Assembly (NCBI GenBank): GCA_905181625.1
Contig: CAJIYJ010000006.1
Coordinates: forward strand, 1 to 64,000
DNA: 64,000 nt
Direction: 5' to 3'
DNA from: an uncultured Flavobacteriaceae bacterium
GTDB taxonomy: Bacteria; Bacteroidota; Bacteroidia; Flavobacteriales; Flavobacteriaceae
The position numbers and the translations under genes are program-made. Of this stretch, positions 1 through 64,000 are shown one piece after another; position 1 is the stretch's first letter, and every line of letters begins with the position of its first letter. The notes under the pieces were generated by a model. It was not told the origin of the DNA, ran no database searches, and was given only the letters and a program-made list of their open reading frames with translations.

Positions 1-68
1 TTCTTTTTCCTTTTTTATTAACTCAATAAATAGTGCTTATCTTTAACTACTATTTAAAGTGATTATTA

Positions 69-1493
69 ATGGATAAAAAATACGATGTAATAATTGTTGG
101 TTCTGGACCAAACGGTTTAAGTGCAGGTATTTTTTTAGCTAAAAAAGGGATAAAGGTTTTAATACTGGAAGGGTCTGAAACCCTAGGTGGCGGAATGCGA
201 ACAACTGAATTGACATTACCTGGTTTTAAACACGATATTTGTTCTGCTGTTCATCCAATGGGATTTCTATCCCCCTTTCTAAAAACATTACCTCTTGATA
301 AATTTGGATTGGAATGGATTATTCCCGAAGCTTCAGTAGCTCACCCTTTAGATTCTGGAGAGGCTGTAATTTTATCTAAATCAATTGAAGAGACAGCGAA
401 ACAAATGGGAGTAGATTCATCAACATACAAAAATCTGATTCATCCTTTTTCTAAAAAAATAAATGTATTACTAAAAGACACCATGAGACCTTTAGGGTTT
501 CCCAGCGATCCAGCTCTTTTTATTCGTTATGGCTTAAAGGCTATTCAGCCTGCAACATTATTTGCTAAATCTGCTTTTAAAGATGAAAAAATGAAGGCAC
601 TTTTTGCAGGATGTACAGCGCATAGTATTTTGCCTTTCAATAAATTATTTACGACAGGGATTGGGTTGTTATTTTTAGCCGTTAGCCACGAAGAAAATTG
701 GGCCATCCCAAAAGGAGGTTCACAAAATCTGGCAAATGCAATGGCGGATTATTTTATAAGTCTTGGCGGAGAAATTCAATGTAACACTAAGATTGATAAT
801 TTTAAACAATTACCAGAAGCCAAAAAATACATTTTCGATACCGACCCTATACAATTAGCAACTATTGCTAGTGATCAAATTCCTCTTTGGTATAAACAAA
901 AATTAAACAAATATAATTTTGGCCCTGGTGTATTTAAAGTTGATTTTGCTCTTAATGATCCCATTCCATGGAAGAATAAGAATTGCTTAAAGGCTTCTAC
1001 AGTTCACATAGGGGGTTCTTTTGAAGAAATTGCCCAAAGCGAAAAAGAAGCTTGGGAAGGAAAACAAAGCGAGAAACCATTTGTTATGCTTAGTCAACAA
1101 AGCCAGTTTGATTCAACAAGAGCTCCTAAAGGAAAACACACGGGTTGGGCCTATTGTCATGTCCCTAATGGATCATCAAAGGATATGACTCAAATTATTG
1201 AAAATCAAATTGAGCGCTTTGCTCCTGGTTTTAAAGATACCATTCTAGCGAAATCCAGCATGAGTCCTAAAGATTTTCAAAGATATAATCCAAACTATCT
1301 CGGAGGCGCAATAACAGGAGGATCAGCAGATATTACACAATTATTCACAAGGCCTGTAGCTAGAATTAATCCCTACAGCACTCCCAATCCTGATCTTTTC
1401 ATATGTTCTGCATCCACTCCACCGGGTGGCGGTGTACATGGGATGTGTGGTTTTTATGCAGCTAAAAGTGTATTGAGATCAATACAAAACTAA
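69..1493 (+). CDS. Phytoene-desaturase-like FAD/NAD(P)-dependent oxidoreductase
   Basis: This 474-residue flavoprotein belongs to the amine-oxidase/phytoene-desaturase (CrtI, PYROXD2-like) group. The N-terminal dinucleotide-binding fold is clear: GSGPNG at residues 11-16 and an acidic residue (E34) at the end of the second strand. The C-terminus carries the family's second FAD-contact region, with GGSADITQ, then FICSASTPPGGGVHGMCG. The substrate is unknown. CrtI proper makes carotenoids, but no phytoene synthase or other crt gene lies nearby, so a desaturase or oxidase acting on another hydrophobic substrate is equally possible. It is convergent with the DUF3556 gene, with only 5 nt between the stop codons. 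The start is an ATG, and upstream is an AT-rich stretch without a recognisable promoter. Confidence 0.8.
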   Translation: MDKKYDVIIVGSGPNGLSAGIFLAKKGIKVLILEGSETLGGGMRTTELTLPGFKHDICSAVHPMGFLSPFLKTLPLDKFGLEWIIPEASVAHPLDSGEAVILSKSIEETAKQMGVDSSTYKNLIHPFSKKINVLLKDTMRPLGFPSDPALFIRYGLKAIQPATLFAKSAFKDEKMKALFAGCTAHSILPFNKLFTTGIGLLFLAVSHEENWAIPKGGSQNLANAMADYFISLGGEIQCNTKIDNFKQLPEAKKYIFDTDPIQLATIASDQIPLWYKQKLNKYNFGPGVFKVDFALNDPIPWKNKNCLKASTVHIGGSFEEIAQSEKEAWEGKQSEKPFVMLSQQSQFDSTRAPKGKHTGWAYCHVPNGSSKDMTQIIENQIERFAPGFKDTILAKSSMSPKDFQRYNPNYLGGAITGGSADITQLFTRPVARINPYSTPNPDLFICSASTPPGGGVHGMCGFYAAKSVLRSIQN

Positions 1494-1498
1494 TTGTT

Positions 1499-3163
1499 TT
1501 ACTCCCAAGGCTGAATGTCCTTTAATGCTCTAGTATTTCCTGTGCCTTTTTCAATCAAACCATCATGAGCATCATAAATACGATATTCTAAATTCTGTGT
1601 ATGAAACTGAGGTGATTCTACCATAATAACTCGCAACTGTTCTGACTTATAATTACAACGTTTTTGAATGGAGTTTAAAAGTGTTTCATTATGCAAATGG
1701 CCATCACCAAAATTCCAACCCACAACTTCACCAGCAAGAGCTTCGCCATCAATCCAACGATAATCATGAATAGAATCAATTGCTTTTGGCACTAACTGAT
1801 TTATCAATCTTCCAGGTAAGTGCATTAATCGAAACCCTAAAATCATTGAAATAATGCCTTCGGCAAAATCAGTTTCATATAATTTTTCCATTTGCACCAA
1901 AACATCTTTTGAAGTTTTAGGGATCTTTTCTTCGATTACATCCTTAGCATCACCCTTAAAGAGCCATACACTATATGCCCATGTGCCGGCATAGTATCGC
2001 ATTGATAAAAGAAAGGATATATACTTTGGAAATAAGTTGCCTAAAATTGGAAAAATAAATAATGAGAGTGATAAGACAGCAATCAATATAGGGGAGCTTA
2101 TATCTAAAGGATTAAAAGCAGGATTTCCATAAAACAACATCCAAGCACCATAGACCATAATAACATTCCATTCGAGAGGTACACCCATGGGGAAATTAGC
2201 GAAAATAAAAATATGAAAAAGCGTTATTGCAATTAAAGCAAAGAAGGTAATCTCTGCATTACCCATAAAAGTAATTAAAAGTATAGGCATTACAAACTCA
2301 ATGAACGTTCCAAAATGTGCCATATTATTTGCTTTACGGCTAGGTCGTAAATCTTCTGGGTAGGATTTAAAAAGACTCTTTTTGAAGTTGTCAAAACAGG
2401 AAGGAATGAAAAGAACACTATTACTAATCATAACATTTACTGCAGAAGTAAAGTTGGGTGTTAATTTGGAAAAAGCAGCCCAAAACCATATTCCGAACCA
2501 AATAATTTTTAAACCAGCTCCTGTTTCTAATGGAAAAAGAAAACATACTGCCATGGGTAAATAAATATCTCCTCGTGCTGCTAAAAATATAGTCCGATCT
2601 AAAAGGCCACAGATAAGTAAGAGAATAATCACTGGAATTACGATACTAGGCGTAATGTCAGAAGCTACACAAACACGAATTAAAGCTATTAATAATAACA
2701 AATACAATCCTATATCTAACCAATTTCTAGAATCATTTCCTAAAAATGGGATTTTGGGAAATAATGGGACTTTTACGGTTTTTGGACGTAAAAAATAAGT
2801 GATTCCACCAATAATGGGAGCATAGCGACCAGTTAAAGGGCCACTGGCTCCACCCAAACCAATAATTTCAATAAGAACAGTCCAGAAAATAAATTTACCA
2901 AGAGCTTCAGTTTTTGTCCACCACAAACTGAACTCGGAAATACCTCCTAAATCATTTGAAAAAGAACAAAACCAAAAAAACATAAAAACATAAAATATGA
3001 TTTTTATAAAATAAAAAATCGTAACAGATATTGGAGAACCATATCCTTGTAAAGCCCAGTTTTGACAAACTTTTTTAGCACGCTCTGTATAGGATTTCTT
3101 TTTCCATTCTTGGTAATCGTAAGATAAGGGCATTGGTTTTAAAAACTTTTCTAGGGGGGTCAT
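1499..3163 (-). CDS. DUF3556 multi-pass membrane protein
   Basis: This 554-residue integral membrane protein matches my memory of the uncharacterised DUF3556 family. The N-terminal soluble part is followed by the GYGSP...FYFIKIIFYVFMFFWF segment, a GGASGPLTGRY loop and many hydrophobic segments up to about residue 390. A soluble C-terminal domain of about 160 residues follows, containing GWNFGDGHLHNETLL. Reaction and substrate are unknown. The family is best known from actinobacteria, so a flavobacterial copy is of some note. The next gene upstream on the same strand is an acyl-CoA ligase, and a phytoene-desaturase-like enzyme lies downstream in convergence, which suggests lipid metabolism (inference). 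The family call rests on remembered sequence pattern, not a search. Confidence 0.6.
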   Translation of the reverse strand: MTPLEKFLKPMPLSYDYQEWKKKSYTERAKKVCQNWALQGYGSPISVTIFYFIKIIFYVFMFFWFCSFSNDLGGISEFSLWWTKTEALGKFIFWTVLIEIIGLGGASGPLTGRYAPIIGGITYFLRPKTVKVPLFPKIPFLGNDSRNWLDIGLYLLLLIALIRVCVASDITPSIVIPVIILLLICGLLDRTIFLAARGDIYLPMAVCFLFPLETGAGLKIIWFGIWFWAAFSKLTPNFTSAVNVMISNSVLFIPSCFDNFKKSLFKSYPEDLRPSRKANNMAHFGTFIEFVMPILLITFMGNAEITFFALIAITLFHIFIFANFPMGVPLEWNVIMVYGAWMLFYGNPAFNPLDISSPILIAVLSLSLFIFPILGNLFPKYISFLLSMRYYAGTWAYSVWLFKGDAKDVIEEKIPKTSKDVLVQMEKLYETDFAEGIISMILGFRLMHLPGRLINQLVPKAIDSIHDYRWIDGEALAGEVVGWNFGDGHLHNETLLNSIQKRCNYKSEQLRVIMVESPQFHTQNLEYRIYDAHDGLIEKGTGNTRALKDIQPWE

Positions 3164-3364
3164 TGTAGTTGCTGTTTTTGATATTGAAAAAGAGATTTTT
3201 AATCCAAATCTTAAAAAAATGAATGATGTTTTAGCTAATGTATTAAACTAATTTAATAAGAAGTAGTTTATTATGCAAATCTGTTTTCAGGGGTATTTAT
3301 TTTCCAACTCTGAATCCCAAAAAATACCATTTCTAAATTTACTTTCTTTAATTTTAAACATGGA

Positions 3365-5041
3365 TTATCCTTCGAAAATTACAGTAGCTTCATCTTGATG
3401 CCAGGTCAAATAATTCCTTTCATACAACTTGTCTACGTTGTTTCGTTTAATTTTTAAAGTAGGTGTTGTCAAACCATTTTCGACAGTCCACTTGTCTTTA
3501 ACAATAATTAGGGTTGATATTTTTTTGTATCCAGCTAATTGCGCATTGACTTTTTTCAGAAAATTACTTAGATAGGATTTGATTTCTTCTTGAGGCTTTG
3601 CAAGTCCAATTTCAGACATAACCCCTAAACAAATAGGCTGGGAAAGCCCTATACCAGCAACGCAAATTTGTTCAAATTCAATAATATCAGCAAAATAGCT
3701 TTCTAAAACGAAAGGTTCAATATATTTACCTTTAGAAGTTTTAAAGATGTCTTTAACTCGACCGGTAATGAATAAGAATCCTTCTTCATCCAAATGACCT
3801 TGATCTCCAGTATGGAGCCATCCATCTTTTATGACTTCTGCGGTTAATTCGGGTTGCTTATAGTATTCCTTCATCATAAAAGGACAGCGCATTAAAATTT
3901 CGGAAGTTTCAGAATCAATTTTTAATTCTACTTCTGGTTGTGCGATTCCTACAGACCCTACTTTCCCTATCATATATGGCTCAAGGTGCGTTGTAATGGC
4001 ACAGTTTTCAGTCATTCCATATCCATTTGTGATTAAGACTCCAATTTTACGATACCAAGCTTTCAAAGATTCTTGTAAGGGAGCAGCTCCAGAAACTATG
4101 CCTCTGGCTTTACTCAGTCCCAATTTTTTCTTGAATTTATTTTTCAAGATCCATGACAAAACAGGTATTTTAAGAAGCTTTTTAAGTTTTTCCTGAGGAT
4201 GTCTGGATAAAATTCTCATTTGAAATTTAGTCAAAATTCTAGGTACTGCAAAAAATAATGTTGGTTGTGTGTCTTGTAAGTTTTTGGAAAATGTATCCAT
4301 ACTTTCCGTAAATGAAATGGTTCCTCCATAACAGAATACTGTAAATTCAATTACAATGCGTTCTGCAATATGACATAATGGTAAATAAGAAAAGAAGGAG
4401 TTGTTTCCGTTGAAATCTATTTGAAGTTCGTTTGACTTTAAAGTAACTAACTCAGTTCTAGAATTGGCTAAGTAATCCAGTACTACTCCTTTTGGACTTC
4501 CTGTAGATCCGGAAGTGAAAATAATGGTCCATACATCACTCAGTTTAGGAATGTGAGGGGTTTGTAAAGGTTCGAATTGATTGATAAAGTTGAACCATTG
4601 ATGCCCTTCGTTGATATTTGAATGGCCAGTATAATTTGGGAATGCAATTATGGGCATACCTTCAGGAACACCATGTTTTTGCTCTTCCCAGTCTTCTACT
4701 TTTCCAACAAATAATAGGTCAACATCACCAAAAGTAACTAAGTTGTTTATTTCTTTTGAGTTCAGATTCGGAAAGAAAGGTACACTGATATATCCAGCCA
4801 TCATAATAGCTAAATCTGCAATAATCCATTCCCTACAATTTTTTGAAACTAAACCTATGTGAGCATTTTCTCTGAGCCCCAAGGATTTCAAACCTGTAGC
4901 TAGTTTTCGAGCGTATTGCCCAACTTCTCCCCAAGTATAGATTTCCCAAACATCCCCAAAAGGTTGTTTTAAAAAAGGTTTGTCTCTTAGTTTATCTTCC
5001 CAATCGTAAAATTTAAAATCATATGTTTCTGATGTATTCAT
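3365..5041 (-). CDS. Long-chain fatty acid-CoA ligase (AMP-binding family)
   Basis: This ANL-superfamily adenylate-forming enzyme should activate a carboxylic acid, probably long-chain, to its CoA thioester with ATP. All core motifs are present in order: TSGSTGSPKG (P-loop, near residue 175), GYGMTENCA (A5), LHTGDQG (A7) and ITGRVKDIFKTSKGKYIEP (A8, with a hinge and catalytic region like that of fatty acyl-CoA synthetases). I place the start at the ATG beginning MNTSETYDF, giving 558 residues. A longer reading from a TTG at 5104 adds 21 residues of unlikely sequence. A putative small membrane protein lies 78 nt upstream on the same strand and the DUF3556 gene lies about 200 nt downstream. The exact chain-length preference cannot be read from sequence. 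Confidence 0.85.
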   Translation of the reverse strand: MNTSETYDFKFYDWEDKLRDKPFLKQPFGDVWEIYTWGEVGQYARKLATGLKSLGLRENAHIGLVSKNCREWIIADLAIMMAGYISVPFFPNLNSKEINNLVTFGDVDLLFVGKVEDWEEQKHGVPEGMPIIAFPNYTGHSNINEGHQWFNFINQFEPLQTPHIPKLSDVWTIIFTSGSTGSPKGVVLDYLANSRTELVTLKSNELQIDFNGNNSFFSYLPLCHIAERIVIEFTVFCYGGTISFTESMDTFSKNLQDTQPTLFFAVPRILTKFQMRILSRHPQEKLKKLLKIPVLSWILKNKFKKKLGLSKARGIVSGAAPLQESLKAWYRKIGVLITNGYGMTENCAITTHLEPYMIGKVGSVGIAQPEVELKIDSETSEILMRCPFMMKEYYKQPELTAEVIKDGWLHTGDQGHLDEEGFLFITGRVKDIFKTSKGKYIEPFVLESYFADIIEFEQICVAGIGLSQPICLGVMSEIGLAKPQEEIKSYLSNFLKKVNAQLAGYKKISTLIIVKDKWTVENGLTTPTLKIKRNNVDKLYERNYLTWHQDEATVIFEG

Positions 5042-5119
5042 ATTTAATTCAGTTTCTTTTTCAGGCAGATATTCCTTCTTGGATGGGTGGTGTAGTGGTA
5101 GCAATTATTGTTATTTTTA

Positions 5120-5281
5120 TTACGAAAAAAAAGTTAGATATACCATCCGTGCTGTTAACCCCCCCATAATTAATGACAAAGTCCAGTCTAACCATTTTTT
5201 AAGTTTTATCTGTTTGTATATAATCACTTGCCAGAAAATTAATAATAGAAAAAGAGCTATTCCAGTAATTTTAAATGTCAT
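5120..5281 (-). CDS. Putative small membrane protein (53 aa)
   Basis: An ATG-initiated frame of 53 codons reads as a plausible small inner-membrane protein. There is a hydrophobic segment at residues 6-22 (ITGIALFLLLIFWQVII), a basic loop KQIKLKKW, and a second hydrophobic stretch at about residues 34-52 that includes MGGLTARMVYLTFF. It lies just upstream of the acyl-CoA ligase on the same strand. No family is recognised. The basic loop between two helices and the sensible residue composition make it more credible than the overlapping plus-strand frame, but it could still be a chance open frame in AT-rich DNA. Confidence 0.4.
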   Translation of the reverse strand: MTFKITGIALFLLLIFWQVIIYKQIKLKKWLDWTLSLIMGGLTARMVYLTFFS

Positions 5282-5417
5282 AAGAATAAATTTAATTCTT
5301 TTTTTGAATAATAGTCTGAGTTTTTAGCTAATTAAATTCCATAATTTCTGTAAATCTATTTTAATTTTAATCTAGTTTCATTCTAAAGTGTCTTCATATT
5401 ATATTAGCATTAAAATC

Positions 5418-5510
5418 ATGATTATGCCAGATAAACCTAAATGCGGATGCGGAAACACACAAGACCCTAATGGACTTTGTGATGGCTCTCACAACAACCA
5501 AGTTGATTAG
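5418..5510 (+). CDS. CDGSH-type iron-sulfur mini-protein (30 aa)
   Basis: A 30-codon ATG frame encodes almost nothing but an iron-sulfur motif: KCGCGNTQDPNGLCDGSH near the middle, followed by NNQVD and a stop. CDGSH (mitoNEET-type) domains bind a [2Fe-2S] cluster through three Cys and one His; here these would be C9, C11, C21 and H25. The spacing between the second and third Cys is one residue longer than in the canonical motif. The motif is far too specific to arise by chance. The frame stands alone in a gene-poor stretch and has a second in-frame ATG two codons in. Function is unknown; electron transfer or cluster storage is the usual guess for the family. It could be the surviving tail of a longer gene, but no open upstream frame supports this. 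Confidence 0.7.
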   Translation: MIMPDKPKCGCGNTQDPNGLCDGSHNNQVD

Positions 5511-5527
5511 TATACCGTTTCTGTCCA

Positions 5528-5575
5528 ACCTATTGACGTTTTACCTGCAAAGCAGGGTTAGCGTCTACATTAGGT
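5528..5575. other. Nested imperfect palindrome in intergenic region
   Basis: Three nested pairs of complementary segments share one centre: ACCTA (5528-5532) with TAGGT (5571-5575), GACG (5535-5538) with CGTC (5562-5565), and CCTGC (5544-5548) with GCAGG (5552-5556) around an AAA loop. Internal loops separate the arms. It lies after the CDGSH frame and before the 3' end of the phosphatase gene on the other strand, so it could be a terminator-like or transcribed hairpin, although there is no T-run. The rest of 5511-5639 holds nothing else I can identify. Confidence 0.4.
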
Positions 5576-5639
5576 GTATCACATAAGTTCTACAATAATC
5601 TTTACAGCAGATATCACTAGCAATTAAACAGGGATTTTT

Positions 5640-6701
5640 TTATAATTTTATACTATTATTATTTGAAGAAATTCCCGTTATTTTTTCAATTGTTGGAGCT
5701 ATTTGATTTGTAAAATTTTGAGAATTTTTAATAATTCCTTTTTCACCTAAATTCGGACCAAGAATAGCGGCCCAAGTCGATTTAGAATCACCGTGCCCTG
5801 ACCATTTTTCTTTAATCCCTCTTCCATGATCTGTAGTAATAACTAAGTAAGTATTGTCTTTATAGAATGGGTCAGATTGAATAAAGGACCATAATTCGCT
5901 TATCATTTTATCATTATTATGTAATGATTTTATGTACTGATCATAATCACCCATATGGGCAAAATCATCTGTTTCCCCGTAGGCAATATATAGAGCTTTT
6001 GGCTTTTGTTTTTTTATGTATTCAAGAGCTAAATTATGTGTAAAAACATCTAGCCTAACACTTTCCCATATAACAGGCGCTTTTTTTTGATTAGAGTTTA
6101 TGAATTTTTCTATTTCAGATTGGTTTATAGAATTGGACGGCATGTACCCTGCATTAACTGGAATACCACTTCTTTTGTCATTTATTATATAAGGAAAAAC
6201 ATCCCAACTACAAAATGCAGCAACTCTATTTTTATAGGACTCGGAATTATTAAGTTTTTCTAAGACGGTAATATTTTTATTGTAGATTTTACTATTACTA
6301 TCAATCAAAGAATCCGCATAGCCAGTTAAAATTTCGTTATAACCTGGATATGAAAAATTTCTATTATTAGTTATTGAGAAATAGGAATTTTGTTTTAAAT
6401 CACCATATAATTTTCCATTTTTAAAAATTTCATTCCAAAAAAAAGGCATTAATTTTTTTCTCTTTTTTTCTGTATTATTTGCGTCAAAACGATCTATTAG
6501 ATATGGTTTTTCTGAAGTTAATTTCGGATTATTTACTAATACTGAATCAACCCCATAAAACACTTCTTGCCACCTGACACCATCTAATGTTATTAAAAAT
6601 ATATTAGGCGAGTCATTTCTATTTTCACAGGAATTAAATAATAAAAAGACAGAAACAAAAAGAATAAAATATTTTATTTTTTTTAAAAGAATCTTTAACA
6701 T
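5640..6701 (-). CDS. Alkaline-phosphatase-superfamily lipoprotein (phosphodiesterase-like)
   Basis: This 353-residue exported lipoprotein of the alkaline phosphatase superfamily has a signal peptide ending in LLFNSC, with the lipidated Cys at 25. Metal-site motifs are visible: the N-terminal ITLDGVRW (D40), the SYPGYNEILTG region where the nucleophile is expected, TDDFAHMGDYD, ITTDHGRG, and SGHGDSKSTW near the C-terminus. The family hydrolyses phosphate, phosphodiester or sulfate esters or acts as phosphomutase; the substrate here is unclear. It is the last gene of a tight minus-strand series and starts 7 nt after the S33 hydrolase stop codon. Confidence 0.75.
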   Translation of the reverse strand: MLKILLKKIKYFILFVSVFLLFNSCENRNDSPNIFLITLDGVRWQEVFYGVDSVLVNNPKLTSEKPYLIDRFDANNTEKKRKKLMPFFWNEIFKNGKLYGDLKQNSYFSITNNRNFSYPGYNEILTGYADSLIDSNSKIYNKNITVLEKLNNSESYKNRVAAFCSWDVFPYIINDKRSGIPVNAGYMPSNSINQSEIEKFINSNQKKAPVIWESVRLDVFTHNLALEYIKKQKPKALYIAYGETDDFAHMGDYDQYIKSLHNNDKMISELWSFIQSDPFYKDNTYLVITTDHGRGIKEKWSGHGDSKSTWAAILGPNLGEKGIIKNSQNFTNQIAPTIEKITGISSNNNSIKL

Positions 6702-6708
6702 GACTTTA

Positions 6709-7677
6709 TTAAAGTTGGTTAATAAAGTCTATTAATCCTTTAAAATAATTTTGTTGATCATCCCACATGGCCATATGACTTCCATTTGGACAATGTAGAT
6801 ATGATCCGTTTTGAACTTCATTAGCCATCCATTCCATTTGAACAGGATCCATTGTATCATATTCGGCTCCAATCGAAAGAAAAGGAACTTTTATTTCATT
6901 TAACCTTTCAGTGACATCCCAGTTTTTTAAAGAAGCATCACCCACTATACCAAACTCTGAAGGCCCTTGCATTTTTAGATATATGGGAAAGTTTATTTCT
7001 GCGAATGAATTTACAACATCTTCAGGCCATTCATTTGCTGGAATTCTCATTACGTGTTCAGGATAATAATGTTCATGTATTAATCCAAGATAAGTCTCAT
7101 TAGTGTAATCTTTGATTGCTTCATAAGAACGGATTTCTTTTAGAATTTCAGGATCTAACTGAAGCGCAAGTACATTATTTGCATAATCATTATAATCTGG
7201 AACAGATGGCACCATATTAGAAACTATTAACGATTTAAGGTTGTCTTGATACTTCAAAGCGTATTCAATCCCTAAAATTCCACCCCAAGAATGTCCAAGT
7301 AATATAAAATTGTCTTTTGTAAGCCCTAAAGCTTTTCTTACTTGTTCAACTTCTTCAACATAATGTTCTATGGTCCATAAATCATCGATTTGTGGATTAT
7401 CGCTTAAAGTTGAACCAAGCTGGTCATAATAATAATATTCTATCTCTTCATTTGAAAAAAAAGATTCAAAACTTTTAAAGTATTGATGGTTTGCTCCTGG
7501 ACCACCATGTAGTAATAATACTTTTTTAGTTGGATTATTTCCTATTCTTTTAGTCCAAACATTAAAATCTCCGTACTCAGTTGTAATAGGAATTATTTTT
7601 ACAGGATCATTATTTATTTTTGAACAGGAAGTGAATATAAATAATAATATAAATAATGTAGTCAATTGAATTTTCAT
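6709..7677 (-). CDS. Proline iminopeptidase-family alpha/beta hydrolase (lipoprotein)
   Basis: This serine hydrolase of peptidase family S33 is predicted to be a lipoprotein (lipobox FTSC, Cys18). The HGGPG oxyanion motif lies at about residues 57-61, the nucleophile elbow GHSWGG has Ser130, and the acid and base lie in GAEYDTMDP and NGSHMAMWD. S33 enzymes usually remove N-terminal proline from peptides, though many relatives hydrolyse amides or esters, so substrate is uncertain. The neighbouring D-amino-acid-oxidase-like protein and TonB receptor suggest an uptake and processing unit for a peptide or amino-acid-like compound (inference). Its length of 322 residues is typical. Confidence 0.8.
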   Translation of the reverse strand: MKIQLTTLFILLFIFTSCSKINNDPVKIIPITTEYGDFNVWTKRIGNNPTKKVLLLHGGPGANHQYFKSFESFFSNEEIEYYYYDQLGSTLSDNPQIDDLWTIEHYVEEVEQVRKALGLTKDNFILLGHSWGGILGIEYALKYQDNLKSLIVSNMVPSVPDYNDYANNVLALQLDPEILKEIRSYEAIKDYTNETYLGLIHEHYYPEHVMRIPANEWPEDVVNSFAEINFPIYLKMQGPSEFGIVGDASLKNWDVTERLNEIKVPFLSIGAEYDTMDPVQMEWMANEVQNGSYLHCPNGSHMAMWDDQQNYFKGLIDFINQL

Positions 7678-7721
7678 AATATTGTTTTACTTGATTAGAA
7701 CGCTACTTAAACTTAACGATT

Positions 7722-8834
7722 TTAAATTTTATTAGCTAATTCATTTCCAACAGCTGAACCTATTGCTATTCCCATTCCACCAAGTCTGACCCCACAGAAA
7801 ACATTTTCACTAATGGTTTTAATGATAGTAGTTTTTTTATTCCCAACTCCCATTATTCCACTCCATCTATGATCAATTTCAAATTTACTTTTTGGCAATA
7901 TGACTGTTTTTAACATTGATTCTAACTCGTTTTGTATTTTAATATTTAACCCAAATTCATCAGTTTCTTCATTTTTAAAGTCTAAATTCCTTCCTCCTCC
8001 TAATAAGATTCTATCATCAATATTTCTAAAGTAGTAATAACCTTTATCTAGGTGAAAAGTTCCTTTAATTTTCAAATTCTTAATTGGCTTTGTTATTAAA
8101 ACTTGGGCTCTAGCAGGCTTGACATCTTCCTTTAATAACTTGTTTGAAAAACCATTTGTTGCTATAAATAATTTCGAACATTTAAAGTCAAACGCTTTAG
8201 AGTTAACTTCAACACAATTATTGTTTTCAGTAAATGAAAGGACATCTACGTTATTAAGAATTTTAATTTTTTTGCTGGTAGCTTTTCTAAGTAACGATTC
8301 CATCATAGCCCCAGTGTCTAGCTGCCCTTCAAATGAATTAAAAATATAATCCCCTGTTATGTTACTAAAATTAAAGTGATTCTTTTGGATTTTAAAAACA
8401 TCAGATTTAAATAAAGGATTAAGCATTTGATTAATGTATTTAAGTTGTGATCTACAATTTTCAAACACATTTAAATCTTTTTTAGGAAATATTTCATATC
8501 CGCCATTTTGATGATATCCTATGCTTTTGTCCCCTAACAACTTTCTAAGTTGAGTTAATCCGTTAATTCTTTTTTTGATTAATGAAACAACTTCTGATTG
8601 AGAATGATTTTTTAGATCTTCAACTATTTCTGATACACTTCCAAAACAAGCAAATCCTGCGTTTTTAGTGCTCGCTCCCTGTGGGAGCATACCTTTTTCT
8701 AAAATTACTATTTTAGCTTTAGGAAATTTTTTTCTTAAATTTAAGGCACAACTTAGTCCTACAATACCGCTCCCTACAATAGTGAAATCTACGTTTTTAA
8801 ACCAGGATTTAATTTCCCAATAAGATAAATTCAT
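7722..8834 (-). CDS. FAD-dependent oxidoreductase, D-amino acid oxidase (DAO) family
   Basis: This 370-residue flavoprotein has a complete N-terminal FAD-binding motif, GSGIVGLSC at residues 21-29, an acidic residue at the end of the second strand (ILEKG) and the C-terminal second FAD contact GVRLGGMGIAIGSAVG. DAO-family enzymes oxidise amines such as D-amino acids, sarcosine or glycine derivatives. The specific substrate cannot be read, and an MnmC-like or N-methyl amino acid oxidase is possible. No signal peptide is seen, so it should act in the cytoplasm. It starts 8 nt after the TonB-receptor stop codon, so the two are probably co-transcribed. Confidence 0.8.
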   Translation of the reverse strand: MNLSYWEIKSWFKNVDFTIVGSGIVGLSCALNLRKKFPKAKIVILEKGMLPQGASTKNAGFACFGSVSEIVEDLKNHSQSEVVSLIKKRINGLTQLRKLLGDKSIGYHQNGGYEIFPKKDLNVFENCRSQLKYINQMLNPLFKSDVFKIQKNHFNFSNITGDYIFNSFEGQLDTGAMMESLLRKATSKKIKILNNVDVLSFTENNNCVEVNSKAFDFKCSKLFIATNGFSNKLLKEDVKPARAQVLITKPIKNLKIKGTFHLDKGYYYFRNIDDRILLGGGRNLDFKNEETDEFGLNIKIQNELESMLKTVILPKSKFEIDHRWSGIMGVGNKKTTIIKTISENVFCGVRLGGMGIAIGSAVGNELANKI

Positions 8835-8842
8835 ACAGATAA

Positions 8843-10870
8843 TTATAATATAATTTTGACTCCTCCAAAAATAATTCTTTTTGGTGCTGGCTCATAATGT
8901 CTTCCTCCAAAAGCATTTATTCTGATATTATCAAAATAATTATTTCCAAAAACATTATTTATAGTTAAGAACGGATTAATTTTTATTTTATTGAACTTCA
9001 GTTCTTTTCCTATTTTAAAGTTAATAGTTTTTGATTTAGATATTTTTACTGAATTTGAATTGTCAGCATAAATATTTCCTATTGATTTCAAATTTAAATT
9101 AATAAACAATTCACTTTTAGTTATATATTCTAAACCAAGAGTCAATATTTTATTAGGCACACCAGGTATTTTATTTCCTGAATAATTATTTCCTTTATCT
9201 ATAAAATCATCAAATATATATTTCCCAACGCTATATGATGTTTCAATATTTATTGATTTATTTATTCTAATTAAACTAGAGATCTCGAATCCACTTCTTT
9301 TTGATTTTCCAGCATTATTATAAAATATTTGATTTGGAAAATTCTCATCTTCATATGATAAAACTTCATTTTTTGTTGAAGAATTAAAATAAACAACATC
9401 AATATTCACTTTGTTAAAAGAATTATATAGTGATAATCCAAATTCAAAATTTAAAGATTTTTGAGATTTAAGTGTATTATTAAATCCACTTCCAATAGGA
9501 GATGAGCTAAATTCATTTAATGTTGGTGTTTCAAAACCTGTGCTAATGTTAGCAAAGAATCTACTACGGCTTGCGATTTTGTAATTAATTCCAAAACTTG
9601 GGTTAAAAGAATTTAAATTGATTTTATCTGAAGAATTGCCGTCAGCTAAGAATAAGTCTTCTAAATTGACTTTATTTATATCGTATCTAAAGCCTGAACT
9701 AAAAGTAAGGCGTTTTAAAGCGTAGTTGTTGATTATGTAAATACCCAAATTAGAAAATTTCTCATATTGGTCAAGAACTTGTTCTCCAATTAGTCCTTCA
9801 TTGTTATTATACCTTTTCCTTAAATCACTTTGATTACCTATGTCAAACCCAATTTGAGTTTTTATATTGTTATTTAGAAGTATGCTCGCTCCAATACCCC
9901 AATATTTTCTATCCAAATTTATAACCCCCCCATTATTAACAGGAATTTTTCCAATGAAATCTCTTTTAGAAAAAAATACATAGCTAGAAAAGGAAGTTCT
10001 TTTAGAAAATTGTTTTTTAAAATCTGCACTTAATTTATAATGAACTATACTTTCTTCAGTTTTATAAACTAAATTTCGTCTTCTTACTTGCCTTCTGTTT
10101 TGAGTCACCTCCTCAATTGTTAATCCTCCTGAGTCATATGCGTATGGGCTATTTACGTAATTAAAATTCAATCCTAATTGTGAATCATCAGAATTTTTTT
10201 TCTTAATTCTTAAATTGAAATTAGTATTTTTAAAACCACTGTATTCCCTATAACCATCACTTTTACTTTCGCTTAATAAAAAAGTATAAAATGTGTTATT
10301 GCTCTTGTAACCTATAATTGCTTGCTTTTTACTTTGGTTATTTGACCCTAAAGAATATCCAATTTTAGAAAAATTATTATTAAAATCCGAAATAGATTTA
10401 ATTTTTATTACACCTGCAGATGAATTGCCGTAAAACGAAGAACTTACTCCTCTAATAAGTTCTATTTTTTCTATAATTTCTAGATTTAAATTATCTAACT
10501 GTGTTTGACCGTCAGGTGTTGTTTCGGGCACTCCATCAACTATTAATTTGATTCCTCTAATTCCGAAATTAGCTCTAGATCCAAACCCTCTGATAGATAT
10601 TCTAGCATCCTGAGCGAAATTATTATCATTTGAAATAAAAACTCCAGGAATTTTTTCGATGTATTCACTTAAGTGAAATTGATTAGCTGTTGTTTGAAAT
10701 TTTAAATAGTTTATTGACGATATTGAGAATGGTAAATTTTTAAGACTATCCTTGATTTTAGTAATTGTAATTACAACTTCTTTTAATTGGATGCTATCTT
10801 TTATAGAGTTTTGTGAAAAACAATAAAACGATTGTAATATAAATATTGCAATTATTTTTTTATTTAGCAT
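8843..10870 (-). CDS. TonB-dependent outer membrane receptor
   Basis: This 675-residue outer-membrane transporter has a Sec signal peptide ending near YCFSQ. A short TonB-box-like region (IQLKEVVITIT) is followed by the plug domain, recognisable from EYIEKIPGVF, ISIRGFGSRANFGIRG, VDGVPETTPDGQT and ELIRGVSSSFYGNSSAGV. The remainder is a long beta-barrel rich in alternating aromatic and polar strands. There is no carboxypeptidase-like N-terminal extension and no SusD partner, so this looks like a siderophore, cofactor or small-ligand type rather than a SusC. It overlaps the 3' end of rluF by 11 nt. The final residue is Leu rather than the usual Phe or Trp. Confidence 0.9.
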   Translation of the reverse strand: MLNKKIIAIFILQSFYCFSQNSIKDSIQLKEVVITITKIKDSLKNLPFSISSINYLKFQTTANQFHLSEYIEKIPGVFISNDNNFAQDARISIRGFGSRANFGIRGIKLIVDGVPETTPDGQTQLDNLNLEIIEKIELIRGVSSSFYGNSSAGVIKIKSISDFNNNFSKIGYSLGSNNQSKKQAIIGYKSNNTFYTFLLSESKSDGYREYSGFKNTNFNLRIKKKNSDDSQLGLNFNYVNSPYAYDSGGLTIEEVTQNRRQVRRRNLVYKTEESIVHYKLSADFKKQFSKRTSFSSYVFFSKRDFIGKIPVNNGGVINLDRKYWGIGASILLNNNIKTQIGFDIGNQSDLRKRYNNNEGLIGEQVLDQYEKFSNLGIYIINNYALKRLTFSSGFRYDINKVNLEDLFLADGNSSDKINLNSFNPSFGINYKIASRSRFFANISTGFETPTLNEFSSSPIGSGFNNTLKSQKSLNFEFGLSLYNSFNKVNIDVVYFNSSTKNEVLSYEDENFPNQIFYNNAGKSKRSGFEISSLIRINKSINIETSYSVGKYIFDDFIDKGNNYSGNKIPGVPNKILTLGLEYITKSELFINLNLKSIGNIYADNSNSVKISKSKTINFKIGKELKFNKIKINPFLTINNVFGNNYFDNIRINAFGGRHYEPAPKRIIFGGVKIIL

Positions 10871-11591
10871 GAGTACTTGATGAGACAGATAATAAACCTT
10901 TTAGTTCTGATATTTCCTCTGCTGAAAAATATCGCCATTCTCCTACAGAAATATCAAGTTTTATATTCATTATTCTAATTCTTTTTAGTTTTTTAACCCT
11001 ATAACCTAACTGCTCACACATTCTTCTAATTTGTCTATTAAGGCCTTGAGTTAAAATAATTTTAAATTCATAATCTTTTATGAATTTAACCTCACAGGGT
11101 CTAGTCACAGTACTTAATATGGGCACCCCTTTACTCATTTTTTTAATGAAATCATTATTAATAGGCTTGTCAACTATGACATGATATTCTTTTTCATGTT
11201 TGTTTTTTGCTCTTAGAATTTTATTTACAATATCTCCGTCATTGGTTAAAAAGATTAAACCCTCGCTAGTCTTATCCAACCTTCCAATGGGGAATATTCT
11301 TTGAGGATGATTAATGAAATCAATAATATTGCTTTTTTCTACACCAGAATCTGTTGTACAAACTATTCCTTTAGGTTTATTTAACATCAAGTATAACCTT
11401 TTGATGTTTTTTTTTGAAATTCTTTCCCCATCAACTGAAATATCATCTTCTAAACTAATCTTGGACCCCATTACCGCAACTACACCATTAATTGTCACTC
11501 TGCTGTCCTCAACATATTGATCAGCTTCTCTTCTTGAGCAAAAGCCAGCTTGACTTAAAAATTTATTAATTCTAACGTTGTTTTCACTCAT
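10860..11591 (-). CDS. rluF: 23S rRNA pseudouridine synthase RluF-like
   Basis: This pseudouridine synthase of the RsuA/RluB/E/F family has 243 residues. An N-terminal S4 RNA-binding domain (INKFLSQAGFCSRREAD...) is followed by the catalytic domain. The catalytic Asp lies in GRLDKTSEGLIFLTNDG and the C-terminal LTQGLNRQIRRMCEQLGY is the classic signature closest to RluF, which modifies the peptidyl-transferase region of 23S rRNA (U2604 in E. coli). RluB or RsuA are alternatives. It follows rimM by 9 nt, in line with a translation-related operon, and overlaps the start of the TonB receptor. Confidence 0.85.
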   Translation of the reverse strand: MSENNVRINKFLSQAGFCSRREADQYVEDSRVTINGVVAVMGSKISLEDDISVDGERISKKNIKRLYLMLNKPKGIVCTTDSGVEKSNIIDFINHPQRIFPIGRLDKTSEGLIFLTNDGDIVNKILRAKNKHEKEYHVIVDKPINNDFIKKMSKGVPILSTVTRPCEVKFIKDYEFKIILTQGLNRQIRRMCEQLGYRVKKLKRIRIMNIKLDISVGEWRYFSAEEISELKGLLSVSSSTHAK

Positions 11592-11600
11592 AATTTTTTA

Positions 11601-12116
11601 TTACAAATCGATTAATCCTTCAGGCAAATTAAAAGTTATTATTTTATTTTTTTTATTTAAATCTATTAAAAATTCATCAACAAGAGGGACCATTATCTTT
11701 TTATCTCCAGTATTTATTATAATTATCGTTTGTGAAGTTTGGTCGTTTATTTCAACAACTTTCCCTATTTCACCAGTTTTTTTGTCAAAAACTTTAAACC
11801 CAATTATTTCGTGATAATAAAATTTATTTCCTTGAAGCTTTGGCAAATCTTTTAAAGGTAGAAAGGCTTTTTTTTTAAGAATTTCATTTGCTCTTTTCTC
11901 ACTATCAATGTTTTCAAATTTAATTCTTAGTAAACTAGATTTGTGTAAAGAAATTTTATTTACAATATGAGGAACTAGTGTGTTGTCTAACTCAATAAAG
12001 ATGCTTTTAAAATCTATTGAATTAACTTCATCAACATCTAGTTTTAATAGAATTTCTCCTTTGAAACTAAATTTTGACACGATTTTACCAAGATAGTAAC
12101 AATCTTGTTTTTTCAT
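11601..12116 (-). CDS. rimM: Ribosome maturation factor RimM
   Basis: RimM is the 30S-subunit maturation factor that binds uS19 and helps assemble the 30S head. The 171-residue product shows the N-terminal beta-barrel (YYLGKIVSKFSFKGEILLKL), the linker LPKLQGNKFYYHEIIGFKV, and a C-terminal PRC-barrel ending VPLVDEFLIDLNKKNKIITFNLPEGLIDL. The position directly downstream of rpsP is the widely conserved arrangement. Unlike many bacteria, trmD and rplS do not follow; rluF takes that position. Translation probably depends on transcription from the rpsP promoter. Confidence 0.92.
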   Translation of the reverse strand: MKKQDCYYLGKIVSKFSFKGEILLKLDVDEVNSIDFKSIFIELDNTLVPHIVNKISLHKSSLLRIKFENIDSEKRANEILKKKAFLPLKDLPKLQGNKFYYHEIIGFKVFDKKTGEIGKVVEINDQTSQTIIIINTGDKKIMVPLVDEFLIDLNKKNKIITFNLPEGLIDL

Positions 12117-12133
12117 CGTAATTAAGTAGAGTG

Positions 12134-12895
12134 TTATTTTTTTTCTTCAGCAGCAGGTGCTTCTTCAGCAGCAGGCGCTTCTTCAGCAGCAGGTGCTTCT
12201 TCAGCAGCAGGCGCTTCTTCAGCAGCAGGTGCTTCTTCAGCAGCAGGCGCTTCTTCAGCAGCAGGTGCTTCTTCAGCAGCAGGTGCTTCTTCAGCAGCAG
12301 GTGCTTCTTCAGCAGCAGGCGCTTCTTCAGCAGCAGGTGCTTCTTCAGCAGCAGGTGCTTCTTCAGCAGCAGGTGCTTCTTCAGCAGCAGGCGCTTCTTC
12401 AGCAGCAGGTGCTTCTTCAGCAGCTAAAGCTTCTTCAGCAGCTAAAGCTTCTTCAACTTTTGCTTTTCTTTTAGCACTAGCTTCTTTTTCTAATTCAAGT
12501 GCTTTTTTCTTTTTATTATCAGCTTCTTTATCTAATTGTGATTTTTTGTTTTCTACACTGGATGATTTTTCCGTTATCCATTCTTGAAATTTTTCTTCAA
12601 CTTGTTCTTCAGTTAAAGCACCTTTTTTAAATCCATTTATTAAATGGTTTTTAAGAAGAACCCCTTCGTTAGATAAAATAGTTCTAGCGGTATCGGTAGG
12701 TTGTGCACCAAATTGAATCCACTTAACAGATTCATCTATGTTAAGAGATATTGAAGCTGGATTTAAGTTTGGATTGTAAGTTCCTAATTTTTCTAAGTAA
12801 CGCCCGTCTCTTTTAGCTCTTTCATCAGCTGCTACTATCCAGTAAAATGGTTTACCTTTTTTACCGTGTCTTTGAAGTCTTATTTTTACTGCCAT
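12134..12895 (-). CDS. rpsP: Small ribosomal subunit protein bS16 with long EEAPAA repeat tail
   Basis: The first 80 or so residues are a standard bS16 ([21 protein letters not shown]..., [26 protein letters not shown]), a 30S assembly protein. The rest, to 253 residues, is an extension about twice as long as the conserved domain. It has a charged Lys/Glu-rich helix-prone segment (about 100-147), then 17 perfect hexads at residues 148-249 (two EEALAA, fifteen EEAPAA), ending in EEKK. C-terminal extensions of bS16 are familiar in Bacteroidota, but this one is a DNA-level 18-bp tandem repeat. It is the first gene of the rpsP-rimM-rluF series, under the promoter at 12942-12972. Confidence 0.93.
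12149..12454. repeat. 18-bp tandem repeat, 17 copies, inside rpsP
   Basis: Seventeen head-to-tail 18-bp units encode the bS16 tail. The two units closest to the 5' end of the gene have a CTA/TTA-type Leu codon in place of Pro. The other fifteen differ only at one silent position (GGT versus GGC on the plus strand), in the plus-strand order T C T C T C T T T C T T T C T. The near identity points to recent expansion by slippage or recombination. Because 18 is a multiple of three, copy-number change keeps the reading frame, and all overlapping frames also stay open. Confidence 0.95.
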
Positions 12896-12941
12896 ATCAA
12901 ATTAAATTGTGAGGTACTAAACCCCGGTTATTAATGAGGTG

Positions 12942-12972
12942 CAAATGTAATTTTTTTTTCTAAACTAACAAA
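12942..12972 (-). promoter_or_regulatory. Bacteroidota-type promoter for rpsP operon
   Basis: Read on the minus strand, the sequence is TTTG, exactly 19 nt of spacer, then TACATTTG, which fits the Bacteroidota consensus TTTG-N19-21-TAnnTTTG. The -7 box is at 12949-12942 and the -33 box at 12972-12969. Transcription should start near 12936, leaving a leader of about 40 nt before the rpsP ATG. No hairpin strong enough to be an autoregulatory leader was seen. Confidence 0.75.
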
Positions 12973-13074
12973 TGAAAAATATTTTATTCTAAATGAGTTA
13001 ATAACTTTAGGATAATTCTTATAATTTGTAATTAAAAAGATGGTTAAATTTAATCTCTAATTTTTATTTAAACA

Positions 13075-16000
13075 ATGTTTTTAGTTTTTGATACCGAAAC
13101 AACTGGCCTTCCAAAAAAATGGAACGCTCCCTTAACCGATTCTGAGAACTGGCCTAGATGTGTACAGTTAGCATGGCAATTACATGATTCTAAAGGAAAT
13201 TTAATATCTAATCATAGTTATTTAGTCAGACCAGAAAACTTCAATATTCCATTTGAGGCAGAAAAAATTCATGGTATTTCAACAGATTTAGCAAATAAAA
13301 TAGGAATAGACATTAACGAAGTATTGAAATTGTTTATTGAGGACTATAATAAAGCAGGTTTTTTGGTTGGTCATAACGTAAAGTTTGATATTAATATAAT
13401 TGGAGCTGAGTTAATAAGAATTGGTTCAAAAGTAGATCTTTCAAATAAAGATGTTTTAGACACTTGTAGTGAAATAACGGCAAAAGTATGTCAATTGCCA
13501 GGAGGAAGAGGTGGCAAGTTTAAATTCCCAACCTTAGTTGAAATATATACTTTATTATTTAGTGACAGTTTTTCTGAAGCACATAATGCTTCTGCTGATG
13601 TAGAAGCAACGGCTCGTGTATTTTTTGAGTTAGTTAGAAAAAGGGTCTTAAATCAAACAGTCTTTAAGGGTTACCTAGAATTAATAGAAAATATTGAGAC
13701 AGAAGACAATTCTTCAGTTCCTGTTTTTGGAATAAAACATTTGAATTTAAAAAAAGAATCTGAAAAAATAAAAAAAGAATCTTCTTCCTTAAATAGTTCT
13801 GAAAAAAAGATTATTAAAGATATTCCTAAAGAATTAAAACGGCTGCCTTTTGTTCACTTGCACAATAACACACAGTTTTCAGTTTTACAATCTACCTCCA
13901 GAATAGTTAACCTAATTAATAAGGCTTCGGAAAACAAAATGCCGGCACTTGCAATAACAGATAGGGCTAATATGATGGGTTGCTTTCATTTTATAAAAGC
14001 TATAAAAAACTATAATAGCACTATTTCTGAAGGTTCTGACTTACAGAAAATTAAACCAATAATTGGATGTGAATTAAATATTTGTTCTAATCATTTAGAT
14101 AAATCTAATAGAGATGATGGATATCAAACAATTTTTTTAGCCAAAAACAAAAACGGTTATCAAAATTTATCTAAAATGTGTTCTTTAGGTTTTACAAAGG
14201 GATTTTACTATGTCCCAAGAGTGGATAGAGAGATCGTTGAGAAGTATAAGAAGGACCTAATAGTCCTCTCTGGAAACATGCATGGTGAAGTTGCTAGTAA
14301 AATATTAAATATTGGTGAAGCTCAAGCTGAAGAAGCATTGTTATGGTGGAAAGATTCTTTTAAAGATGACTTTTACTTAGAAATAATGAGACACGGTCAA
14401 GAAGATGAAGAAAGAGTTAATGAAGTTTTGGTAAAGTTTGCTCAGAATCATTCTGTTAAAATGGTACCTACAAATAATACTTTTTATGTAAATAAAGAAG
14501 ATGCTAATGCTCATGATATACTACTTTGTGTAAAAGATGGAGAAAAGCAAGCGACTCCAATTGGAAGAGGCCGTGGGTTTAGATTTGGATTACCAAATCA
14601 AGAATATTATTTCAAATCATCAAATGAAATGAAATTTTTGTTTAAGGACATGCCTGATTCAATTCAAAATATTTTAGATATTACTGACAAAATTGAAGAG
14701 TACGAACTTGCAAGGGATGTTTTGCTTCCAAAATTTACAATTCCAGATGTTTTTATAAAAGAATCTAAGTCAGCTAAAGAAGATGTTGAGAATGAATATT
14801 TAAAATATTTAACTTTATTAGGAGCAGAAAAGCGTTATCAAAAAATTGATTCTGAACTAAATGAAAGAATTCTTTTTGAATTAAACGTAATTAAGAATTC
14901 AGGTTATCCAGGATATTTTCTTATCGTTCAAGACCTTATAAAAGCTGCAGGAGAAATGGGTGTTTCTGTTGGCCCAGGAAGAGGATCGGCTGCCGGATCT
15001 GTCGTAGCGTATTGTTTGGGTATAACAAAAGTAGACCCCATAAAATATGATTTACTTTTTGAGAGATTTTTAAATCCCGATAGAGTTAGTATGCCAGATA
15101 TTGATATTGATTTTGATGACGAAGGAAGGGGAAAGGTTATAGATTATGTTATTCAAAAATATGGATCTAACCAAGTTGCTCAAATAATTACTTATGGAAA
15201 AATGGCAGCAAAATCTTCTATTAGAGATACTGCAAGAGTGCTAGATCTTTCATTGGGGGATGCAGACAGAATATCCAAATTAATCCCAAACATAAAGCTT
15301 AAAGATATTTTTGAAAAGGATGAAAAAAGATTAAACAGCGACTTAAGGTCAGAAGATTTTACCAATGTCATGGAGTTAAAGTCTTTATCACAAGGTGATG
15401 ATTTGCAAGCTGAAACAATAAATCAAGCAAGAATTTTAGAAGGGAGTTTAAGAAACGTAGGGACTCATGCTTGCGGAATAATAATCACGCCAGATGATAT
15501 TACAAATTTTGTTCCAATTGCCACAGCTAAAGGTTCTGATTTATTTGTTACCCAGTACGACAATGCAGTTGTTGAAAGTGCTGGTCTTTTAAAAATGGAT
15601 TTCTTGGGTCTTAAAACTTTGACTTTAATAAAAGATACAGTTAAATTAATAAAGTATAAGCATGATATAGTTTTAGATATTGAAAGAATTCCTTTAGATG
15701 ATTCTAAAACTTACGAGTTATTTCAAAAAGGAGATACTGTCGGGATTTTTCAATATGAAAGTGCTGGAATGCAAAAATATTTGCGTGACTTAAAACCAAC
15801 AATGTTTGAAGATTTAATTGCGATGAATGCGTTATATCGCCCAGGACCACTTGAATATATTCCATCATTTGTTAACAGAAAAAATGGCAAAGAAGATATT
15901 ACTTATGATATACCTGTCATGGAGGAGTTTTTAAAAGAAACTTATGGAATTACCGTTTATCAAGAACAGGTTATGCAACTTTCTCAGAGAATTGCTAATT

Positions 16001-17412
16001 TCTCTAAAGGTGATGCAGATTTGTTAAGAAAAGCAATGGGTAAAAAGATTATTGAATTATTGAATAAATTAAAACCAAAATTTTTAAATGGAGGAGAATC
16101 CAATGGCCACGAAAGGGAAATACTTGAAAAAATATGGAAAGATTGGGAAGCATTTGCTTCATACGCATTTAATAAATCTCATTCTACATGTTATGCCTTA
16201 ATAGCTTACCAAACAGCTTATTTAAAATCTCATTATCCCGCAGAATATATGGCTGCAGTACTGTCTAATAATATGAATGACATTAAGCAGGTAAGTTTTT
16301 TTATGGAAGAATGTAAAAGAATGTCTATTGAAGTTCTAGGGCCAGATGTAAATGAATCATTTTATAAGTTTACGGTTAATGATAAAAACGAAATTAGATT
16401 TGGAATGGGTGCTGTTAAGGGAGTTGGGTCAGGAGCAGTTTCTTCAATAATTGATGGGAGAAAAGATAAAAAATATCAATCAATTTTTGATTTGACTAAG
16501 AATATAGATTTAAGATCAGCTAATAAAAAAGCCTTTGATAGTTTAGTTTATGCTGGAGGGTTTGACTCTTTTAAGGGAGTTCATAGAGCACAATACTTAC
16601 ATGACAATGGTGATGGAGTTACTTTTGTAGAGAAAGCTATAAAGTTTGGATCAAAGTTTCAAGAAAATAAAAATTCTGCACAAGTAAGCTTATTTGAAAA
16701 TTCAGATGAAGTTCAGTTAAGTGAACCGCATATACCAGATTGTGAACCTTGGGCATCTCTTGATCAACTTAAACAAGAAAAAGAAGTAGTAGGAATATAT
16801 ATTTCAGGACATCCTTTAGATGAATTCAACTTACCAATGGAACATTTTTGTAATGCTTCATTAGAAGTCTTAAAAGATTTAAAGCCTTTAGTAAATAAAG
16901 AGCTGAGAATTGGAGGAATTGTGGGTGAGGTTGAGCATAGAATTTCAAAAAACGGTAAAGGTTGGGCTAGATTTAGTTTAGAAGATTACTTAGAATCATA
17001 TGATTTTAGAATTTTCGGAGAGGAATATTTAAAATTCAAACATTTCCTTTTCGAAAATAATTTTATTCATATGAGGTTAATTGTGAAAGAAGGATGGAGA
17101 GATAGAGAAACGGGAAAAACAGGTGATCCAAGAATTAATTTCTTGTCTTTTCAACAACTCCAGGACACTTTTTCAAATAATGCAAAAAAATTAACTTTAC
17201 AATTAGATATAAATGATTTTAATGAAGACAAAGCAGAAAGTTTAAAAGAACTTTTTGGCAAGCATAAAGGAGAGCATCAGTTAGAGTTTTCTTTTTTTGA
17301 AAACAACGAAAAAATTAAATTAACTATGCTTAGTCAAAATCATAAAATAGATATAAATGAGGAATTAATATTATCAATAAAGGAAAAAAAATTACATTTT
17401 AAATTAAATTAA
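13075..17412 (+). CDS. dnaE: DNA polymerase III alpha subunit with N-terminal DnaQ-like exonuclease domain
   Basis: This is the replicative polymerase, 1445 residues against about 1160 for E. coli DnaE. The extra length is an N-terminal DEDDh exonuclease: FDTETTG (D6, E8), GHNVKFD (D105) and HNASADVEA (H170, D175). A PHP domain starts near 255 (HLHNNTQFSVLQ). The palm carries GPGRGSAAGSVVAYCLG and PDIDIDFDDEGR, and the fingers carry GIFQYESAGMQ, MNALYRPGPLEY and YGITVYQEQVMQ, followed by the helix-hairpin-helix and OB regions. Proofreading is therefore probably supplied in cis. In the PHP motif the usual third His is replaced by Asn265, so PHP metal binding is doubtful. trxA follows after 79 nt. 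Confidence 0.95.
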   Translation: MFLVFDTETTGLPKKWNAPLTDSENWPRCVQLAWQLHDSKGNLISNHSYLVRPENFNIPFEAEKIHGISTDLANKIGIDINEVLKLFIEDYNKAGFLVGHNVKFDINIIGAELIRIGSKVDLSNKDVLDTCSEITAKVCQLPGGRGGKFKFPTLVEIYTLLFSDSFSEAHNASADVEATARVFFELVRKRVLNQTVFKGYLELIENIETEDNSSVPVFGIKHLNLKKESEKIKKESSSLNSSEKKIIKDIPKELKRLPFVHLHNNTQFSVLQSTSRIVNLINKASENKMPALAITDRANMMGCFHFIKAIKNYNSTISEGSDLQKIKPIIGCELNICSNHLDKSNRDDGYQTIFLAKNKNGYQNLSKMCSLGFTKGFYYVPRVDREIVEKYKKDLIVLSGNMHGEVASKILNIGEAQAEEALLWWKDSFKDDFYLEIMRHGQEDEERVNEVLVKFAQNHSVKMVPTNNTFYVNKEDANAHDILLCVKDGEKQATPIGRGRGFRFGLPNQEYYFKSSNEMKFLFKDMPDSIQNILDITDKIEEYELARDVLLPKFTIPDVFIKESKSAKEDVENEYLKYLTLLGAEKRYQKIDSELNERILFELNVIKNSGYPGYFLIVQDLIKAAGEMGVSVGPGRGSAAGSVVAYCLGITKVDPIKYDLLFERFLNPDRVSMPDIDIDFDDEGRGKVIDYVIQKYGSNQVAQIITYGKMAAKSSIRDTARVLDLSLGDADRISKLIPNIKLKDIFEKDEKRLNSDLRSEDFTNVMELKSLSQGDDLQAETINQARILEGSLRNVGTHACGIIITPDDITNFVPIATAKGSDLFVTQYDNAVVESAGLLKMDFLGLKTLTLIKDTVKLIKYKHDIVLDIERIPLDDSKTYELFQKGDTVGIFQYESAGMQKYLRDLKPTMFEDLIAMNALYRPGPLEYIPSFVNRKNGKEDITYDIPVMEEFLKETYGITVYQEQVMQLSQRIANFSKGDADLLRKAMGKKIIELLNKLKPKFLNGGESNGHEREILEKIWKDWEAFASYAFNKSHSTCYALIAYQTAYLKSHYPAEYMAAVLSNNMNDIKQVSFFMEECKRMSIEVLGPDVNESFYKFTVNDKNEIRFGMGAVKGVGSGAVSSIIDGRKDKKYQSIFDLTKNIDLRSANKKAFDSLVYAGGFDSFKGVHRAQYLHDNGDGVTFVEKAIKFGSKFQENKNSAQVSLFENSDEVQLSEPHIPDCEPWASLDQLKQEKEVVGIYISGHPLDEFNLPMEHFCNASLEVLKDLKPLVNKELRIGGIVGEVEHRISKNGKGWARFSLEDYLESYDFRIFGEEYLKFKHFLFENNFIHMRLIVKEGWRDRETGKTGDPRINFLSFQQLQDTFSNNAKKLTLQLDINDFNEDKAESLKELFGKHKGEHQLEFSFFENNEKIKLTMLSQNHKIDINEELILSIKEKKLHFKLN

Positions 17413-17418
17413 ACTGAG

Positions 17419-17450
17419 TTAGAATAGTCTTATTTATTTAATTAATTTTG
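17419..17450 (+). promoter_or_regulatory. Probable trxA promoter
   Basis: TAATTTTG at 17443-17450 fits the Bacteroidota -7 box TAnnTTTG, with TTAG 20 nt upstream as a three-of-four match to the -33 box. It lies in the gap between dnaE and trxA and would leave a leader of about 35 nt. Confidence 0.5.
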
Positions 17451-17491
17451 TAGAGATATTGTAATTAAACACATATAAAAAAACAAATATT

Positions 17492-17809
17492 ATGGCATTA
17501 GAAATAAATGACGCTAATTTTGACGAGTTAGTATTAAAATCAACAAAACCAGTAATGGTAGATTTTTGGGCTGAATGGTGTGGTCCTTGTAGAATGTTAG
17601 GTCCTATTATAGAAGAAGTTAGTAAAGACTATGAAGGAAAGGCTGTTGTTGGTAAATTAGATGTTGATGCAAATCAAGAATTTGCAGCGAAATTCGGAGT
17701 TAGAAACATCCCAACTGTTTTGATATTTGATAAAGGTGAACTTGTTAATAGACAAGTTGGAGTATCTCCTAAAAATGTTTACTCTGAAAGCTTAGACGCA
17801 TTACTTTAG
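17492..17809 (+). CDS. trxA: Thioredoxin
   Basis: This classical cytoplasmic thioredoxin of 105 residues reduces protein disulfides using electrons from thioredoxin reductase. The active site is WCGPC with Cys30 and Cys33, preceded by VDFWAE. The buried Asp and the cis-Pro loop (FGVRNIPTVLIFDKGE) are present, as is the C-terminal helix. There is no signal peptide. It has its own probable promoter after dnaE, and tRNA-Asp follows about 60 nt downstream. Confidence 0.95.
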   Translation: MALEINDANFDELVLKSTKPVMVDFWAEWCGPCRMLGPIIEEVSKDYEGKAVVGKLDVDANQEFAAKFGVRNIPTVLIFDKGELVNRQVGVSPKNVYSESLDALL

Positions 17810-17823
17810 TTTTTGCTTATTTG

Positions 17824-17854
17824 CTTGCGGAATTGAAAATGCAGTGTATATTTG
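17824..17854 (+). promoter_or_regulatory. tRNA-Asp promoter
   Basis: TATATTTG at 17847-17854 is a perfect TAnnTTTG -7 box. CTTG (17824-17827) lies 19 nt upstream as the -33 box. The predicted start near 17860 is just ahead of the mature tRNA 5' end. Confidence 0.7.
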
Positions 17855-17868
17855 CACTCGCTAATCAA

Positions 17869-17942
17869 GGTCTGGTAGTTCAGCTGGTTAGAATACCTGC
17901 CTGTCACGCAGGGGGTCGCGGGTTCGAGTCCCGTCCAGACCG
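17869..17942 (+). tRNA. tRNA-Asp (GTC)
   Basis: A 74-nt cloverleaf folds with acceptor stem GGTCTGG/CCAGACC, discriminator G, a D arm containing AGCTGGTTAGA, anticodon stem CCTGC/GCAGG with anticodon GTC at 17903-17905, and T arm with GGTTCGAGTCC. The terminal CCA is not encoded (CAAA follows), so it must be added enzymatically. A terminator follows closely. No repeat of its 3' end is visible elsewhere in the window. Confidence 0.97.
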
Positions 17943-17957
17943 CAAAACGAGAAATTA

Positions 17958-17990
17958 AACTCTTAAGGTTCAACACTTTAAGGGTTTTTT
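17958..17990 (+). terminator. Intrinsic terminator after tRNA-Asp
   Basis: AACTCTTAA (17958-17966) pairs with TTAAGGGTT (17978-17986) with one G-U pair, around an 11-nt loop, and is followed by a run of T. It lies 15 nt after the tRNA. Confidence 0.7.
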
Positions 17991-18028
17991 ATTTTATAGG
18001 GTGGATAAATGGGAGGACAGGTTTATAA

Positions 18029-18250
18029 ATATTACTCTTTTCAAAAATTATTTTATATTTAAAATCAAAAATAAACAATGGAGGAGAGGCATTAACTGCT
18101 TACGCAAAAATTCAATATATGTCTATGAGTAATTTGGAAAGGAATATTATTTCTGAAGCTTTGCTTAAATATTGTGAACTAGATACTCTTGCAATGGTTA
18201 TGATTTATGAATTTTTTGCTCATAATCTTAAAATTCATAAATTTAAATAA
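18029..18250 (+). pseudogene. Decayed 3' end of a DUF2779-family gene
   Basis: The open frame ending at the TAA at 18250 reads NNGGEALTAYAKIQYMSMSN, then a helix and ALLKYCELDTLAMVMIYEFF. This matches the extreme C-terminus of DUF2779 proteins, where an ALLKYCELDTLAMVMIYE-like signature is strongly conserved. A stop at 18026 and the lack of any similar upstream sequence (the tRNA and its terminator lie there) show that only about 60 C-terminal codons remain of a protein that is normally several hundred residues. It has no start signal. The family function is not established; a relation to restriction or defence-linked nucleases has been suggested. The family match is from memory. Confidence 0.6.
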
Positions 18251-18257
18251 GATAAAA

Positions 18258-19178
18258 TTAATTCAATTTAAATGTTGTAACAACAATTCCATGATCGGAT
18301 GGGTAAATAATTTTTTTATTATTTATAATTATTGGTTCATTAAAAAAAGCATTGTAAGATTTTGATTTAATAGATTTAATAGACTTTCCTTTGTAAAAAA
18401 TATAATCAATTCTGTGAGAATCTTTCCTCCCTTTTTGATTCCATGTGATACCAGGATGAGTTTTTGGATTAGGGTTTTCTTTTCTGTAGGAGTCAATCAG
18501 CCCTAAGTCTTCTAAAATTTTAGTTGCACCCCATGGAACAATCAAGTTGTTATGAACTTTTTTTGTTTTTTTAGTCCAGTCTAAATTTGATAATGAGTTC
18601 ATATCTCCTCCGAAAATCATTGGAATGGAGTCTGTTTCCTGTAAATATTTTTTTAGATAAGGAAGAACTTTTTCCAACATTTCAAATCTTGCTCCACTTT
18701 GTTCCCATTCTAATAATTCTTCAACTGTTTTTCCCATTTTTTCAGGCTCATTATCCCAAGGTAAATAATGAAACCAATTTGAAAAGAAACGTATAGTCTT
18801 TCCGTTTATAGGAATTTCAATTCCACCCAAATAAAACGGATGTTTTGTATCTATTCTTTTTCCAAAAGGATACCTTGAATAAATAGATAAATTGACTGAT
18901 TTATCATTAAGTGGAGTTTTTTTAGATGCAATCAGGTGAAAATTATATTTTAAAAAATCCGCAATAAATGGACCAGAACCATATGTTTCTACCATTAAAA
19001 TTATATCTGGATTTATTTCCTTAATTATTTTAGCAACGTTTTCAGACCCATTTTCAATATCATTTCCACCGTGTAAAATATTCCAAGCCATTACTTTAAA
19101 TGTGTTTTTTTGGGCATGAATTGGAAAATTTATAAAAAATAAAATCCCAAAAAATAAAATCAGTTTAGATCGTATCAT
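18258..19178 (-). CDS. Exported endonuclease/exonuclease/phosphatase (EEP) family protein
   Basis: This 306-residue metal-dependent phosphodiesterase of the EEP (DNase I/sphingomyelinase/inositol phosphatase) fold has an N-terminal Sec signal (ILFFGILFFINFPIHAQ). The active-site motifs are MAWNILHGG, ILMVETYG (catalytic Glu), FGGDMNS (Asp/Asn), RIDYIFYKG and the C-terminal SDHGIVVTT His. The substrate could be nucleic acid, a phospholipid headgroup or another phosphodiester; the short NILHGG style is typical of the secreted Bacteroidota members. It stands alone between the DUF2779 remnant and the candidate small RNA. Confidence 0.8.
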   Translation of the reverse strand: MIRSKLILFFGILFFINFPIHAQKNTFKVMAWNILHGGNDIENGSENVAKIIKEINPDIILMVETYGSGPFIADFLKYNFHLIASKKTPLNDKSVNLSIYSRYPFGKRIDTKHPFYLGGIEIPINGKTIRFFSNWFHYLPWDNEPEKMGKTVEELLEWEQSGARFEMLEKVLPYLKKYLQETDSIPMIFGGDMNSLSNLDWTKKTKKVHNNLIVPWGATKILEDLGLIDSYRKENPNPKTHPGITWNQKGRKDSHRIDYIFYKGKSIKSIKSKSYNAFFNEPIIINNKKIIYPSDHGIVVTTFKLN

Positions 19179-19255
19179 GAAAATGGTTTTAACACTTCAA
19201 ATTATAAAAATTTTATTAAATCAGTTTGCTTTTAAATAGTTAACAAACAATAGTA

Positions 19256-19263
19256 TATATTTG
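19256..19263 (+). promoter_or_regulatory. -7 box of the candidate small RNA
   Basis: TATATTTG is a perfect TAnnTTTG box with a TTTA sequence 21 nt upstream as a weak -33 element. Transcription would start near 19269 and reach a terminator 70-75 nt later, with no open frame between. Confidence 0.55.
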
Positions 19264-19268
19264 CAACC

Positions 19269-19343
19269 GTTGTGTTACCTGCATAATGCAGGAGGTTTGT
19301 AGAAAACCGATGAAGAGCTTTCCTTTAAAGGGAAGCTTTTTTT
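19269..19343 (+). ncRNA. Candidate structured small RNA
   Basis: A short transcription unit of about 75 nt lies between two minus-strand genes. It has a perfect -7 box upstream, then three consecutive hairpins: CCTGCA-TAA-TGCAGG (19279-19293), GGTTT-GTAGA-AAACC (about 19294-19309), and a terminator hairpin AGCTTTCC/GGGAAGCT followed by seven T. There is no start codon and open frame of useful length. It may belong to a known flavobacterial RNA class such as the Flavo-1 motif of Rfam, but I cannot check that here. Confidence 0.6.
19316..19343 (+). terminator. Intrinsic terminator of the small RNA
   Basis: AGCTTTCC (19316-19323) pairs with GGGAAGCT (19330-19337) around the loop TTTAAA, with one G-U pair, followed by a run of T to 19343. 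Confidence 0.8.
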
Positions 19344-19353
19344 GTTTAAAAAA

Positions 19354-20817
19354 TTATTTTAAATTATCGGGATGACGATTGGAGTCTTTAGAAATTCTTG
19401 AAGCTAAGTTATCCGGAAGATTATCAGAGAATTCTGACAGATGATTTTTTAATTTTATTCTTAAATTTTTTACAATTTCAGAATGCTTGTTAGCTAGATT
19501 ATATGATTCTGAAATATCAGATTCAACATCATATAGCTCAGGACTTTTAAGCTTATAAGGCAAAGAATAATTTATTTTATCTAATTGCTTAATATGTAAT
19601 TTCCATTTCCCAACTCTAACAGCGTTTAAAGATGCCCTTGTCCAGTAATAAAATTCATTTCTTGGACTTTTTTCACCCTTAATAAGTACATTACTAAGAT
19701 CAAATCCATCCAATTTTCTATCATTAGGAATTTTGGTATCTGATAATGATGCAAAAGTATTAATGACATCTAATGTTGACCCTAATTCTGAAACAACTTT
19801 TGGCTTTATATTTCCAGGTCCCCAAAAAATAGCAGGAACTCTTTGACCTCCTTCAAAAGTAGTTCCTTTACCTGCTTTTAATGGGCCTGCAGATCCTCCA
19901 TGTGTTTTGAAAGATAGCCATGGCCCATTATCAGAAGTAAACAATACAATTGTATTGCCATCAATATTTAAATCTTTTAGAGTTTGAATAATTTTTCCAA
20001 CACTCCAATCTATTTCCTCAATTACATCTCCATATAACCCTCTTTTAGAAGTGCCTATTGTTTTTGGATCAGCAAAAAGTGGGACATGAGGAAGAGAATG
20101 AGCTAAATACAAAAAAAAGGGATCTTTATTTTTTTCTTTAATAAAATCAATTGCTTTTTCAGTATATCTTTTAGTGATAGTAAACTGATCAACAGGCCTC
20201 TCAATTTCTTTATAATTTTCTATTAAAGGAACGTTATAATTCATTGGATTTGCAATCCAATTAGGGTCTTCAGAAAATTTTCTGTAGTTAGGAGAATCTT
20301 TGATTAAATTCATATCATTCGAGTAAGGAATACCATAATAATAATCAAACCCATGATTTCCTGGTAAAAACTCTTTTAAGTGGCCTAGATGCCATTTGCC
20401 AATCATAGCAGTTCTATAGTTTTTTTGCTTTAAAACCTCTGCTATTGTAATCTCAGAATTAGGCAACCCTTTATTAGAATCCGGAAACAGTACTGCTCTT
20501 TTTTTTGAAGTCATACCATTTCTTATAGGATACCTTCCAGTTAAAAGTCCAGCTCTACTTGGTGTGCATACTGGATCAGCAACGTAAAATTGAGTCCATT
20601 TTTGACCTTCGCTTGCCATTTTGTCTAAGTGAGGAGTTTTTATTGTTGGATTTCCATAGCAACCTAAATCACCATAGCCTAAATCATCAGCAAAGATTAT
20701 TATAAAATTAGGGAGATTTTGTTTTTTTGTAACAAAAGAATTTAAAGACATTATTGAAAATACTGAAATAAAAAAAGTAAAACCAAACTTGTAATATTTC
20801 AAAAAATGAATTTTCAT
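19354..20817 (-). CDS. Exported type I sulfatase (S1 family)
   Basis: This 487-residue sulfatase has an N-terminal signal or anchor segment and the metal site IIFADDLGYGDLG. The formylglycine motif is CTPSR (Cys84), followed by TGRYPIRNG. Further active-site residues lie in GKWHLGH, LYLAHSLPHVPL and FTSDNGPW. The Cys-type motif needs conversion to formylglycine, which the FGE at 41969-42988 could supply. It should remove sulfate from a sugar in the periplasm or at the cell surface. It is divergent from the GH20/GH109 series, so the two probably respond to the same glycan. The position of sulfate attacked cannot be read from sequence. Confidence 0.9.
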   Translation of the reverse strand: MKIHFLKYYKFGFTFFISVFSIMSLNSFVTKKQNLPNFIIIFADDLGYGDLGCYGNPTIKTPHLDKMASEGQKWTQFYVADPVCTPSRAGLLTGRYPIRNGMTSKKRAVLFPDSNKGLPNSEITIAEVLKQKNYRTAMIGKWHLGHLKEFLPGNHGFDYYYGIPYSNDMNLIKDSPNYRKFSEDPNWIANPMNYNVPLIENYKEIERPVDQFTITKRYTEKAIDFIKEKNKDPFFLYLAHSLPHVPLFADPKTIGTSKRGLYGDVIEEIDWSVGKIIQTLKDLNIDGNTIVLFTSDNGPWLSFKTHGGSAGPLKAGKGTTFEGGQRVPAIFWGPGNIKPKVVSELGSTLDVINTFASLSDTKIPNDRKLDGFDLSNVLIKGEKSPRNEFYYWTRASLNAVRVGKWKLHIKQLDKINYSLPYKLKSPELYDVESDISESYNLANKHSEIVKNLRIKLKNHLSEFSDNLPDNLASRISKDSNRHPDNLK

Positions 20818-20904
20818 ATTCTATTAAAATAATGCCGTAAGATAAAAGTAATGTTTTAAAATAATAATCTATTGGTCACCAAATATTTTTATTAAATTAG
20901 AGAT

Positions 20905-22973
20905 ATGAGACTAGTATTGATTACTTTAATTTCTATATTATTTATTAATTGTTTTAGTAATAAAGAGGTTTTAAAGAATTTCAAATTATTACCTTCTGTT
21001 CAAGAAATAAAGTATAATAATGGCTTGTCAGATTTAAATTTTAAGAATATTAAGTTTGCTTATTCTGACAATAATATTAAGCTTCCAATTAGATATGATT
21101 TCACTAAGAATATTCAAATTAATAATTTAAGTGAGTCTACTATAAATTATTCTATAGATCCAAATTTAAATGTAATCAAGGAGGGATATAAATTAAATAT
21201 TTATAAAAATAAAATATCCATTATTGCTAAAGATGAAAAAGGATTATTTTATGCATTTATTACTTTAGATCAGTTAATAGAAGATAGTAAAGATCAAAAT
21301 ATAAATCTTCCATTAGTTAGTATTAAAGACTTTCCATTGCTAAAATTTCGCCCAATCCATTTAGATATAAAGCATCATATGGAAAAGAAATCTTATTATT
21401 ATGATTTAATTGATGATTTAGCTAAACAGAAAATAAATGGAATTATTGTTGAGTTTGAAGACAAGTTAAAGTATGAGTTAAGGCCAGAAATAGGATCTTC
21501 AGATGCATTATCAATTGATTGGTGGGTAGAACTTAGTGAATATTCTAAAAGAAGAAATATAACTATTAACCCTCTAGTTCAAGGATTAGGACATGCCTCT
21601 TTTATTTTAAAACATGATGTTAATAAACATTTAAGGGATGTCTCTACAAGTGATTGGGCTTTCAATCCATTAAATCCTAAGACATATGAACTTCAGTTTG
21701 AGTTGTATTTAGATGCTATAAAGGCAACTCCATATAGCAAATATCTTCATGTTGGAGGTGATGAAGTTCATTTAGTTGAAAGAGATGGAAAAAGCCAATT
21801 AGAACTAAATTTAATTTGGCTTAATAAAGTTTGTGAATTTGCTGAAAAACATAATAAAATTCCCATTTTTTGGGATGATATGCCTTTAAAACATGCGGGA
21901 GTATACAATCCTATGTTTAATGATAAAATAAGTAAAAAAGAGGTAGATGATATTTGGGAAGAAAACGAAGTAAGTTTAATGAAATTCATTGAGAAATTTC
22001 CAAAAAATGCAATTTATATGAGATGGAATTATCAAAAATCTAATACATATGGAAATCAAAAAGCCATGGATTGGTATACTAAAAATGGACTAAATGTTAT
22101 GGGAGCTACAGCTGGACAAACTAGATGGACATTAATGCCTCAAAATCAAAGTAACATTTCACAGATTAAGTCATTTGCTGTAAACTCTATTGAAAAGAAC
22201 TTAGAGGGTTTGCTTTTAACTCTTTGGGATGACGATTCTCCCCATTTTGAATTATATAAAAGAGGGATAGCTGCTTTTGGACAATTCGCTTGGTCTGGAA
22301 ATAAAACAACTATTGAAGAATTTAAAACAATTTATAGGCATAGGATATTTGGATATGAATTTTCAAATCTTGAGTATTCATTTATAGATAAATTAGAAAA
22401 GCCGGTAGGTTTATGGCTTAATATGTTACTTTCAAAAGAAGGGTTGGAGGCCTGGGCTTTCTAAAAAGGAAAACCCTATTGAAACAGATATTATTGATTT
22501 GCCAGATTTGAATAATAAAGGAGATTTGGTCAATAGAATATTCAATAAAAATAGAAAATGCCAATGAATCATTATTAATAAGTAAAGAAGTGGAAGAAAC
22601 AATTAATAATCTTTTAAATAATAATTCAAAAAATAAATACACACTTGCAATTTATAATCAAGTTAATGAGTTGGTAAAATTTTCAGCAAAAGCTATATTG
22701 ATTTTAGAAAAGTTAGATATTTCTCAGGGTTTAGATCAAAAAAAATCTTTGGAAGAAATTAAAAGTCTTCAAAATAAATTTGATTCATTAAGAATTAATT
22801 TTGAAAAAATATATTCTAAAACTAGGATTCTGAATAAACCAGAAGATTATATTTTAGATCAAGATCATCACAGTCACCCTGCTAATCAAACAATAAATTT
22901 TGATTGGCAATTTTTATCAGAAATACTTTTTTTAAAAAAATTAAAAAACTTGGATCATTATGAAAAATTATAA
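20905..22973 (+). pseudogene. GH20 beta-N-acetylhexosaminidase interrupted by two 1-nt frameshifts
   Basis: The intact 5' part (519 codons to a TAA at 22464) has a lipoprotein signal (LFINC), the GH20b N-terminal domain and the GH20 barrel with the catalytic Asp286-Glu287 in HVGGDEVHL. Coding similarity continues after the stop. Removing one G in the GGG run at 22441-22443 gives ...KEGWRPGLSKKENPIE..., and removing one T in TTT at 22525-22527 gives ...KGDWSIEYSIKIENANES..., joining the frame that runs to 22973. The repaired protein has 688 residues, and its 3' end overlaps the GH109 start by 14 nt, as in a normal operon. Both lesions are single extra bases in homopolymer runs, so either recent decay or assembly error is possible. 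It would cleave terminal GlcNAc or GalNAc. Confidence 0.85.
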
Positions 22974-24357
22974 CAGAAGAACGTTTATAAAAACAACAAC
23001 AATGTCTGCAGCTGCTTTAACGGCAGCAAGTACTTTAGCTAGTTGTTCTGACAATAATATTGAGCCTATTTCAAAAGGTAAATACATGGGTGGGTTTTCA
23101 GCCCCTAAGTTAGATTCAGTTAGAATAGCATTTATTGGATTAGGAGCTAGAGGAAGCGGTCATTTACGTTCTTTAGCTAGCTTAGAAGGTGTAGAAATAG
23201 TTGCGATTAGTGACTTATACGAAGATTCTTGTAAAAAAAGCTCAAAAGTTGCTAGTGAAATAGGAAAAGGTGAACGCCATAATAATATAGCGCAATATTG
23301 GGGAGAGGAAAATAAGTGGAAGTTGATGCTAGAAGAAATAAAGCCGGATGCAGTTTTTATATCAACTAATTGGAACAATCATGCCCCAATGGCTATTAAA
23401 TCCATGGAAAGCGGTGCCCATGCTTTTGTTGAAGTTCCTATAGCTGTTAGTTTGAAAGAAATGTGGGAAATTGTTAACACATCTGAAAAAACTCGAAAGC
23501 ACTGTATGATGATGGAAAACGTGAATTATGGCCGGGATGAATTGATGTACCTAAATATGTGCAGAAAAGGAGTTATTGGTGAACTTATTCATGCTGAAGC
23601 AGCCTATATTCATGAACTAAGATTTCAAATGTCACAAGAAGAAAGAGGGACTGGCTCTTGGAGAACAACCCATTATGCTACTGGGAATGGAAATTTGTAT
23701 CCAACTCATGGACTTGGTCCAGTAGCACAGTATATGAATTTAGGAAGGACTGATGATTCATTTAAAAGCATTGTTTCTTACTCCTCACCAGGGAGAGGAA
23801 GAGAATTATATGCGAAAAAAAATTATTCTTTGGATCATAAATGGAATAAATTAAACTATTTAAATGGAGATATAAACACCTCCATAATAAAAACTGATAT
23901 AGGTAGGACAGTTATGGTTCAATGGGACGAGACAAGCCCAAGACCCTATACTCGTCATAATCTTATTCAAGGAACAAAAGGAACATTAGCTGGCTTCCCA
24001 ACAAGAGTAGCATTAGAAGGTGGTTTTGAAGGAGCTTCTAAAGATCATCACTCATGGATTCAAGGTGATAAATTAGAAATGTTATATGAAAAATATGATC
24101 ACCCTTTATATAAAAGACTAAATCAAGAAACGAAAAACAGTGGTCATGGAGGAATGGATGGGATTATGAGATATAGAATAATTGAGTGTTTAAAAAATGG
24201 CTTAGCTTTAGATCAAAATGTATATGAAGGGTGCTTTTGGAGTGCAGTCACTCCATTAAGTGGGGAATCAATATTAGAGGGAGGAATGCCTCAACAATTT
24301 CCAGATTTTACAAGAGGAAACTGGACAAAAACAAAACCTCTTCAAATTATAACTTAA
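22960..24357 (+). CDS. GH109-type Gfo/Idh/MocA protein (probable alpha-N-acetylgalactosaminidase)
   Basis: This 465-residue NAD-dependent enzyme has a twin-arginine N-terminus (NRRTFIK) that also carries a lipobox (LASC), so it is exported folded and perhaps lipid-anchored. The NAD site is GLGARGSGH. Family hallmarks fit GH109: AFVEVPIAV where ordinary oxidoreductases have EKP, then ENVNYGRDELMYLNM, GELIHAEAAYIHELR, NLYPTHGLGPVAQYM and RPYTRHNLIQGTKG. GH109 enzymes cleave alpha-GalNAc through a transient C3 oxidation with tightly bound NAD. It overlaps the broken GH20 gene and precedes DUF1080, forming a three-gene amino-sugar unit. Specificity for GalNAc is inferred from the family. Confidence 0.8.
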   Translation: MKNYNRRTFIKTTTMSAAALTAASTLASCSDNNIEPISKGKYMGGFSAPKLDSVRIAFIGLGARGSGHLRSLASLEGVEIVAISDLYEDSCKKSSKVASEIGKGERHNNIAQYWGEENKWKLMLEEIKPDAVFISTNWNNHAPMAIKSMESGAHAFVEVPIAVSLKEMWEIVNTSEKTRKHCMMMENVNYGRDELMYLNMCRKGVIGELIHAEAAYIHELRFQMSQEERGTGSWRTTHYATGNGNLYPTHGLGPVAQYMNLGRTDDSFKSIVSYSSPGRGRELYAKKNYSLDHKWNKLNYLNGDINTSIIKTDIGRTVMVQWDETSPRPYTRHNLIQGTKGTLAGFPTRVALEGGFEGASKDHHSWIQGDKLEMLYEKYDHPLYKRLNQETKNSGHGGMDGIMRYRIIECLKNGLALDQNVYEGCFWSAVTPLSGESILEGGMPQQFPDFTRGNWTKTKPLQIIT

Positions 24358-24366
24358 ATTTATTTT

Positions 24367-25134
24367 ATGAAAAAAAAAATATTACTTTTTGCAACTATAC
24401 TAATAGCGGGATATGTTATTATTGTATTTGGATCTCAATCTTCAAATTCTGAAAACGAATGGATAAGCCTATTCGATGGTGAAACTATGGATGGGTGGCG
24501 TGGATATAATTCTCAATTAATGCCTCCTGGGTGGACAGCTAAAGATGGAATGTTAATGTTTGACACAGAACTTGAACTCGAACAAAATTATAAAGGAGGA
24601 AAAGATATTATTTACGGAAAAGAAGAATTTGATAATTTTGAATTTTATGTCGAATGGAAAATTCCAGTAGGAGGTAATAGCGGTATTTTTTATCATATAA
24701 AAGAAGGGTATGGAGGGCCACCTGAAATGTCTCCTGAATACCAATTAATTGATGATATAAATTATGCTGAAATCCATGATTTAAAATCATACAACGAACA
24801 GTTTGGATCTGTTGAGCCTGAAAAACTTCAGGATTGGCAACAAACTGCTGCTGACTATGCAATGCATACTGCAGAACCAACAAAAAAATCATTAAACCCT
24901 GCGGGTGAGTGGAATTCTGCAAAAATTATTTTTACTAAGGAAAAAGTTGAACATTGGCTTAATGGTGAAAAAGTTCTCTCATTTGTTCCTTGGTCTGAAG
25001 AATGGTATGAAAAAAGAAACTCCGGAAAATGGAAAAATGCTCCTGATTATGGGAAGTTTTCTTCTGGTTTTATTGGTTTTCAAGATCATGGAAGTTCTTT
25101 GTGGTTTAAAAATATTAAAATAAGAAAATTGTGA
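24367..25134 (+). CDS. DUF1080 / 3-keto-disaccharide hydrolase family protein
   Basis: This 255-residue exported protein of the concanavalin-like DUF1080 (3keto-disac_hyd) family has an N-terminal membrane segment, then EWISLFDGETMDGWRGY, GNSGIFYHIKEG, PEYQLIDD and the C-terminal GFIGFQDHGSSLWFKNIKIRKL, all standard family positions. Members hydrolyse glycosidic bonds of sugars that have first been oxidised to 3-keto form by Gfo/Idh/MocA enzymes. Its position 9 nt after the GH109-type gene and close to three more oxidoreductases fits that role. The glycan itself is not determined. Confidence 0.85.
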   Translation: MKKKILLFATILIAGYVIIVFGSQSSNSENEWISLFDGETMDGWRGYNSQLMPPGWTAKDGMLMFDTELELEQNYKGGKDIIYGKEEFDNFEFYVEWKIPVGGNSGIFYHIKEGYGGPPEMSPEYQLIDDINYAEIHDLKSYNEQFGSVEPEKLQDWQQTAADYAMHTAEPTKKSLNPAGEWNSAKIIFTKEKVEHWLNGEKVLSFVPWSEEWYEKRNSGKWKNAPDYGKFSSGFIGFQDHGSSLWFKNIKIRKL

Positions 25135-25183
25135 TTTGTCCATATGTCACTGAATTAAGACTCTTTTAATTATATTTGAGTTA

Positions 25184-25545
25184 ATGAAAAGAAAAGAGAA
25201 GGTGTTTAGATATTGGATAGATATTTTGTTTAAAATTTTTCTATTCATTGCAGCTATAATAGCTTTGAAATTAGTTATGTTCCCTTAATTATTCCAAATG
25301 AACAAGCATTTAAAATAGGATTTTATGTTCTTATAATAGGTGTCTCTCCTTTATATATTTATTCTCATGGTTTTGACTTGGGTTATTTAAGGAAGGACTT
25401 CATTTGCCGTTTGGAATGATAGCCTACATTGCTTTTCCATATGCAATAATAATTTTTATCACTTTTGCGATTAAATATATTATATCTAAAATTAAAAAAG
25501 CCAATAAGCACTTAGAGTTACAATACTTATCGACTTTTAAAAAAC
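25184..25545 (+). pseudogene. Small membrane protein gene with two frameshifts
   Basis: Three consecutive hydrophobic frames, each continuing the last with a -1 shift, appear to be one broken gene. They are MKRKEKVFRYWIDILFKIF... (stop at 25288), then ...SYVPLIIPNEQAFKIGFYV... with a HGFDLGYLRK loop, then ...LPFGMIAYIAFPYAIIIF with a basic ISKIKKANKHLELQ tail. Repaired, it would be roughly 115-125 residues with three or four membrane segments. The family is not recognised. The third frame stays open into the antisense of the next gene, so the true end is uncertain. It could be a relic or reflect assembly errors. Confidence 0.45.
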
Positions 25546-25549
25546 AGAT

Positions 25550-26914
25550 CTATAAACTCCAACCTTTTCGGTATTCTTTATGTAATAAACTGTTTGCCTT
25601 TTCATTATTTGTAAATCTTAAATTTTTGGAGTCCCATAATAATTTTTCATTTTTACAACGAATAGCAATCATTCCAATTAGAGCCATTTCCGTAAGTGGC
25701 CCTCCATACTCAAATGAGGAACTAGCAGGACTACCATCTTTACAAGCCCTGATCCAATCTTTCTCATGTGAAGTATTAACTCTTGGAATATATGGTTTTG
25801 GCTGATTGTATTCTAACATTTTTTCCTCAGGAATAATCTTAACTCCGCTAGCACCATGAGAGTCATGAGTGATTTTACCATTATCTCCAATAAGCATTGC
25901 ACCACTTAAAGTAAATTTCTCGCCATTTGCAAATTCATCTGGAACAGGAGGTTGAATTCTTCCGTCTGACCATGTTAGCTTTAGTTCTGGATGGTTTCCT
26001 CTTTTTGGAAATTTCATTCTAACAATTGAAGCTGATGGATAAGTTTGTGACTCAATTTCTGGAATGTAATGAGTTGATGTCGCTTGAATTTCAGAAGGTG
26101 CACCAAGTTCTAATGCGTAAAATGCAGGGTCTAATATATGACAACCCATATCACCCATTGATCCAGTTCCAAAATCTATCCAAGCCCTCCATGTTAATGG
26201 ATGATAGTCTGGATGGTAATCTCTATATTTCGCAGGACCTAACCATAAATCCCAATCTAAGCCATCGGGAATTGGAGGTTTTTCTTCAGACTTAGCTTTA
26301 ACAGCAAAAGTGTCCCATGCATTTCCACCTATTGGTCGATCAGTCCAAGCATATAATTCTCTAACAGGACCAATAGCGCCATCGTCGACCCATTCTTTTA
26401 ATTTTCTTATTTCATCGGAAGACCTGCCTTGGTTACCCATTTGGGTTTGTACTTTATATTTTCTAGCAGCCTCTGTAATAACTCTTGCTTCATAAACGGT
26501 ATGAGTTAAAGGCTTTTGACAATAAACATGCTTACCCATTTTCATAGCCATCATTGTTATTACTGCATGATTATGGTCAGGGGTTGCTACAACAACTGCA
26601 TCTATATCTGTTTGATTTTCTAACATTATTCTAAAATCTTTATAGACTTTTGCTTTAGGATATTTATTAAAAGTAGGAATAGAGCTTTTATAATCTACAT
26701 CACAAAGAGCCACTATGTTTTCGCTTTCACATTGAGATAAATTTCCAGATCCCATTCCCCATTTTCTTACTCCTATTCCAGCAATATTTAATTTATCACT
26801 TGGAGAGGTATAACCTGTTCCACCTAAAACATGTCTAGGAACAATAAATATTGAAGGAATTACAATAGATTTTTTTAAAAACTTTCTTCTAGATTTATTA
26901 CTATTTGAGTTCAT
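25550..26914 (-). CDS. Tat-exported Gfo/Idh/MocA oxidoreductase
   Basis: This 454-residue NAD(P)-dependent sugar oxidoreductase has a twin-arginine signal (SRRKFLKK followed by a hydrophobic stretch). The nucleotide site is degenerate (GIGVRKWGMG), then come VVVATPDHNHA and the active-site CQKPLT, where the Lys is retained with Gln in place of the usual Glu. A C-terminal domain contains GTGSMGDMGCHILDPAFYALEL. It shares its subgroup with the enzyme at 29047 (the same CQKPLT and metal-site-like DMG.H motif). It probably oxidises or epimerises a glycoside at C3 in the periplasm. It is transcribed away from the GH2 gene and convergent with the decayed membrane gene. Confidence 0.85.
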   Translation of the reverse strand: MNSNSNKSRRKFLKKSIVIPSIFIVPRHVLGGTGYTSPSDKLNIAGIGVRKWGMGSGNLSQCESENIVALCDVDYKSSIPTFNKYPKAKVYKDFRIMLENQTDIDAVVVATPDHNHAVITMMAMKMGKHVYCQKPLTHTVYEARVITEAARKYKVQTQMGNQGRSSDEIRKLKEWVDDGAIGPVRELYAWTDRPIGGNAWDTFAVKAKSEEKPPIPDGLDWDLWLGPAKYRDYHPDYHPLTWRAWIDFGTGSMGDMGCHILDPAFYALELGAPSEIQATSTHYIPEIESQTYPSASIVRMKFPKRGNHPELKLTWSDGRIQPPVPDEFANGEKFTLSGAMLIGDNGKITHDSHGASGVKIIPEEKMLEYNQPKPYIPRVNTSHEKDWIRACKDGSPASSSFEYGGPLTEMALIGMIAIRCKNEKLLWDSKNLRFTNNEKANSLLHKEYRKGWSL

Positions 26915-27092
26915 TTATTAATGTTTTAAAAAAAGTTCAATTAAATTTAGCGGTAATTATCATTGTAAACAAACAATTATATTAAGAATGGAGTTATTTG
27001 AAAAAAAACTCTTATTCTAATTCGATTATTTATATCAATATTATTTTAACTTAGAATGATGTTCTAACATATGATTATGAAATAGTTAATAG

Positions 27093-28943
27093 ATGAAAAA
27101 AATAATAATAATTATAGTTTTCTTAACCACTTTCAACCTTCATTCACAATGGAAGCCAGCTGGGGATAATATAAAAACAAAATGGGCAGATAATATTGAC
27201 CCAGAAAATGTTTTAAAAGAATACCCTCGTCCCTTATTGGTTAGAAAAGATTGGAAAAATTTAAATGGACTTTGGGATTATTCAATAACTGGAAAAGGGA
27301 TGTCCAAACCTAAATCTTTTGATGGGAAAATTTTAGTTCCGTTTTCAATTGAGTCTAGCCTTTCAGGCGTTCAAAAGAGAATTAGCGAAAACAACGAATT
27401 ATGGTATTATCATAATTTTAGTATTCCAAGAAAATGGAAAAAAAAGCAAATTATTCTTCATTTTGGAGCTGTAGATTGGAAATCGGAATTATGGATAAAT
27501 GATAAAAAAGTCGGCATTCATAAAGGAGGATTTGATCCTTTTTCGTTCAATATAACCCCTTTTCTTAATAAAGGAAAAATGCAAAAAATTGAACTTAAAG
27601 TTTGGGACCCTACTGATGATGGATTTCAACCCAGAGGAAAGCAAATTAAAAGCCCCAGAGGAATATGGTACACACCTGTCTCAGGGATATGGCAAACAGT
27701 CTGGCTTGAGCCTGTTAACAAGAAGTATATTTCTAAAATCCATATCATTCCAGATATAGATAATGAAAACATTAGTATTAAAGCCGTGACTTCTTATGAT
27801 TCTAAAGATGATTTTTTAGAAATAATTATAAATGAAGATGGTAAAATTTTATCCAAAGTTAAAGTCAGATATAACTCAGAAATAAAAGTTCCAATAAATA
27901 ATCCAAAATTATGGAGCCCTGAATCACCTTTTTTATATGAACTAAACATTAAATTAATTTCAAAAGGTAAAGTGATAGATGTGGTGGAGTCTTATGCTGG
28001 AATGCGTAAAATATCTGTAAATAAAGATGTAAACGGGACACTTCGAATGCAACTTAACAATAAAGATTATTTCCAGTTTGGCACTTTAGATCAAGGTTGG
28101 TGGCCAGATGGCTTATATACAGCCCCAACTGATGAAGCATTAAAGTTTGATATTATTAAAACAAAAGATCTAGGGTTTAATATGATAAGAAAACATGTTA
28201 AAGTAGAGCCTGCAAGATGGTATTATCATGCTGATAAACTAGGGATACTTGTATGGCAGGATATGCCTAATGGCGAAAAAATAAACTCCTCTGAATGGCA
28301 GTCTGATAAATTTTTCAATGGAGATGAATTTATTCCCTCAAATGAATCAGCAATGAATTTTAAAAATGAATGGAAAGAAATTATGGATTTCCTTTATTCT
28401 AACCCATCAATAGTTTGTTGGGTTCCATTTAATGAATCATGGGGACAATTTCAGACAGAAGAAATTAGTGAATGGACTAAAGCCTTTGATCCTTCAAGAT
28501 TAGTGAATGCTGCAAGTGGAGGTAATTATTATAGAGTTGGAGATGTTACGGACATCCATAACTATCCAGAACCAAAAATGAAATTTTATGATCCTGAGAG
28601 GACGAACGTATTGGGTGAATATGGAGGAATTGGTCTTGCAATAGATGGACATTTATGGCAAAAAAATAAAAATTGGGGATATTTAAGGTATAACAACTCT
28701 AAAGATGCTACAGATCAATATGTAAACTTTGCTAACCAATTGTATAAAATGGTTCGATTGGGTTTTTCCGGCGCTATTTATACTCAAATAACAGACGTTG
28801 AAGGAGAAGTTAACGGGTTGATGACTTATGACAGAAAAATTATGAAATTAGACTTGAAGAGAGTTCGAGAAGTTAATTTAAAACTAACAAAATCATTACC
28901 CAATGAATACATAAGAATTATGCCAGATAAAGACTACGATTAA
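27093..28943 (+). CDS. Glycoside hydrolase family 2 protein (exported)
   Basis: This 616-residue GH2 enzyme has a Sec signal (IIIVFLTTFNLHSQ). A sugar-binding jelly-roll domain (LVRKDWKNLNGLWDYSI, LHFGAVDWKSELWINDKKVG), an immunoglobulin-like domain and a catalytic TIM barrel follow in order. The acid/base is Glu448 in FNESWGQ and the nucleophile is Glu509 in LGEYGG. GH2 members act on beta-galactosides, beta-glucuronides, beta-mannosides and others, and the actual linkage cannot be read. It is short for GH2 because no C-terminal domains follow the barrel. The next gene, an oxidoreductase, lies 103 nt downstream on the same strand. Confidence 0.88.
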   Translation: MKKIIIIIVFLTTFNLHSQWKPAGDNIKTKWADNIDPENVLKEYPRPLLVRKDWKNLNGLWDYSITGKGMSKPKSFDGKILVPFSIESSLSGVQKRISENNELWYYHNFSIPRKWKKKQIILHFGAVDWKSELWINDKKVGIHKGGFDPFSFNITPFLNKGKMQKIELKVWDPTDDGFQPRGKQIKSPRGIWYTPVSGIWQTVWLEPVNKKYISKIHIIPDIDNENISIKAVTSYDSKDDFLEIIINEDGKILSKVKVRYNSEIKVPINNPKLWSPESPFLYELNIKLISKGKVIDVVESYAGMRKISVNKDVNGTLRMQLNNKDYFQFGTLDQGWWPDGLYTAPTDEALKFDIIKTKDLGFNMIRKHVKVEPARWYYHADKLGILVWQDMPNGEKINSSEWQSDKFFNGDEFIPSNESAMNFKNEWKEIMDFLYSNPSIVCWVPFNESWGQFQTEEISEWTKAFDPSRLVNAASGGNYYRVGDVTDIHNYPEPKMKFYDPERTNVLGEYGGIGLAIDGHLWQKNKNWGYLRYNNSKDATDQYVNFANQLYKMVRLGFSGAIYTQITDVEGEVNGLMTYDRKIMKLDLKRVREVNLKLTKSLPNEYIRIMPDKDYD

Positions 28944-29046
28944 TAGTTGTTTTTCACGCATTAATAATTAATATAAATTATTTGGTCTTTTTTATTTTAT
29001 AATTAAATAGTTTTTTAATTAACTTTATTTAAACAGTATATTTATC

Positions 29047-30396
29047 ATGGACAGTAAAACAAGAAGAAATTTTATCAAATCATCTGCAGCTTTGGCCTCT
29101 ATAAGTATTTTACCAACCTCTCTTTGGGCTTCTTCAAAAAATGGAAGATTAAGGACAGCTCACATAGGGATTGGAGGCATGGGCGCAGCTGATCTAAATG
29201 ATATATCGTCTCATAAATCAGTAGATGTTGTAGCTCTTTGTGATGTAGATTCCATAGCTTTAAGTTCCGCAAGTAAATTACATCCTAAAGCTAAATTATA
29301 TAGTGATTACAGGTTAATGTTTAAAGAAATAAGCGATTCTATTGATGCAGTTATAATATCCACCCCTGATCATACTCACGCTCCTGCTTCAATGATGGCT
29401 ATGGAAATGAACAAATCTGTTTACTGTCAAAAGCCATTAACACATCACGTAAGTGAAGCTAGAGCAATGCGAAAACTTGCTGAAGAAAAAAATCTTGTTA
29501 CTCAAATGGGAATTCAAGTTCACTCATTTTATGATTATAAGTTAGCTACTTTGTTAATTCAGTCAGGTATAATTGGGAAAATAAGCTCTGTAAGAGCTTG
29601 GTCTCCGAAAAATTGGGGTTACGACGGCCCTAATCCTCAAGGTATTGATTCTGTGCCTGAAAATTTAGATTGGAATTTATGGCTTGGCACCGCCTCAAAG
29701 CGTTCTTATAAAGACAAAGTTTATCATCCTGCTAACTGGAGAAAATTAGTAGATTTTGGGTGTGGAACTCTTGGTGATATGGGAGTCCATATTTTTGATA
29801 CGCCTTATAATGCTTTGGAATTAGACGTCCCTTTAACTATTAAAAACAACTGTAGAAAACCTAATGAATTCGGATTTCCTGAAAATAATACTGTAACTTA
29901 TGAATTCCCAGGAACGAGATACACAACTGAATCTTTTAAATGGATATGGAATGATGGATCAGGAGCTCCAAAAATTCATAAAAATTTAAAGCTCCCAAAT
30001 AATGAAAAATTACCTCTTCAAGGAGCTATGTTTATTGGAGAAAAAGGTAGACTTCTGCTCCCTCACTTTATGGAATTACCAAGATTAATTGTAAATGGAG
30101 AATATAAAGAGCTGGATCTGTCATCTCTAGAAGAATCAGGTAAGATAACAAATAAACCTATTAGAAATTATGCGGGTGAATCACATCTTCATTATCATCA
30201 ATTTGTTGATGCTTGTTTAGGGAAAGATAAATGTTCTGCGCCATTTTCTTATTCAGCTAGACTTACTGAAACTATTTTGCTTGGAGTCATTGCCGGAAGA
30301 TTTCCTGGAAAAAAACTTCATTGGGATAACAATACAGCAAGATTTAAAGAGGAAAAAGCTAATAAATTTTTAGATGCTCCTTATAGAGATTTTTAA
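29047..30396 (+). CDS. Tat-exported Gfo/Idh/MocA oxidoreductase
   Basis: This 449-residue paralogue of the protein at 25550 has a twin-arginine signal TRRNFIKSS, nucleotide-binding GIGGMGAAD, VIISTPDHTHA, the active-site CQKPLTHHVSEA, and FGCGTLGDMGVHIFDTPYNALEL in the C-terminal domain. The pairing of two close paralogues on either side of the GH2 gene suggests either successive oxidation and reduction steps or different anomers of the same unit. It heads a plus-strand series of five genes ending at 34604. Assignment to a specific activity is not possible by eye. Confidence 0.87.
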   Translation: MDSKTRRNFIKSSAALASISILPTSLWASSKNGRLRTAHIGIGGMGAADLNDISSHKSVDVVALCDVDSIALSSASKLHPKAKLYSDYRLMFKEISDSIDAVIISTPDHTHAPASMMAMEMNKSVYCQKPLTHHVSEARAMRKLAEEKNLVTQMGIQVHSFYDYKLATLLIQSGIIGKISSVRAWSPKNWGYDGPNPQGIDSVPENLDWNLWLGTASKRSYKDKVYHPANWRKLVDFGCGTLGDMGVHIFDTPYNALELDVPLTIKNNCRKPNEFGFPENNTVTYEFPGTRYTTESFKWIWNDGSGAPKIHKNLKLPNNEKLPLQGAMFIGEKGRLLLPHFMELPRLIVNGEYKELDLSSLEESGKITNKPIRNYAGESHLHYHQFVDACLGKDKCSAPFSYSARLTETILLGVIAGRFPGKKLHWDNNTARFKEEKANKFLDAPYRDF

Positions 30397-30483
30397 GTCA
30401 TTTCATTTTTATGAATGTTATAGCCCTTAAAATGAGTTAAAATACCCATAAATCGAATAAAAGGTATACTTATATTTAAACCA

Positions 30484-31443
30484 ATGAAAAAAGTATTACA
30501 ACTAATTTTTTTTATAAATATAAGTTACGGACAGAATAATTTCAGTACTTACAATCAAATAATAGCTGGAAAAGATTATAATTTAGAAATGGTTCCAATT
30601 CCAGCAGGAAATTTTTTAATGGGAAGTCCAAATTCAGAAAAAAGTAGATTAGCTGATGAAGGCCCTCGTCATAGCGTTGAAGTTGATTCTTTCTGGATGG
30701 CTAAGTACGAAACTACTTGGGATTTGTATCACCTTTTCATGAGGCGAACCATTGATAAAATTCAACCAGATTTTGATTCAAATACTGAAGTTAACATTGA
30801 TGTCGATGGAGTCTCTGGAGCAACAACTCCTTATTTAGAGATGAGTTTTGGGATGGGAACAGATGGTTTTCCTGCAATATCTATGACTCAACTCGCAGCT
30901 AAAAAATTTTGTCAATGGCTTTCTGCAATGACTGGAAATTTCTATAGACTTCCAACTGAAGCCGAATGGGAATATGCTTGTAGAGCTAATACTAAAACTG
31001 CTTATTCATTTGGTGAAAATTTAGAATTATTAGGTGATTATGCTTGGTTTAAAACTAATAGTGAGAAAAAATACCACAAGGTTGGACAAAAAAATCCAAA
31101 TGCATGGGGTCTTTATGACATGCACGGAAATGTATCAGAATGGACGTTAGATCAATATGATTCTAAATCTTATTATAAGTATTTAGGACAAAATGTTTCT
31201 AACCCATATGAAAAACCAACTAAATTATATCCAAGAGTTGTTAAGGGGGGGTCTTGGATGAATTCTAGTTATAGACTTCGAAGCGCATCTAGACAAGGCT
31301 CGTCTAAACGATGGAAAAAACAAGATCCTCAAATTCCAAGAAGTCTTTGGTGGCATACTGATGCACAATTTGTAGGATTCCGTGTAATTAGACCCAAAAT
31401 CACCCCATCTTTAAAAGATCAAGATGAATATTGGAATGATTAA
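30484..31443 (+). CDS. FGE/SUMF1-family protein lacking the catalytic cysteines
   Basis: This 319-residue exported protein (Sec signal ending ISYGQ) has the formylglycine-generating-enzyme-like C-type-lectin fold: MVPIPAGNFLMGSP, LPTEAEWEYACRA, GLYDMHGNVSEW, RVVKGGSWMNSSYRLRSASR and QFVGFRVIRP. True FGEs carry two cysteines five residues apart after GGSW. Here that stretch is MNSSYRLRS with no Cys, so it should not make formylglycine. It may bind a ligand or catalyse another reaction, as other SUMF1-fold proteins do. It is embedded between two sugar oxidoreductase or isomerase genes, 17 nt before the next one. Confidence 0.85.
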   Translation: MKKVLQLIFFINISYGQNNFSTYNQIIAGKDYNLEMVPIPAGNFLMGSPNSEKSRLADEGPRHSVEVDSFWMAKYETTWDLYHLFMRRTIDKIQPDFDSNTEVNIDVDGVSGATTPYLEMSFGMGTDGFPAISMTQLAAKKFCQWLSAMTGNFYRLPTEAEWEYACRANTKTAYSFGENLELLGDYAWFKTNSEKKYHKVGQKNPNAWGLYDMHGNVSEWTLDQYDSKSYYKYLGQNVSNPYEKPTKLYPRVVKGGSWMNSSYRLRSASRQGSSKRWKKQDPQIPRSLWWHTDAQFVGFRVIRPKITPSLKDQDEYWND

Positions 31444-31460
31444 AACTTAAATAAGCAGTT

Positions 31461-32378
31461 ATGGAAAGAAGAAATTTTATACTTAATTCGTCTCTAGCAT
31501 CAGCAGGTGTTTTATCATTTAGTTCAGGATTTTCTAATCAAATTAAAATCAAAAAACATAAGTTTAATTTGAAATATGCTCCTCATATTGGAATGTTTAA
31601 ACATCATGCGGGTTTAGATCCCTTAGACCAGTTAAGATTTATGTTAGATCAGGGATTTACAGCCTTTGAAGATAATAACATGAAAAAAAGAGATGTAGAG
31701 CTTCAAAAAAAAATGGGAGCATTTATGTCAAAAAATAACATGAAAATGGGAGTTTTTGTTGGGCATACTATTTATTGGAGCTACCCTAATTTAGCAAGCG
31801 GAAATAATGAAAAAAGACTAGAATTTTTATCTGAAATTAAATCTTCTATTGAAGTTGCTAAAAGAGTAAATGCAAAATGGATTACAGTAGTTCCCGGGCA
31901 TGTAGATTTAAGATTAAGCATGGGCTATCAAACTTCTAATGTTATTGAAAGCTTAAAACTAGCATCAGAATTATTAGAGCCTCATGGATTAAAAATGGTT
32001 TTAGAGCCACTAAATTTTAGAGATCATCCAGGATTGTTCTTGACTAAAAGCCCTCAGGCTTATGAAATTTGTAAAGCAGTTAATTCTCCATCTTGTAAAA
32101 TTTTATTTGATATTTATCATCAGCAAATTCAAGAGGGTAATTTATTGCCAAATATTGAGGCATGTTGGGATGAAATAGATTATTTTCAAATAGGAGATAA
32201 CCCAGGAAGAAATGAACCATCAACTGGTGAGATTAACTATAAAAATATTTTTAAATATATTTACAATAAAGGTTTTAAGGGAATACTAGGGATGGAACAC
32301 GGAAATTCAAACCCTAATAAAATAGGTGAAAAATCAGTTATTGATGTTTACAAAAAATCAGATAACTTTTTAATTTAA
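31461..32378 (+). CDS. Hydroxypyruvate isomerase-like sugar isomerase/epimerase (TIM barrel)
   Basis: This 305-residue xylose-isomerase-like TIM barrel has a twin-arginine-like N-terminus (ERRNFILNSS). The metal and catalytic residues are in LEPLNFRDHPG, ILFDIYHQQIQEGN, IGDNPGRNEPSTGEINY and GMEHGNSNP, the pattern of the hydroxypyruvate isomerase (Hyi) group. The signal suggests action outside the cytoplasm, which is unusual for Hyi itself; such exported relatives accompany Gfo/Idh/MocA enzymes and may isomerise keto sugars. The next gene starts 5 nt after its stop. The actual substrate is unknown. Confidence 0.82.
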   Translation: MERRNFILNSSLASAGVLSFSSGFSNQIKIKKHKFNLKYAPHIGMFKHHAGLDPLDQLRFMLDQGFTAFEDNNMKKRDVELQKKMGAFMSKNNMKMGVFVGHTIYWSYPNLASGNNEKRLEFLSEIKSSIEVAKRVNAKWITVVPGHVDLRLSMGYQTSNVIESLKLASELLEPHGLKMVLEPLNFRDHPGLFLTKSPQAYEICKAVNSPSCKILFDIYHQQIQEGNLLPNIEACWDEIDYFQIGDNPGRNEPSTGEINYKNIFKYIYNKGFKGILGMEHGNSNPNKIGEKSVIDVYKKSDNFLI

Positions 32379-32383
32379 TCAAT

Positions 32384-33697
32384 ATGAAAAATCAACTAAA
32401 TAGACGGTCATTTGTTAAGTCAACGGGCATAACTAGTGGAGCATTACTTACCGTTCCGTTTTCATTGGAATCTATGGCAAATAGCTCAAATGATAAAAAA
32501 ATTAAACTCGCACTTATTGGATGTGGAGGAAGAGGAACTGGAGCAGCCGTTCAAGCTCTTAGAGCTGATAAGGATGTAGAGCTTGTAGCCATGGCTGATG
32601 CATTTTCAGATCAAATGGAAAATAGTTTAAAAGCTATTTCTGAAGAGTTAGATGGGGAGAGGATAATTAAGGTTAAAGAAAAAAATAGATACTCAGGGTT
32701 TAATGCCTACCAAAAAGCAATTGATTTAGCAGATGTTGTGATATTAACAACTCCACCTGGGTTCAGACCTTTACATTTTGAATATGCGGTAAATAATGAT
32801 AAGCATGTTTTTATGGAGAAGCCTGTAGCTACTGATGCTAATGGGATTAGAAAAGTGTTAAAGGCAGCTAAATTAGCAGAGAATAAAAAATTAAATGTTG
32901 TTGTGGGTCTTCAAAGGAGATATCAAAAAAGCTATAATGCAATAATTGATTTAATAGGTAATGGAGATATTGGAAAAATAGTTTCAGGTCAAGTTTATTG
33001 GAATAGTGCGGGAGTCTGGGTGAGAAAGAGAAAATCTGGTCAGACTGAAATGGAATATCAAATGAGAAATTGGTATTATTTTAATTGGCTGTGTGGTGAT
33101 CATATTTTAGAACAACATATTCATAATATTGATGTTGCAAATTGGTTTATAGGTGAATACCCTAAGTCAGCTCAGGGAATGGGTGGACGTCAGGTTAGAA
33201 GGGGCATCGATCATGGAGAAATTTTTGATCATCATTTTGTAGAGTTTAAATACCCAAGTGGTGCAGTAATTTCAAGTCAGTGTAGACATCAGCCAGGTAC
33301 TAAATCTAATGTAAGTGAAGTTTTTCAAGGAACTAAAGCTAGTGTAATTACATCTGGAAATAATTGTAAAATTATGGGTAATGAAGGCACTGAAATATTT
33401 AAGTATGATCCTAAAGGTGACGAAAGTCCTTATCAAATTGAGCACAATAAGTTGTTTAAATCTATTAGATCGGGAGGAGTAATTAATGATGCAGAATATG
33501 CAGCGAAAACAACATTAACTGCTATTATGGGTAGAATGGCGACTTATACTGGAAAAGAAATTACTTGGAATCAAGCACTAAATTCAAAACAAGTTCTTGT
33601 TCCAGATAATTTAAGTTGGAATTCTACTCCGCCAGTACTACCTGATTCAAAAGGAAGGTATGCCATACCAATCCCTGGAGTAACTAAGATAATTTAA
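32384..33697 (+). CDS. Tat-exported Gfo/Idh/MocA oxidoreductase
   Basis: This 437-residue member of a different subgroup from the two CQKPLT paralogues has a twin-arginine signal NRRSFVKST, the nucleotide site GCGGRGTG, VILTTPPGFRP and the classical active-site EKPVATD. The C-terminal half contains WYYFNWLCGDHILEQHIHNIDVANWF. The retained Glu-Lys-Pro suggests a normal dehydrogenase or transhydrogenase reaction on a sugar. It lies tightly between the TIM-barrel isomerase and an esterase lipoprotein (1-nt gap), so the set is almost surely co-transcribed. Confidence 0.87.
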   Translation: MKNQLNRRSFVKSTGITSGALLTVPFSLESMANSSNDKKIKLALIGCGGRGTGAAVQALRADKDVELVAMADAFSDQMENSLKAISEELDGERIIKVKEKNRYSGFNAYQKAIDLADVVILTTPPGFRPLHFEYAVNNDKHVFMEKPVATDANGIRKVLKAAKLAENKKLNVVVGLQRRYQKSYNAIIDLIGNGDIGKIVSGQVYWNSAGVWVRKRKSGQTEMEYQMRNWYYFNWLCGDHILEQHIHNIDVANWFIGEYPKSAQGMGGRQVRRGIDHGEIFDHHFVEFKYPSGAVISSQCRHQPGTKSNVSEVFQGTKASVITSGNNCKIMGNEGTEIFKYDPKGDESPYQIEHNKLFKSIRSGGVINDAEYAAKTTLTAIMGRMATYTGKEITWNQALNSKQVLVPDNLSWNSTPPVLPDSKGRYAIPIPGVTKII

Positions 33698-33698
33698 T

Positions 33699-34604
33699 AT
33701 GAAAAATTATGTAATTTTTATTTTCATGTTTATAACAACTATTAGTTGTCAAAAAGAAGATAATTCGGAAGAAATTATTAAAGAAGAAAAATGGACAACT
33801 AAAAGTTTTGTTTTAAAACATAATGGACTAGATAGAAGCTATATTTTACATAAACCAGATGGGTTTCAAAATAACGCTCCTCTAGTGTTTGTTTTACATG
33901 GATTCACTAGCTCTTCGACCACTATAATGACTTATTCTCAAATGAATAAAATTGCTGATCAGAATGGGTTTATGATTTGTTATCCTCAAGGAACTAATTT
34001 AGCTACTGGCCAAACACATTGGAATGCTAATTTGCAAATGAGTACGATTAATGACATTGATTTTTTAGCTCAATTAGCAATAAAATTGCAAAAAGAACAT
34101 AATATTAATCCTAAGAATACTTTTGCATCTGGAATGTCAAATGGTGGCTTTATGTCGTATACACTAGGCTGTGAAAAATCAGATGTATTTAAGGCGATTG
34201 CTTCAGTAACCGGAACAATGAGTGGATATGATTGGAATAATTGTAACCCTTCATATAAAATACCCGTTCTACAAATTTCTGGAACTAAAGATAATACAGT
34301 GCCGTGGGATGGAACTATGTCAGAGGCTTATGGTTGGGGAGGAGCTCCTCATATTTTAAAAATAATGGATTTTTGGGCTGATCATAATTCTACTACACAA
34401 ACTGAAAAAATAGACTTTCCAGACATTGATAATTCTGACAATTCAACAGTTTCATTAACTAAAAGAAAGGGTAGTAGTTATAATAATGAAATTTGGTTTT
34501 ATACCGTAACTGGAGGTGGACATGATTGGCCTGGTGCTTTTGGAAATAAAGACATTAATGCTTCCGAAGAAATTTGGAAATTTTTCAAACAACACTTAAA
34601 GTAA
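33699..34604 (+). CDS. Esterase lipoprotein, PHB-depolymerase/LpqC-type (CE1-like)
   Basis: This 301-residue secreted alpha/beta hydrolase has a lipobox (TTISC), FVLHGFTSSS, the nucleophile elbow SGMSNGGFM, the acid in SGTKDNTVPWDG and the His in GGGHDWPG. These match the esterase_PHB/LpqC group, which includes feruloyl and acetyl esterases acting on polysaccharide side chains. In this context it probably removes acyl groups from the glycan at the cell surface. It ends 3 nt short of the convergent DUF1501 stop codon, with no hairpin terminator between them. Confidence 0.82.
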   Translation: MKNYVIFIFMFITTISCQKEDNSEEIIKEEKWTTKSFVLKHNGLDRSYILHKPDGFQNNAPLVFVLHGFTSSSTTIMTYSQMNKIADQNGFMICYPQGTNLATGQTHWNANLQMSTINDIDFLAQLAIKLQKEHNINPKNTFASGMSNGGFMSYTLGCEKSDVFKAIASVTGTMSGYDWNNCNPSYKIPVLQISGTKDNTVPWDGTMSEAYGWGGAPHILKIMDFWADHNSTTQTEKIDFPDIDNSDNSTVSLTKRKGSSYNNEIWFYTVTGGGHDWPGAFGNKDINASEEIWKFFKQHLK

Positions 34605-34607
34605 AGC

Positions 34608-36074
34608 TTAAATCAATAAACTTTTCTTTACTTCTCCATGAACGTCAGTTAATCTAAACCTTCTCCCTTGATGTTTGTAAATCATTTTAGTATGATCAAT
34701 GCCAAATTGATTTAATATGGTAGCCTGTAAGTCATGAACATGGACAGGATCTTTAATGATATTGTAGCCAATATCATCAGTTTCTCCATAGCTAAAACCA
34801 GGTTTAATACCTGCTCCCGCCATAAAAACAGTAAACGACCTTGGATGATGATCTCTTCCGTAAACGGTATCACTTAATGCTCCTTGGCAGTAATTAGTTC
34901 TTCCGAATTCCCCACCCCAAACCACTAAAGTATCTTCAAGTAATCCCCTTTGTTTTAAGTCCATAATTAGTGCAGCTGTAGGCTGATCAACATCGCTAGA
35001 TTGTCCTTTAATTTGGTTAGGTAGATTTTCATGTTGATCCCAACCCATGTGGTATAATTGAACAAATCTTACATCTTTTTCAATTAATCTTCTTGCTTGT
35101 ATACAGTTGGCAGCGTAGGTTCCAGGTTTTTGAGCATCTGGACCATACATCTGAAGAATATGATCGGGTTCTTTAGAGATATCCATGGTTTCTGGAACAG
35201 AAGTTTGCATTCTATATGCCATTTCATATTGGGCTATTCTATTAGTAATTTCTGGATCACCAAATGAAGCTTCTTGTTCATGGTTTAATTCAGCTAAATA
35301 ATCTAACATTTTTCTTCTTTCAAAGGCTGAAACACCCTCAGGATTTTTAAGGTACAACACAGGATCTTTAGCGGATCTAAATTGCACACCTTGATGCAAG
35401 GAGCTTAAAAATCCGTTACCCCACAATCTTGAATATAAAGGCTGACCCTTAGGTCTTCCTGTACCATTTGATAAAAGAACTACAAATGAAGGAAGATTAT
35501 TGTTTAAACTTCCTAGTCCGTAACTCATCCAAGAACCCATACTAGGTCTTCCAGGTTGCTGTGACCCAGTTTGAAAAAACGTTATTGCAGGGTCATGGTT
35601 AATAGCTTCAGTATGCATTGATTTTACAAAACATAATTCATCAGCTATCTTCCCAACATAAGGCATTAAGTCACTGACCCATGCTCTAGATTCACCATAC
35701 TGTTTGAAATTGTAAGCACTCCCAACAAGAGGAAATTTAGCTTGACCTGATGTCATGCCGGTTAGTCTTTGCCCTTTTCTTACAGATTCTGGCAAATCTG
35801 TTCCTCTTAATTGATTCAACTTAGGTTTGTAATCAAATAAATCTAATTGAGAAGGTCCTCCACTTTGAAATAAATAAATAATTCTTTTAGCTTTTGGAGC
35901 AAAGTGAGGTAGGTTTAAAGTATTACTCCCTAATGCAGAAAAAGGATCATTGGATTTCCCAAAATTAAATGGATCCATCATTGATCCTAATGCTAAACCT
36001 CCGATACCTAAACCTGCTTTTTTTAAAAAATTTCTTCTATTATTATTTAAAAAATGTTTGTGAATTTCTTCCAT
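34608..36074 (-). CDS. DUF1501 family protein (Tat-exported)
   Basis: This 488-residue protein belongs to the DUF1501 family, which shares the alkaline-phosphatase/sulfatase fold but has no assigned reaction. It has a twin-arginine signal (NRRNFLKKAGLGIGG), IIYLFQSGGPSQLDLFDYKP, MHTEAINHDPAITFFQTGSQ, LYHMGWDQHENLP, VVWGGEFGRTNYCQG and GRDHHPRSFTVFMAG. DUF1501 genes almost always pair with a PSD1/DUF1549-DUF1553 gene, as here (5 nt upstream). The pair is abundant in planctomycetes and thought to act on sulfated or complex polymers. Function remains open. Confidence 0.88.
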   Translation of the reverse strand: MEEIHKHFLNNNRRNFLKKAGLGIGGLALGSMMDPFNFGKSNDPFSALGSNTLNLPHFAPKAKRIIYLFQSGGPSQLDLFDYKPKLNQLRGTDLPESVRKGQRLTGMTSGQAKFPLVGSAYNFKQYGESRAWVSDLMPYVGKIADELCFVKSMHTEAINHDPAITFFQTGSQQPGRPSMGSWMSYGLGSLNNNLPSFVVLLSNGTGRPKGQPLYSRLWGNGFLSSLHQGVQFRSAKDPVLYLKNPEGVSAFERRKMLDYLAELNHEQEASFGDPEITNRIAQYEMAYRMQTSVPETMDISKEPDHILQMYGPDAQKPGTYAANCIQARRLIEKDVRFVQLYHMGWDQHENLPNQIKGQSSDVDQPTAALIMDLKQRGLLEDTLVVWGGEFGRTNYCQGALSDTVYGRDHHPRSFTVFMAGAGIKPGFSYGETDDIGYNIIKDPVHVHDLQATILNQFGIDHTKMIYKHQGRRFRLTDVHGEVKKSLLI

Positions 36075-36079
36075 AGATT

Positions 36080-38392
36080 TTAACTTTTTTGAGTTGTTTC
36101 ATCTAAGTTATAGATTAGAACAGATAAGGAAGTAAAAGCTTTTTCATCTGAATATTTATTAATTTCCTTCACTTCATTGAAGTATGAATCAAGTTTTAAG
36201 AGTTCTGTTTTATTTGGAGTTCTTCCAGTGACAGTTCGGTATAATTCAGTTATTTTATCTTTTATTAAAATATTTTTCTTCTCAAATATTTTTTTTGATA
36301 GATGTTCAGCTGCCAATAGATACTGTGGGTCATTCATTAGAGCTAATGACTGTAAAGGAGTGCTAGTCTTTTGTCTGACTGCTACGCAAAAATCTCTTGT
36401 TGGAGCATCAAATATCATCATCGAAGGAGGGGGGACTGTTCTTTTCCAAAATGTATACAAGCTTCTTCTAAATAAATTTTCCCCAGTATCGGGGACATAA
36501 AACGCTAAGCTTCCGCCGCCGCCGCCAGTAACTTCATTCCATAATCCTGGTGGTTGCATTGGTTTGACACTAGGTCCTCCAACTTTATCAACAAGCATCC
36601 CACTTGTAGCTAACGCATTGTCTCTTATCATTTCTGCTGATAATTTCTGCCTTGGATATTGTGCTAGATACATATTGTCAAAATCAATTAATACATTCTC
36701 TTTTTTTGATTTACTAGATTGCTTGTAAGTTGATGACATTACAATTCTTTTAATGAATTTTTTTGTATCCCATTTATCCTTTTTTTGATAAGTGTAAGCG
36801 AGCCAATCAAGAAGTTCTGGATTAATAGGTTTGCTTCCTTGACTTCCAAAATCACCTGGTGTTGCAACAATTCCGATTCCAAAAAATTGTTGCCAAATTC
36901 TATTAACAGCAACCCTTGAAGTTAGAGGATTGTTGTCGTCAAAAAACCATTTTGATAATCCAACTCTATTTGCAGGATTTTTTTTGTTGTCAAATGGTAA
37001 AACTACTTTAGGTGTCCCAGGATTAACCTTAGTTGTTGGAGAATCATAACTTCCTCTGTTTAAAACATACGTATTTCTAAGATTTTCGGTCTCTTTCATT
37101 ACCATTAACGTCACATCATTAATGCTGTCTGGAAGATTTACAAAACTTAATTCATCTTTAAGGTCTTCCTTAGTTATTTTTAAATTAGGTTTTGGAGCTG
37201 TTTCACCATATATAATTAAACCTTCTTCATCTACATTGTTAAAAAAACTGTAGAAACTAAAAAATTCTTCATGAGATATTGGATCGTATTTATGAGAGTG
37301 ACATCTAGCGCATTCAACTGTAAGTCCCATCATTATTTTTGATGTAGTAACTGCTCTGTCAGCTACATATTCAACACGATATTCTTCAGGAACAACTCCA
37401 CCTTCTTGAGTAATTTTATGATTTCTATTAAAACCTGAAGCTAGAATTTGCTCTTTAGTTGCATTAGGCAGCATATCACCTGCTATTTGCCATGTAATGA
37501 ATTTATCATAAGATAAATTTTTATTATATGCATGAATCACCCAATCCCTCCAAGGCCACATAATTCTTTCTTGATCATCTTGATAACCATGGCTATCGCC
37601 ATACCTAGCTAAATCCATCCAGATTGAAGCCATTCTTTCACCATAAGATTTAGAAGAGAGTAGTTTATCGACTATGTTTTCGTAGGCATCTTTAGATTCA
37701 TTTTTCAAGAAATTATTTATATCATTTAAAGATGGCGGAAGTCCTGTTAAATCAAAATATAATCTTCTAATAACGATTTCTTTTTCTTCGATTTCAGAAG
37801 GCTTTAACCCTTTACTTTCTAGTTTATTTGCTATAAAAAAATCGATTTCATTACTACACCAATTTGAAAAATCTGTTTTTGGAATTTCAGGAAGAATTGG
37901 TTTTGAGTAAGACCAGTGTGGTTCCCATTTAGCACCTTGCTCTATCCACTTTTTAAGTGTTTCTTTTTCTTTATTGGTAAGTATAAGGTTAGATTCAGGC
38001 GGTGGCATTATCTCACTAACATTGCCGTTGTAAATTCTTTTAATAAGTTCACTTTCGTGAGGGTTTTCTCTATTAATAATGTATTTATCAATATTGTCTT
38101 TAATAGAACTATAAAAACCTTGTTCTAAATCTAGTCTTAAATCAGCTTTTCTGGCCTTTTCATCAGGGCCGTGACAAGTGTAGCATTTGTCAGACAATAT
38201 TGGTTTAACGTCGAAATTGAAATTAACTGCTTGATAAGAAATATTAGTTGCTTTATTTCCCTTGTTTTGAACTGTATTATAATCAATTGAAATTTGATCA
38301 ACAGAAGGTTTTGTTGAAAAGTACTTAAAGACTAAAATCCCAATTAATGGTATTAGAAAATAGAGAAGATTATTGTGTATATCTTTTTTCAC
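36080..38392 (-). CDS. PSD1-type protein: planctomycete cytochrome c + DUF1549 + DUF1553
   Basis: This 770-residue exported protein has an N-terminal membrane anchor (LLYFLIPLIGILVFKYF). A cytochrome c module follows with haem motif CYTCH (70-74), then DUF1549 (NKLESKGLKPSE, RLYFDLTGLPPS, DLARYGDSHGYQDD, second CxxCH in VECARCHSHKYDP) and DUF1553 (NPLTSRVAVNRIWQQFFG, FGSQGSKPINPELLDWLA). The haem suggests electron transfer coupled to an unknown oxidation. It lacks the lectin-like insert found in many planctomycete versions. It is third-last to second-last in a minus-strand series starting at 41814 and is followed at once by its DUF1501 partner. Confidence 0.88.
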   Translation of the reverse strand: MKKDIHNNLLYFLIPLIGILVFKYFSTKPSVDQISIDYNTVQNKGNKATNISYQAVNFNFDVKPILSDKCYTCHGPDEKARKADLRLDLEQGFYSSIKDNIDKYIINRENPHESELIKRIYNGNVSEIMPPPESNLILTNKEKETLKKWIEQGAKWEPHWSYSKPILPEIPKTDFSNWCSNEIDFFIANKLESKGLKPSEIEEKEIVIRRLYFDLTGLPPSLNDINNFLKNESKDAYENIVDKLLSSKSYGERMASIWMDLARYGDSHGYQDDQERIMWPWRDWVIHAYNKNLSYDKFITWQIAGDMLPNATKEQILASGFNRNHKITQEGGVVPEEYRVEYVADRAVTTSKIMMGLTVECARCHSHKYDPISHEEFFSFYSFFNNVDEEGLIIYGETAPKPNLKITKEDLKDELSFVNLPDSINDVTLMVMKETENLRNTYVLNRGSYDSPTTKVNPGTPKVVLPFDNKKNPANRVGLSKWFFDDNNPLTSRVAVNRIWQQFFGIGIVATPGDFGSQGSKPINPELLDWLAYTYQKKDKWDTKKFIKRIVMSSTYKQSSKSKKENVLIDFDNMYLAQYPRQKLSAEMIRDNALATSGMLVDKVGGPSVKPMQPPGLWNEVTGGGGGSLAFYVPDTGENLFRRSLYTFWKRTVPPPSMMIFDAPTRDFCVAVRQKTSTPLQSLALMNDPQYLLAAEHLSKKIFEKKNILIKDKITELYRTVTGRTPNKTELLKLDSYFNEVKEINKYSDEKAFTSLSVLIYNLDETTQKS

Positions 38393-38411
38393 TAAATTAA
38401 ATATAATGAAA

Positions 38412-39116
38412 TTATTTAAGCGCTTTAAGAATTATTTTCTCCATTACTTTATAACCAGCTAAATTAGGATGAACTAAATCATCAGCTGTTGTATATTCAG
38501 GAACTTTTAATCCTCCTTTTTCATCTGACATTGCTGAAAAATAATCTACGTAAGTAATATCATTGGAATCACAATAGACTTTTAAAATAGAATTTAATTT
38601 AATTACTTTTGGACCAGGTTCCATTCCAGGTGACCAAGGGAAATCAATTGCTGGCAGAGTTGTACAAATTAATACTTTAATACCATTTGCTTTAGCAATT
38701 TCAGCCATTGAAATGATGTTTTCTGCTATATTTTCTAAAGTTATTGGTCCAGTATTTTCAGCTATATCATTTATTCCAGCTAAAATTACAACAGCTTTAG
38801 GATTTAAATTTACTACATCGGGTATGAATCTAATTAACATTTGTGGAGTGGTTTGTCCACCAATTCCTCGATTTATAAATGGATTATTTATAAAAAAATC
38901 TTTATCAAAATTAGACCATCCCTCTGTTATTGAATTTCCCATGAAAACAACTCGATTTGGGTCGTTTATTTTTTTAAGTTCAGAATTGCTTTGTTCATAT
39001 TTTTTTAGATGAGCCCAATCCATAAGTGTTCCTCCTCCTTGAATATAAACATCTTGTGCAGTATTACTCATGATAGAAAATAAAAAAATTAGTAATAATG
39101 TTTTGTGATATTTCAT
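38412..39116 (-). CDS. SGNH/GDSL hydrolase (exported esterase)
   Basis: This 234-residue SGNH-fold esterase has a Sec signal ending MSNTAQ. The four conserved blocks are GNSITEGW (Ser62), GIGGQTTPQ, LAGINDIAE and the C-terminal DDLVHP with the catalytic Asp and His. Such secreted enzymes commonly remove acetyl groups from sugars. It overlaps the upstream esterase by 4 nt (ATGA) and lies 19 nt before the PSD1 gene, implying joint use on the same substrate. Acetyl-esterase activity is an inference from context. Confidence 0.87.
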   Translation of the reverse strand: MKYHKTLLLIFLFSIMSNTAQDVYIQGGGTLMDWAHLKKYEQSNSELKKINDPNRVVFMGNSITEGWSNFDKDFFINNPFINRGIGGQTTPQMLIRFIPDVVNLNPKAVVILAGINDIAENTGPITLENIAENIISMAEIAKANGIKVLICTTLPAIDFPWSPGMEPGPKVIKLNSILKVYCDSNDITYVDYFSAMSDEKGGLKVPEYTTADDLVHPNLAGYKVMEKIILKALK

Positions 39117-39886
39117 TGTTTTTTTGATTTAGAATGTATCCATTTTAAAAAATCCTTTTCAGCAAAAGCATTATTCCAGCTATCGTGACCAACATTCTCA
39201 TAGAAAGTGATTTTCGGACTTCCTCCAGCCTCAATAATAGCTTTAGCCATTTTTAAAGAATGTTTAGGACTAACCACTGTATCATCAGAACCATGAAAAA
39301 TCCAAATAGGAACTTTGTCAGCGAATAACTTAGCTAATTGAGGGGACCCATTTCCACAAATAGGAGTTGCAGCAGCAAACATATTTGGTCTTCTAAATAA
39401 TATTTCAAAAGTCCCCATACCTCCCATTGACAATCCACTTACATAAATCTTTTGTTTATTTACCTGTTTTTTTTCTACAAAACTGTCCATTAGCTTAATA
39501 ACCAGTCCTAAACTCTTATTAGGTTTTGTAATGTTTTGATTAAAATTTTTATTCCATAGATCAGATATTAAACTGGGCCATCTGTCATTTTCTGAACATT
39601 GAGGAAATATTACCCAAGAATTATATTTTTCTCTATTTTCTTTTTTCAAAAATAATTTTGCGCCATGTGTTAGTTGAGAAAAATTATCATTTCCTCTTTC
39701 ACCAGATCCATGTAAAAACAAATGAACAGGATATTGTTTATTAGGATTGTAGTTGTTAGGTTTCAAAATCCTATACCTAAGAGTATCTTCATCTTGAATG
39801 AAAATTTCTTTTTTAAATAAATCTAAATTTTGAGCAGTAATGTTAGATATAAAAAATAAAGCAATAATTAGTGTTATTTTTTTCAT
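39113..39886 (-). CDS. Dienelactone-hydrolase/phospholipase-like alpha/beta hydrolase (exported esterase)
   Basis: This 257-residue secreted alpha/beta hydrolase (signal IIALFFISNITAQ) has LFLHGSGERGND as oxyanion region, VSGLSMGGMGTFE as nucleophile elbow, IFHGSDDTVV for the acid and ENVGHDSWNNAF for the His. It belongs with polysaccharide-associated carboxylesterases (CE1/prolyl-oligopeptidase-like). It starts at once after the symporter gene and overlaps the SGNH hydrolase gene, so two deacylases are translated together with an acetate-type symporter. Confidence 0.83.
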   Translation of the reverse strand: MKKITLIIALFFISNITAQNLDLFKKEIFIQDEDTLRYRILKPNNYNPNKQYPVHLFLHGSGERGNDNFSQLTHGAKLFLKKENREKYNSWVIFPQCSENDRWPSLISDLWNKNFNQNITKPNKSLGLVIKLMDSFVEKKQVNKQKIYVSGLSMGGMGTFEILFRRPNMFAAATPICGNGSPQLAKLFADKVPIWIFHGSDDTVVSPKHSLKMAKAIIEAGGSPKITFYENVGHDSWNNAFAEKDFLKWIHSKSKKQ

Positions 39887-41557
39887 TTATTCTATTGAAG
39901 GTATTCTAATATTTTCAACTAATTCTTGTATCTCTTTGGGAGGGGGAGCTGTAAATTGACAAACGGTAATTGAAACAATAAAGTTAGCTAACATAGCGAA
40001 GGTTCCAAATCCTTCAGGGGACACTCCAAACCACCACTCATCATTTGTTCCTCCACCAAACCATCCGAATTTAAATTTCGTCATGTAAAAAAGCATTAGA
40101 AAAAGCCCTACTATCATTCCTGAAACGGCTCCTTCTTTATTCATTCTTTTGTAAAAAATTCCCATCACAATAGCTGGAAAAAATGAAGCAGCTGCAAGTC
40201 CAAAAGCTAAAGCTACAGTAGCGGCAACAAAACCAGGGGGATTTATTCCGAAATACCCAGCTAAAAGAACTGCAAAGAATGCAGAAACTCTTGCGGCTAT
40301 AAGTTCTCCCTTTTCAGAAACATCAGGTTTGATTATTTTTTTAATAAGGTCATGTGATACAGATGCAGATATTACTAAAAGAAGTCCAGCTGCAGTTGAA
40401 AGCGCTGCTGCTAAAGCACCTGCTGCTAAAAGAGCAATCACCCAGTTAGGCAGTTCAGCAATTTCTGGATTTGCCATTACCATAATATCTCTATCAATAC
40501 TTAATTCATTTAATTGAGGATCGGCAACATACTGTACAAGACCATCTTTGTTTTTGTCATCAAAAGTTAATAATCCTGTTTTTTCCCAATTGTCAAACCA
40601 TCCAGGTAATTCATCATACCTTTTTTCACTAACTGTTTCAATTAAGTTTATTCTGGCAAAAACTGCAATAGCAGGTGCAGTAGTATAGAGTATAGCAATA
40701 AAAAGAAGAGCCCATCCAGCAGATTTTCTAGCATCGCTCACTTTTTTTACTGTAAAGAATCTAACTATTACGTGTGGAAGACCAGCTGTTCCCACCATAA
40801 GTGCAGCTGTTATAAAAAAGACATCTAACTTTGATTTAGATCCAGATGTGTACTCGTGAAAACCTAGCTCTCTGCTTAAGCTGTCAAGCTTATCTAACAA
40901 ATACATTCCGTCAGTTCCTTGAGAACCAAAACCAATTTGAGGGATAGGGTTTCCAGTCATTTGAATTGATATAAAAATTGCAGGGACCATAAAAGCAAAA
41001 ATTAGAACGCAATATTGAGCTACCTGAGTGTAGGTTATGCCTTTCATCCCCCCTAATACAGCATAAAATAATACAATAGCCATTCCAATAATAACTCCGG
41101 TATTAATGTCCACTTCTAAATATCTTGAAAAAACTAATCCAACTCCTCTCATTTGTCCAGCTACATAGGTAAAGGAGATAATTAAGGCGCAAAAAACAGC
41201 TACTACTCTTGCGGTATCAGAATAATACCTGTCTCCGATGAAATCTGGGACAGTAAATTTTCCAAACTTCCTTAAATAAGGAGCTAGTAAAAGTGCTAAA
41301 AGAACATATCCACCAGTCCAGCCCATTAAATAGACAGATCCATCATAACCCATGAACGAAATTAGACCAGCCATTGAAATAAAAGATGCGGCAGACATCC
41401 AGTCGGCAGCAGTGGCCATTCCATTAGCAATCGGAGAAACTCCACTTCCAGCAACATAAAATTCTTTTGTAGATCCGGCTTTTGACCAAATAGCAATTCC
41501 AATGTAAAGCGTAAAAGTTACTCCAACCATTAGCCATATCCATAATTGTAAACTCAT
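39887..41557 (-). CDS. Sodium:solute symporter, VC_2705/ActP-like (probable acetate or small carboxylate uptake)
   Basis: This 556-residue SSS-family permease has about 13 membrane segments. Its N-terminus ([28 protein letters not shown]), [29 protein letters not shown] and [15 protein letters not shown] fit the cation-acetate symporter subgroup that occurs with a DUF4212 small subunit. A hydrophilic insert of about 60 residues lies between membrane segments (around [20 protein letters not shown]). It overlaps the DUF4212 gene by 4 nt. Together with the two esterases downstream, uptake of acetate released from the glycan is the likeliest role (inference). Confidence 0.85.
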
Positions 41558-41814
41558 GATGATCTTTTTGAGTTAAACTTTTTATCTAACCTATTCATTA
41601 ATAATATGTAAACCAGTATTAAGGCAACAAACACATAAATAGAGCCTTGTTGAGCAAACCAAAAACCTAGCTTAAAGCCTCCTATTTTAAATTGATTTAA
41701 CTCTTCAACAAGAATAATTCCAAAACCAAAAGAGACAGTGAACCAAATTGAAAGAAGTATGATTAAGTATTTTATATTTTTTTTCCAGTACTCTTCTGCT
41801 AATTTTTTCTTCAT
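41554..41814 (-). CDS. DUF4212 small subunit of the sodium:solute symporter
   Basis: This 86-residue protein has two membrane helices: [19 protein letters not shown] and a second beginning [20 protein letters not shown]. The amphipathic middle contains [11 protein letters not shown], the DUF4212 hallmark. The family accompanies VC_2705-type symporters and is thought to be an accessory subunit. It heads the six-gene minus-strand series (DUF4212, SSS, esterase, SGNH, PSD1, DUF1501). No clear TAnnTTTG box is visible on the minus strand upstream. Confidence 0.9.
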
Positions 41815-41856
41815 AAGAATAATAATAATTATTGTTAATTTAAAAAAATTAATCTT

Positions 41857-41864
41857 TAAATTTG
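41857..41864 (+). promoter_or_regulatory. Possible -7 box upstream of the FGE gene
   Basis: TAAATTTG fits TAnnTTTG, with ATTG 22 nt upstream as a poor -33 element. It is the only such box in the divergent gap, leaving a leader of about 100 nt before the FGE gene. Confidence 0.35.
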
Positions 41865-41968
41865 TTTTAAAATATATTAAAGCTTGTATTTGTTATACCA
41901 AACAATTAAATAAAGGGACTAAATAATCCTTATCTATAATACTAAGATCAAAACATTAACCCTTAATA

Positions 41969-42988
41969 ATGAAAAAAATATTATTCTTTTTTATTTTATG
42001 TTTAAATTTTTCATGTAATAATTCAGAAAAAAAACAGCTTTTAAAAGAGGCTCCAAGCGGAATGGTTTTTATAAAGGGTGGTGAGTTTTTGATGGGTGCA
42101 GATAATAATCAAGCTATGAGGGACGAATATCCTCAACATAAAGTTGTGGTTAATTCTTTTTTAATGGATGAAACAGAAGTTACAAATGCTGATTTTAAAA
42201 AATTCGTAGAATCTACTGGTTATTTGACTACTGCTGAAAGAATAATAGATTGGAATGACTTAAAAAAATATTTACCTCCTAATACTCCAAAACCTCATGA
42301 TAGTTTACTAGCGCCTTCTTCTCTTGTTTTTTTCGAGTCACAAACTGAAAATTTAAATGATTTTTCTCAATGGTGGAAACTTAAAAAAGAGGTTAATTGG
42401 AAGCAGCCATATGGAAAAGAAAGTAGTATAGATACAATTTTAAATCACCCTGTTATTCATGTTAGTTGGGATGATGCAGTTGCATATTGTAAATGGAAAG
42501 GAAGGAGACTTCCAACTGAAGCTGAATACGAATACGCAATGAGATCAGGAAATTCAAATACTATCTATACTTGGGGAAATGAACCTGTAGGTTTTGGCAA
42601 ACAAAAAGCTAATATTTGGCAAGGAAACTTTCCTTCAAAAAATATAGTAGAAGATAAATTTTATTACACTTCACCTGTAAAATCATTCGATAAAAATGAT
42701 TTTGGATTATTTGATATTTCAGGAAATGTTTGGGAGTGGTGTTCAGATTTATACCATAGTGATTATTATTCTACCATTTCAAAAGGAATTACAAATAATC
42801 CAATAGGTCCAACAAAAAGCTTTGATCCTAATGATCCATTTAGCTCTAAAAGGGTGATGAGAGGAGGAAGTTTTCTATGTAATGATTCATATTGCAGTGG
42901 TTTTAGAAATTCAATGAGAATGAAAAGCACACCTGATAGTAGTTCACAACATGTAGGTTTCAGGACGGTTTTAGAAGTAAAATCTTAA
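41969..42988 (+). CDS. Formylglycine-generating enzyme (FGE/SUMF1 family), exported lipoprotein
   Basis: This 339-residue FGE has both catalytic cysteines, Cys304 and Cys309, in GGSFLCNDSYCSGFR, the CxxxxC spacing of aerobic copper-dependent FGEs. Other marks are MVFIKGGEFLMGAD, VIHVSWDDAVAYCKWKG, RLPTEAEYEYAMR, GLFDISGNVWEWCSD and HVGFRTV. It has a lipobox (LNFSC), so it would act outside the cytoplasm, oxidising the Cys of CxPxR in sulfatases (such as those at 19354 and 45443) after export. The usual bacterial alternative, a radical-SAM anSME, is absent from the window. It ends just before a strong bidirectional terminator. Confidence 0.9.
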   Translation: MKKILFFFILCLNFSCNNSEKKQLLKEAPSGMVFIKGGEFLMGADNNQAMRDEYPQHKVVVNSFLMDETEVTNADFKKFVESTGYLTTAERIIDWNDLKKYLPPNTPKPHDSLLAPSSLVFFESQTENLNDFSQWWKLKKEVNWKQPYGKESSIDTILNHPVIHVSWDDAVAYCKWKGRRLPTEAEYEYAMRSGNSNTIYTWGNEPVGFGKQKANIWQGNFPSKNIVEDKFYYTSPVKSFDKNDFGLFDISGNVWEWCSDLYHSDYYSTISKGITNNPIGPTKSFDPNDPFSSKRVMRGGSFLCNDSYCSGFRNSMRMKSTPDSSSQHVGFRTVLEVKS

Positions 42989-42993
42989 AAGAA

Positions 42994-43028
42994 AAAACGC
43001 CCTTGTTTTTGGAAAACAAGGGCGTTTT
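42994..43028. terminator. Strong bidirectional intrinsic terminator
   Basis: A perfect 16-bp inverted repeat (AAAACGCCCTTGTTTT and its complement) around the 3-nt loop TGG ends in T-runs on both strands. It lies between the FGE gene and the minus-strand GYDIA kinase, so it can stop transcription from both sides. Confidence 0.9.
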
Positions 43029-43105
43029 AACAACAACTAACCAAAAATATTATGTTTTATTAATAATACAGAAATCGTGCCAAACTTTATAAAGTAGACT
43101 TTTTA

Positions 43106-44008
43106 TTAAAACATTTCGTTATATCTAATAATAGTGTTAAAACCTTTTCTACTAAAATATTCTGGAGTATTTATAGGGCCTGCGGCTAAAACAAAATCTC
43201 CTCCCCAAGCACCAAGACTTTTAATTTCTCCTTTATAATCTTTAAAAAGTTTTTCTTTAACTGGTTTTGTGTTTAGGTGTGAAGACAATAAATTTTCATG
43301 TTTTTTTATACAATTTTGAAAATCAATTAATGTTTTAGATTCAAAAAACTCTATGGTTAGTTGAGAAAATGTATGAATTAATGTTGAATTTTCTAATTTT
43401 TTTTTATTAAAAAATTCGATTTGTTTATTGCTATTTTGTTTTTTATTTAAGTAAATAAAAAATAAATTTTTTAAAAAAACAGGTTTGAAATTCACTTCCT
43501 TAACAACTGGTTTGTTGTTTTTTAATTGGTATAAAATAGAGTTTTTTGTTTTTGCACAAGCAATATCATAGCCACTTCCTTTAAAGTTTGACCATAATAG
43601 TTCATATGGATTTATATTAGCCCAATTGGAAATGTTATTTATCAAAGTTGAAGAACTTCCTAGTCCCCAGTTTTTTGGAAAAGTTAGTTTAGTCTTAACC
43701 TTCCCGCCTTGTGAGTGATTTAAAAATTTAGAATTTAATTTTTGTGCCGACAATAAGATTGATTGTAAAACTCTGCTTTTTTCATTATCATTTTCATTGA
43801 TTTTCAAACTGGGAAGCTCAAATTCCGTATTAAACCAAACTTCTTCTTTTTCATTATATGCTTCCCAAATTAAATTATTGGAATGCATAAATTTAAATTC
43901 AAGAGATTGACTGTATTTGGTTGGAATTGCTAAGGCTAAGGATCCTTTCAAAACAAAGTATTCTGAAGTTAATAATACTTTTCCATAACTAGTGCCACTA
44001 TAATCCAT
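43106..44008 (-). CDS. GYDIA-family GHMP kinase (mevalonate kinase-like)
   Basis: This 300-residue GHMP kinase is named for its GYDIACA motif, seen here as SGYDIACAKTKNS. The N-terminal GKVLLTSEYFVLKG and the ATP loop NWGLGSSSTL fit mevalonate or phosphomevalonate kinases. I use the ATG beginning MDYSGTSYGKVLL; a longer reading from 44074 adds 22 residues that only reflect overlap with the HMG-CoA reductase frame. The start overlaps the reductase stop by 11 nt, so translation is probably coupled. It very likely phosphorylates mevalonate or a close derivative for isoprenoid synthesis. Confidence 0.85.
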   Translation of the reverse strand: MDYSGTSYGKVLLTSEYFVLKGSLALAIPTKYSQSLEFKFMHSNNLIWEAYNEKEEVWFNTEFELPSLKINENDNEKSRVLQSILLSAQKLNSKFLNHSQGGKVKTKLTFPKNWGLGSSSTLINNISNWANINPYELLWSNFKGSGYDIACAKTKNSILYQLKNNKPVVKEVNFKPVFLKNLFFIYLNKKQNSNKQIEFFNKKKLENSTLIHTFSQLTIEFFESKTLIDFQNCIKKHENLLSSHLNTKPVKEKLFKDYKGEIKSLGAWGGDFVLAAGPINTPEYFSRKGFNTIIRYNEMF

Positions 44009-45335
44009 TTCTATGTTGTTTAAGTGCTTTTTCAACACTGCTATAAGTAACAGTATGTTTTTTGAAATATTCAATCATTTCTTTCTTTTCAAATTCATCA
44101 GCATTTAATGTGTTTAAAATATTAATTAAATGCATTTTCATATGTCCTTTTTGGATTCCAGATGTTATTAAAGATTTTATAGCGCCAAAATTTTGTGCAA
44201 GTCCAGCTACCGCAACAATTTTCATTAAATCTTTTCCAGACGGATTTCCAAGTAATTTGAGCGACCATTTCACAAGCGGGTGAAGGTTTGTTATTCCTCC
44301 AACAGTTCCTAACGAAATAGGAAGTTCTATGGAAAAAGTAAAAATATTTTTAACAACTTTTGCGTCAGATAAACTAGTGTAAAACCCATCTTTTGATGCG
44401 TAAGCATGAACTCCGGCTTCAATAGCTCTAAAATCATTTCCAGTTGCTATAACTACAGAATCTACTCCATTCATGATTCCCTTATTGTGGGTTACTGCTC
44501 TCTCTTTTTGAGTTTTTGCTATTTGTATTGCTTGAAGAAACTTTTCAGCTAATTTTTTTCCACTAAAATTTTTGTCCTCACTTAGGTCTTTTAATGAACA
44601 GCTTACTTCAGCCTTAACTAAACAGTCCGGAGTATAGTTAGTTAATATGCTCATTATTATTTCAATGTTTTTTTCTTTATTAGAAAAATTTGAATTTGAA
44701 ATTGCTTCCTTTTTTAAAGTTTTAGAAAACTGTTCAAGGCATGAATTGATGAAATTAGCCCCCATAGAATCTACAGTGTCAAAAGTAGCATTGATCTGAT
44801 AATAATTGGGTATATCAATTGTCTTATCAATGATTTCAATATCAAGAATTCCTCCCCCTCTTTTAGCCATATTAGAGTTTATTTCTTTACATTCTTCAAT
44901 TAATAAAGATTTGATATTTTTAAAAAAATCAAATAATTTTTCTTTGTTTCCATTAAATATAAAATGAACTTGGCCTGTTTTTTTAAAATTTAAAATAGTG
45001 GTTTTAAAACCCCCTCTTTCTCTCCAAAACTTAGCTGTTTTAGAAGCTGCTGCAATAACCGAACTTTCTTCAATTGCCATAGGAATGGTGTAGTCTTTTC
45101 CATCAATTAAAAAATTTGGTGCGATGCCTAAAGGGAGATAAAAATTAGAAATAGTGTTTTCAGTGAACTCATCATGTGTTTTTTGTAAATCTATATCATC
45201 ATTCCAATATTGTTTCAACAATTTGCCTGATTCTAGATTGCTTTTAAAATAAGTAGAACTAACCCATGCTATTTTTTCTTCTTTTGATAATTTAGAAAAG
45301 CCATCAATTTTATTGTTAAAATTTTGTTTTATCAT
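43998..45335 (-). CDS. Hydroxymethylglutaryl-CoA reductase, class II-like
   Basis: This 445-residue HMG-CoA reductase interconverts HMG-CoA and mevalonate. Signatures are MAIEESSVIAAAS, DSMGANFINSCLEQF, TGNDFRAIEAGVHAYAS, PISLGTVGG and the C-terminal catalytic His in GIQKGHMKMHL. The form is the soluble class II (degradative-type) enzyme which in many Bacteroidota and Gram-positive bacteria works in biosynthesis. The partner kinase is adjacent and overlapping. A TATCTTTG -7 box ends only 4 nt before the ATG, so its mRNA may be leaderless. Confidence 0.92.
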   Translation of the reverse strand: MIKQNFNNKIDGFSKLSKEEKIAWVSSTYFKSNLESGKLLKQYWNDDIDLQKTHDEFTENTISNFYLPLGIAPNFLIDGKDYTIPMAIEESSVIAAASKTAKFWRERGGFKTTILNFKKTGQVHFIFNGNKEKLFDFFKNIKSLLIEECKEINSNMAKRGGGILDIEIIDKTIDIPNYYQINATFDTVDSMGANFINSCLEQFSKTLKKEAISNSNFSNKEKNIEIIMSILTNYTPDCLVKAEVSCSLKDLSEDKNFSGKKLAEKFLQAIQIAKTQKERAVTHNKGIMNGVDSVVIATGNDFRAIEAGVHAYASKDGFYTSLSDAKVVKNIFTFSIELPISLGTVGGITNLHPLVKWSLKLLGNPSGKDLMKIVAVAGLAQNFGAIKSLITSGIQKGHMKMHLINILNTLNADEFEKKEMIEYFKKHTVTYSSVEKALKQHRNGL

Positions 45336-45339
45336 GTTA

Positions 45340-45347
45340 CAAAGATA
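45340..45347 (-). promoter_or_regulatory. -7 box of the HMG-CoA reductase gene
   Basis: On the minus strand this reads TATCTTTG, a perfect TAnnTTTG. It ends 4 nt before the ATG, predicting a start at or next to the A of the start codon. No convincing -33 box is seen. Confidence 0.45.
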
Positions 45348-45442
45348 ATCATTGTGTGATTTAATTGATAGTTATGAATTTATAGAATTTATTAACTTAG
45401 ATATAAATTGATTACAGTTTGAGTAATATCAAAAAAGCAAGT

Positions 45443-46984
45443 ATGAATAAACTTTTATTATTTTATATTAAATGCTATTTTTTTTTAGCAATTCTCTTTT
45501 TTTTTAGTTGTAAAAAAACTAATTCGTCAGAGAAATCTCAACCTAATATCATATACATTTTAGCAGATGATTTAGGATACGGAGAATTAGGCATTTATGG
45601 ACAAAAATTAATAGAAACTCCTAATATTGACAAATTAGCAAATTCTGGAATGTTATTTACCAATCATTATTCTGGTGCTCCAGTATGTGCTCCTGCAAGA
45701 AGTGTATTAATGACAGGAATGCATATGGGAAACACTCATATCAGAGCTAATGGCGAGTGGAGCGAGAGAGGCGATGTCTGGAGTTTTAAAGCCATGTTAG
45801 ATGACCCAAGTTTAGAAGGGCAGAGACCCTTATTAGACTCTATAGTGACGGTTGCTAATGTTTTACAAGAAAATGGTTATAAAACTGGGATGGTTGGAAA
45901 ATGGGGATTAGGAGCTCCGATGACTAATAGTATACCTAATAAAAAAGGGTTTGATTTTTTTTATGGCTATAACTGTCAAAGACAAGCCCACACTTATTAC
46001 CCAACTCATTTATGGAAAAATGATAAAAGATATTTTTTAAATAACTACATAGTTACCAAGCAAGAAGGATTGGAAGAAAATGCTGATCCATATGATAGTA
46101 AATCATATAAAAAATACAACCAGAAAGATTATGCTCCCGCTTTAATGCATCAAGAAGCTTTAGATTTTATAGACAGAAATAAAGATGAAAATTTCTTTCT
46201 TTACTATGCCTCACCAATTCCTCATCTTCCTTTACAAGGTCCGCAGAAATGGGTAGATTATTATTTAGAAAAATTCGGATCTGAAGAGCCCTATACTGGA
46301 AAGTCATATTTTCCAAATAAAAATCCTAGAGCTACTTATGCCGCCATGATTTCATATTTAGATCAGCAAGTTGGAGAAATTGTTGAGAAACTTAAAGAAA
46401 TTGGGGAATATGAAAATACACTTATCATTTTTACAAGTGATAATGGTCCATCCTGGGTAAAGCAAGTTGACTACAACTTTTTTAATAGTACAGGAATCTT
46501 TGTTAACTCAAGAGATACGATGAAGGGTAGTGTAAGTGAAGGGGGTATAAGAGTACCAATGATAGCAAGTTGGCCTAATACAATTAAGTCGGGCTCTGTT
46601 TCTAATCATATATCTTCATTTTATGATTTTTTTGCTACTGCCTGTGATATCGCTAATATTGAACTTCCGTTTAATACTGATGGAATAAGTTTTTACCCAA
46701 CATTGCAAGCAAAAAATCAAACTCAACATGATTACTTGTACTGGGAGTATCCTGCAAGTGGAGGGCTACAAGCTATAAGAATGGGCAAATGGAAAGGAAT
46801 CAAAAAAAATCTATTCAAATCAGACTCTAAACTTCAACTTTATGACTTAAGCAATGACCCTAAGGAGCTGATTGATGTTTCTAAAAGATTTCCGGAAAAA
46901 ATAAAACTACTTGAAAAATATCTTGACGAAGCCCATACAACCCCAACTGTGAAAAAATTCATAATTCCAGTTTTGGAAAACTAA
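45443..46984 (+). CDS. Exported type I sulfatase (lipoprotein)
   Basis: This sulfatase has 513 residues from the ATG beginning MNKLLLFYIK; an upstream TTG at 45419 would add 8 residues. A lipobox (FFFSC, Cys23) is followed by ILADDLGYGELG, the formylglycine motif CAPAR (Cys82), MTGMHMGNTHIR, GKWGLGAP, YYASPIPHLPL and FTSDNGPSW. CAPAR fits CxPxR, so the FGE at 41969 could activate it. It resembles arylsulfatase A-like enzymes of marine bacteria. It precedes the GHMP kinase by 12 nt, linking desulfation with sugar phosphorylation. Confidence 0.9.
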   Translation: MNKLLLFYIKCYFFLAILFFFSCKKTNSSEKSQPNIIYILADDLGYGELGIYGQKLIETPNIDKLANSGMLFTNHYSGAPVCAPARSVLMTGMHMGNTHIRANGEWSERGDVWSFKAMLDDPSLEGQRPLLDSIVTVANVLQENGYKTGMVGKWGLGAPMTNSIPNKKGFDFFYGYNCQRQAHTYYPTHLWKNDKRYFLNNYIVTKQEGLEENADPYDSKSYKKYNQKDYAPALMHQEALDFIDRNKDENFFLYYASPIPHLPLQGPQKWVDYYLEKFGSEEPYTGKSYFPNKNPRATYAAMISYLDQQVGEIVEKLKEIGEYENTLIIFTSDNGPSWVKQVDYNFFNSTGIFVNSRDTMKGSVSEGGIRVPMIASWPNTIKSGSVSNHISSFYDFFATACDIANIELPFNTDGISFYPTLQAKNQTQHDYLYWEYPASGGLQAIRMGKWKGIKKNLFKSDSKLQLYDLSNDPKELIDVSKRFPEKIKLLEKYLDEAHTTPTVKKFIIPVLEN

Positions 46985-46996
46985 TAATAAAAAACA

Positions 46997-48076
46997 TTGT
47001 TATTGAAAAATACAATTATTTCTAAAGCTCCAGCCAGAATTTGTCTTTTTGGAGATCATCAAGATTATTTAGGACTTCCCGTAATTGCATGTGCAATAGA
47101 TAAATATATCACAGTAGAAGGGGAGTTTAATTCTGACATATTATTAAATTTTAATTTAATTGATTTAAATAAAGAAGTATGTATTAATGTTAATGAAGAT
47201 TTAATAGTTATAAAAAAAGGAGACCACATTAGAGCCGTAATCAAAACATTACGAACTTTTGGCTGTTATGTTAATTCAGGCATGGATATTAAAGTCCAGA
47301 GTGATATTTATATAAATGCGGGTATTTCTAGTTCATCTGCCTTAACAGTTTGTTTAGTTTATTTTTTCATTAAAGCTTTTGGGATTAATAGAGAAATTAA
47401 TAATGAATTGATTGCTGAAATAGCATATCGTTCTGAAGTAATTGAGCAAGGAGGCTCAGGTGGAAAAATGGATCAATATTCAATAGCTATAGGGAACACA
47501 ATTTTTTTAGAAACTGGGTCTAGGTTTTCATACAAAAAGATTGATAGTGGATTTAGTAGTTTTATAATTGCAAACTCTGGAATTGAAAAAAATACAGATG
47601 GAGTATTGAAAGAATTAAGAAATAAGGCTACTGATGCAATAGGAAAAGTTCAAAAATTCAATTCAAAATTTGATATTTTAAAATGTAAGAATGAAAATAT
47701 TGAAGATTACTCAAAGATATTAGACAATGAATCATTTGTTTACTTTAAAGCTGCGGTAGAAAATCATCATGTTACATTGAAAGCTTTAAAAGAAATGGAA
47801 AATTCAAATACAAGCACTAAAGTATTGGGAGAATTAATGAATTTACATCACAATATTTTAAAAAATAAACTTAAGATTACAGTACCTAAAATTGATCAAA
47901 TGATTGACGCTGCAAATTTAGCCGGAGCTTATGGATCAAAGATTGTTGGATCTGGCTGTGGAGGCTCAATTGTTGCAGTTTCAAGTATTAATAATGAAGA
48001 AAAAATTATGAAATCAATTCTTGAAGCAGGTGCAATTGATGTTTCTAGAGTTAAAATATCAAAAGGAATTTTTTAA
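46997..48076 (+). CDS. GHMP-family sugar kinase (galactokinase/heptose-kinase-like)
   Basis: This 359-residue sugar-1-kinase of the GHMP superfamily has the substrate motif APARICLFGDHQDYLG (galactokinase-like), ATP loop NAGISSSSALTV, EQGGSGGKMDQ and C-terminal VGSGCGGSIVAV. No ATG is available at the 5' end; translation must begin at one of two TTG codons (46997 or 47003), as a stop lies just upstream. It is followed directly by a nucleotidyltransferase, so it probably makes a sugar-1-phosphate for NDP-sugar formation. In this amino-sugar setting GalNAc or GlcNAc is a candidate, but L-fucose or heptose types cannot be excluded. Confidence 0.8.
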   Translation: MLLKNTIISKAPARICLFGDHQDYLGLPVIACAIDKYITVEGEFNSDILLNFNLIDLNKEVCINVNEDLIVIKKGDHIRAVIKTLRTFGCYVNSGMDIKVQSDIYINAGISSSSALTVCLVYFFIKAFGINREINNELIAEIAYRSEVIEQGGSGGKMDQYSIAIGNTIFLETGSRFSYKKIDSGFSSFIIANSGIEKNTDGVLKELRNKATDAIGKVQKFNSKFDILKCKNENIEDYSKILDNESFVYFKAAVENHHVTLKALKEMENSNTSTKVLGELMNLHHNILKNKLKITVPKIDQMIDAANLAGAYGSKIVGSGCGGSIVAVSSINNEEKIMKSILEAGAIDVSRVKISKGIF

Positions 48077-48077
48077 A

Positions 48078-48908
48078 ATGACAAACTCAATAATTATCAT
48101 GGCTGCTGGGGCTTCTTCAAGAATGAAAAAGCCAGTTAATAATGTTAAGTTGTCAATTGACCAGGTTGATGCTGCTAATTCAAAGAGCAAGGTTTTAATC
48201 GAATTTGGGAGTGAGAAAAAACCATTTATTAGTTATTTAATTTCAAATGCAGTACAATCAGGGTTTAAAAACATATATATAGTTACTAGCGAAAAAGCCG
48301 ATTTTTTTAGAAATAACATCAATCTTAAATCAAATGAAGCAAGTATTAGATTTTCGATACAATACTTACTAAATAATAGAATTAGGCCTTTAGGAACTGC
48401 TGATGCTGTCTTACAAACTCTAAATCAATTTCCTGTTTTAAAATCCACATCTTTTTGTGTTTGTAACGGAGATAATTTATATTCAATTAAATCATTGTCA
48501 AAAATAAGATTTAGTGAAGCTGAAAATGCTTTTATGGCCTACGATCGTGATGGATTGAATTTTTCTGAAAAGAGAATTAGTTCTTTTGCAGTCATTAAAA
48601 TGAATGAAAATAATTTCTTAGAAGATATCATTGAAAAACCTAAGGCGGAATTGATTAATAAATACTTGGATAATTCTGGTAAAGTAAGGGTTAGTATGAA
48701 TCTTTTTAAGTTTAGTGGGGCTTATAGTTTTAAGTTTTTTAAAAATTGTCCGTTAAATGATTTAAGAGACGAGAAGGAGATACCAGATGTTTTGAAAAAC
48801 ATGATTTTAAAAAAATCTAATAGTGTTTTGGGAATTCTAATTTCAGATAATGTTTTAGATTTAACTTCAAAAAAGGATATTTTAGAAGTACAGAAATATT
48901 TAAAATAA
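48078..48908 (+). CDS. Sugar-phosphate nucleotidyltransferase
   Basis: This 276-residue NTP-transferase has the N-terminal IIIMAAGASSRMKKP, where the basic residues bind the nucleotide phosphates, and the metal Asp in VCNGDNLYS, followed by FAVIKMNENNFLEDIIEKP as in sugar nucleotidylyltransferases. I start it at the ATG 1 nt after the kinase stop; a longer frame from 48021 only overlaps the kinase. The two genes form an evident two-step unit, sugar to sugar-1-P to NDP-sugar. The base and sugar are not determined. Confidence 0.82.
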   Translation: MTNSIIIMAAGASSRMKKPVNNVKLSIDQVDAANSKSKVLIEFGSEKKPFISYLISNAVQSGFKNIYIVTSEKADFFRNNINLKSNEASIRFSIQYLLNNRIRPLGTADAVLQTLNQFPVLKSTSFCVCNGDNLYSIKSLSKIRFSEAENAFMAYDRDGLNFSEKRISSFAVIKMNENNFLEDIIEKPKAELINKYLDNSGKVRVSMNLFKFSGAYSFKFFKNCPLNDLRDEKEIPDVLKNMILKKSNSVLGILISDNVLDLTSKKDILEVQKYLK

Positions 48909-48997
48909 TTGAGTTAGTCTATGCTTTATATCTTTTTAGCTATTTATTGATTAAATTTAAGTAGTAATAAACTAGATTTAATAAAATATTAACACAT

Positions 48998-50812
48998 ATG
49001 ATCGATTTATCTTCACTTGATATATTTATAATTATTGGATTTTTTTCAACAACTCTTATTATTGGCTTTTGGGTTTCTAAAAAATCTTCCTCAAGCTCTT
49101 CTGAATATTTTTTATCTGGAAGGAATATGCCTTGGTGGTTACTAGGAATTTCTATGGTTGCTACTACTTTTTCTACAGATACTCCCAATTTAGTTACAGA
49201 TATAGTTAGAAATAATGGTGTTTCTGGAAATTGGGTCTGGTGGGCTTTTCTTTTAACAGGTCTTCTAACAGTTTTTGTTTATGCTAAACTATGGAGAAGA
49301 TCAAATGTATCTACTGATATGGAATTTTATGAGTTGAGATATAGTGGATGGGGGGGGAAGTTTTTAAGAGCTTTTAGAGCAATTTATCTTGGAGTTATAT
49401 TTAATGTAATGGCTATGTCCGGAGTCACATTAGCTGCAATAAAAATTGGCGAAATAATGTTGGGACTATCTCCATTAGAAACCATACTTTATGCAGGTTC
49501 AATTACGGTGGTTTTTAGTACAGTTGGTGGGTTTAGAGGAGTTGTTTACACTGATTTTATTTTATTTTTCGTTGCAATGGCCGGATCAATTGGTGCGGCA
49601 TATTATTTGGTAAACCTACCTGAAATTGGAGGAATGGCAAATTTAATTTCAAATGAAAATGTTGCTGATAAATTAGCTATTATCCCAAACTTTGATGATC
49701 CAGATGTGTATATACCATTACTTATTGTTCCTCTTGCGGTTCAATGGTGGAGCTCTTGGTATCCTGGAGCTGAGCCTGGAGGGGGTGGGTATATCGCACA
49801 AAGAATGCTAGCGGCTAAAGATGAAAATCATGCAATAGGAGCAACTTTTTTCTTTAATGTTATGCACTATGCATTAAGACCATGGCCTTGGATTATTGTT
49901 GCATTAGCTTCATTAGTGATATTCCCTGATTTAGCAAGTATTCAAAATGCCTTTCCTGGGATATCAGAAGATAAGTTAGGACATGATCTTGCGTACCCTG
50001 CAATGCTAACTATGCTACCCTCAGGTTTATTAGGGTTGGTTGTTGCCTCTCTTGTAGCTGCCTATATGTCAACTATATCAACTCACCTTAATTGGGGATC
50101 TTCGTATATTGTCAATGATTTTTATAAGCAACAAATAAACAAGAATGCTAGCGAAAAACAACTAGTTAATGTTGGAAGAATTTCTACTATAACTTTATTT
50201 CTTATCAGTGCCATTTTTGCATTATTATTAACTAATGCTCTTCAATTATTTGATGTTATTCTAATGTTCGGAGCTGGAACAGGATTGATTTTTATTTTAA
50301 GATGGTTTTGGTGGAGAATAAATGCATGGAGTGAGATTTCAGCTATGTTTGTTTCAGGATTTGTTTCGATTATTTTAAATTTTTCTTCACTAGGAGATAC
50401 TTTATTTTCAGATTCAGGACTGTTCCCATCTTACTATAAATTTCCAGTGGTTGTCTTATTTACAACTTTAATTTGGGTAATAGTAACTTTTTTAACCAAA
50501 CCAGACTTAACAGAAACATTAATTGATTTTTGCAAAAAAACTAATCCTGGAGGACCAGGATGGAAGACTATTAAAGCTGAAGCTGCAAATAAAAATATTT
50601 TCTTTGATAAGGAGAGTGATGATAAAACTTGGTCAGTTCCTCTTGGAATTTTATGCATGATATGCGGATGTCTAGCCATCTATTCAATATTGTTCTCAAC
50701 TGGATATTTTATTTATGGCGACATTAATAATGGCATCACTTTCTTGACTATTGGATTTGTTTTTGCTTTTGGACTAAAATACAATTGGAATAAATTAAAT
50801 AAGTTAAAATGA
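48998..50812 (+). CDS. Sodium:solute symporter (SSS family, sugar-type)
   Basis: This 604-residue SSS permease has 13 or more membrane segments. The N-terminal YFLSGRNMPWWLLGISMVATTFSTDTP, GGFRGVVYTDFILFFVAM and SSWYPGAEPGGGGYIAQRM fit the SGLT-like sugar branch rather than the acetate branch represented at 39887. It is followed with a 4-nt overlap (ATGA) by NagB/PIG-L, so amino sugar or N-acetyl amino sugar is the likely cargo. The gap upstream (48909-48997) shows no clear promoter box. Confidence 0.85.
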   Translation: MIDLSSLDIFIIIGFFSTTLIIGFWVSKKSSSSSSEYFLSGRNMPWWLLGISMVATTFSTDTPNLVTDIVRNNGVSGNWVWWAFLLTGLLTVFVYAKLWRRSNVSTDMEFYELRYSGWGGKFLRAFRAIYLGVIFNVMAMSGVTLAAIKIGEIMLGLSPLETILYAGSITVVFSTVGGFRGVVYTDFILFFVAMAGSIGAAYYLVNLPEIGGMANLISNENVADKLAIIPNFDDPDVYIPLLIVPLAVQWWSSWYPGAEPGGGGYIAQRMLAAKDENHAIGATFFFNVMHYALRPWPWIIVALASLVIFPDLASIQNAFPGISEDKLGHDLAYPAMLTMLPSGLLGLVVASLVAAYMSTISTHLNWGSSYIVNDFYKQQINKNASEKQLVNVGRISTITLFLISAIFALLLTNALQLFDVILMFGAGTGLIFILRWFWWRINAWSEISAMFVSGFVSIILNFSSLGDTLFSDSGLFPSYYKFPVVVLFTTLIWVIVTFLTKPDLTETLIDFCKKTNPGGPGWKTIKAEAANKNIFFDKESDDKTWSVPLGILCMICGCLAIYSILFSTGYFIYGDINNGITFLTIGFVFAFGLKYNWNKLNKLK

Positions 50813-52701
50813 GAATTAATTATAAATCGCCAGGGACATTAGAACAAACAAGGTTTGAAAAAATTCATAGTGTTATTTTTAGTGATTCAAAAAATGCTTC
50901 TAAAATAGTTGCTAATGAGATAGCTACATTAATTAAGAAAAAACAAAAGAATAACCAAAACTGTGTATTAGGTCTAGCTACAGGATCTTCTCCTATTTCT
51001 GTATATAACGAACTTGTCAGAATGCATAAAGAAGATGGGCTTAGCTTTTTTAATGTAATATCATTTAATTTGGACGAGTATTTTCCTATGAAAAAGGATG
51101 ACATTCAAAGCTATCATCATTTTATGAATGAGCATTTATTTTCTCATGTTGATATAAAGCCTGAAAATATATTTATTCCAGATGGCGACATAAGTGAAAA
51201 TGAAATTAATGATTATTGTCAGAGTTATGATGAAAAGATTTCCAAATTAGGAGGGATTGATTTTCAGCTTTTAGGAATAGGAAGAACGGGTCATATTGGA
51301 TTTAATGAGCCAGGGTCAAATTATGACTCGTTAACTAGAAGAATTCACCTTAATTATATAACTAGAAATGATGCAAGAAAATCTTTTTATGGAATTGAGA
51401 ATGTCCCGACAACTGCTATCACAATGGGAATTAAAACTATTAGAAAATCTAAAAGAATAGTTTTACTTGCGTGGGGACAAAACAAATCTTCTGTTATTAA
51501 AAAAGCTATCGAAAACGAAATTGATTCAAACATACCTGCTAGTTTTTTACAAAAACACAGTAATGTAACTTTTGTATTAGACAATTCATCTTCATCTAAT
51601 TTAACTAGAATTAAATCTCCTTGGAAGGTAGGGTCATGTAAATGGAATGATGAGCTAAAAGCAAAAGCAATAATGTGGCTATGTGAAATAACTAAGAAGT
51701 CAATATTAAAATTAACAGAATCTGATTATAATAAGAATAATTTATCTGAATTACTATTGCATCAAACTACTTATGAAATAAATCTAGAAATATTTAATAA
51801 ACTTCAAAGAACTATAACTGGTTGGCCAGGAGGAAAGCCCGATGTTGAGGATAGATACAGGCCAGAAAGAGCTAATCCATCCAAAAAGAGAGTTCTTATT
51901 TTTAGTCCGCACCCAGATGATGATGTGATTTCTATGGGAGGTACTTTTGACAGACTAGTCTCTCAAGGGCACGAAGTTCATGTAGTTTATCAAACTTCTG
52001 GAAATATTGCGGTGTCTAATTCTGACGTGCTTAAGTATGTTGAAGTTTATGAAAGTTTTTCAAATAAAAATGATAAAGAATTAATAAGTTTATTAAAATT
52101 TAATAATGAAATTTTAAATAACAAAAAAATAAGAAAGATAGCAGGCCTAATTAGAGAAAAAGAATCCCTTGGGGCTACTAGATTTCTTGGAATTCCTGAT
52201 TCTAATGTACATTTTTTAAAACTTCCTTTTTACGAAACAGGCTCTGTTAAGAAATCTATACCTACAGCAAGTGATAAGGAAATAATAAGTAATATCATTT
52301 CAGAAATAAAACCTCATCAAATTTATGCTGCTGGAGATTTAGCTGACCCTCATGGAACACACAAGGTTTGTCTGGACATTTTTTTCGATGTTTTACAAGA
52401 GTTAAAAAGTGAAAAATTCATGAAAGATTGCTGGGTTTGGTTATATAGAGGCGCATGGCATGAATGGGAAATTCATCAAATTGATATGTCTGTCCCAATG
52501 AGTCCTAACCAAGTATTAAGAAAAAGAAAAGCTATTTTTTATCATCAAACACAAAAAGATAATGTTATGTTTCAAGGGGATGACGATAGAGAATTTTGGG
52601 TTAGGACGGAGGACAGAAATCTTGCGATTGCAACAAGGTTTAGAAAGATAGGAATGCCAGATTATGCGGCTATCGAAACCTTTAAAAGACATCATTTTTA
52701 G
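50809..52701 (+). CDS. nagB: Glucosamine-6-phosphate deaminase fused to a PIG-L/LmbE deacetylase-like domain
   Basis: This 630-residue two-domain protein starts with a NagB domain (about 1-270): GLATGSSPISVYNEL, SFNLDEYFPM, LGIGRTGHIGFNEPGS. It converts glucosamine-6-P to fructose-6-P and ammonia. The C-terminal part (about 360-630) is PIG-L-like with the zinc motif SPHPDDDVISMGG and DLADPHGTH, as in GlcNAc deacetylases. The fusion would let one protein both deacetylate and deaminate, and is common in Bacteroidota. This is the strongest evidence that the island ends in amino-sugar catabolism. No nagA gene is visible, in line with the PIG-L domain taking its role. Confidence 0.92.
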   Translation: MRINYKSPGTLEQTRFEKIHSVIFSDSKNASKIVANEIATLIKKKQKNNQNCVLGLATGSSPISVYNELVRMHKEDGLSFFNVISFNLDEYFPMKKDDIQSYHHFMNEHLFSHVDIKPENIFIPDGDISENEINDYCQSYDEKISKLGGIDFQLLGIGRTGHIGFNEPGSNYDSLTRRIHLNYITRNDARKSFYGIENVPTTAITMGIKTIRKSKRIVLLAWGQNKSSVIKKAIENEIDSNIPASFLQKHSNVTFVLDNSSSSNLTRIKSPWKVGSCKWNDELKAKAIMWLCEITKKSILKLTESDYNKNNLSELLLHQTTYEINLEIFNKLQRTITGWPGGKPDVEDRYRPERANPSKKRVLIFSPHPDDDVISMGGTFDRLVSQGHEVHVVYQTSGNIAVSNSDVLKYVEVYESFSNKNDKELISLLKFNNEILNNKKIRKIAGLIREKESLGATRFLGIPDSNVHFLKLPFYETGSVKKSIPTASDKEIISNIISEIKPHQIYAAGDLADPHGTHKVCLDIFFDVLQELKSEKFMKDCWVWLYRGAWHEWEIHQIDMSVPMSPNQVLRKRKAIFYHQTQKDNVMFQGDDDREFWVRTEDRNLAIATRFRKIGMPDYAAIETFKRHHF

Positions 52702-52714
52702 TTATATTCCCTGA

Positions 52715-53338
52715 ATGCAAACTATTAAAGAAGTATGCGTTGATTCATTAGAAGATGCTATCAATGCAGAAAAAAATGGAGCCAACAGAATTGAGCTATG
52801 TGGTAGATTAGATTTAGATGGATTGACTCCCTCAAGAGAATTAATTAAAGAAACTTTTTATGCTTTAAAAACACCTATTAGAGTTATGATAAGGCCAAAA
52901 CACCCTTCTTTTATCTACTCTAAAGAAGAAATAAACACCATGATAGAAGATATTAATTTTTGTAAAAATCTAGGTTTAGATGGCGTGGTATTAGGATGTT
53001 TAGACCAAAATGCAAATTTTGATATGATTCAAATAAATAAACTTTCAAAAGCTGCAAAGCCTTTAAATGTGATTATTCACAAGGCTATCGACTCTACTAG
53101 TTCTGTTATAGATTCTTTATCATTAATATCTAGTAACAGAAACATTAATGGAGTATTAACGTCAGGAGGTGAGCGTTTTGCGATAAATGCTGTAGAAATT
53201 CTAAAAAAAATGTTAGATTTAGTTCCTGATAGTTTTGAAATTATTTCTGCTGGAGGCATTACTTATGAAAATTTTGATAAGTTACATTCTCAAATAGAAG
53301 GAAAATATTATCACGGTAAAAAAATAATTAAATTCTAA
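52715..53338 (+). CDS. cutC: CutC family protein
   Basis: This 207-residue TIM-barrel protein of the CutC family has KEVCVDSLEDAINAEKNGAN, RIELCGRLDLDGLTPS, VRVMIRPKHPSFIYS, GVVLGCLDQ, IIHKAIDST and GVLTSGGE. The family was named for copper homeostasis, but this is disputed, and Bacteroidota copies often lie in carbohydrate loci, as here between nagB and a POT transporter. It is shorter than typical members (about 240), ending soon after IISAGGITYENF. A role in sugar metabolism is possible; the true reaction is unknown. Confidence 0.88.
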   Translation: MQTIKEVCVDSLEDAINAEKNGANRIELCGRLDLDGLTPSRELIKETFYALKTPIRVMIRPKHPSFIYSKEEINTMIEDINFCKNLGLDGVVLGCLDQNANFDMIQINKLSKAAKPLNVIIHKAIDSTSSVIDSLSLISSNRNINGVLTSGGERFAINAVEILKKMLDLVPDSFEIISAGGITYENFDKLHSQIEGKYYHGKKIIKF

Positions 53339-53348
53339 TAAATAAAAT

Positions 53349-54848
53349 ATGAGCAATCACGCTGAACTTCAACAAAAAACACTTTTTGGACACCCTATAG
53401 GATTGTTTGTGTTATTCTTTACTGAGTTATGGGAGCGATTTAGCTACTACGGAATGAGAGCAATTCTTGTTTTGTATTTAGTGTCTGAAACATCAGGAGA
53501 CAACCCAGGCATGGGCTGGGCAGATGGTGATGCTATTGCTTTGTACGGTTGGTATACGATGTTTGTTTATTTAGCAACAATTCCTGGCGGAATTTTAGCA
53601 GACAGGTTTCTAGGCCAAAGAAAATCAGTTATGGTTGGAGGTCTTTTACTTTGTTTTGGTCATGGAATTTTAGCAGTTGAGGCATTATGGGCATTTTATA
53701 CTGGATTAACTTTTATTGTCTTAGGAGTAGGTTGCTTAAAAGGAAATATTTCAACTATGGTTGGTGGACTTTATGGTAAAAGTGATATTGACAAAAGAGA
53801 TATGGGTTTTTATATTTTTTATATGGGAATTAATGTTGGTGCTGCTGTTTCTGCTATCGTGGTCGGTTATATTGGTGAGGTATATAACTGGCATTATGGC
53901 TTTGGTTTAGCTGGAATTGGAATGGCTATAGGTCAATTTGTTTATTGGAAAGGACAAAAGTATTTAAGTCATGTTGGTAACCTAATTGAATTAGATTCTT
54001 CAGAAAAAAAATCAGAAAATTTATTTTTACAAATTTTCAAAAAATCAAACTCTTTGATTGGATTTTCTGTTACTGCACTTTTAGGTTTATACATAGGTTA
54101 TAGTGGAGATTGGAGTTATGGTCTGCTACTAATTGGTATTTCTTTTGCAGTTGGATTTGCAATTGTAGTTTATAATGATGGAAATAAAATTGAAAAAGAT
54201 AGAATTTTAGTAACCTATTTGGCCTTTTTAATAGTAATTGTTTTTTGGGGCGCTTTTGAACAAGCAGGAGGTTTAATGAATATTTACGCTTCTCAAAAAA
54301 CAGATTTAGCTTTAGGTAATTTCATGGTTCCTGCTAGTTGGTTTCAATCTGTTAATGCAACTTTTATTCTGATTTTTGCTACTGCGATTGGTTCTTTTTG
54401 GATTTGGTGGAAAAAGAAGGGCTACCAGCATTCTTCGATATTTAAAATGGCAGTTGGAGTAATTATAATGGGATTTGGATTCTCATTTATGTCTTTAGCA
54501 GCAAATGAAGTTACATATGATGCAGCTGGGGAAATTACTCAGAAATCTGCAATGTATTGGTTGGTTCTAGCTTATCTTTTTCATACTATTGGTGAATTAT
54601 GCGCTTCACCTGTAGCACTTTCATTTGTAACAAAATTAGCTCCAGCTAGGTGGGGAGCTTTTATGATGGGGTCATATTTTGCTGCAACTGGTCTTGGAAA
54701 TAAAGTTGCTGGATTAATAGGTGAAAACGCTTCAGAAGCTGGAGATTTTTGGACTTTTACAGGAATAACTATTTTTTGCACGATTTTTGGAGTATTAGTA
54801 ATTCTAATAATCAAACCACTTAAAAGAATGGTGCACGATGCAGAATAA
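53349..54848 (+). CDS. POT/PTR family transporter (oligopeptide or amino-sugar related)
   Basis: This 499-residue proton-coupled transporter of the POT family (MFS) has an N-terminal FFTELWERFSYYGMRAILVLYL, GGILADRFLGQRKSVMVGG between helices 2 and 3, GYIGEVYNWHYGFGLAGIGM, and FWGAFEQAGGLMNIYA in helix 7. The ExxERFxYYG pattern, a proton-coupling element of the family, is intact. POT proteins take up di- and tripeptides. Near the amino-sugar genes it could import muropeptide-like or glycopeptide fragments (inference). Confidence 0.9.
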   Translation: MSNHAELQQKTLFGHPIGLFVLFFTELWERFSYYGMRAILVLYLVSETSGDNPGMGWADGDAIALYGWYTMFVYLATIPGGILADRFLGQRKSVMVGGLLLCFGHGILAVEALWAFYTGLTFIVLGVGCLKGNISTMVGGLYGKSDIDKRDMGFYIFYMGINVGAAVSAIVVGYIGEVYNWHYGFGLAGIGMAIGQFVYWKGQKYLSHVGNLIELDSSEKKSENLFLQIFKKSNSLIGFSVTALLGLYIGYSGDWSYGLLLIGISFAVGFAIVVYNDGNKIEKDRILVTYLAFLIVIVFWGAFEQAGGLMNIYASQKTDLALGNFMVPASWFQSVNATFILIFATAIGSFWIWWKKKGYQHSSIFKMAVGVIIMGFGFSFMSLAANEVTYDAAGEITQKSAMYWLVLAYLFHTIGELCASPVALSFVTKLAPARWGAFMMGSYFAATGLGNKVAGLIGENASEAGDFWTFTGITIFCTIFGVLVILIIKPLKRMVHDAE

Positions 54849-54856
54849 TTTTTATA

Positions 54857-55411
54857 ATGAACACATTTGTTAATTACATTTTAAGAACTGCTTTTCTTTT
54901 CTGTTTTTTATTTAACTATTCTCAGACAATTAACTGGATGAGTTTGGAAAAAGCAATTGAATCTCAAAAAAATAATCCAAAAAATATTTTAGTAGACGTT
55001 TACACTAACTGGTGCGGTCCATGTAAATTAATGGATAAAAACACCTTTCAAAACAAAGAAATTGCACGTTTTATAAATGAACATTATTATGCTGTTAAGT
55101 TTAATGGAGAAGGCAATGAGATAGTGAATTTTAAGGGAAGAGAATTTAGTAATATAGGATATGATGAAAGTAAATCTCAAAGAAGAAACTCCTCTCATCA
55201 GTTCACTCAATTCTTAGGCATAAGTGCCTATCCTACTACGTTGTTTTTTGATAAAGAAATGAATTTAATTACACCTGTTAGAGGTTATTTGAGACCTAAA
55301 CAAATAGAAATATATCTTCAATTATTTAAAGATGAGTTCTATAAAAATGTCAAAACTCAGAAGGAATTTGACAGTTTTGTTAAAAATTTTAAAAGTAAAT
55401 TTAATAGTTAA
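54857..55411 (+). CDS. Exported thioredoxin-fold protein
   Basis: This 184-residue protein has a Sec signal (TAFLFCFLFNYSQ) and a thioredoxin-like domain with active site NWCGPCKLMD (Cys53, Cys56), KEIARFINEHYYAVKFN and the cis-Pro loop SAYPTTLFFD. Such periplasmic thioredoxins reduce disulfides or serve cytochrome c maturation. It starts 8 nt after the POT transporter gene and ends adjacent to the convergent hemD gene. Confidence 0.87.
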   Translation: MNTFVNYILRTAFLFCFLFNYSQTINWMSLEKAIESQKNNPKNILVDVYTNWCGPCKLMDKNTFQNKEIARFINEHYYAVKFNGEGNEIVNFKGREFSNIGYDESKSQRRNSSHQFTQFLGISAYPTTLFFDKEMNLITPVRGYLRPKQIEIYLQLFKDEFYKNVKTQKEFDSFVKNFKSKFNS

Positions 55412-56158
55412 CTATTTTTTGTTAGCTGTTTCAATATAAATGTCTAAAGCTTTTGACATTGATGGAACTTTTGGAGAAGGAACAGATATGTCCACTCTTA
55501 GACCCGCTTTTTTAGCAGCTTTTACAGTTGTATTTCCGTAAACGGCAATTCTAGTATCATTTTGCTTGAATTCTGGAAAATTTGAAAACAAAGATTCTAT
55601 TCCAGATGGACTAAAAAATACTAAAATATCATAATAGACATTTTTAAGTTTAGTTAAGTCACTAATCATTGTTTTATAAAAAGTTCCTTGGACCCATTTT
55701 ACTCCGAGTTCATCTAGTCTTATTGGTATTGAAGGAGAAAGAACATCTGCACTTGGAATTAAATAGCTTTCTTCTGGATATTTTTCAATTTGAGCTGATA
55801 AATCTTCAAAAGTTCTTCCGCCAACATATATTTTTCTTTTTCTATAAACAACGTATTTCTGTAAATAAAAAGCTACAGCTTCAGATAAACAAAAATATTT
55901 TAATGCATTTGGAATTGGAAACCGCATTTCTTCAGCAATTCTAAAAAAATGATCTACAGCATTTCTACTTGTTAGAATTATTGCTGAAAATTTAGATAAA
56001 TCAATTTTTTGATGTCTTACTTCTCTTGCAGTCATTCCCTCAACATGTATAAAAGGAACAAAGTCAATTTTTACCTTTCTTTTTTTTTTTAATTGGATAT
56101 AAGGAGAGTTTTCGATTGTAGGGCTTGGTTGTGAAATTAGAATAGATTTAACTTTCAT
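55412..56158 (-). CDS. hemD: Uroporphyrinogen-III synthase
   Basis: HemD closes and rearranges hydroxymethylbilane to uroporphyrinogen III in haem synthesis. The 248-residue product from the ATG beginning MKVKSILISQPSP shows the two-domain fold and conserved spots such as AIILTSRNAVDHFF and VFFSPSGIESLF, with late TVKAAKKAGLRV. Sequence conservation in this family is weak, so the order of motifs and the DUF4271 neighbour support the call. An N-terminal extension read from 56293 lies inside the upstream gene and is rejected. The start overlaps the DUF4271 stop codon (ATGA). Confidence 0.85.
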   Translation of the reverse strand: MKVKSILISQPSPTIENSPYIQLKKKRKVKIDFVPFIHVEGMTAREVRHQKIDLSKFSAIILTSRNAVDHFFRIAEEMRFPIPNALKYFCLSEAVAFYLQKYVVYRKRKIYVGGRTFEDLSAQIEKYPEESYLIPSADVLSPSIPIRLDELGVKWVQGTFYKTMISDLTKLKNVYYDILVFFSPSGIESLFSNFPEFKQNDTRIAVYGNTTVKAAKKAGLRVDISVPSPKVPSMSKALDIYIETANKK

Positions 56159-56829
56159 AGTTTTCCAATGTTTTTTAAGAACAATACTAGTATTAGTATT
56201 GGAGCTATTTCGAACGTGCAAATATACAAAATAAAATACACAAGATGCTTGAAGCTCCTTGGTGAATATTTTTTCAGTAGGAAAGAAGAACAAAAGAACA
56301 GATATAATGAGAACAATACTAAGCTTGTAATCATTATTGAAAAATCTGAAACAGGATTAAAAATTATTATTAAAAAGTAAAAGTAAAAGTGAAGAGAAAT
56401 AAGGTTTTTAAGTCCAACTCTAAATCTATTGATTTCCTCAAAAATAATTCTGTAATTCAGTATAATTGAGAATGCTTTTTCAATTAAAAATTTTAAAACA
56501 ATATAACTGGTCATTAACAAAGAAATAATAATAAAATAATCTAGATTAAATATTTGTTGAAACTTGCCTTTAGGCACTGTACACAAGGTGATAAAAACTG
56601 AAAATAAAACAACTCTTAATAATAAAAACCACGCATTTCCAAAACTAAATATATTAATTGTATGTCCAGATTTGTAAATAAAATATCTATGAATATCCCA
56701 GAATTTTATTAAATATTGAAATTTTTCTCCACATGCATGCCTTGCCATAATAATTAATAATGCACATACTATTAATAGAAACTTAATCCAATCATCTGTA
56801 AAAATTGTTTTTAGAACGACTTCATTCAT
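56155..56829 (-). CDS. DUF4271 membrane protein
   Basis: This 224-residue protein has about six hydrophobic segments and a cytoplasmic-looking loop near residues 40-60 (HRYFIYKSGHTINIFSFG). It matches DUF4271 proteins, which are restricted to Bacteroidota and regularly sit upstream of hemD. The function is unknown. It overlaps hemD by 4 nt and is therefore translationally coupled to it. Confidence 0.8.
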   Translation of the reverse strand: MNEVVLKTIFTDDWIKFLLIVCALLIIMARHACGEKFQYLIKFWDIHRYFIYKSGHTINIFSFGNAWFLLLRVVLFSVFITLCTVPKGKFQQIFNLDYFIIISLLMTSYIVLKFLIEKAFSIILNYRIIFEEINRFRVGLKNLISLHFYFYFLIIIFNPVSDFSIMITSLVLFSLYLFFCSSFLLKKYSPRSFKHLVYFILYICTFEIAPILILVLFLKNIGKL

Positions 56830-56891
56830 GTTTCAAAATTACTATTATTTTATTCGATTAATTTCAAAATTATTTTTAGAACTTAAATCAG

Positions 56892-56899
56892 TATTTTTG
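56892..56899 (+). promoter_or_regulatory. -7 box upstream of the mannosyltransferase gene
   Basis: TATTTTTG fits TAnnTTTG and ends 14 nt before the ATG. No clear -33 box is seen. Confidence 0.4.
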
Positions 56900-56913
56900 T
56901 AAAAAATATTTAA

Positions 56914-57645
56914 ATGTCTAAAGCACTTGTAATTATTCCGACCTATAATGAGCTGGATAATATTTCAATAGTTTTAGATCATGTTTTGTCCCTTTCTAAT
57001 TTTTTTGATATTTTGGTTGTTGACGATAATTCTCCTGATGGAACAAGTAATGTAGTGAATGATTATATAGATAAATTCAATGAGAGGGTGTTCCTTCTTT
57101 CTAGAAAATCAAAAGAAGGTCTTGGAAAGGCTTATACAGAAGGTTTCTTATGGGGATTAAAAAAAAATTATAATTTTATTTTTGAGATGGATGCGGATTT
57201 ATCTCATGATCCAAATGATTTAGTCAGGATGCTTCAAGTACTTGAAATGCCAAACTGTGACGTCGTAGTTGGATCTAGATATATTAATGGAATAAATGTT
57301 GTTAATTGGCCCTTAAGCAGAATAATTCTTTCATACTTTGCATCAATATATTCGAGAGTTGTAACTGGCCTTCCGGTAAAAGATGCTACATCTGGATTTG
57401 TAGGATATAAAAATGTAGTTTTAAGAAAAATTAATTTAAAAACTTTACTTTTTAATGGGTATGCTTTTCAAATTGAATTAAAATTCAAGGCATATAAAAA
57501 TGGATTTAAAATATTAGAAATACCTATAATTTTCAAAGATAGAGAACGCGGAGAGTCTAAAATGAATGGAGATATAATTTATGAAGCAGTTTTTGGATTA
57601 ATAAAAATGAAATTTTACAGTTTTTTTTATAATATTAATAAATAA
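56914..57645 (+). CDS. Polyprenol-phosphate mannosyltransferase (DPM1-like GT2)
   Basis: This 243-residue GT2 enzyme transfers mannose from GDP-mannose to a polyprenyl phosphate. Motifs: VIIPTYNELDNI, VVDDNSPDGTS, FEMDADLSHDPNDL (DXD), VVGSRYINGI, and RERGESKMNG near the C-terminus. There is no C-terminal membrane domain, as in the short soluble forms. The gene heads a plus-strand set with pyrC and a DUF4296 lipoprotein (2-nt gap to pyrC). A sugar other than mannose is possible. Confidence 0.88.
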   Translation: MSKALVIIPTYNELDNISIVLDHVLSLSNFFDILVVDDNSPDGTSNVVNDYIDKFNERVFLLSRKSKEGLGKAYTEGFLWGLKKNYNFIFEMDADLSHDPNDLVRMLQVLEMPNCDVVVGSRYINGINVVNWPLSRIILSYFASIYSRVVTGLPVKDATSGFVGYKNVVLRKINLKTLLFNGYAFQIELKFKAYKNGFKILEIPIIFKDRERGESKMNGDIIYEAVFGLIKMKFYSFFYNINK

Positions 57646-57647
57646 TC

Positions 57648-58985
57648 ATGTTTAAAATTTTAATTAAAAATGCTAAAATTATTAATGAAGGAAAGATTTT
57701 CGAATCTGATCTTTTAATTAAAAATGATATAATTTTTAAGATATGTAAAAACATAAAAGCAGATCATGATTGCAAGGTTATAGATGCAAAAGGTAAAATT
57801 TTAATTCCAGGCGTAATAGATGATCAAGTACACTTTAGAGAGCCTGGATTAACGCATAAAGCAACAATAAACTCAGAGTCAAAAGCTGCTATTGCTGGAG
57901 GGATAACGTCTTATATAGAAATGCCTAATACAATCCCGCAAACAACAACCTTATTAGAATTAAATAATAAATTTAAAATAGCTGAAAGAAATTCTCATGC
58001 GAATTATTCTTTTATGTTTGGAGGAACAAACGAAAACATAGAGGAAATTAAAAATATTGACTCTAAAAAAGTAGCAGGTTTAAAATTATTTTTAGGATCA
58101 TCCACAGGAAATATGTTAGTTGATGAAGAATCTGTTTTAAAAAATATTTTTTTAAATACAGATTTATTAATTTCTGTTCATAGTGAAGATGAGAATATTA
58201 TAAACGAGAATATCAATAAATATAAATCTAAATACGGGCCCAATATCCCTTTTGAATTACATCCGATTATAAGGTCTGAAAAGGCCTGCTTAAAATCTAC
58301 GAAAAGAATTATAAAATTAGCTAAAGAAACTGGAGCAAGACTACATGTTTTTCATTTGTCTACAGAAAGTGAATCATTGCTTTTTGAAAATAATATTCCT
58401 CTAAAAGATAAAAAAATAACATCTGAAGTGTGTGTTCATCATTTATGGTTTTCTGATGAAGATTATAAAGAAAAACAATCTTATATAAAATGGAATCCAG
58501 CAATTAAAACAAAACAAGATAGACATGCTTTATGGAAGGCTTTAAATAATGACAGAATTGATGTTGTAGCAAGTGATCACGCCCCTCATACAATTGAAGA
58601 AAAATCAAATAGTTACTTAGAGTGTCCTTCAGGCGGCCCTCTTGTTCAACATGCTTTAGTGTCTATGATCGAACATCATTTAAATAATAAAATTACTTTA
58701 GAAAAAATTGTCACTAAAATGTGTCACAATCCGGCTGATCTTTTTCAAATTTCAAATCGTGGTTTTATTAGGGAAGGTTATTATGCTGATTTAGTGCTGA
58801 TTGATTTGGAGAAACCATGGACAGTTAACAAAAAAAATATTTTATATAAATGTAACTGGTCTCCTTTTGAGGGGGTGGAGTTTAACTCAAGTATAAGTAA
58901 AACTTTTGTTAATGGAAAATTAGTTTATGATGAGGGCATATTTGACAAAAAATTGCATGGAAAAGAATTAACTTTTAATAGATGA
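57648..58985 (+). CDS. pyrC: Dihydroorotase
   Basis: This 445-residue amidohydrolase closes carbamoyl-aspartate to dihydroorotate in pyrimidine synthesis. Motifs include the N-terminal IPGVIDDQVHFREPG, AGLKLFLGSSTG with the carboxylated Lys, SVHSEDE, LHVFHLST and VASDHAPHT. The usual HxH metal pair reads Gln60-Val-His62, a change I remember in other Bacteroidota dihydroorotases. It sits between the mannosyltransferase gene and a DUF4296 lipoprotein gene, which it overlaps by 4 nt (ATGA). Confidence 0.88.
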   Translation: MFKILIKNAKIINEGKIFESDLLIKNDIIFKICKNIKADHDCKVIDAKGKILIPGVIDDQVHFREPGLTHKATINSESKAAIAGGITSYIEMPNTIPQTTTLLELNNKFKIAERNSHANYSFMFGGTNENIEEIKNIDSKKVAGLKLFLGSSTGNMLVDEESVLKNIFLNTDLLISVHSEDENIINENINKYKSKYGPNIPFELHPIIRSEKACLKSTKRIIKLAKETGARLHVFHLSTESESLLFENNIPLKDKKITSEVCVHHLWFSDEDYKEKQSYIKWNPAIKTKQDRHALWKALNNDRIDVVASDHAPHTIEEKSNSYLECPSGGPLVQHALVSMIEHHLNNKITLEKIVTKMCHNPADLFQISNRGFIREGYYADLVLIDLEKPWTVNKKNILYKCNWSPFEGVEFNSSISKTFVNGKLVYDEGIFDKKLHGKELTFNR

Positions 58986-59350
58986 AAAAAATTATAATTT
59001 TGCTGATTTTAATTGTTGCTTGTTCAGGTGATGATAATTCTAAGCCGATTGATTTAATGTCAGAAAATGAAATGGTTGATTTTTTATTTGATGTAAATGT
59101 AATTAATTCTAGTAGAGCTTATAACAACAGATCGGATCTTAATTATTATAATATTAATGATTCTTTACTCTTTAATAAACATGAAATAGATTGTTTGAAA
59201 TTTGTTAATAGCAATTTCTATTACTCATCAAATCCTAAACAGTATTTAAAAATCTATTCTAAGCTAGATTTTAGATTAAATCAACTGAAAGATTCATTAA
59301 CAAATGAATTAAATATATTAACCATTAAAAGAAAAGATGCTTTTAATTAG
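58982..59350 (+). CDS. DUF4296 lipoprotein
   Basis: This 122-residue small lipoprotein (LIVAC) has the DUF4296 pattern: a short hydrophobic signal, then a helical region MSENEMVDFLFDVNVINSSRA and FVNSNFYYSSNPKQYLKIYSKLDFRL. The family is confined to Bacteroidota and typically follows pyrC or lies near it. Function is unknown. It overlaps pyrC by 4 nt, and its stop overlaps the stop of the convergent epimerase gene. Confidence 0.85.
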   Translation: MKKIIILLILIVACSGDDNSKPIDLMSENEMVDFLFDVNVINSSRAYNNRSDLNYYNINDSLLFNKHEIDCLKFVNSNFYYSSNPKQYLKIYSKLDFRLNQLKDSLTNELNILTIKRKDAFN

Positions 59351-60339
59351 TTTTTAAAATTCACACAAGTTTCTTCAATTGCTTTTTCAACACTTTTAAA
59401 AGAATAATTTAATTCAGACTTTATTTTTGCATTAGAATATTTGTTTTTTGATTGGCTTGAGTTTATGGAAGCTAGGCTTAACTTTCTTCTTCTTTTATTA
59501 AACCAACTATTCAAAATATCAAAAATTAATGCTAACATCATTAAATTTTTTCCTGCTTTTTTTGTTGGAGGTTTTAGGTCTAAATTAGAACTGACTTTTG
59601 TTATAAAATCTTTGTAAGACCAATTTTCGGCTACTAATATGAATCGTTTTGAAAAAATATTATTGGACATTAATTCATGCATTATGTTAACTACGTCTTC
59701 TACACAAATAAATCCTGTAGAGCCAGGTGGATAATATTTCATTCCTCTGCTTATTTGAGTGATAAATGCCCCACTTCCACGCTTCCAAAAACCACTTCCA
59801 ACAATAACACCAGGGTTTACAATAACAGCATTTAAACCTTCATAAATTCCTCTCCAAACTTCCATCTCTGCATTATATTTGGTTTGAGAATATGGATTTG
59901 AATTTTCTCTCCATTCACAATCTTCATTAATAACTTTGTTTGTTTTTTCCCCAATTGCTGCAATAGAACTTACGTAGCAAAGTTTCTCTATTTTATGATC
60001 TAATGAACAATTAATTATGTTAGCTGTTCCTTCAACATTAATCTTTTTAAGTGAACTTAAATCTTTTGAATCAAAAGAGATAAATGCAGCACAATGATAA
60101 ACCTCTGTAACATCTTTAAAAGCTTCTGAAAGACTTTCAGTATCATTAATATCTCCTTCAACCCATTGAATTTTTTGAAACAATTCTTCAAAACTATCTG
60201 AATGATAAGAAAATACTTTTTTAACTACATCAATTTTACTGTTTTTTCTATGAAGAGCTTTTATTTTTTTATTTTTATTAACTAATAAATACAGTAAATG
60301 ACACCCTACTAAACCTGTTCCACCTGTGACTAAAATCAT
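59347..60339 (-). CDS. NAD-dependent epimerase/dehydratase family protein
   Basis: This 330-residue extended short-chain dehydrogenase has a nucleotide motif TGGTGLVG and catalytic Tyr-Lys in NPYSQTKYNAE, with a Ser in YVSSIAAIGE. It looks like the hopanoid/dihydroflavonol-reductase type (VYHCAA, NVEGTANII, VNPGVIVG). It is adjacent to DUF4296/pyrC and divergent from tyrS, a grouping I associate with flavobacterial genomes. Substrate unknown. Confidence 0.87.
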   Translation of the reverse strand: MILVTGGTGLVGCHLLYLLVNKNKKIKALHRKNSKIDVVKKVFSYHSDSFEELFQKIQWVEGDINDTESLSEAFKDVTEVYHCAAFISFDSKDLSSLKKINVEGTANIINCSLDHKIEKLCYVSSIAAIGEKTNKVINEDCEWRENSNPYSQTKYNAEMEVWRGIYEGLNAVIVNPGVIVGSGFWKRGSGAFITQISRGMKYYPPGSTGFICVEDVVNIMHELMSNNIFSKRFILVAENWSYKDFITKVSSNLDLKPPTKKAGKNLMMLALIFDILNSWFNKRRRKLSLASINSSQSKNKYSNAKIKSELNYSFKSVEKAIEETCVNFKN

Positions 60340-60391
60340 AAATCTAAATTACTATTTATTGTTTAACTTTTTTTCTTTAATATAAGAGATA

Positions 60392-60399
60392 TATATTTG
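60392..60399 (+). promoter_or_regulatory. -7 box of tyrS
   Basis: TATATTTG is a perfect TAnnTTTG box with a poor TTTT 20 nt upstream. Transcription would start near 60405, only 9 nt before the GTG start codon. Confidence 0.55.
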
Positions 60400-60413
60400 T
60401 AAAAAATAAAATC

Positions 60414-61706
60414 GTGATCAATAACTTTGTAAATGAATTAAGGTGGAGGGGAATGCTTCAGGATATCGTTCCAGGTTGTGAAGAGAAATTACTAGAAAGC
60501 TCTTGCAATGGTTATATTGGTTTTGATCCTACGGCTGATTCTTTACATATTGGAAGTTTGGTTCAAATATTAATTTTAATGCATTTCCAAAATTGTGGGC
60601 ATAAACCAATTGTATTAATTGGAGGTGCTACAGGAATGATTGGTGATCCGTCTGGAAAATCTGCTGAGAGAAACTTGTTAAGTAAAAAAGATTTAAACAA
60701 TAATATAAAAGGAATTCAAGCTCAGCTTTCTAAATTTCTAAATTTTAATTCAAACGAAAAAAATTCTGCAATAATATGTAATAATAATGACTGGTTTAAG
60801 AGTATCAATCTGATAGATTTCATAAGAGATGCTGGAAAACATTTAACAGTAAATTACATGACTGCTAAAGATTCTGTAAAGAAAAGATTGTCAAGTGATT
60901 CTAAAGAAGGTATGTCCTTTACTGAATTCACATATCAACTTATTCAAGCGTATGACTTCTATCATTTATTCACAGAAAAAAACTGTAATATTCAAATGGG
61001 GGGCAGTGATCAATGGGGTAATATCACCAGCGGATCCGAATTGATCAGAAAAAAGACAGGTAATAAGGTTTTTGCTTTAACGTGTCCTTTGATTACTAAA
61101 ACAGACGGGACTAAATTTGGCAAAACCGAAGATGGAAATGTTTGGTTGGATAGAAAAAGAACTTCTCCTTATAAGTTTTATCAATACTGGCTTAATATTT
61201 CTGATGAAGATGCAATTAGATATGTTAAAATTTTTACTTTTTATAATGAAATTGAAATAAATAAATTTATTGAAACTCATAAAGAAGAACCACACTTAAG
61301 GTCATTGCAAAAAGTTATTGCTAACTATCTTACAGAATTAGTTCATTCAAAAGAAGATTTAGAAAAAGTTAAAGTAGCTTCAAATATTTTATTTGGCAAG
61401 TCTACATCTGAAGATTTAAGTCAATTGGATGAAGAAACTTTTTTAAGTGTATTTGATGGAGTTCCTAAAGCTAATTTAAAACTTGACTACTTAAAAAATA
61501 ATCCCCATATTCATGAACTGCTTTCAGAAGTAGGTTTTTTGTCATCTAAATCTGAAATCAATAGGGCGATTAAAGAAAACTCTATTTCTATTAATAAAGA
61601 AAAAATTGATAGTTCATATGTTTTTTTAAAAAATAATTTGGTTTGCGGTAAATATTTTTTGGCACAAAGAGGTAAAAAGAATTACTTCTTAATATCTTTT
61701 AGTTAA
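60414..61706 (+). CDS. tyrS: Tyrosyl-tRNA synthetase
   Basis: This 430-residue class I synthetase has the HIGH-like LHIGSL, KMSKS-like KFGKTEDGN, the tyrosine site YDFYHLF and QMGGSDQWGNI, and a C-terminal S4-like domain (EINRAIKENSISINKEKI). The start is GTG, in line with the conserved N-terminal FVNELRWRGMLQDI. It is convergent with the LuxE-type gene and their 3' ends overlap by 8 nt. Confidence 0.96.
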   Translation: MINNFVNELRWRGMLQDIVPGCEEKLLESSCNGYIGFDPTADSLHIGSLVQILILMHFQNCGHKPIVLIGGATGMIGDPSGKSAERNLLSKKDLNNNIKGIQAQLSKFLNFNSNEKNSAIICNNNDWFKSINLIDFIRDAGKHLTVNYMTAKDSVKKRLSSDSKEGMSFTEFTYQLIQAYDFYHLFTEKNCNIQMGGSDQWGNITSGSELIRKKTGNKVFALTCPLITKTDGTKFGKTEDGNVWLDRKRTSPYKFYQYWLNISDEDAIRYVKIFTFYNEIEINKFIETHKEEPHLRSLQKVIANYLTELVHSKEDLEKVKVASNILFGKSTSEDLSQLDEETFLSVFDGVPKANLKLDYLKNNPHIHELLSEVGFLSSKSEINRAIKENSISINKEKIDSSYVFLKNNLVCGKYFLAQRGKKNYFLISFS

Positions 61707-62661
61707 ACATAAGGTTACACCCTCTTATATCAGATTCGCTTAATCTTCCGCTAATTTTATATTCAGAATCATTAAAGACTTCTCCTATGTCATCCGAAGA
61801 TATAAAAGCACATGAATCAGCATTGGCTAAGTCTATAAAATTGATTGCTCCTTTTCCTTTTAATGAAACTGAAAGAGGGTTGTTAATATCTCTAACTAAT
61901 ACTTTCATCCAAGGTGGATTTTTAAAAACCCCATCTTGAGACGAATAGGCCTGAGAAAACAATTCCGTCATACCATATTCAGAATGGATGTTTTTAACGT
62001 TAAACCCCACAGATAATTTAGAATGCAGTTCTTCTCTTGTTATTTCTTTTCTTCTGCCTTTCATACCGCCCGTTTCTATGACAATAAAACCATTTATGTC
62101 TGTGGGAAATTTTTCTACAAAATCAATTAAAGCATAGCTAACTCCAAACAAAATTGTTTTTTTATTTTCTTTTTTTAATTTAATTAAGGTGTTATGAAGT
62201 TTTTTATAATTTTGTAAGTAGAATTCGCTTTCTTGATATTCAGATTGCTTAATGAAATCAGTAACCATATATATTAATGAGGAATTTTTTTGTTCTAAAT
62301 ACGAAGGCAAAAGTCCTAAGAACACAAAATTTTTAATTGGTCCATAAAAAAACTCAAAACATTTCCTAAAACTATGTTCGTATAAGTTAATGTCACTAAC
62401 ATAGTTAGTACTTCTAGCTCCTGATGTTCCGCTACTTTTAAATAAGTGAGAGATGATTTTGTTATTTGAAGTAATTTTATGAGTTTTAAAAAACTGAATT
62501 GGGAGGTAAGGAATATGACTAAGTTCTTTTATTTGATTTGGCTGTATTTTCAATAACTTACAGTATTTATTATATATAGAATTGTTATTATACTGTTCGT
62601 TAAATAAAGTAATAGCTTTATTTTTAAAATCTAATGGAGAAGAAATTTCAAGTGAATTCAA
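61699..62661 (-). CDS. LuxE/acyl-protein synthetase-type acyltransferase
   Basis: This 320-residue protein of the LuxE (acyl-protein synthetase)/PaaK-like family has YLPIQFFKTHKI, HLFKSSGTSGARSTNYVSD (adenylate-forming loop), FGVSYALIDF, IETGGMKGRRKE and NIHSEYGMTELFSQAYS. The start codon is TTG, because the next ATG lies well inside the conserved region. Members activate acyl groups for transfer; in flavobacteria they occur in surface polysaccharide or amino-acid modification contexts. Its partner is not visible here. Confidence 0.8.
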   Translation of the reverse strand: MNSLEISSPLDFKNKAITLFNEQYNNNSIYNKYCKLLKIQPNQIKELSHIPYLPIQFFKTHKITSNNKIISHLFKSSGTSGARSTNYVSDINLYEHSFRKCFEFFYGPIKNFVFLGLLPSYLEQKNSSLIYMVTDFIKQSEYQESEFYLQNYKKLHNTLIKLKKENKKTILFGVSYALIDFVEKFPTDINGFIVIETGGMKGRRKEITREELHSKLSVGFNVKNIHSEYGMTELFSQAYSSQDGVFKNPPWMKVLVRDINNPLSVSLKGKGAINFIDLANADSCAFISSDDIGEVFNDSEYKISGRLSESDIRGCNLMFN

Positions 62662-62740
62662 TTTTTTTCAACTTTAATTATTAACTTTTTTGGTTATGTT
62701 AAATTATGGTTAATTATAACTAATAAAATCGAATAAACAT

Positions 62741-62748
62741 TAAATTTG
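62741..62748 (+). promoter_or_regulatory. -7 box of the response regulator gene
   Basis: TAAATTTG fits TAnnTTTG and lies 12 nt before the ATG. No convincing -33 box is seen. Confidence 0.4.
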
Positions 62749-62760
62749 AAAAAAAATTAA

Positions 62761-63441
62761 ATGGAAAAAATTCCTAAAATTCTTGTTGTTGATGATGATC
62801 CAGATATTGTTGAAATTCTAAGATACAATCTCTCTCTAGCTGGTTACGATGTTAAAAGTGCGATTAATGGAAAAGAAGCAATAAAAAAAGCTAAATTATT
62901 TATTCCAGAAATAATATTGTTAGACATAATGATGCCTGAAATGGATGGTATTAAAGCATGTTCTCAATTAAAAGAAATATCATCTTTGAGTAATACAATT
63001 ATCATCTTTTTAAGTGCAAGAAATGAAGATTTTACTCAAATTGCAGCATTTGATGCTGGGGGAGATGATTATGTATCCAAACCAGTAAAACCTAAAATTC
63101 TTTTAAAAAAAATAAATTCGATTTTAAAAAGACTGAGATTAAGTAACACAGAAAATCATGTTATAGACTTAGGTGAGATAATTATAAATAGAAATACTTA
63201 TTCTGTAACTCATAATGAAAAAGTTTTAACACTTCCCAGAAAAGAATTTGAATTATTTTATTTATTAGCCTCAAAACCAGGAAATGTATTTACTAGAGAT
63301 GAAATAATGGGAAAAGTTTGGGGTTCTGAGATTATAGTTGGAGATAGAACAATTGACGTGCATATTAGAAAATTAAGAGAAAAAATCGGAGATTCGTATT
63401 TTAAAACAATTAAAGGAGTGGGCTATAAGTTTACTCAATAA
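62761..63441 (+). CDS. OmpR/PhoB-family response regulator
   Basis: This 226-residue two-domain regulator has a receiver domain with the acidic pair (VVDDDPD), phosphoacceptor Asp55 in LLDIMMPEMDG, the switch Ser in FLSARNED and Lys in DYVSKPVKP. The winged-helix DNA-binding domain follows, with LTLPRKEFELFYLLASKPG, FTRDEIMGKVWG and DRTIDVHIRKLREKIG. The resemblance to PhoB-like regulators and the following histidine kinase 4 nt downstream suggest a phosphate or stress response pair, but the signal cannot be read from sequence. Confidence 0.93.
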   Translation: MEKIPKILVVDDDPDIVEILRYNLSLAGYDVKSAINGKEAIKKAKLFIPEIILLDIMMPEMDGIKACSQLKEISSLSNTIIIFLSARNEDFTQIAAFDAGGDDYVSKPVKPKILLKKINSILKRLRLSNTENHVIDLGEIIINRNTYSVTHNEKVLTLPRKEFELFYLLASKPGNVFTRDEIMGKVWGSEIIVGDRTIDVHIRKLREKIGDSYFKTIKGVGYKFTQ

Positions 63442-63445
63442 TCTT

Positions 63446-64000
63446 ATGTCATCGTTCAGTAAATCTAAACTACAGTCTTTTTTATTATCTGTTATATTAT
63501 CTATTTTCATTATAATAGCATTTTATTTATTTAGTATATATAATTCTAATATATCAATTTCCTCAACTAAAAACATAGTGAATTTATTGACTTTTATAGT
63601 TCCATTATTTATTCTTTGTTTTTTTATAATTTATTTTTATTTAGAATTTTTTGTTTTAAAAAAAATAAGAAACCTGTACAAAGATTTAATTCCTAATAAA
63701 GAAGATAAAGAAAATATTTTGGTTACAACTAACATGGATGAGCTAGTCTATCAATTAAAGAAGTTTTCAAAAGAAAGTGAAACTGAAATTAAAACAATGC
63801 AACAAAAAGAGAATTTCAGAAGAGATTTCATGGGGAATTTAGCACATGAATTAAAAACCCCCTTGTTTACATCACAAAGTTATTTATTAACCTTAATTGA
63901 CGGCGCTTTAAAAGATGAAAATATTAACTTAAAGTATCTTAAAATTGCAGAAAAATCTATAGAAAGATTAATTTTTATTGTCAAAGATTTAGATTTAATT
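63446..64000 (+). CDS. Sensor histidine kinase, partial (5' end)
   Basis: 185 codons are visible before the window edge. There are two membrane helices (about 12-33 and 49-75) with a very short periplasmic loop of about 15 residues, then a linker with a charged coiled region. The HisKA domain begins at NFRRDFMGNLAHELKTPLFT, with the phosphorylated His134. The layout is like PhoR without a large sensor domain. It follows the response regulator by 4 nt, an evident two-component pair. The catalytic ATPase domain lies beyond the edge. Confidence 0.9.
   Translation, partial: MSSFSKSKLQSFLLSVILSIFIIIAFYLFSIYNSNISISSTKNIVNLLTFIVPLFILCFFIIYFYLEFFVLKKIRNLYKDLIPNKEDKENILVTTNMDELVYQLKKFSKESETEIKTMQQKENFRRDFMGNLAHELKTPLFTSQSYLLTLIDGALKDENINLKYLKIAEKSIERLIFIVKDLDLI

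Follow-up and report, generated by a model that had tools for sequence, protein, structure and literature searches.

The window, a stretch of 64,000 nucleotides from the genome of an uncultured Flavobacteriaceae bacterium, carries a short structured RNA that is probably a trans-acting, base-pairing small RNA (sRNA) of the Flavobacteriaceae, a large family whose members are mostly aquatic. Its conserved partner would be the 5' leader of pnp, which encodes polynucleotide phosphorylase (PNPase), and by opening a hairpin in this leader it would set the synthesis of PNPase. The features that are new here are the family-wide range of the sRNA, its link to tRNA-Asp and the pnp leader with which it appears to have co-evolved.

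The small RNA locus, its structure and its range

The original prediction had placed at this locus a structured sRNA with its own promoter and terminator, made of a perfect box and three hairpins, the last with a T-run, lying between two minus-strand genes and next to a sulfatase gene. Each of these elements was recovered by the analysis. The features concerned are the following (positions in the window).

17869 to 17943, plus strand: tRNA-Asp(gtc); the sRNA lies 1.3 kb downstream, with one gene between
18258 to 19178, minus strand: gene for an Exo_endo_phos protein (Pfam), on one side of the sRNA
19256 to 19345, plus strand: candidate sRNA locus including the promoter box, with three hairpins and terminator
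19256 to 19263, plus strand: TATATTTG, a Bacteroidota -7 promoter box (TAnnTTTG), present in 17/17 genus loci
19268 to 19345, plus strand: small RNA of about 77 nt, with the 5' end deduced from the box and the 3' end from the terminator
19269 to 19276, plus strand: GUUGUGUU, unpaired 5' segment, complement of AACACAAC in the pnp leader
19278 to 19292, plus strand: hairpin 1, variable in sequence with conserved pairing, still folded in the predicted sRNA-pnp duplex
19294 to 19308, plus strand: hairpin 2, GGUUU-GUAGA-AAACC, indicated by fold, conservation and covariation
19299 to 19316, plus strand: GUAGAAAACCGAUGAAGA, the loop and 3' arm of hairpin 2 together with the linker; the second of the two segments that match the pnp leader
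19312 to 19341, plus strand: third hairpin (terminator) followed by a T-run, indicated by fold, terminator scan and conservation
19354 to 20817, minus strand: sulfatase gene (Pfam), on the other side of the sRNA

In Flavobacterium, the sigma-A box TAnnTTTG has been placed at -12 to -5 (PMC9723704). Since TATATTTG fits this box, the +1 position of the sRNA was set at about 19268, just before GUUGUG. Both TATATTTG and GTTGTG are invariant across the 17 genus loci, the box sitting 4-5 nt ahead of GTTGTG in all of them, and in the window's genome (G000) a TAnnTTTG box was found 3-6 nt before GTTGTG at only 2 of the 450 GTTGTG sites. The predicted fold of the sRNA reaches -28.1 kcal/mol (z -4.3), a value as low as which was given by none of 200 shuffles; the opposite strand also beat its own shuffles, less strongly (-18.4, z -3.0). 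The third hairpin with its T-run was the sole terminator-like site in 801 bases, where 0.4 were expected. On these grounds the locus has the make-up of an independent sRNA gene, which would be expressed from its own promoter and end at its own terminator. A coding role for a conserved AUG was ruled out by eye, this triplet being GUG, UUG or absent in L063, L064 and L070. Elsewhere in the window, Rfam recognized an S16-Flavobacteria ribosomal protein leader at 12901-12935 on the minus strand, with 38 bits against a threshold of 35.7; the minus-strand ORF 12134-12895 lies just downstream of it.

When 60 relatives were searched at the DNA level, long matches were obtained in 16 further genomes belonging to the window's genus. 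A covariance model built from 17 genus loci (R1) gave a strong match, with E below 1e-17, in 17 of the 22 genus genomes, the five others being incomplete assemblies (62-86%). The box, GTTGTG, hairpin 2 and the terminator were kept in all 17 loci. Hairpin 1 differs in sequence yet is paired throughout: it occurs in two unrelated versions, one CCTGCA/TGCAGG-like and the other CTTATAAAC/GTTTATAAG.

The covariation for which the original prediction had looked to related genomes was indeed found there. In the alignment of the 17 genus loci, 16 cells showed double changes, compared with 5.4 in shuffles. The family-wide alignment of 99 hits, which was fitted to the structure and whose covariation figures have to be read in that light, contained 339 such cells against 76, with double changes in 13 of 22 pairs and a covariation of 0.510 against 0.208 when shuffled and at most 0.136 when slid. 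In hairpin 1, all six pairs show changes on both sides in the family-wide alignment (A4). By comparison of genomes, the sRNA locus is thus conserved beyond chance, and its predicted structure is one in which compensatory changes have accumulated.

At E<=0.1, R1 matched 254 of 299 family genomes, many of them weakly. A broader model (R2) matched 38 of 345 genomes of the phylum at E<=1e-4, of which 37 belong to the same family and one (G545) lies outside it. In the 21 family genomes with no or only a weak R1 hit, R2 gave a hit in 18 at E<=0.05 and in 13 at E<=1e-3. Several weak hits that are outside the family or low-scoring (L101-L104, L106) resemble plain terminators, not the sRNA. F. psychrophilum DSM 3660 (G455), which belongs to the Flavobacteriaceae, carries the sRNA in two identical copies. 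The sRNA hits of genus g146 share with this strain a genus-like form of the pnp leader, and we infer that g146 is Flavobacterium; with this assignment, the sRNA is strongly structured and conserved across Flavobacterium.

It had also been suggested that the RNA could belong to a known flavobacterial class such as Flavo-1. This was not borne out: when the window and 20 homologous loci were scanned with Rfam 15, the nearby tRNA was recognized but no family reached its curated threshold on the sRNA, Flavo-1 was absent even among the weak hits, and membership of an Rfam family was rejected. Flavo-1 (RF01705) has in common with the RNA described here that it is a Bacteroidetes RNA motif, and Actino-pnp (RF01688) that it is a listed cis-regulatory RNA which by its name concerns pnp; the latter differs in being listed for Actinomycetales and in acting in cis (PMC2864571). 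Neither model matched the window RNA in the Rfam scan.

The pnp leader as predicted pairing partner

The window's genome has about 1,609 predicted genes, and their start regions were scanned for partners. For the segment of hairpin 2, which had been cut before pnp was known, the best partner was pnp (-19.9, next -17.3). This gene lies on another contig (G000:C7:296605, the sRNA being on C6), and its identity was confirmed by Pfam (PNPase, RNase_PH, KH and S1 domains). The same leader contains AACACAAC, which is exactly complementary to GUUGUGUU and stands 12 bases ahead of the ATG. With the 5' segment, pnp was outside the best six partners among the approximately 1,609 start regions, and the seed k-mers showed no genome-wide enrichment at start codons.

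Unguided cofolding of the whole RNA with the leaders (-80..0 and -65..0) ranked pnp first of 1,607, 1,607 and 1,609, with energies of -18.5 to -18.7 for pnp and -11.8 to -12.3 for the next gene; when 20 coding bases were added, pnp dropped to rank 11 of 1,607. A two-segment scan, for which the segments were defined after pnp had been seen, placed pnp first of 1,606 (-31.2, next -21.7), and second when the order of the segments was swapped. The unconstrained cofold adopted a three-part shape, with GUUGUGUU on AACACAAC, hairpin 1 retained, and GUAGAA-ACCGAUGAA on UUCAUUGGU-UUCUAC. The cofold gain was above that of all 60 shuffled leaders in 6 of the 12 genomes tested, F. psychrophilum not being among the six.

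Of 60 genomes, 58 yielded a pnp match, the exceptions being G020 and G194, and 57 leaders could be read, G155 having no usable pnp start. In G012 (C11:39383-41583), the pnp match is in two pieces, the second with an internal TGA, which reflects either an assembly error or a broken gene. The pattern TTCATTGGN{6,36}ACACAAC was present in 41 of 48 genomes and directly upstream of pnp in 40 of them. It gave 11 matches away from pnp, two of which are the complement of the sRNA gene, and the reversed pattern also gave 11 matches in the 48 genomes. Among 196 genomes of the order, the leader pattern occurred in 26 of the 30 of the same family versus 16 of the 166 others, in which the A/C-rich stretch was missing where they were inspected by eye. 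A second site of the leader pattern in Flavobacterium was rejected, as it is inside a coding sequence. In several genera, conservation of the pnp leaders (L255-L312) extends past the pairing site to a stretch resembling AAAGCT, which lies about 10-20 nt ahead of AGTTTTTCATTGG and is partly complementary to it.

Co-variation in trans was evaluated on 50 genomes having both the sRNA and the leader, reduced to one per genus (n=37), with 50,000 permutations. For the 5' segment, the pairing energy of the own pairs was -15.06 versus -13.68, and for the second segment -20.01 versus -18.05; in both cases they beat 50,000 of 50,000 permutations, counts that are not exact probabilities because related genera share the sRNA and the leader, a kinship which the use of one genome per genus removes only partly. 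By a stricter measure, the longest Watson-Crick run, the own value was reached by 0 permutations for the 5' segment and by 936 of 50,000 for the second (segment B). The reversed leader is not a valid control for the 5' segment, since CAACACAAC is identical when read backwards. In G101, where the model had aligned a later repeat, the 5' end of the sRNA hit was extended by hand.

Individual matched changes could also be seen. Within one genus, GUUGUUU faces AAACAAC in G108 and GUUGUUA faces UAACAAC in G323. The sRNA of G226 has GUUGUGA and its leader UCACAAC; that of G179 has UGUGUUGAU and its leader AUCAACACA. In G095 and G180, with GUUGUGUGUUG in the sRNA and CAACACACAAC in the leader, an extra GU is met by an extra AC. 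The divergent pairs of G130, G231, G012 and G016 fitted no better than chance partners. Overall, a conserved complementarity to the pnp leader, encoded at another locus and co-varying with it in trans, emerges from this comparison, and the predicted pairing between the sRNA and the pnp leader is well supported.

One published RNA bears on the role of this pairing. Rfp18 of F. psychrophilum is structured and genus-conserved, as is the sRNA described here, and its deletion lowers two metalloprotease mRNAs (PMC9723704). If the Flavobacterium sRNA were Rfp18, its main job might be the tuning of secreted metalloproteases, with the pnp pairing being secondary or the pnp leader acting as a sponge. 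The evidence for and against this identity seems to us evenly balanced; this estimate concerns the identity alone, which is compatible with pairing to pnp. On the positive side, in addition to the structure and conservation, the sRNA of DSM 3660 shares a contig with dxs, which it precedes by about 22 kb; this would correspond to about 334 kb. In Table 2 of PMC9723704, Rfp11 is at 182,564, the dxs unit at 356,002 and Rfp36 at 840,245, and by our own arithmetic, with the same gene order assumed, the position interpolates to Rfp17, in a stretch of the genome numbered near Rfp18.

On the other hand, it is the third stem-loop of Rfp18 that pairs with its targets (PMC9723704), and the third stem-loop of the present RNA ranked the starts of two M36-type proteases only 31st and 39th of 46 on the DSM 3660 contig. 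This is a weak test, in which the identity of the genes with THC0290_0300 was presumed and the strain differs from that of the paper; cofolding of the whole RNA ranked the same two starts 13th and 6th. Moreover, the published targets are metalloproteases whereas the conserved partner here is pnp, and the main text of PMC9723704 contains 0 occurrences of PNPase or pnp.

Proposed mechanism and direction of regulation

In the mechanism that we propose, the unpaired 5' end GUUGUGUU would dock on the A/C-rich unpaired leader stretch ACACAACACAAC, and the second segment GUAGAAAACCGAUGAAGA would next pair with UUCAUUGGU-UUCUAC, further upstream in the pnp leader. Hairpin 1 would remain folded at the junction of the duplex, and the third hairpin would terminate the sRNA. 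In the predicted fold of the free pnp leaders, the UUCAUUGG box is part of a hairpin, which the sRNA would have to open on binding. In the window's genus, the opposite strand of this hairpin would be the start codon region of pnp (AAUGAAAAA), which the sRNA segment GAUGAAGA resembles. Displacement of this strand would make the start codon accessible and thereby increase the synthesis of PNPase.

Pairing of the UUCAUUGG box with the pnp start region was predicted in 12 of 12 genus leaders; in most of these genomes the start-codon hairpins are no more stable than shuffles (z 0.04 to -2.2). Outside the genus, both strands of the hairpin were recognizable in 26 of 45 leaders, the others being dropped, and in 25 of these 26 the box pairs with a strand located further on, for example GACCAUUG, to form a hairpin with an A/C-rich loop. 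There, the two strands change together (GGTC/GACC, GGGT/ACCC). Because the opening of the hairpin would free the start codon, activation of pnp by the sRNA is favoured in the window's genus, where we give it about an even chance.

The same pairing with the pnp leader could instead be repressive, the duplex blocking ribosome entry or inviting double-strand cleavage. PNPase degrades sRNAs in other bacteria, and under repression PNPase and the sRNA would form a negative loop. The pairing evidence is the same for both directions, the paired part of the leader ends at -13 relative to the start codon in the window's genus, and the FopS sRNAs of Bacteroides repress at start regions (PMC11697453). However, in other genera the site is mostly further upstream: in G163, G113 and G220 the distance from the box to the start is 97, 98 and 132 bases, respectively. 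Also, in the window's genus it is the free leader whose predicted fold hides the start codon, and the pairing that would expose it. We consider repression less likely than not, and somewhat less likely than activation.

Genomic context, related RNAs and significance

The surroundings of the sRNA were surveyed at 97 loci (15 from the genus and 82 from outside it), the two weakest of the 99 aligned hits (L099:240 and L124:2866) being left out and genus loci L004 and L017 being excluded as duplicates. Outside the genus, 47 of the 82 hits are on the same strand as an intact tRNA-Asp(gtc) and 4-65 nt downstream of it, and 7 others follow a tRNA-Asp end that was not called by ARAGORN. A TAnnTTTG box of their own, 3-6 nt before the 5' end, is carried by 14 hits (13 from the context survey together with L111), and the last 14 have neither tRNA-Asp nor box. 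Within the genus, the box is present in 15/15 loci and tRNA-Asp is retained within about 100 nt in three. It appears that the sRNA began as a neighbour of tRNA-Asp and gained its own promoter once separated from it, if this is the direction that the history took.

Multiple copies of the sRNA occur in some genomes, sometimes in tandem (L083, L123; G106:C38; G217:C30:119768-120827; G068:C1:3204391-3212541), and in L083 and L123 every copy follows its own tRNA-Asp. F. psychrophilum G455 harbours an element of 9.5 kb that includes a phage-type integrase (C43:4277-13868; L148, L149). Identical copies of the tRNA-Asp end and of the sRNA flank this element in DSM 3660, so that integration at tRNA-Asp seems to have duplicated the sRNA.

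The frequent position just past tRNA-Asp on the same strand would also be expected if the sRNA were merely a processed 3' trailer and terminator belonging to the tRNA-Asp transcript and played no part in regulation. Against this, all genus loci and 14 of the 82 others have a promoter box at the 5' end, which indicates that the sRNA was kept when it was separated from tRNA-Asp, and the sRNA co-varies with pnp leaders; we judge this explanation very improbable. Equally remote is the control of adjacent glycan genes, for although a sulfatase or GH20-like protein adjoins the sRNA in several genus loci (seen by eye, the window's two neighbours by Pfam), the flanking genes differ among the 17 loci, the usual neighbour outside the genus is tRNA-Asp, and the adjacent genes rank low as partners among 1,606 starts (sulfatase 915, endonuclease 221, GH20-like 775, against 1 for pnp), on which ranks this regulation was rejected. 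The original prediction is supported for the sRNA with its promoter and terminator, and is not supported for the known class and for the regulator of glycan genes.

Returning to the sRNA as a regulator of pnp, a wider scheme can be put forward tentatively, and we hold it to be somewhat improbable in its entirety. The family-wide sRNA, made beside or together with tRNA-Asp, would be a toehold opener for pnp: its 5' end would dock on the loop and its second segment would mimic and displace the strand that closes the hairpin, so that synthesis of stable RNA would raise the level of an RNA-decay enzyme, the sRNA and the leader having co-evolved. The link from tRNA-Asp to PNPase is a hypothesis.

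In E. coli, the gene for SraG is next to pnp. This sRNA of enterobacteria has likewise been reported to affect PNPase levels (PMC3832800); in contrast, the sRNA described here (C6) is far from pnp (C7), and SraG gave no match to it in the Rfam scans of the window and 20 homologous loci. GibS and FopS of Bacteroides are, like it, short sRNAs of Bacteroidota with a conserved 5' segment that binds mRNA leaders, but they belong to another host group and target susC and other PUL mRNAs (PMC11697453). The part of that paper used here describes no tRNA linkage, and these RNAs are set apart from the present one by description, not by sequence. In the literature as far as it was consulted, no paper was found on an sRNA-pnp pair for the Flavobacteriaceae.

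Post-transcriptional control has been little studied in the Flavobacteriaceae. One RNA present in most of the sampled genera, with a single conserved partner, and two separate genes that co-vary make a strong comparative case for direct pairing of an sRNA with an mRNA. If the sRNA is Rfp18, the effects on proteases that were published for it may have to be reinterpreted, because they could be an indirect result of altered PNPase. As PNPase is a central enzyme of RNA decay and the sRNA gene lies beside tRNA-Asp, a link between the synthesis of stable RNA and RNA decay in this family becomes testable.
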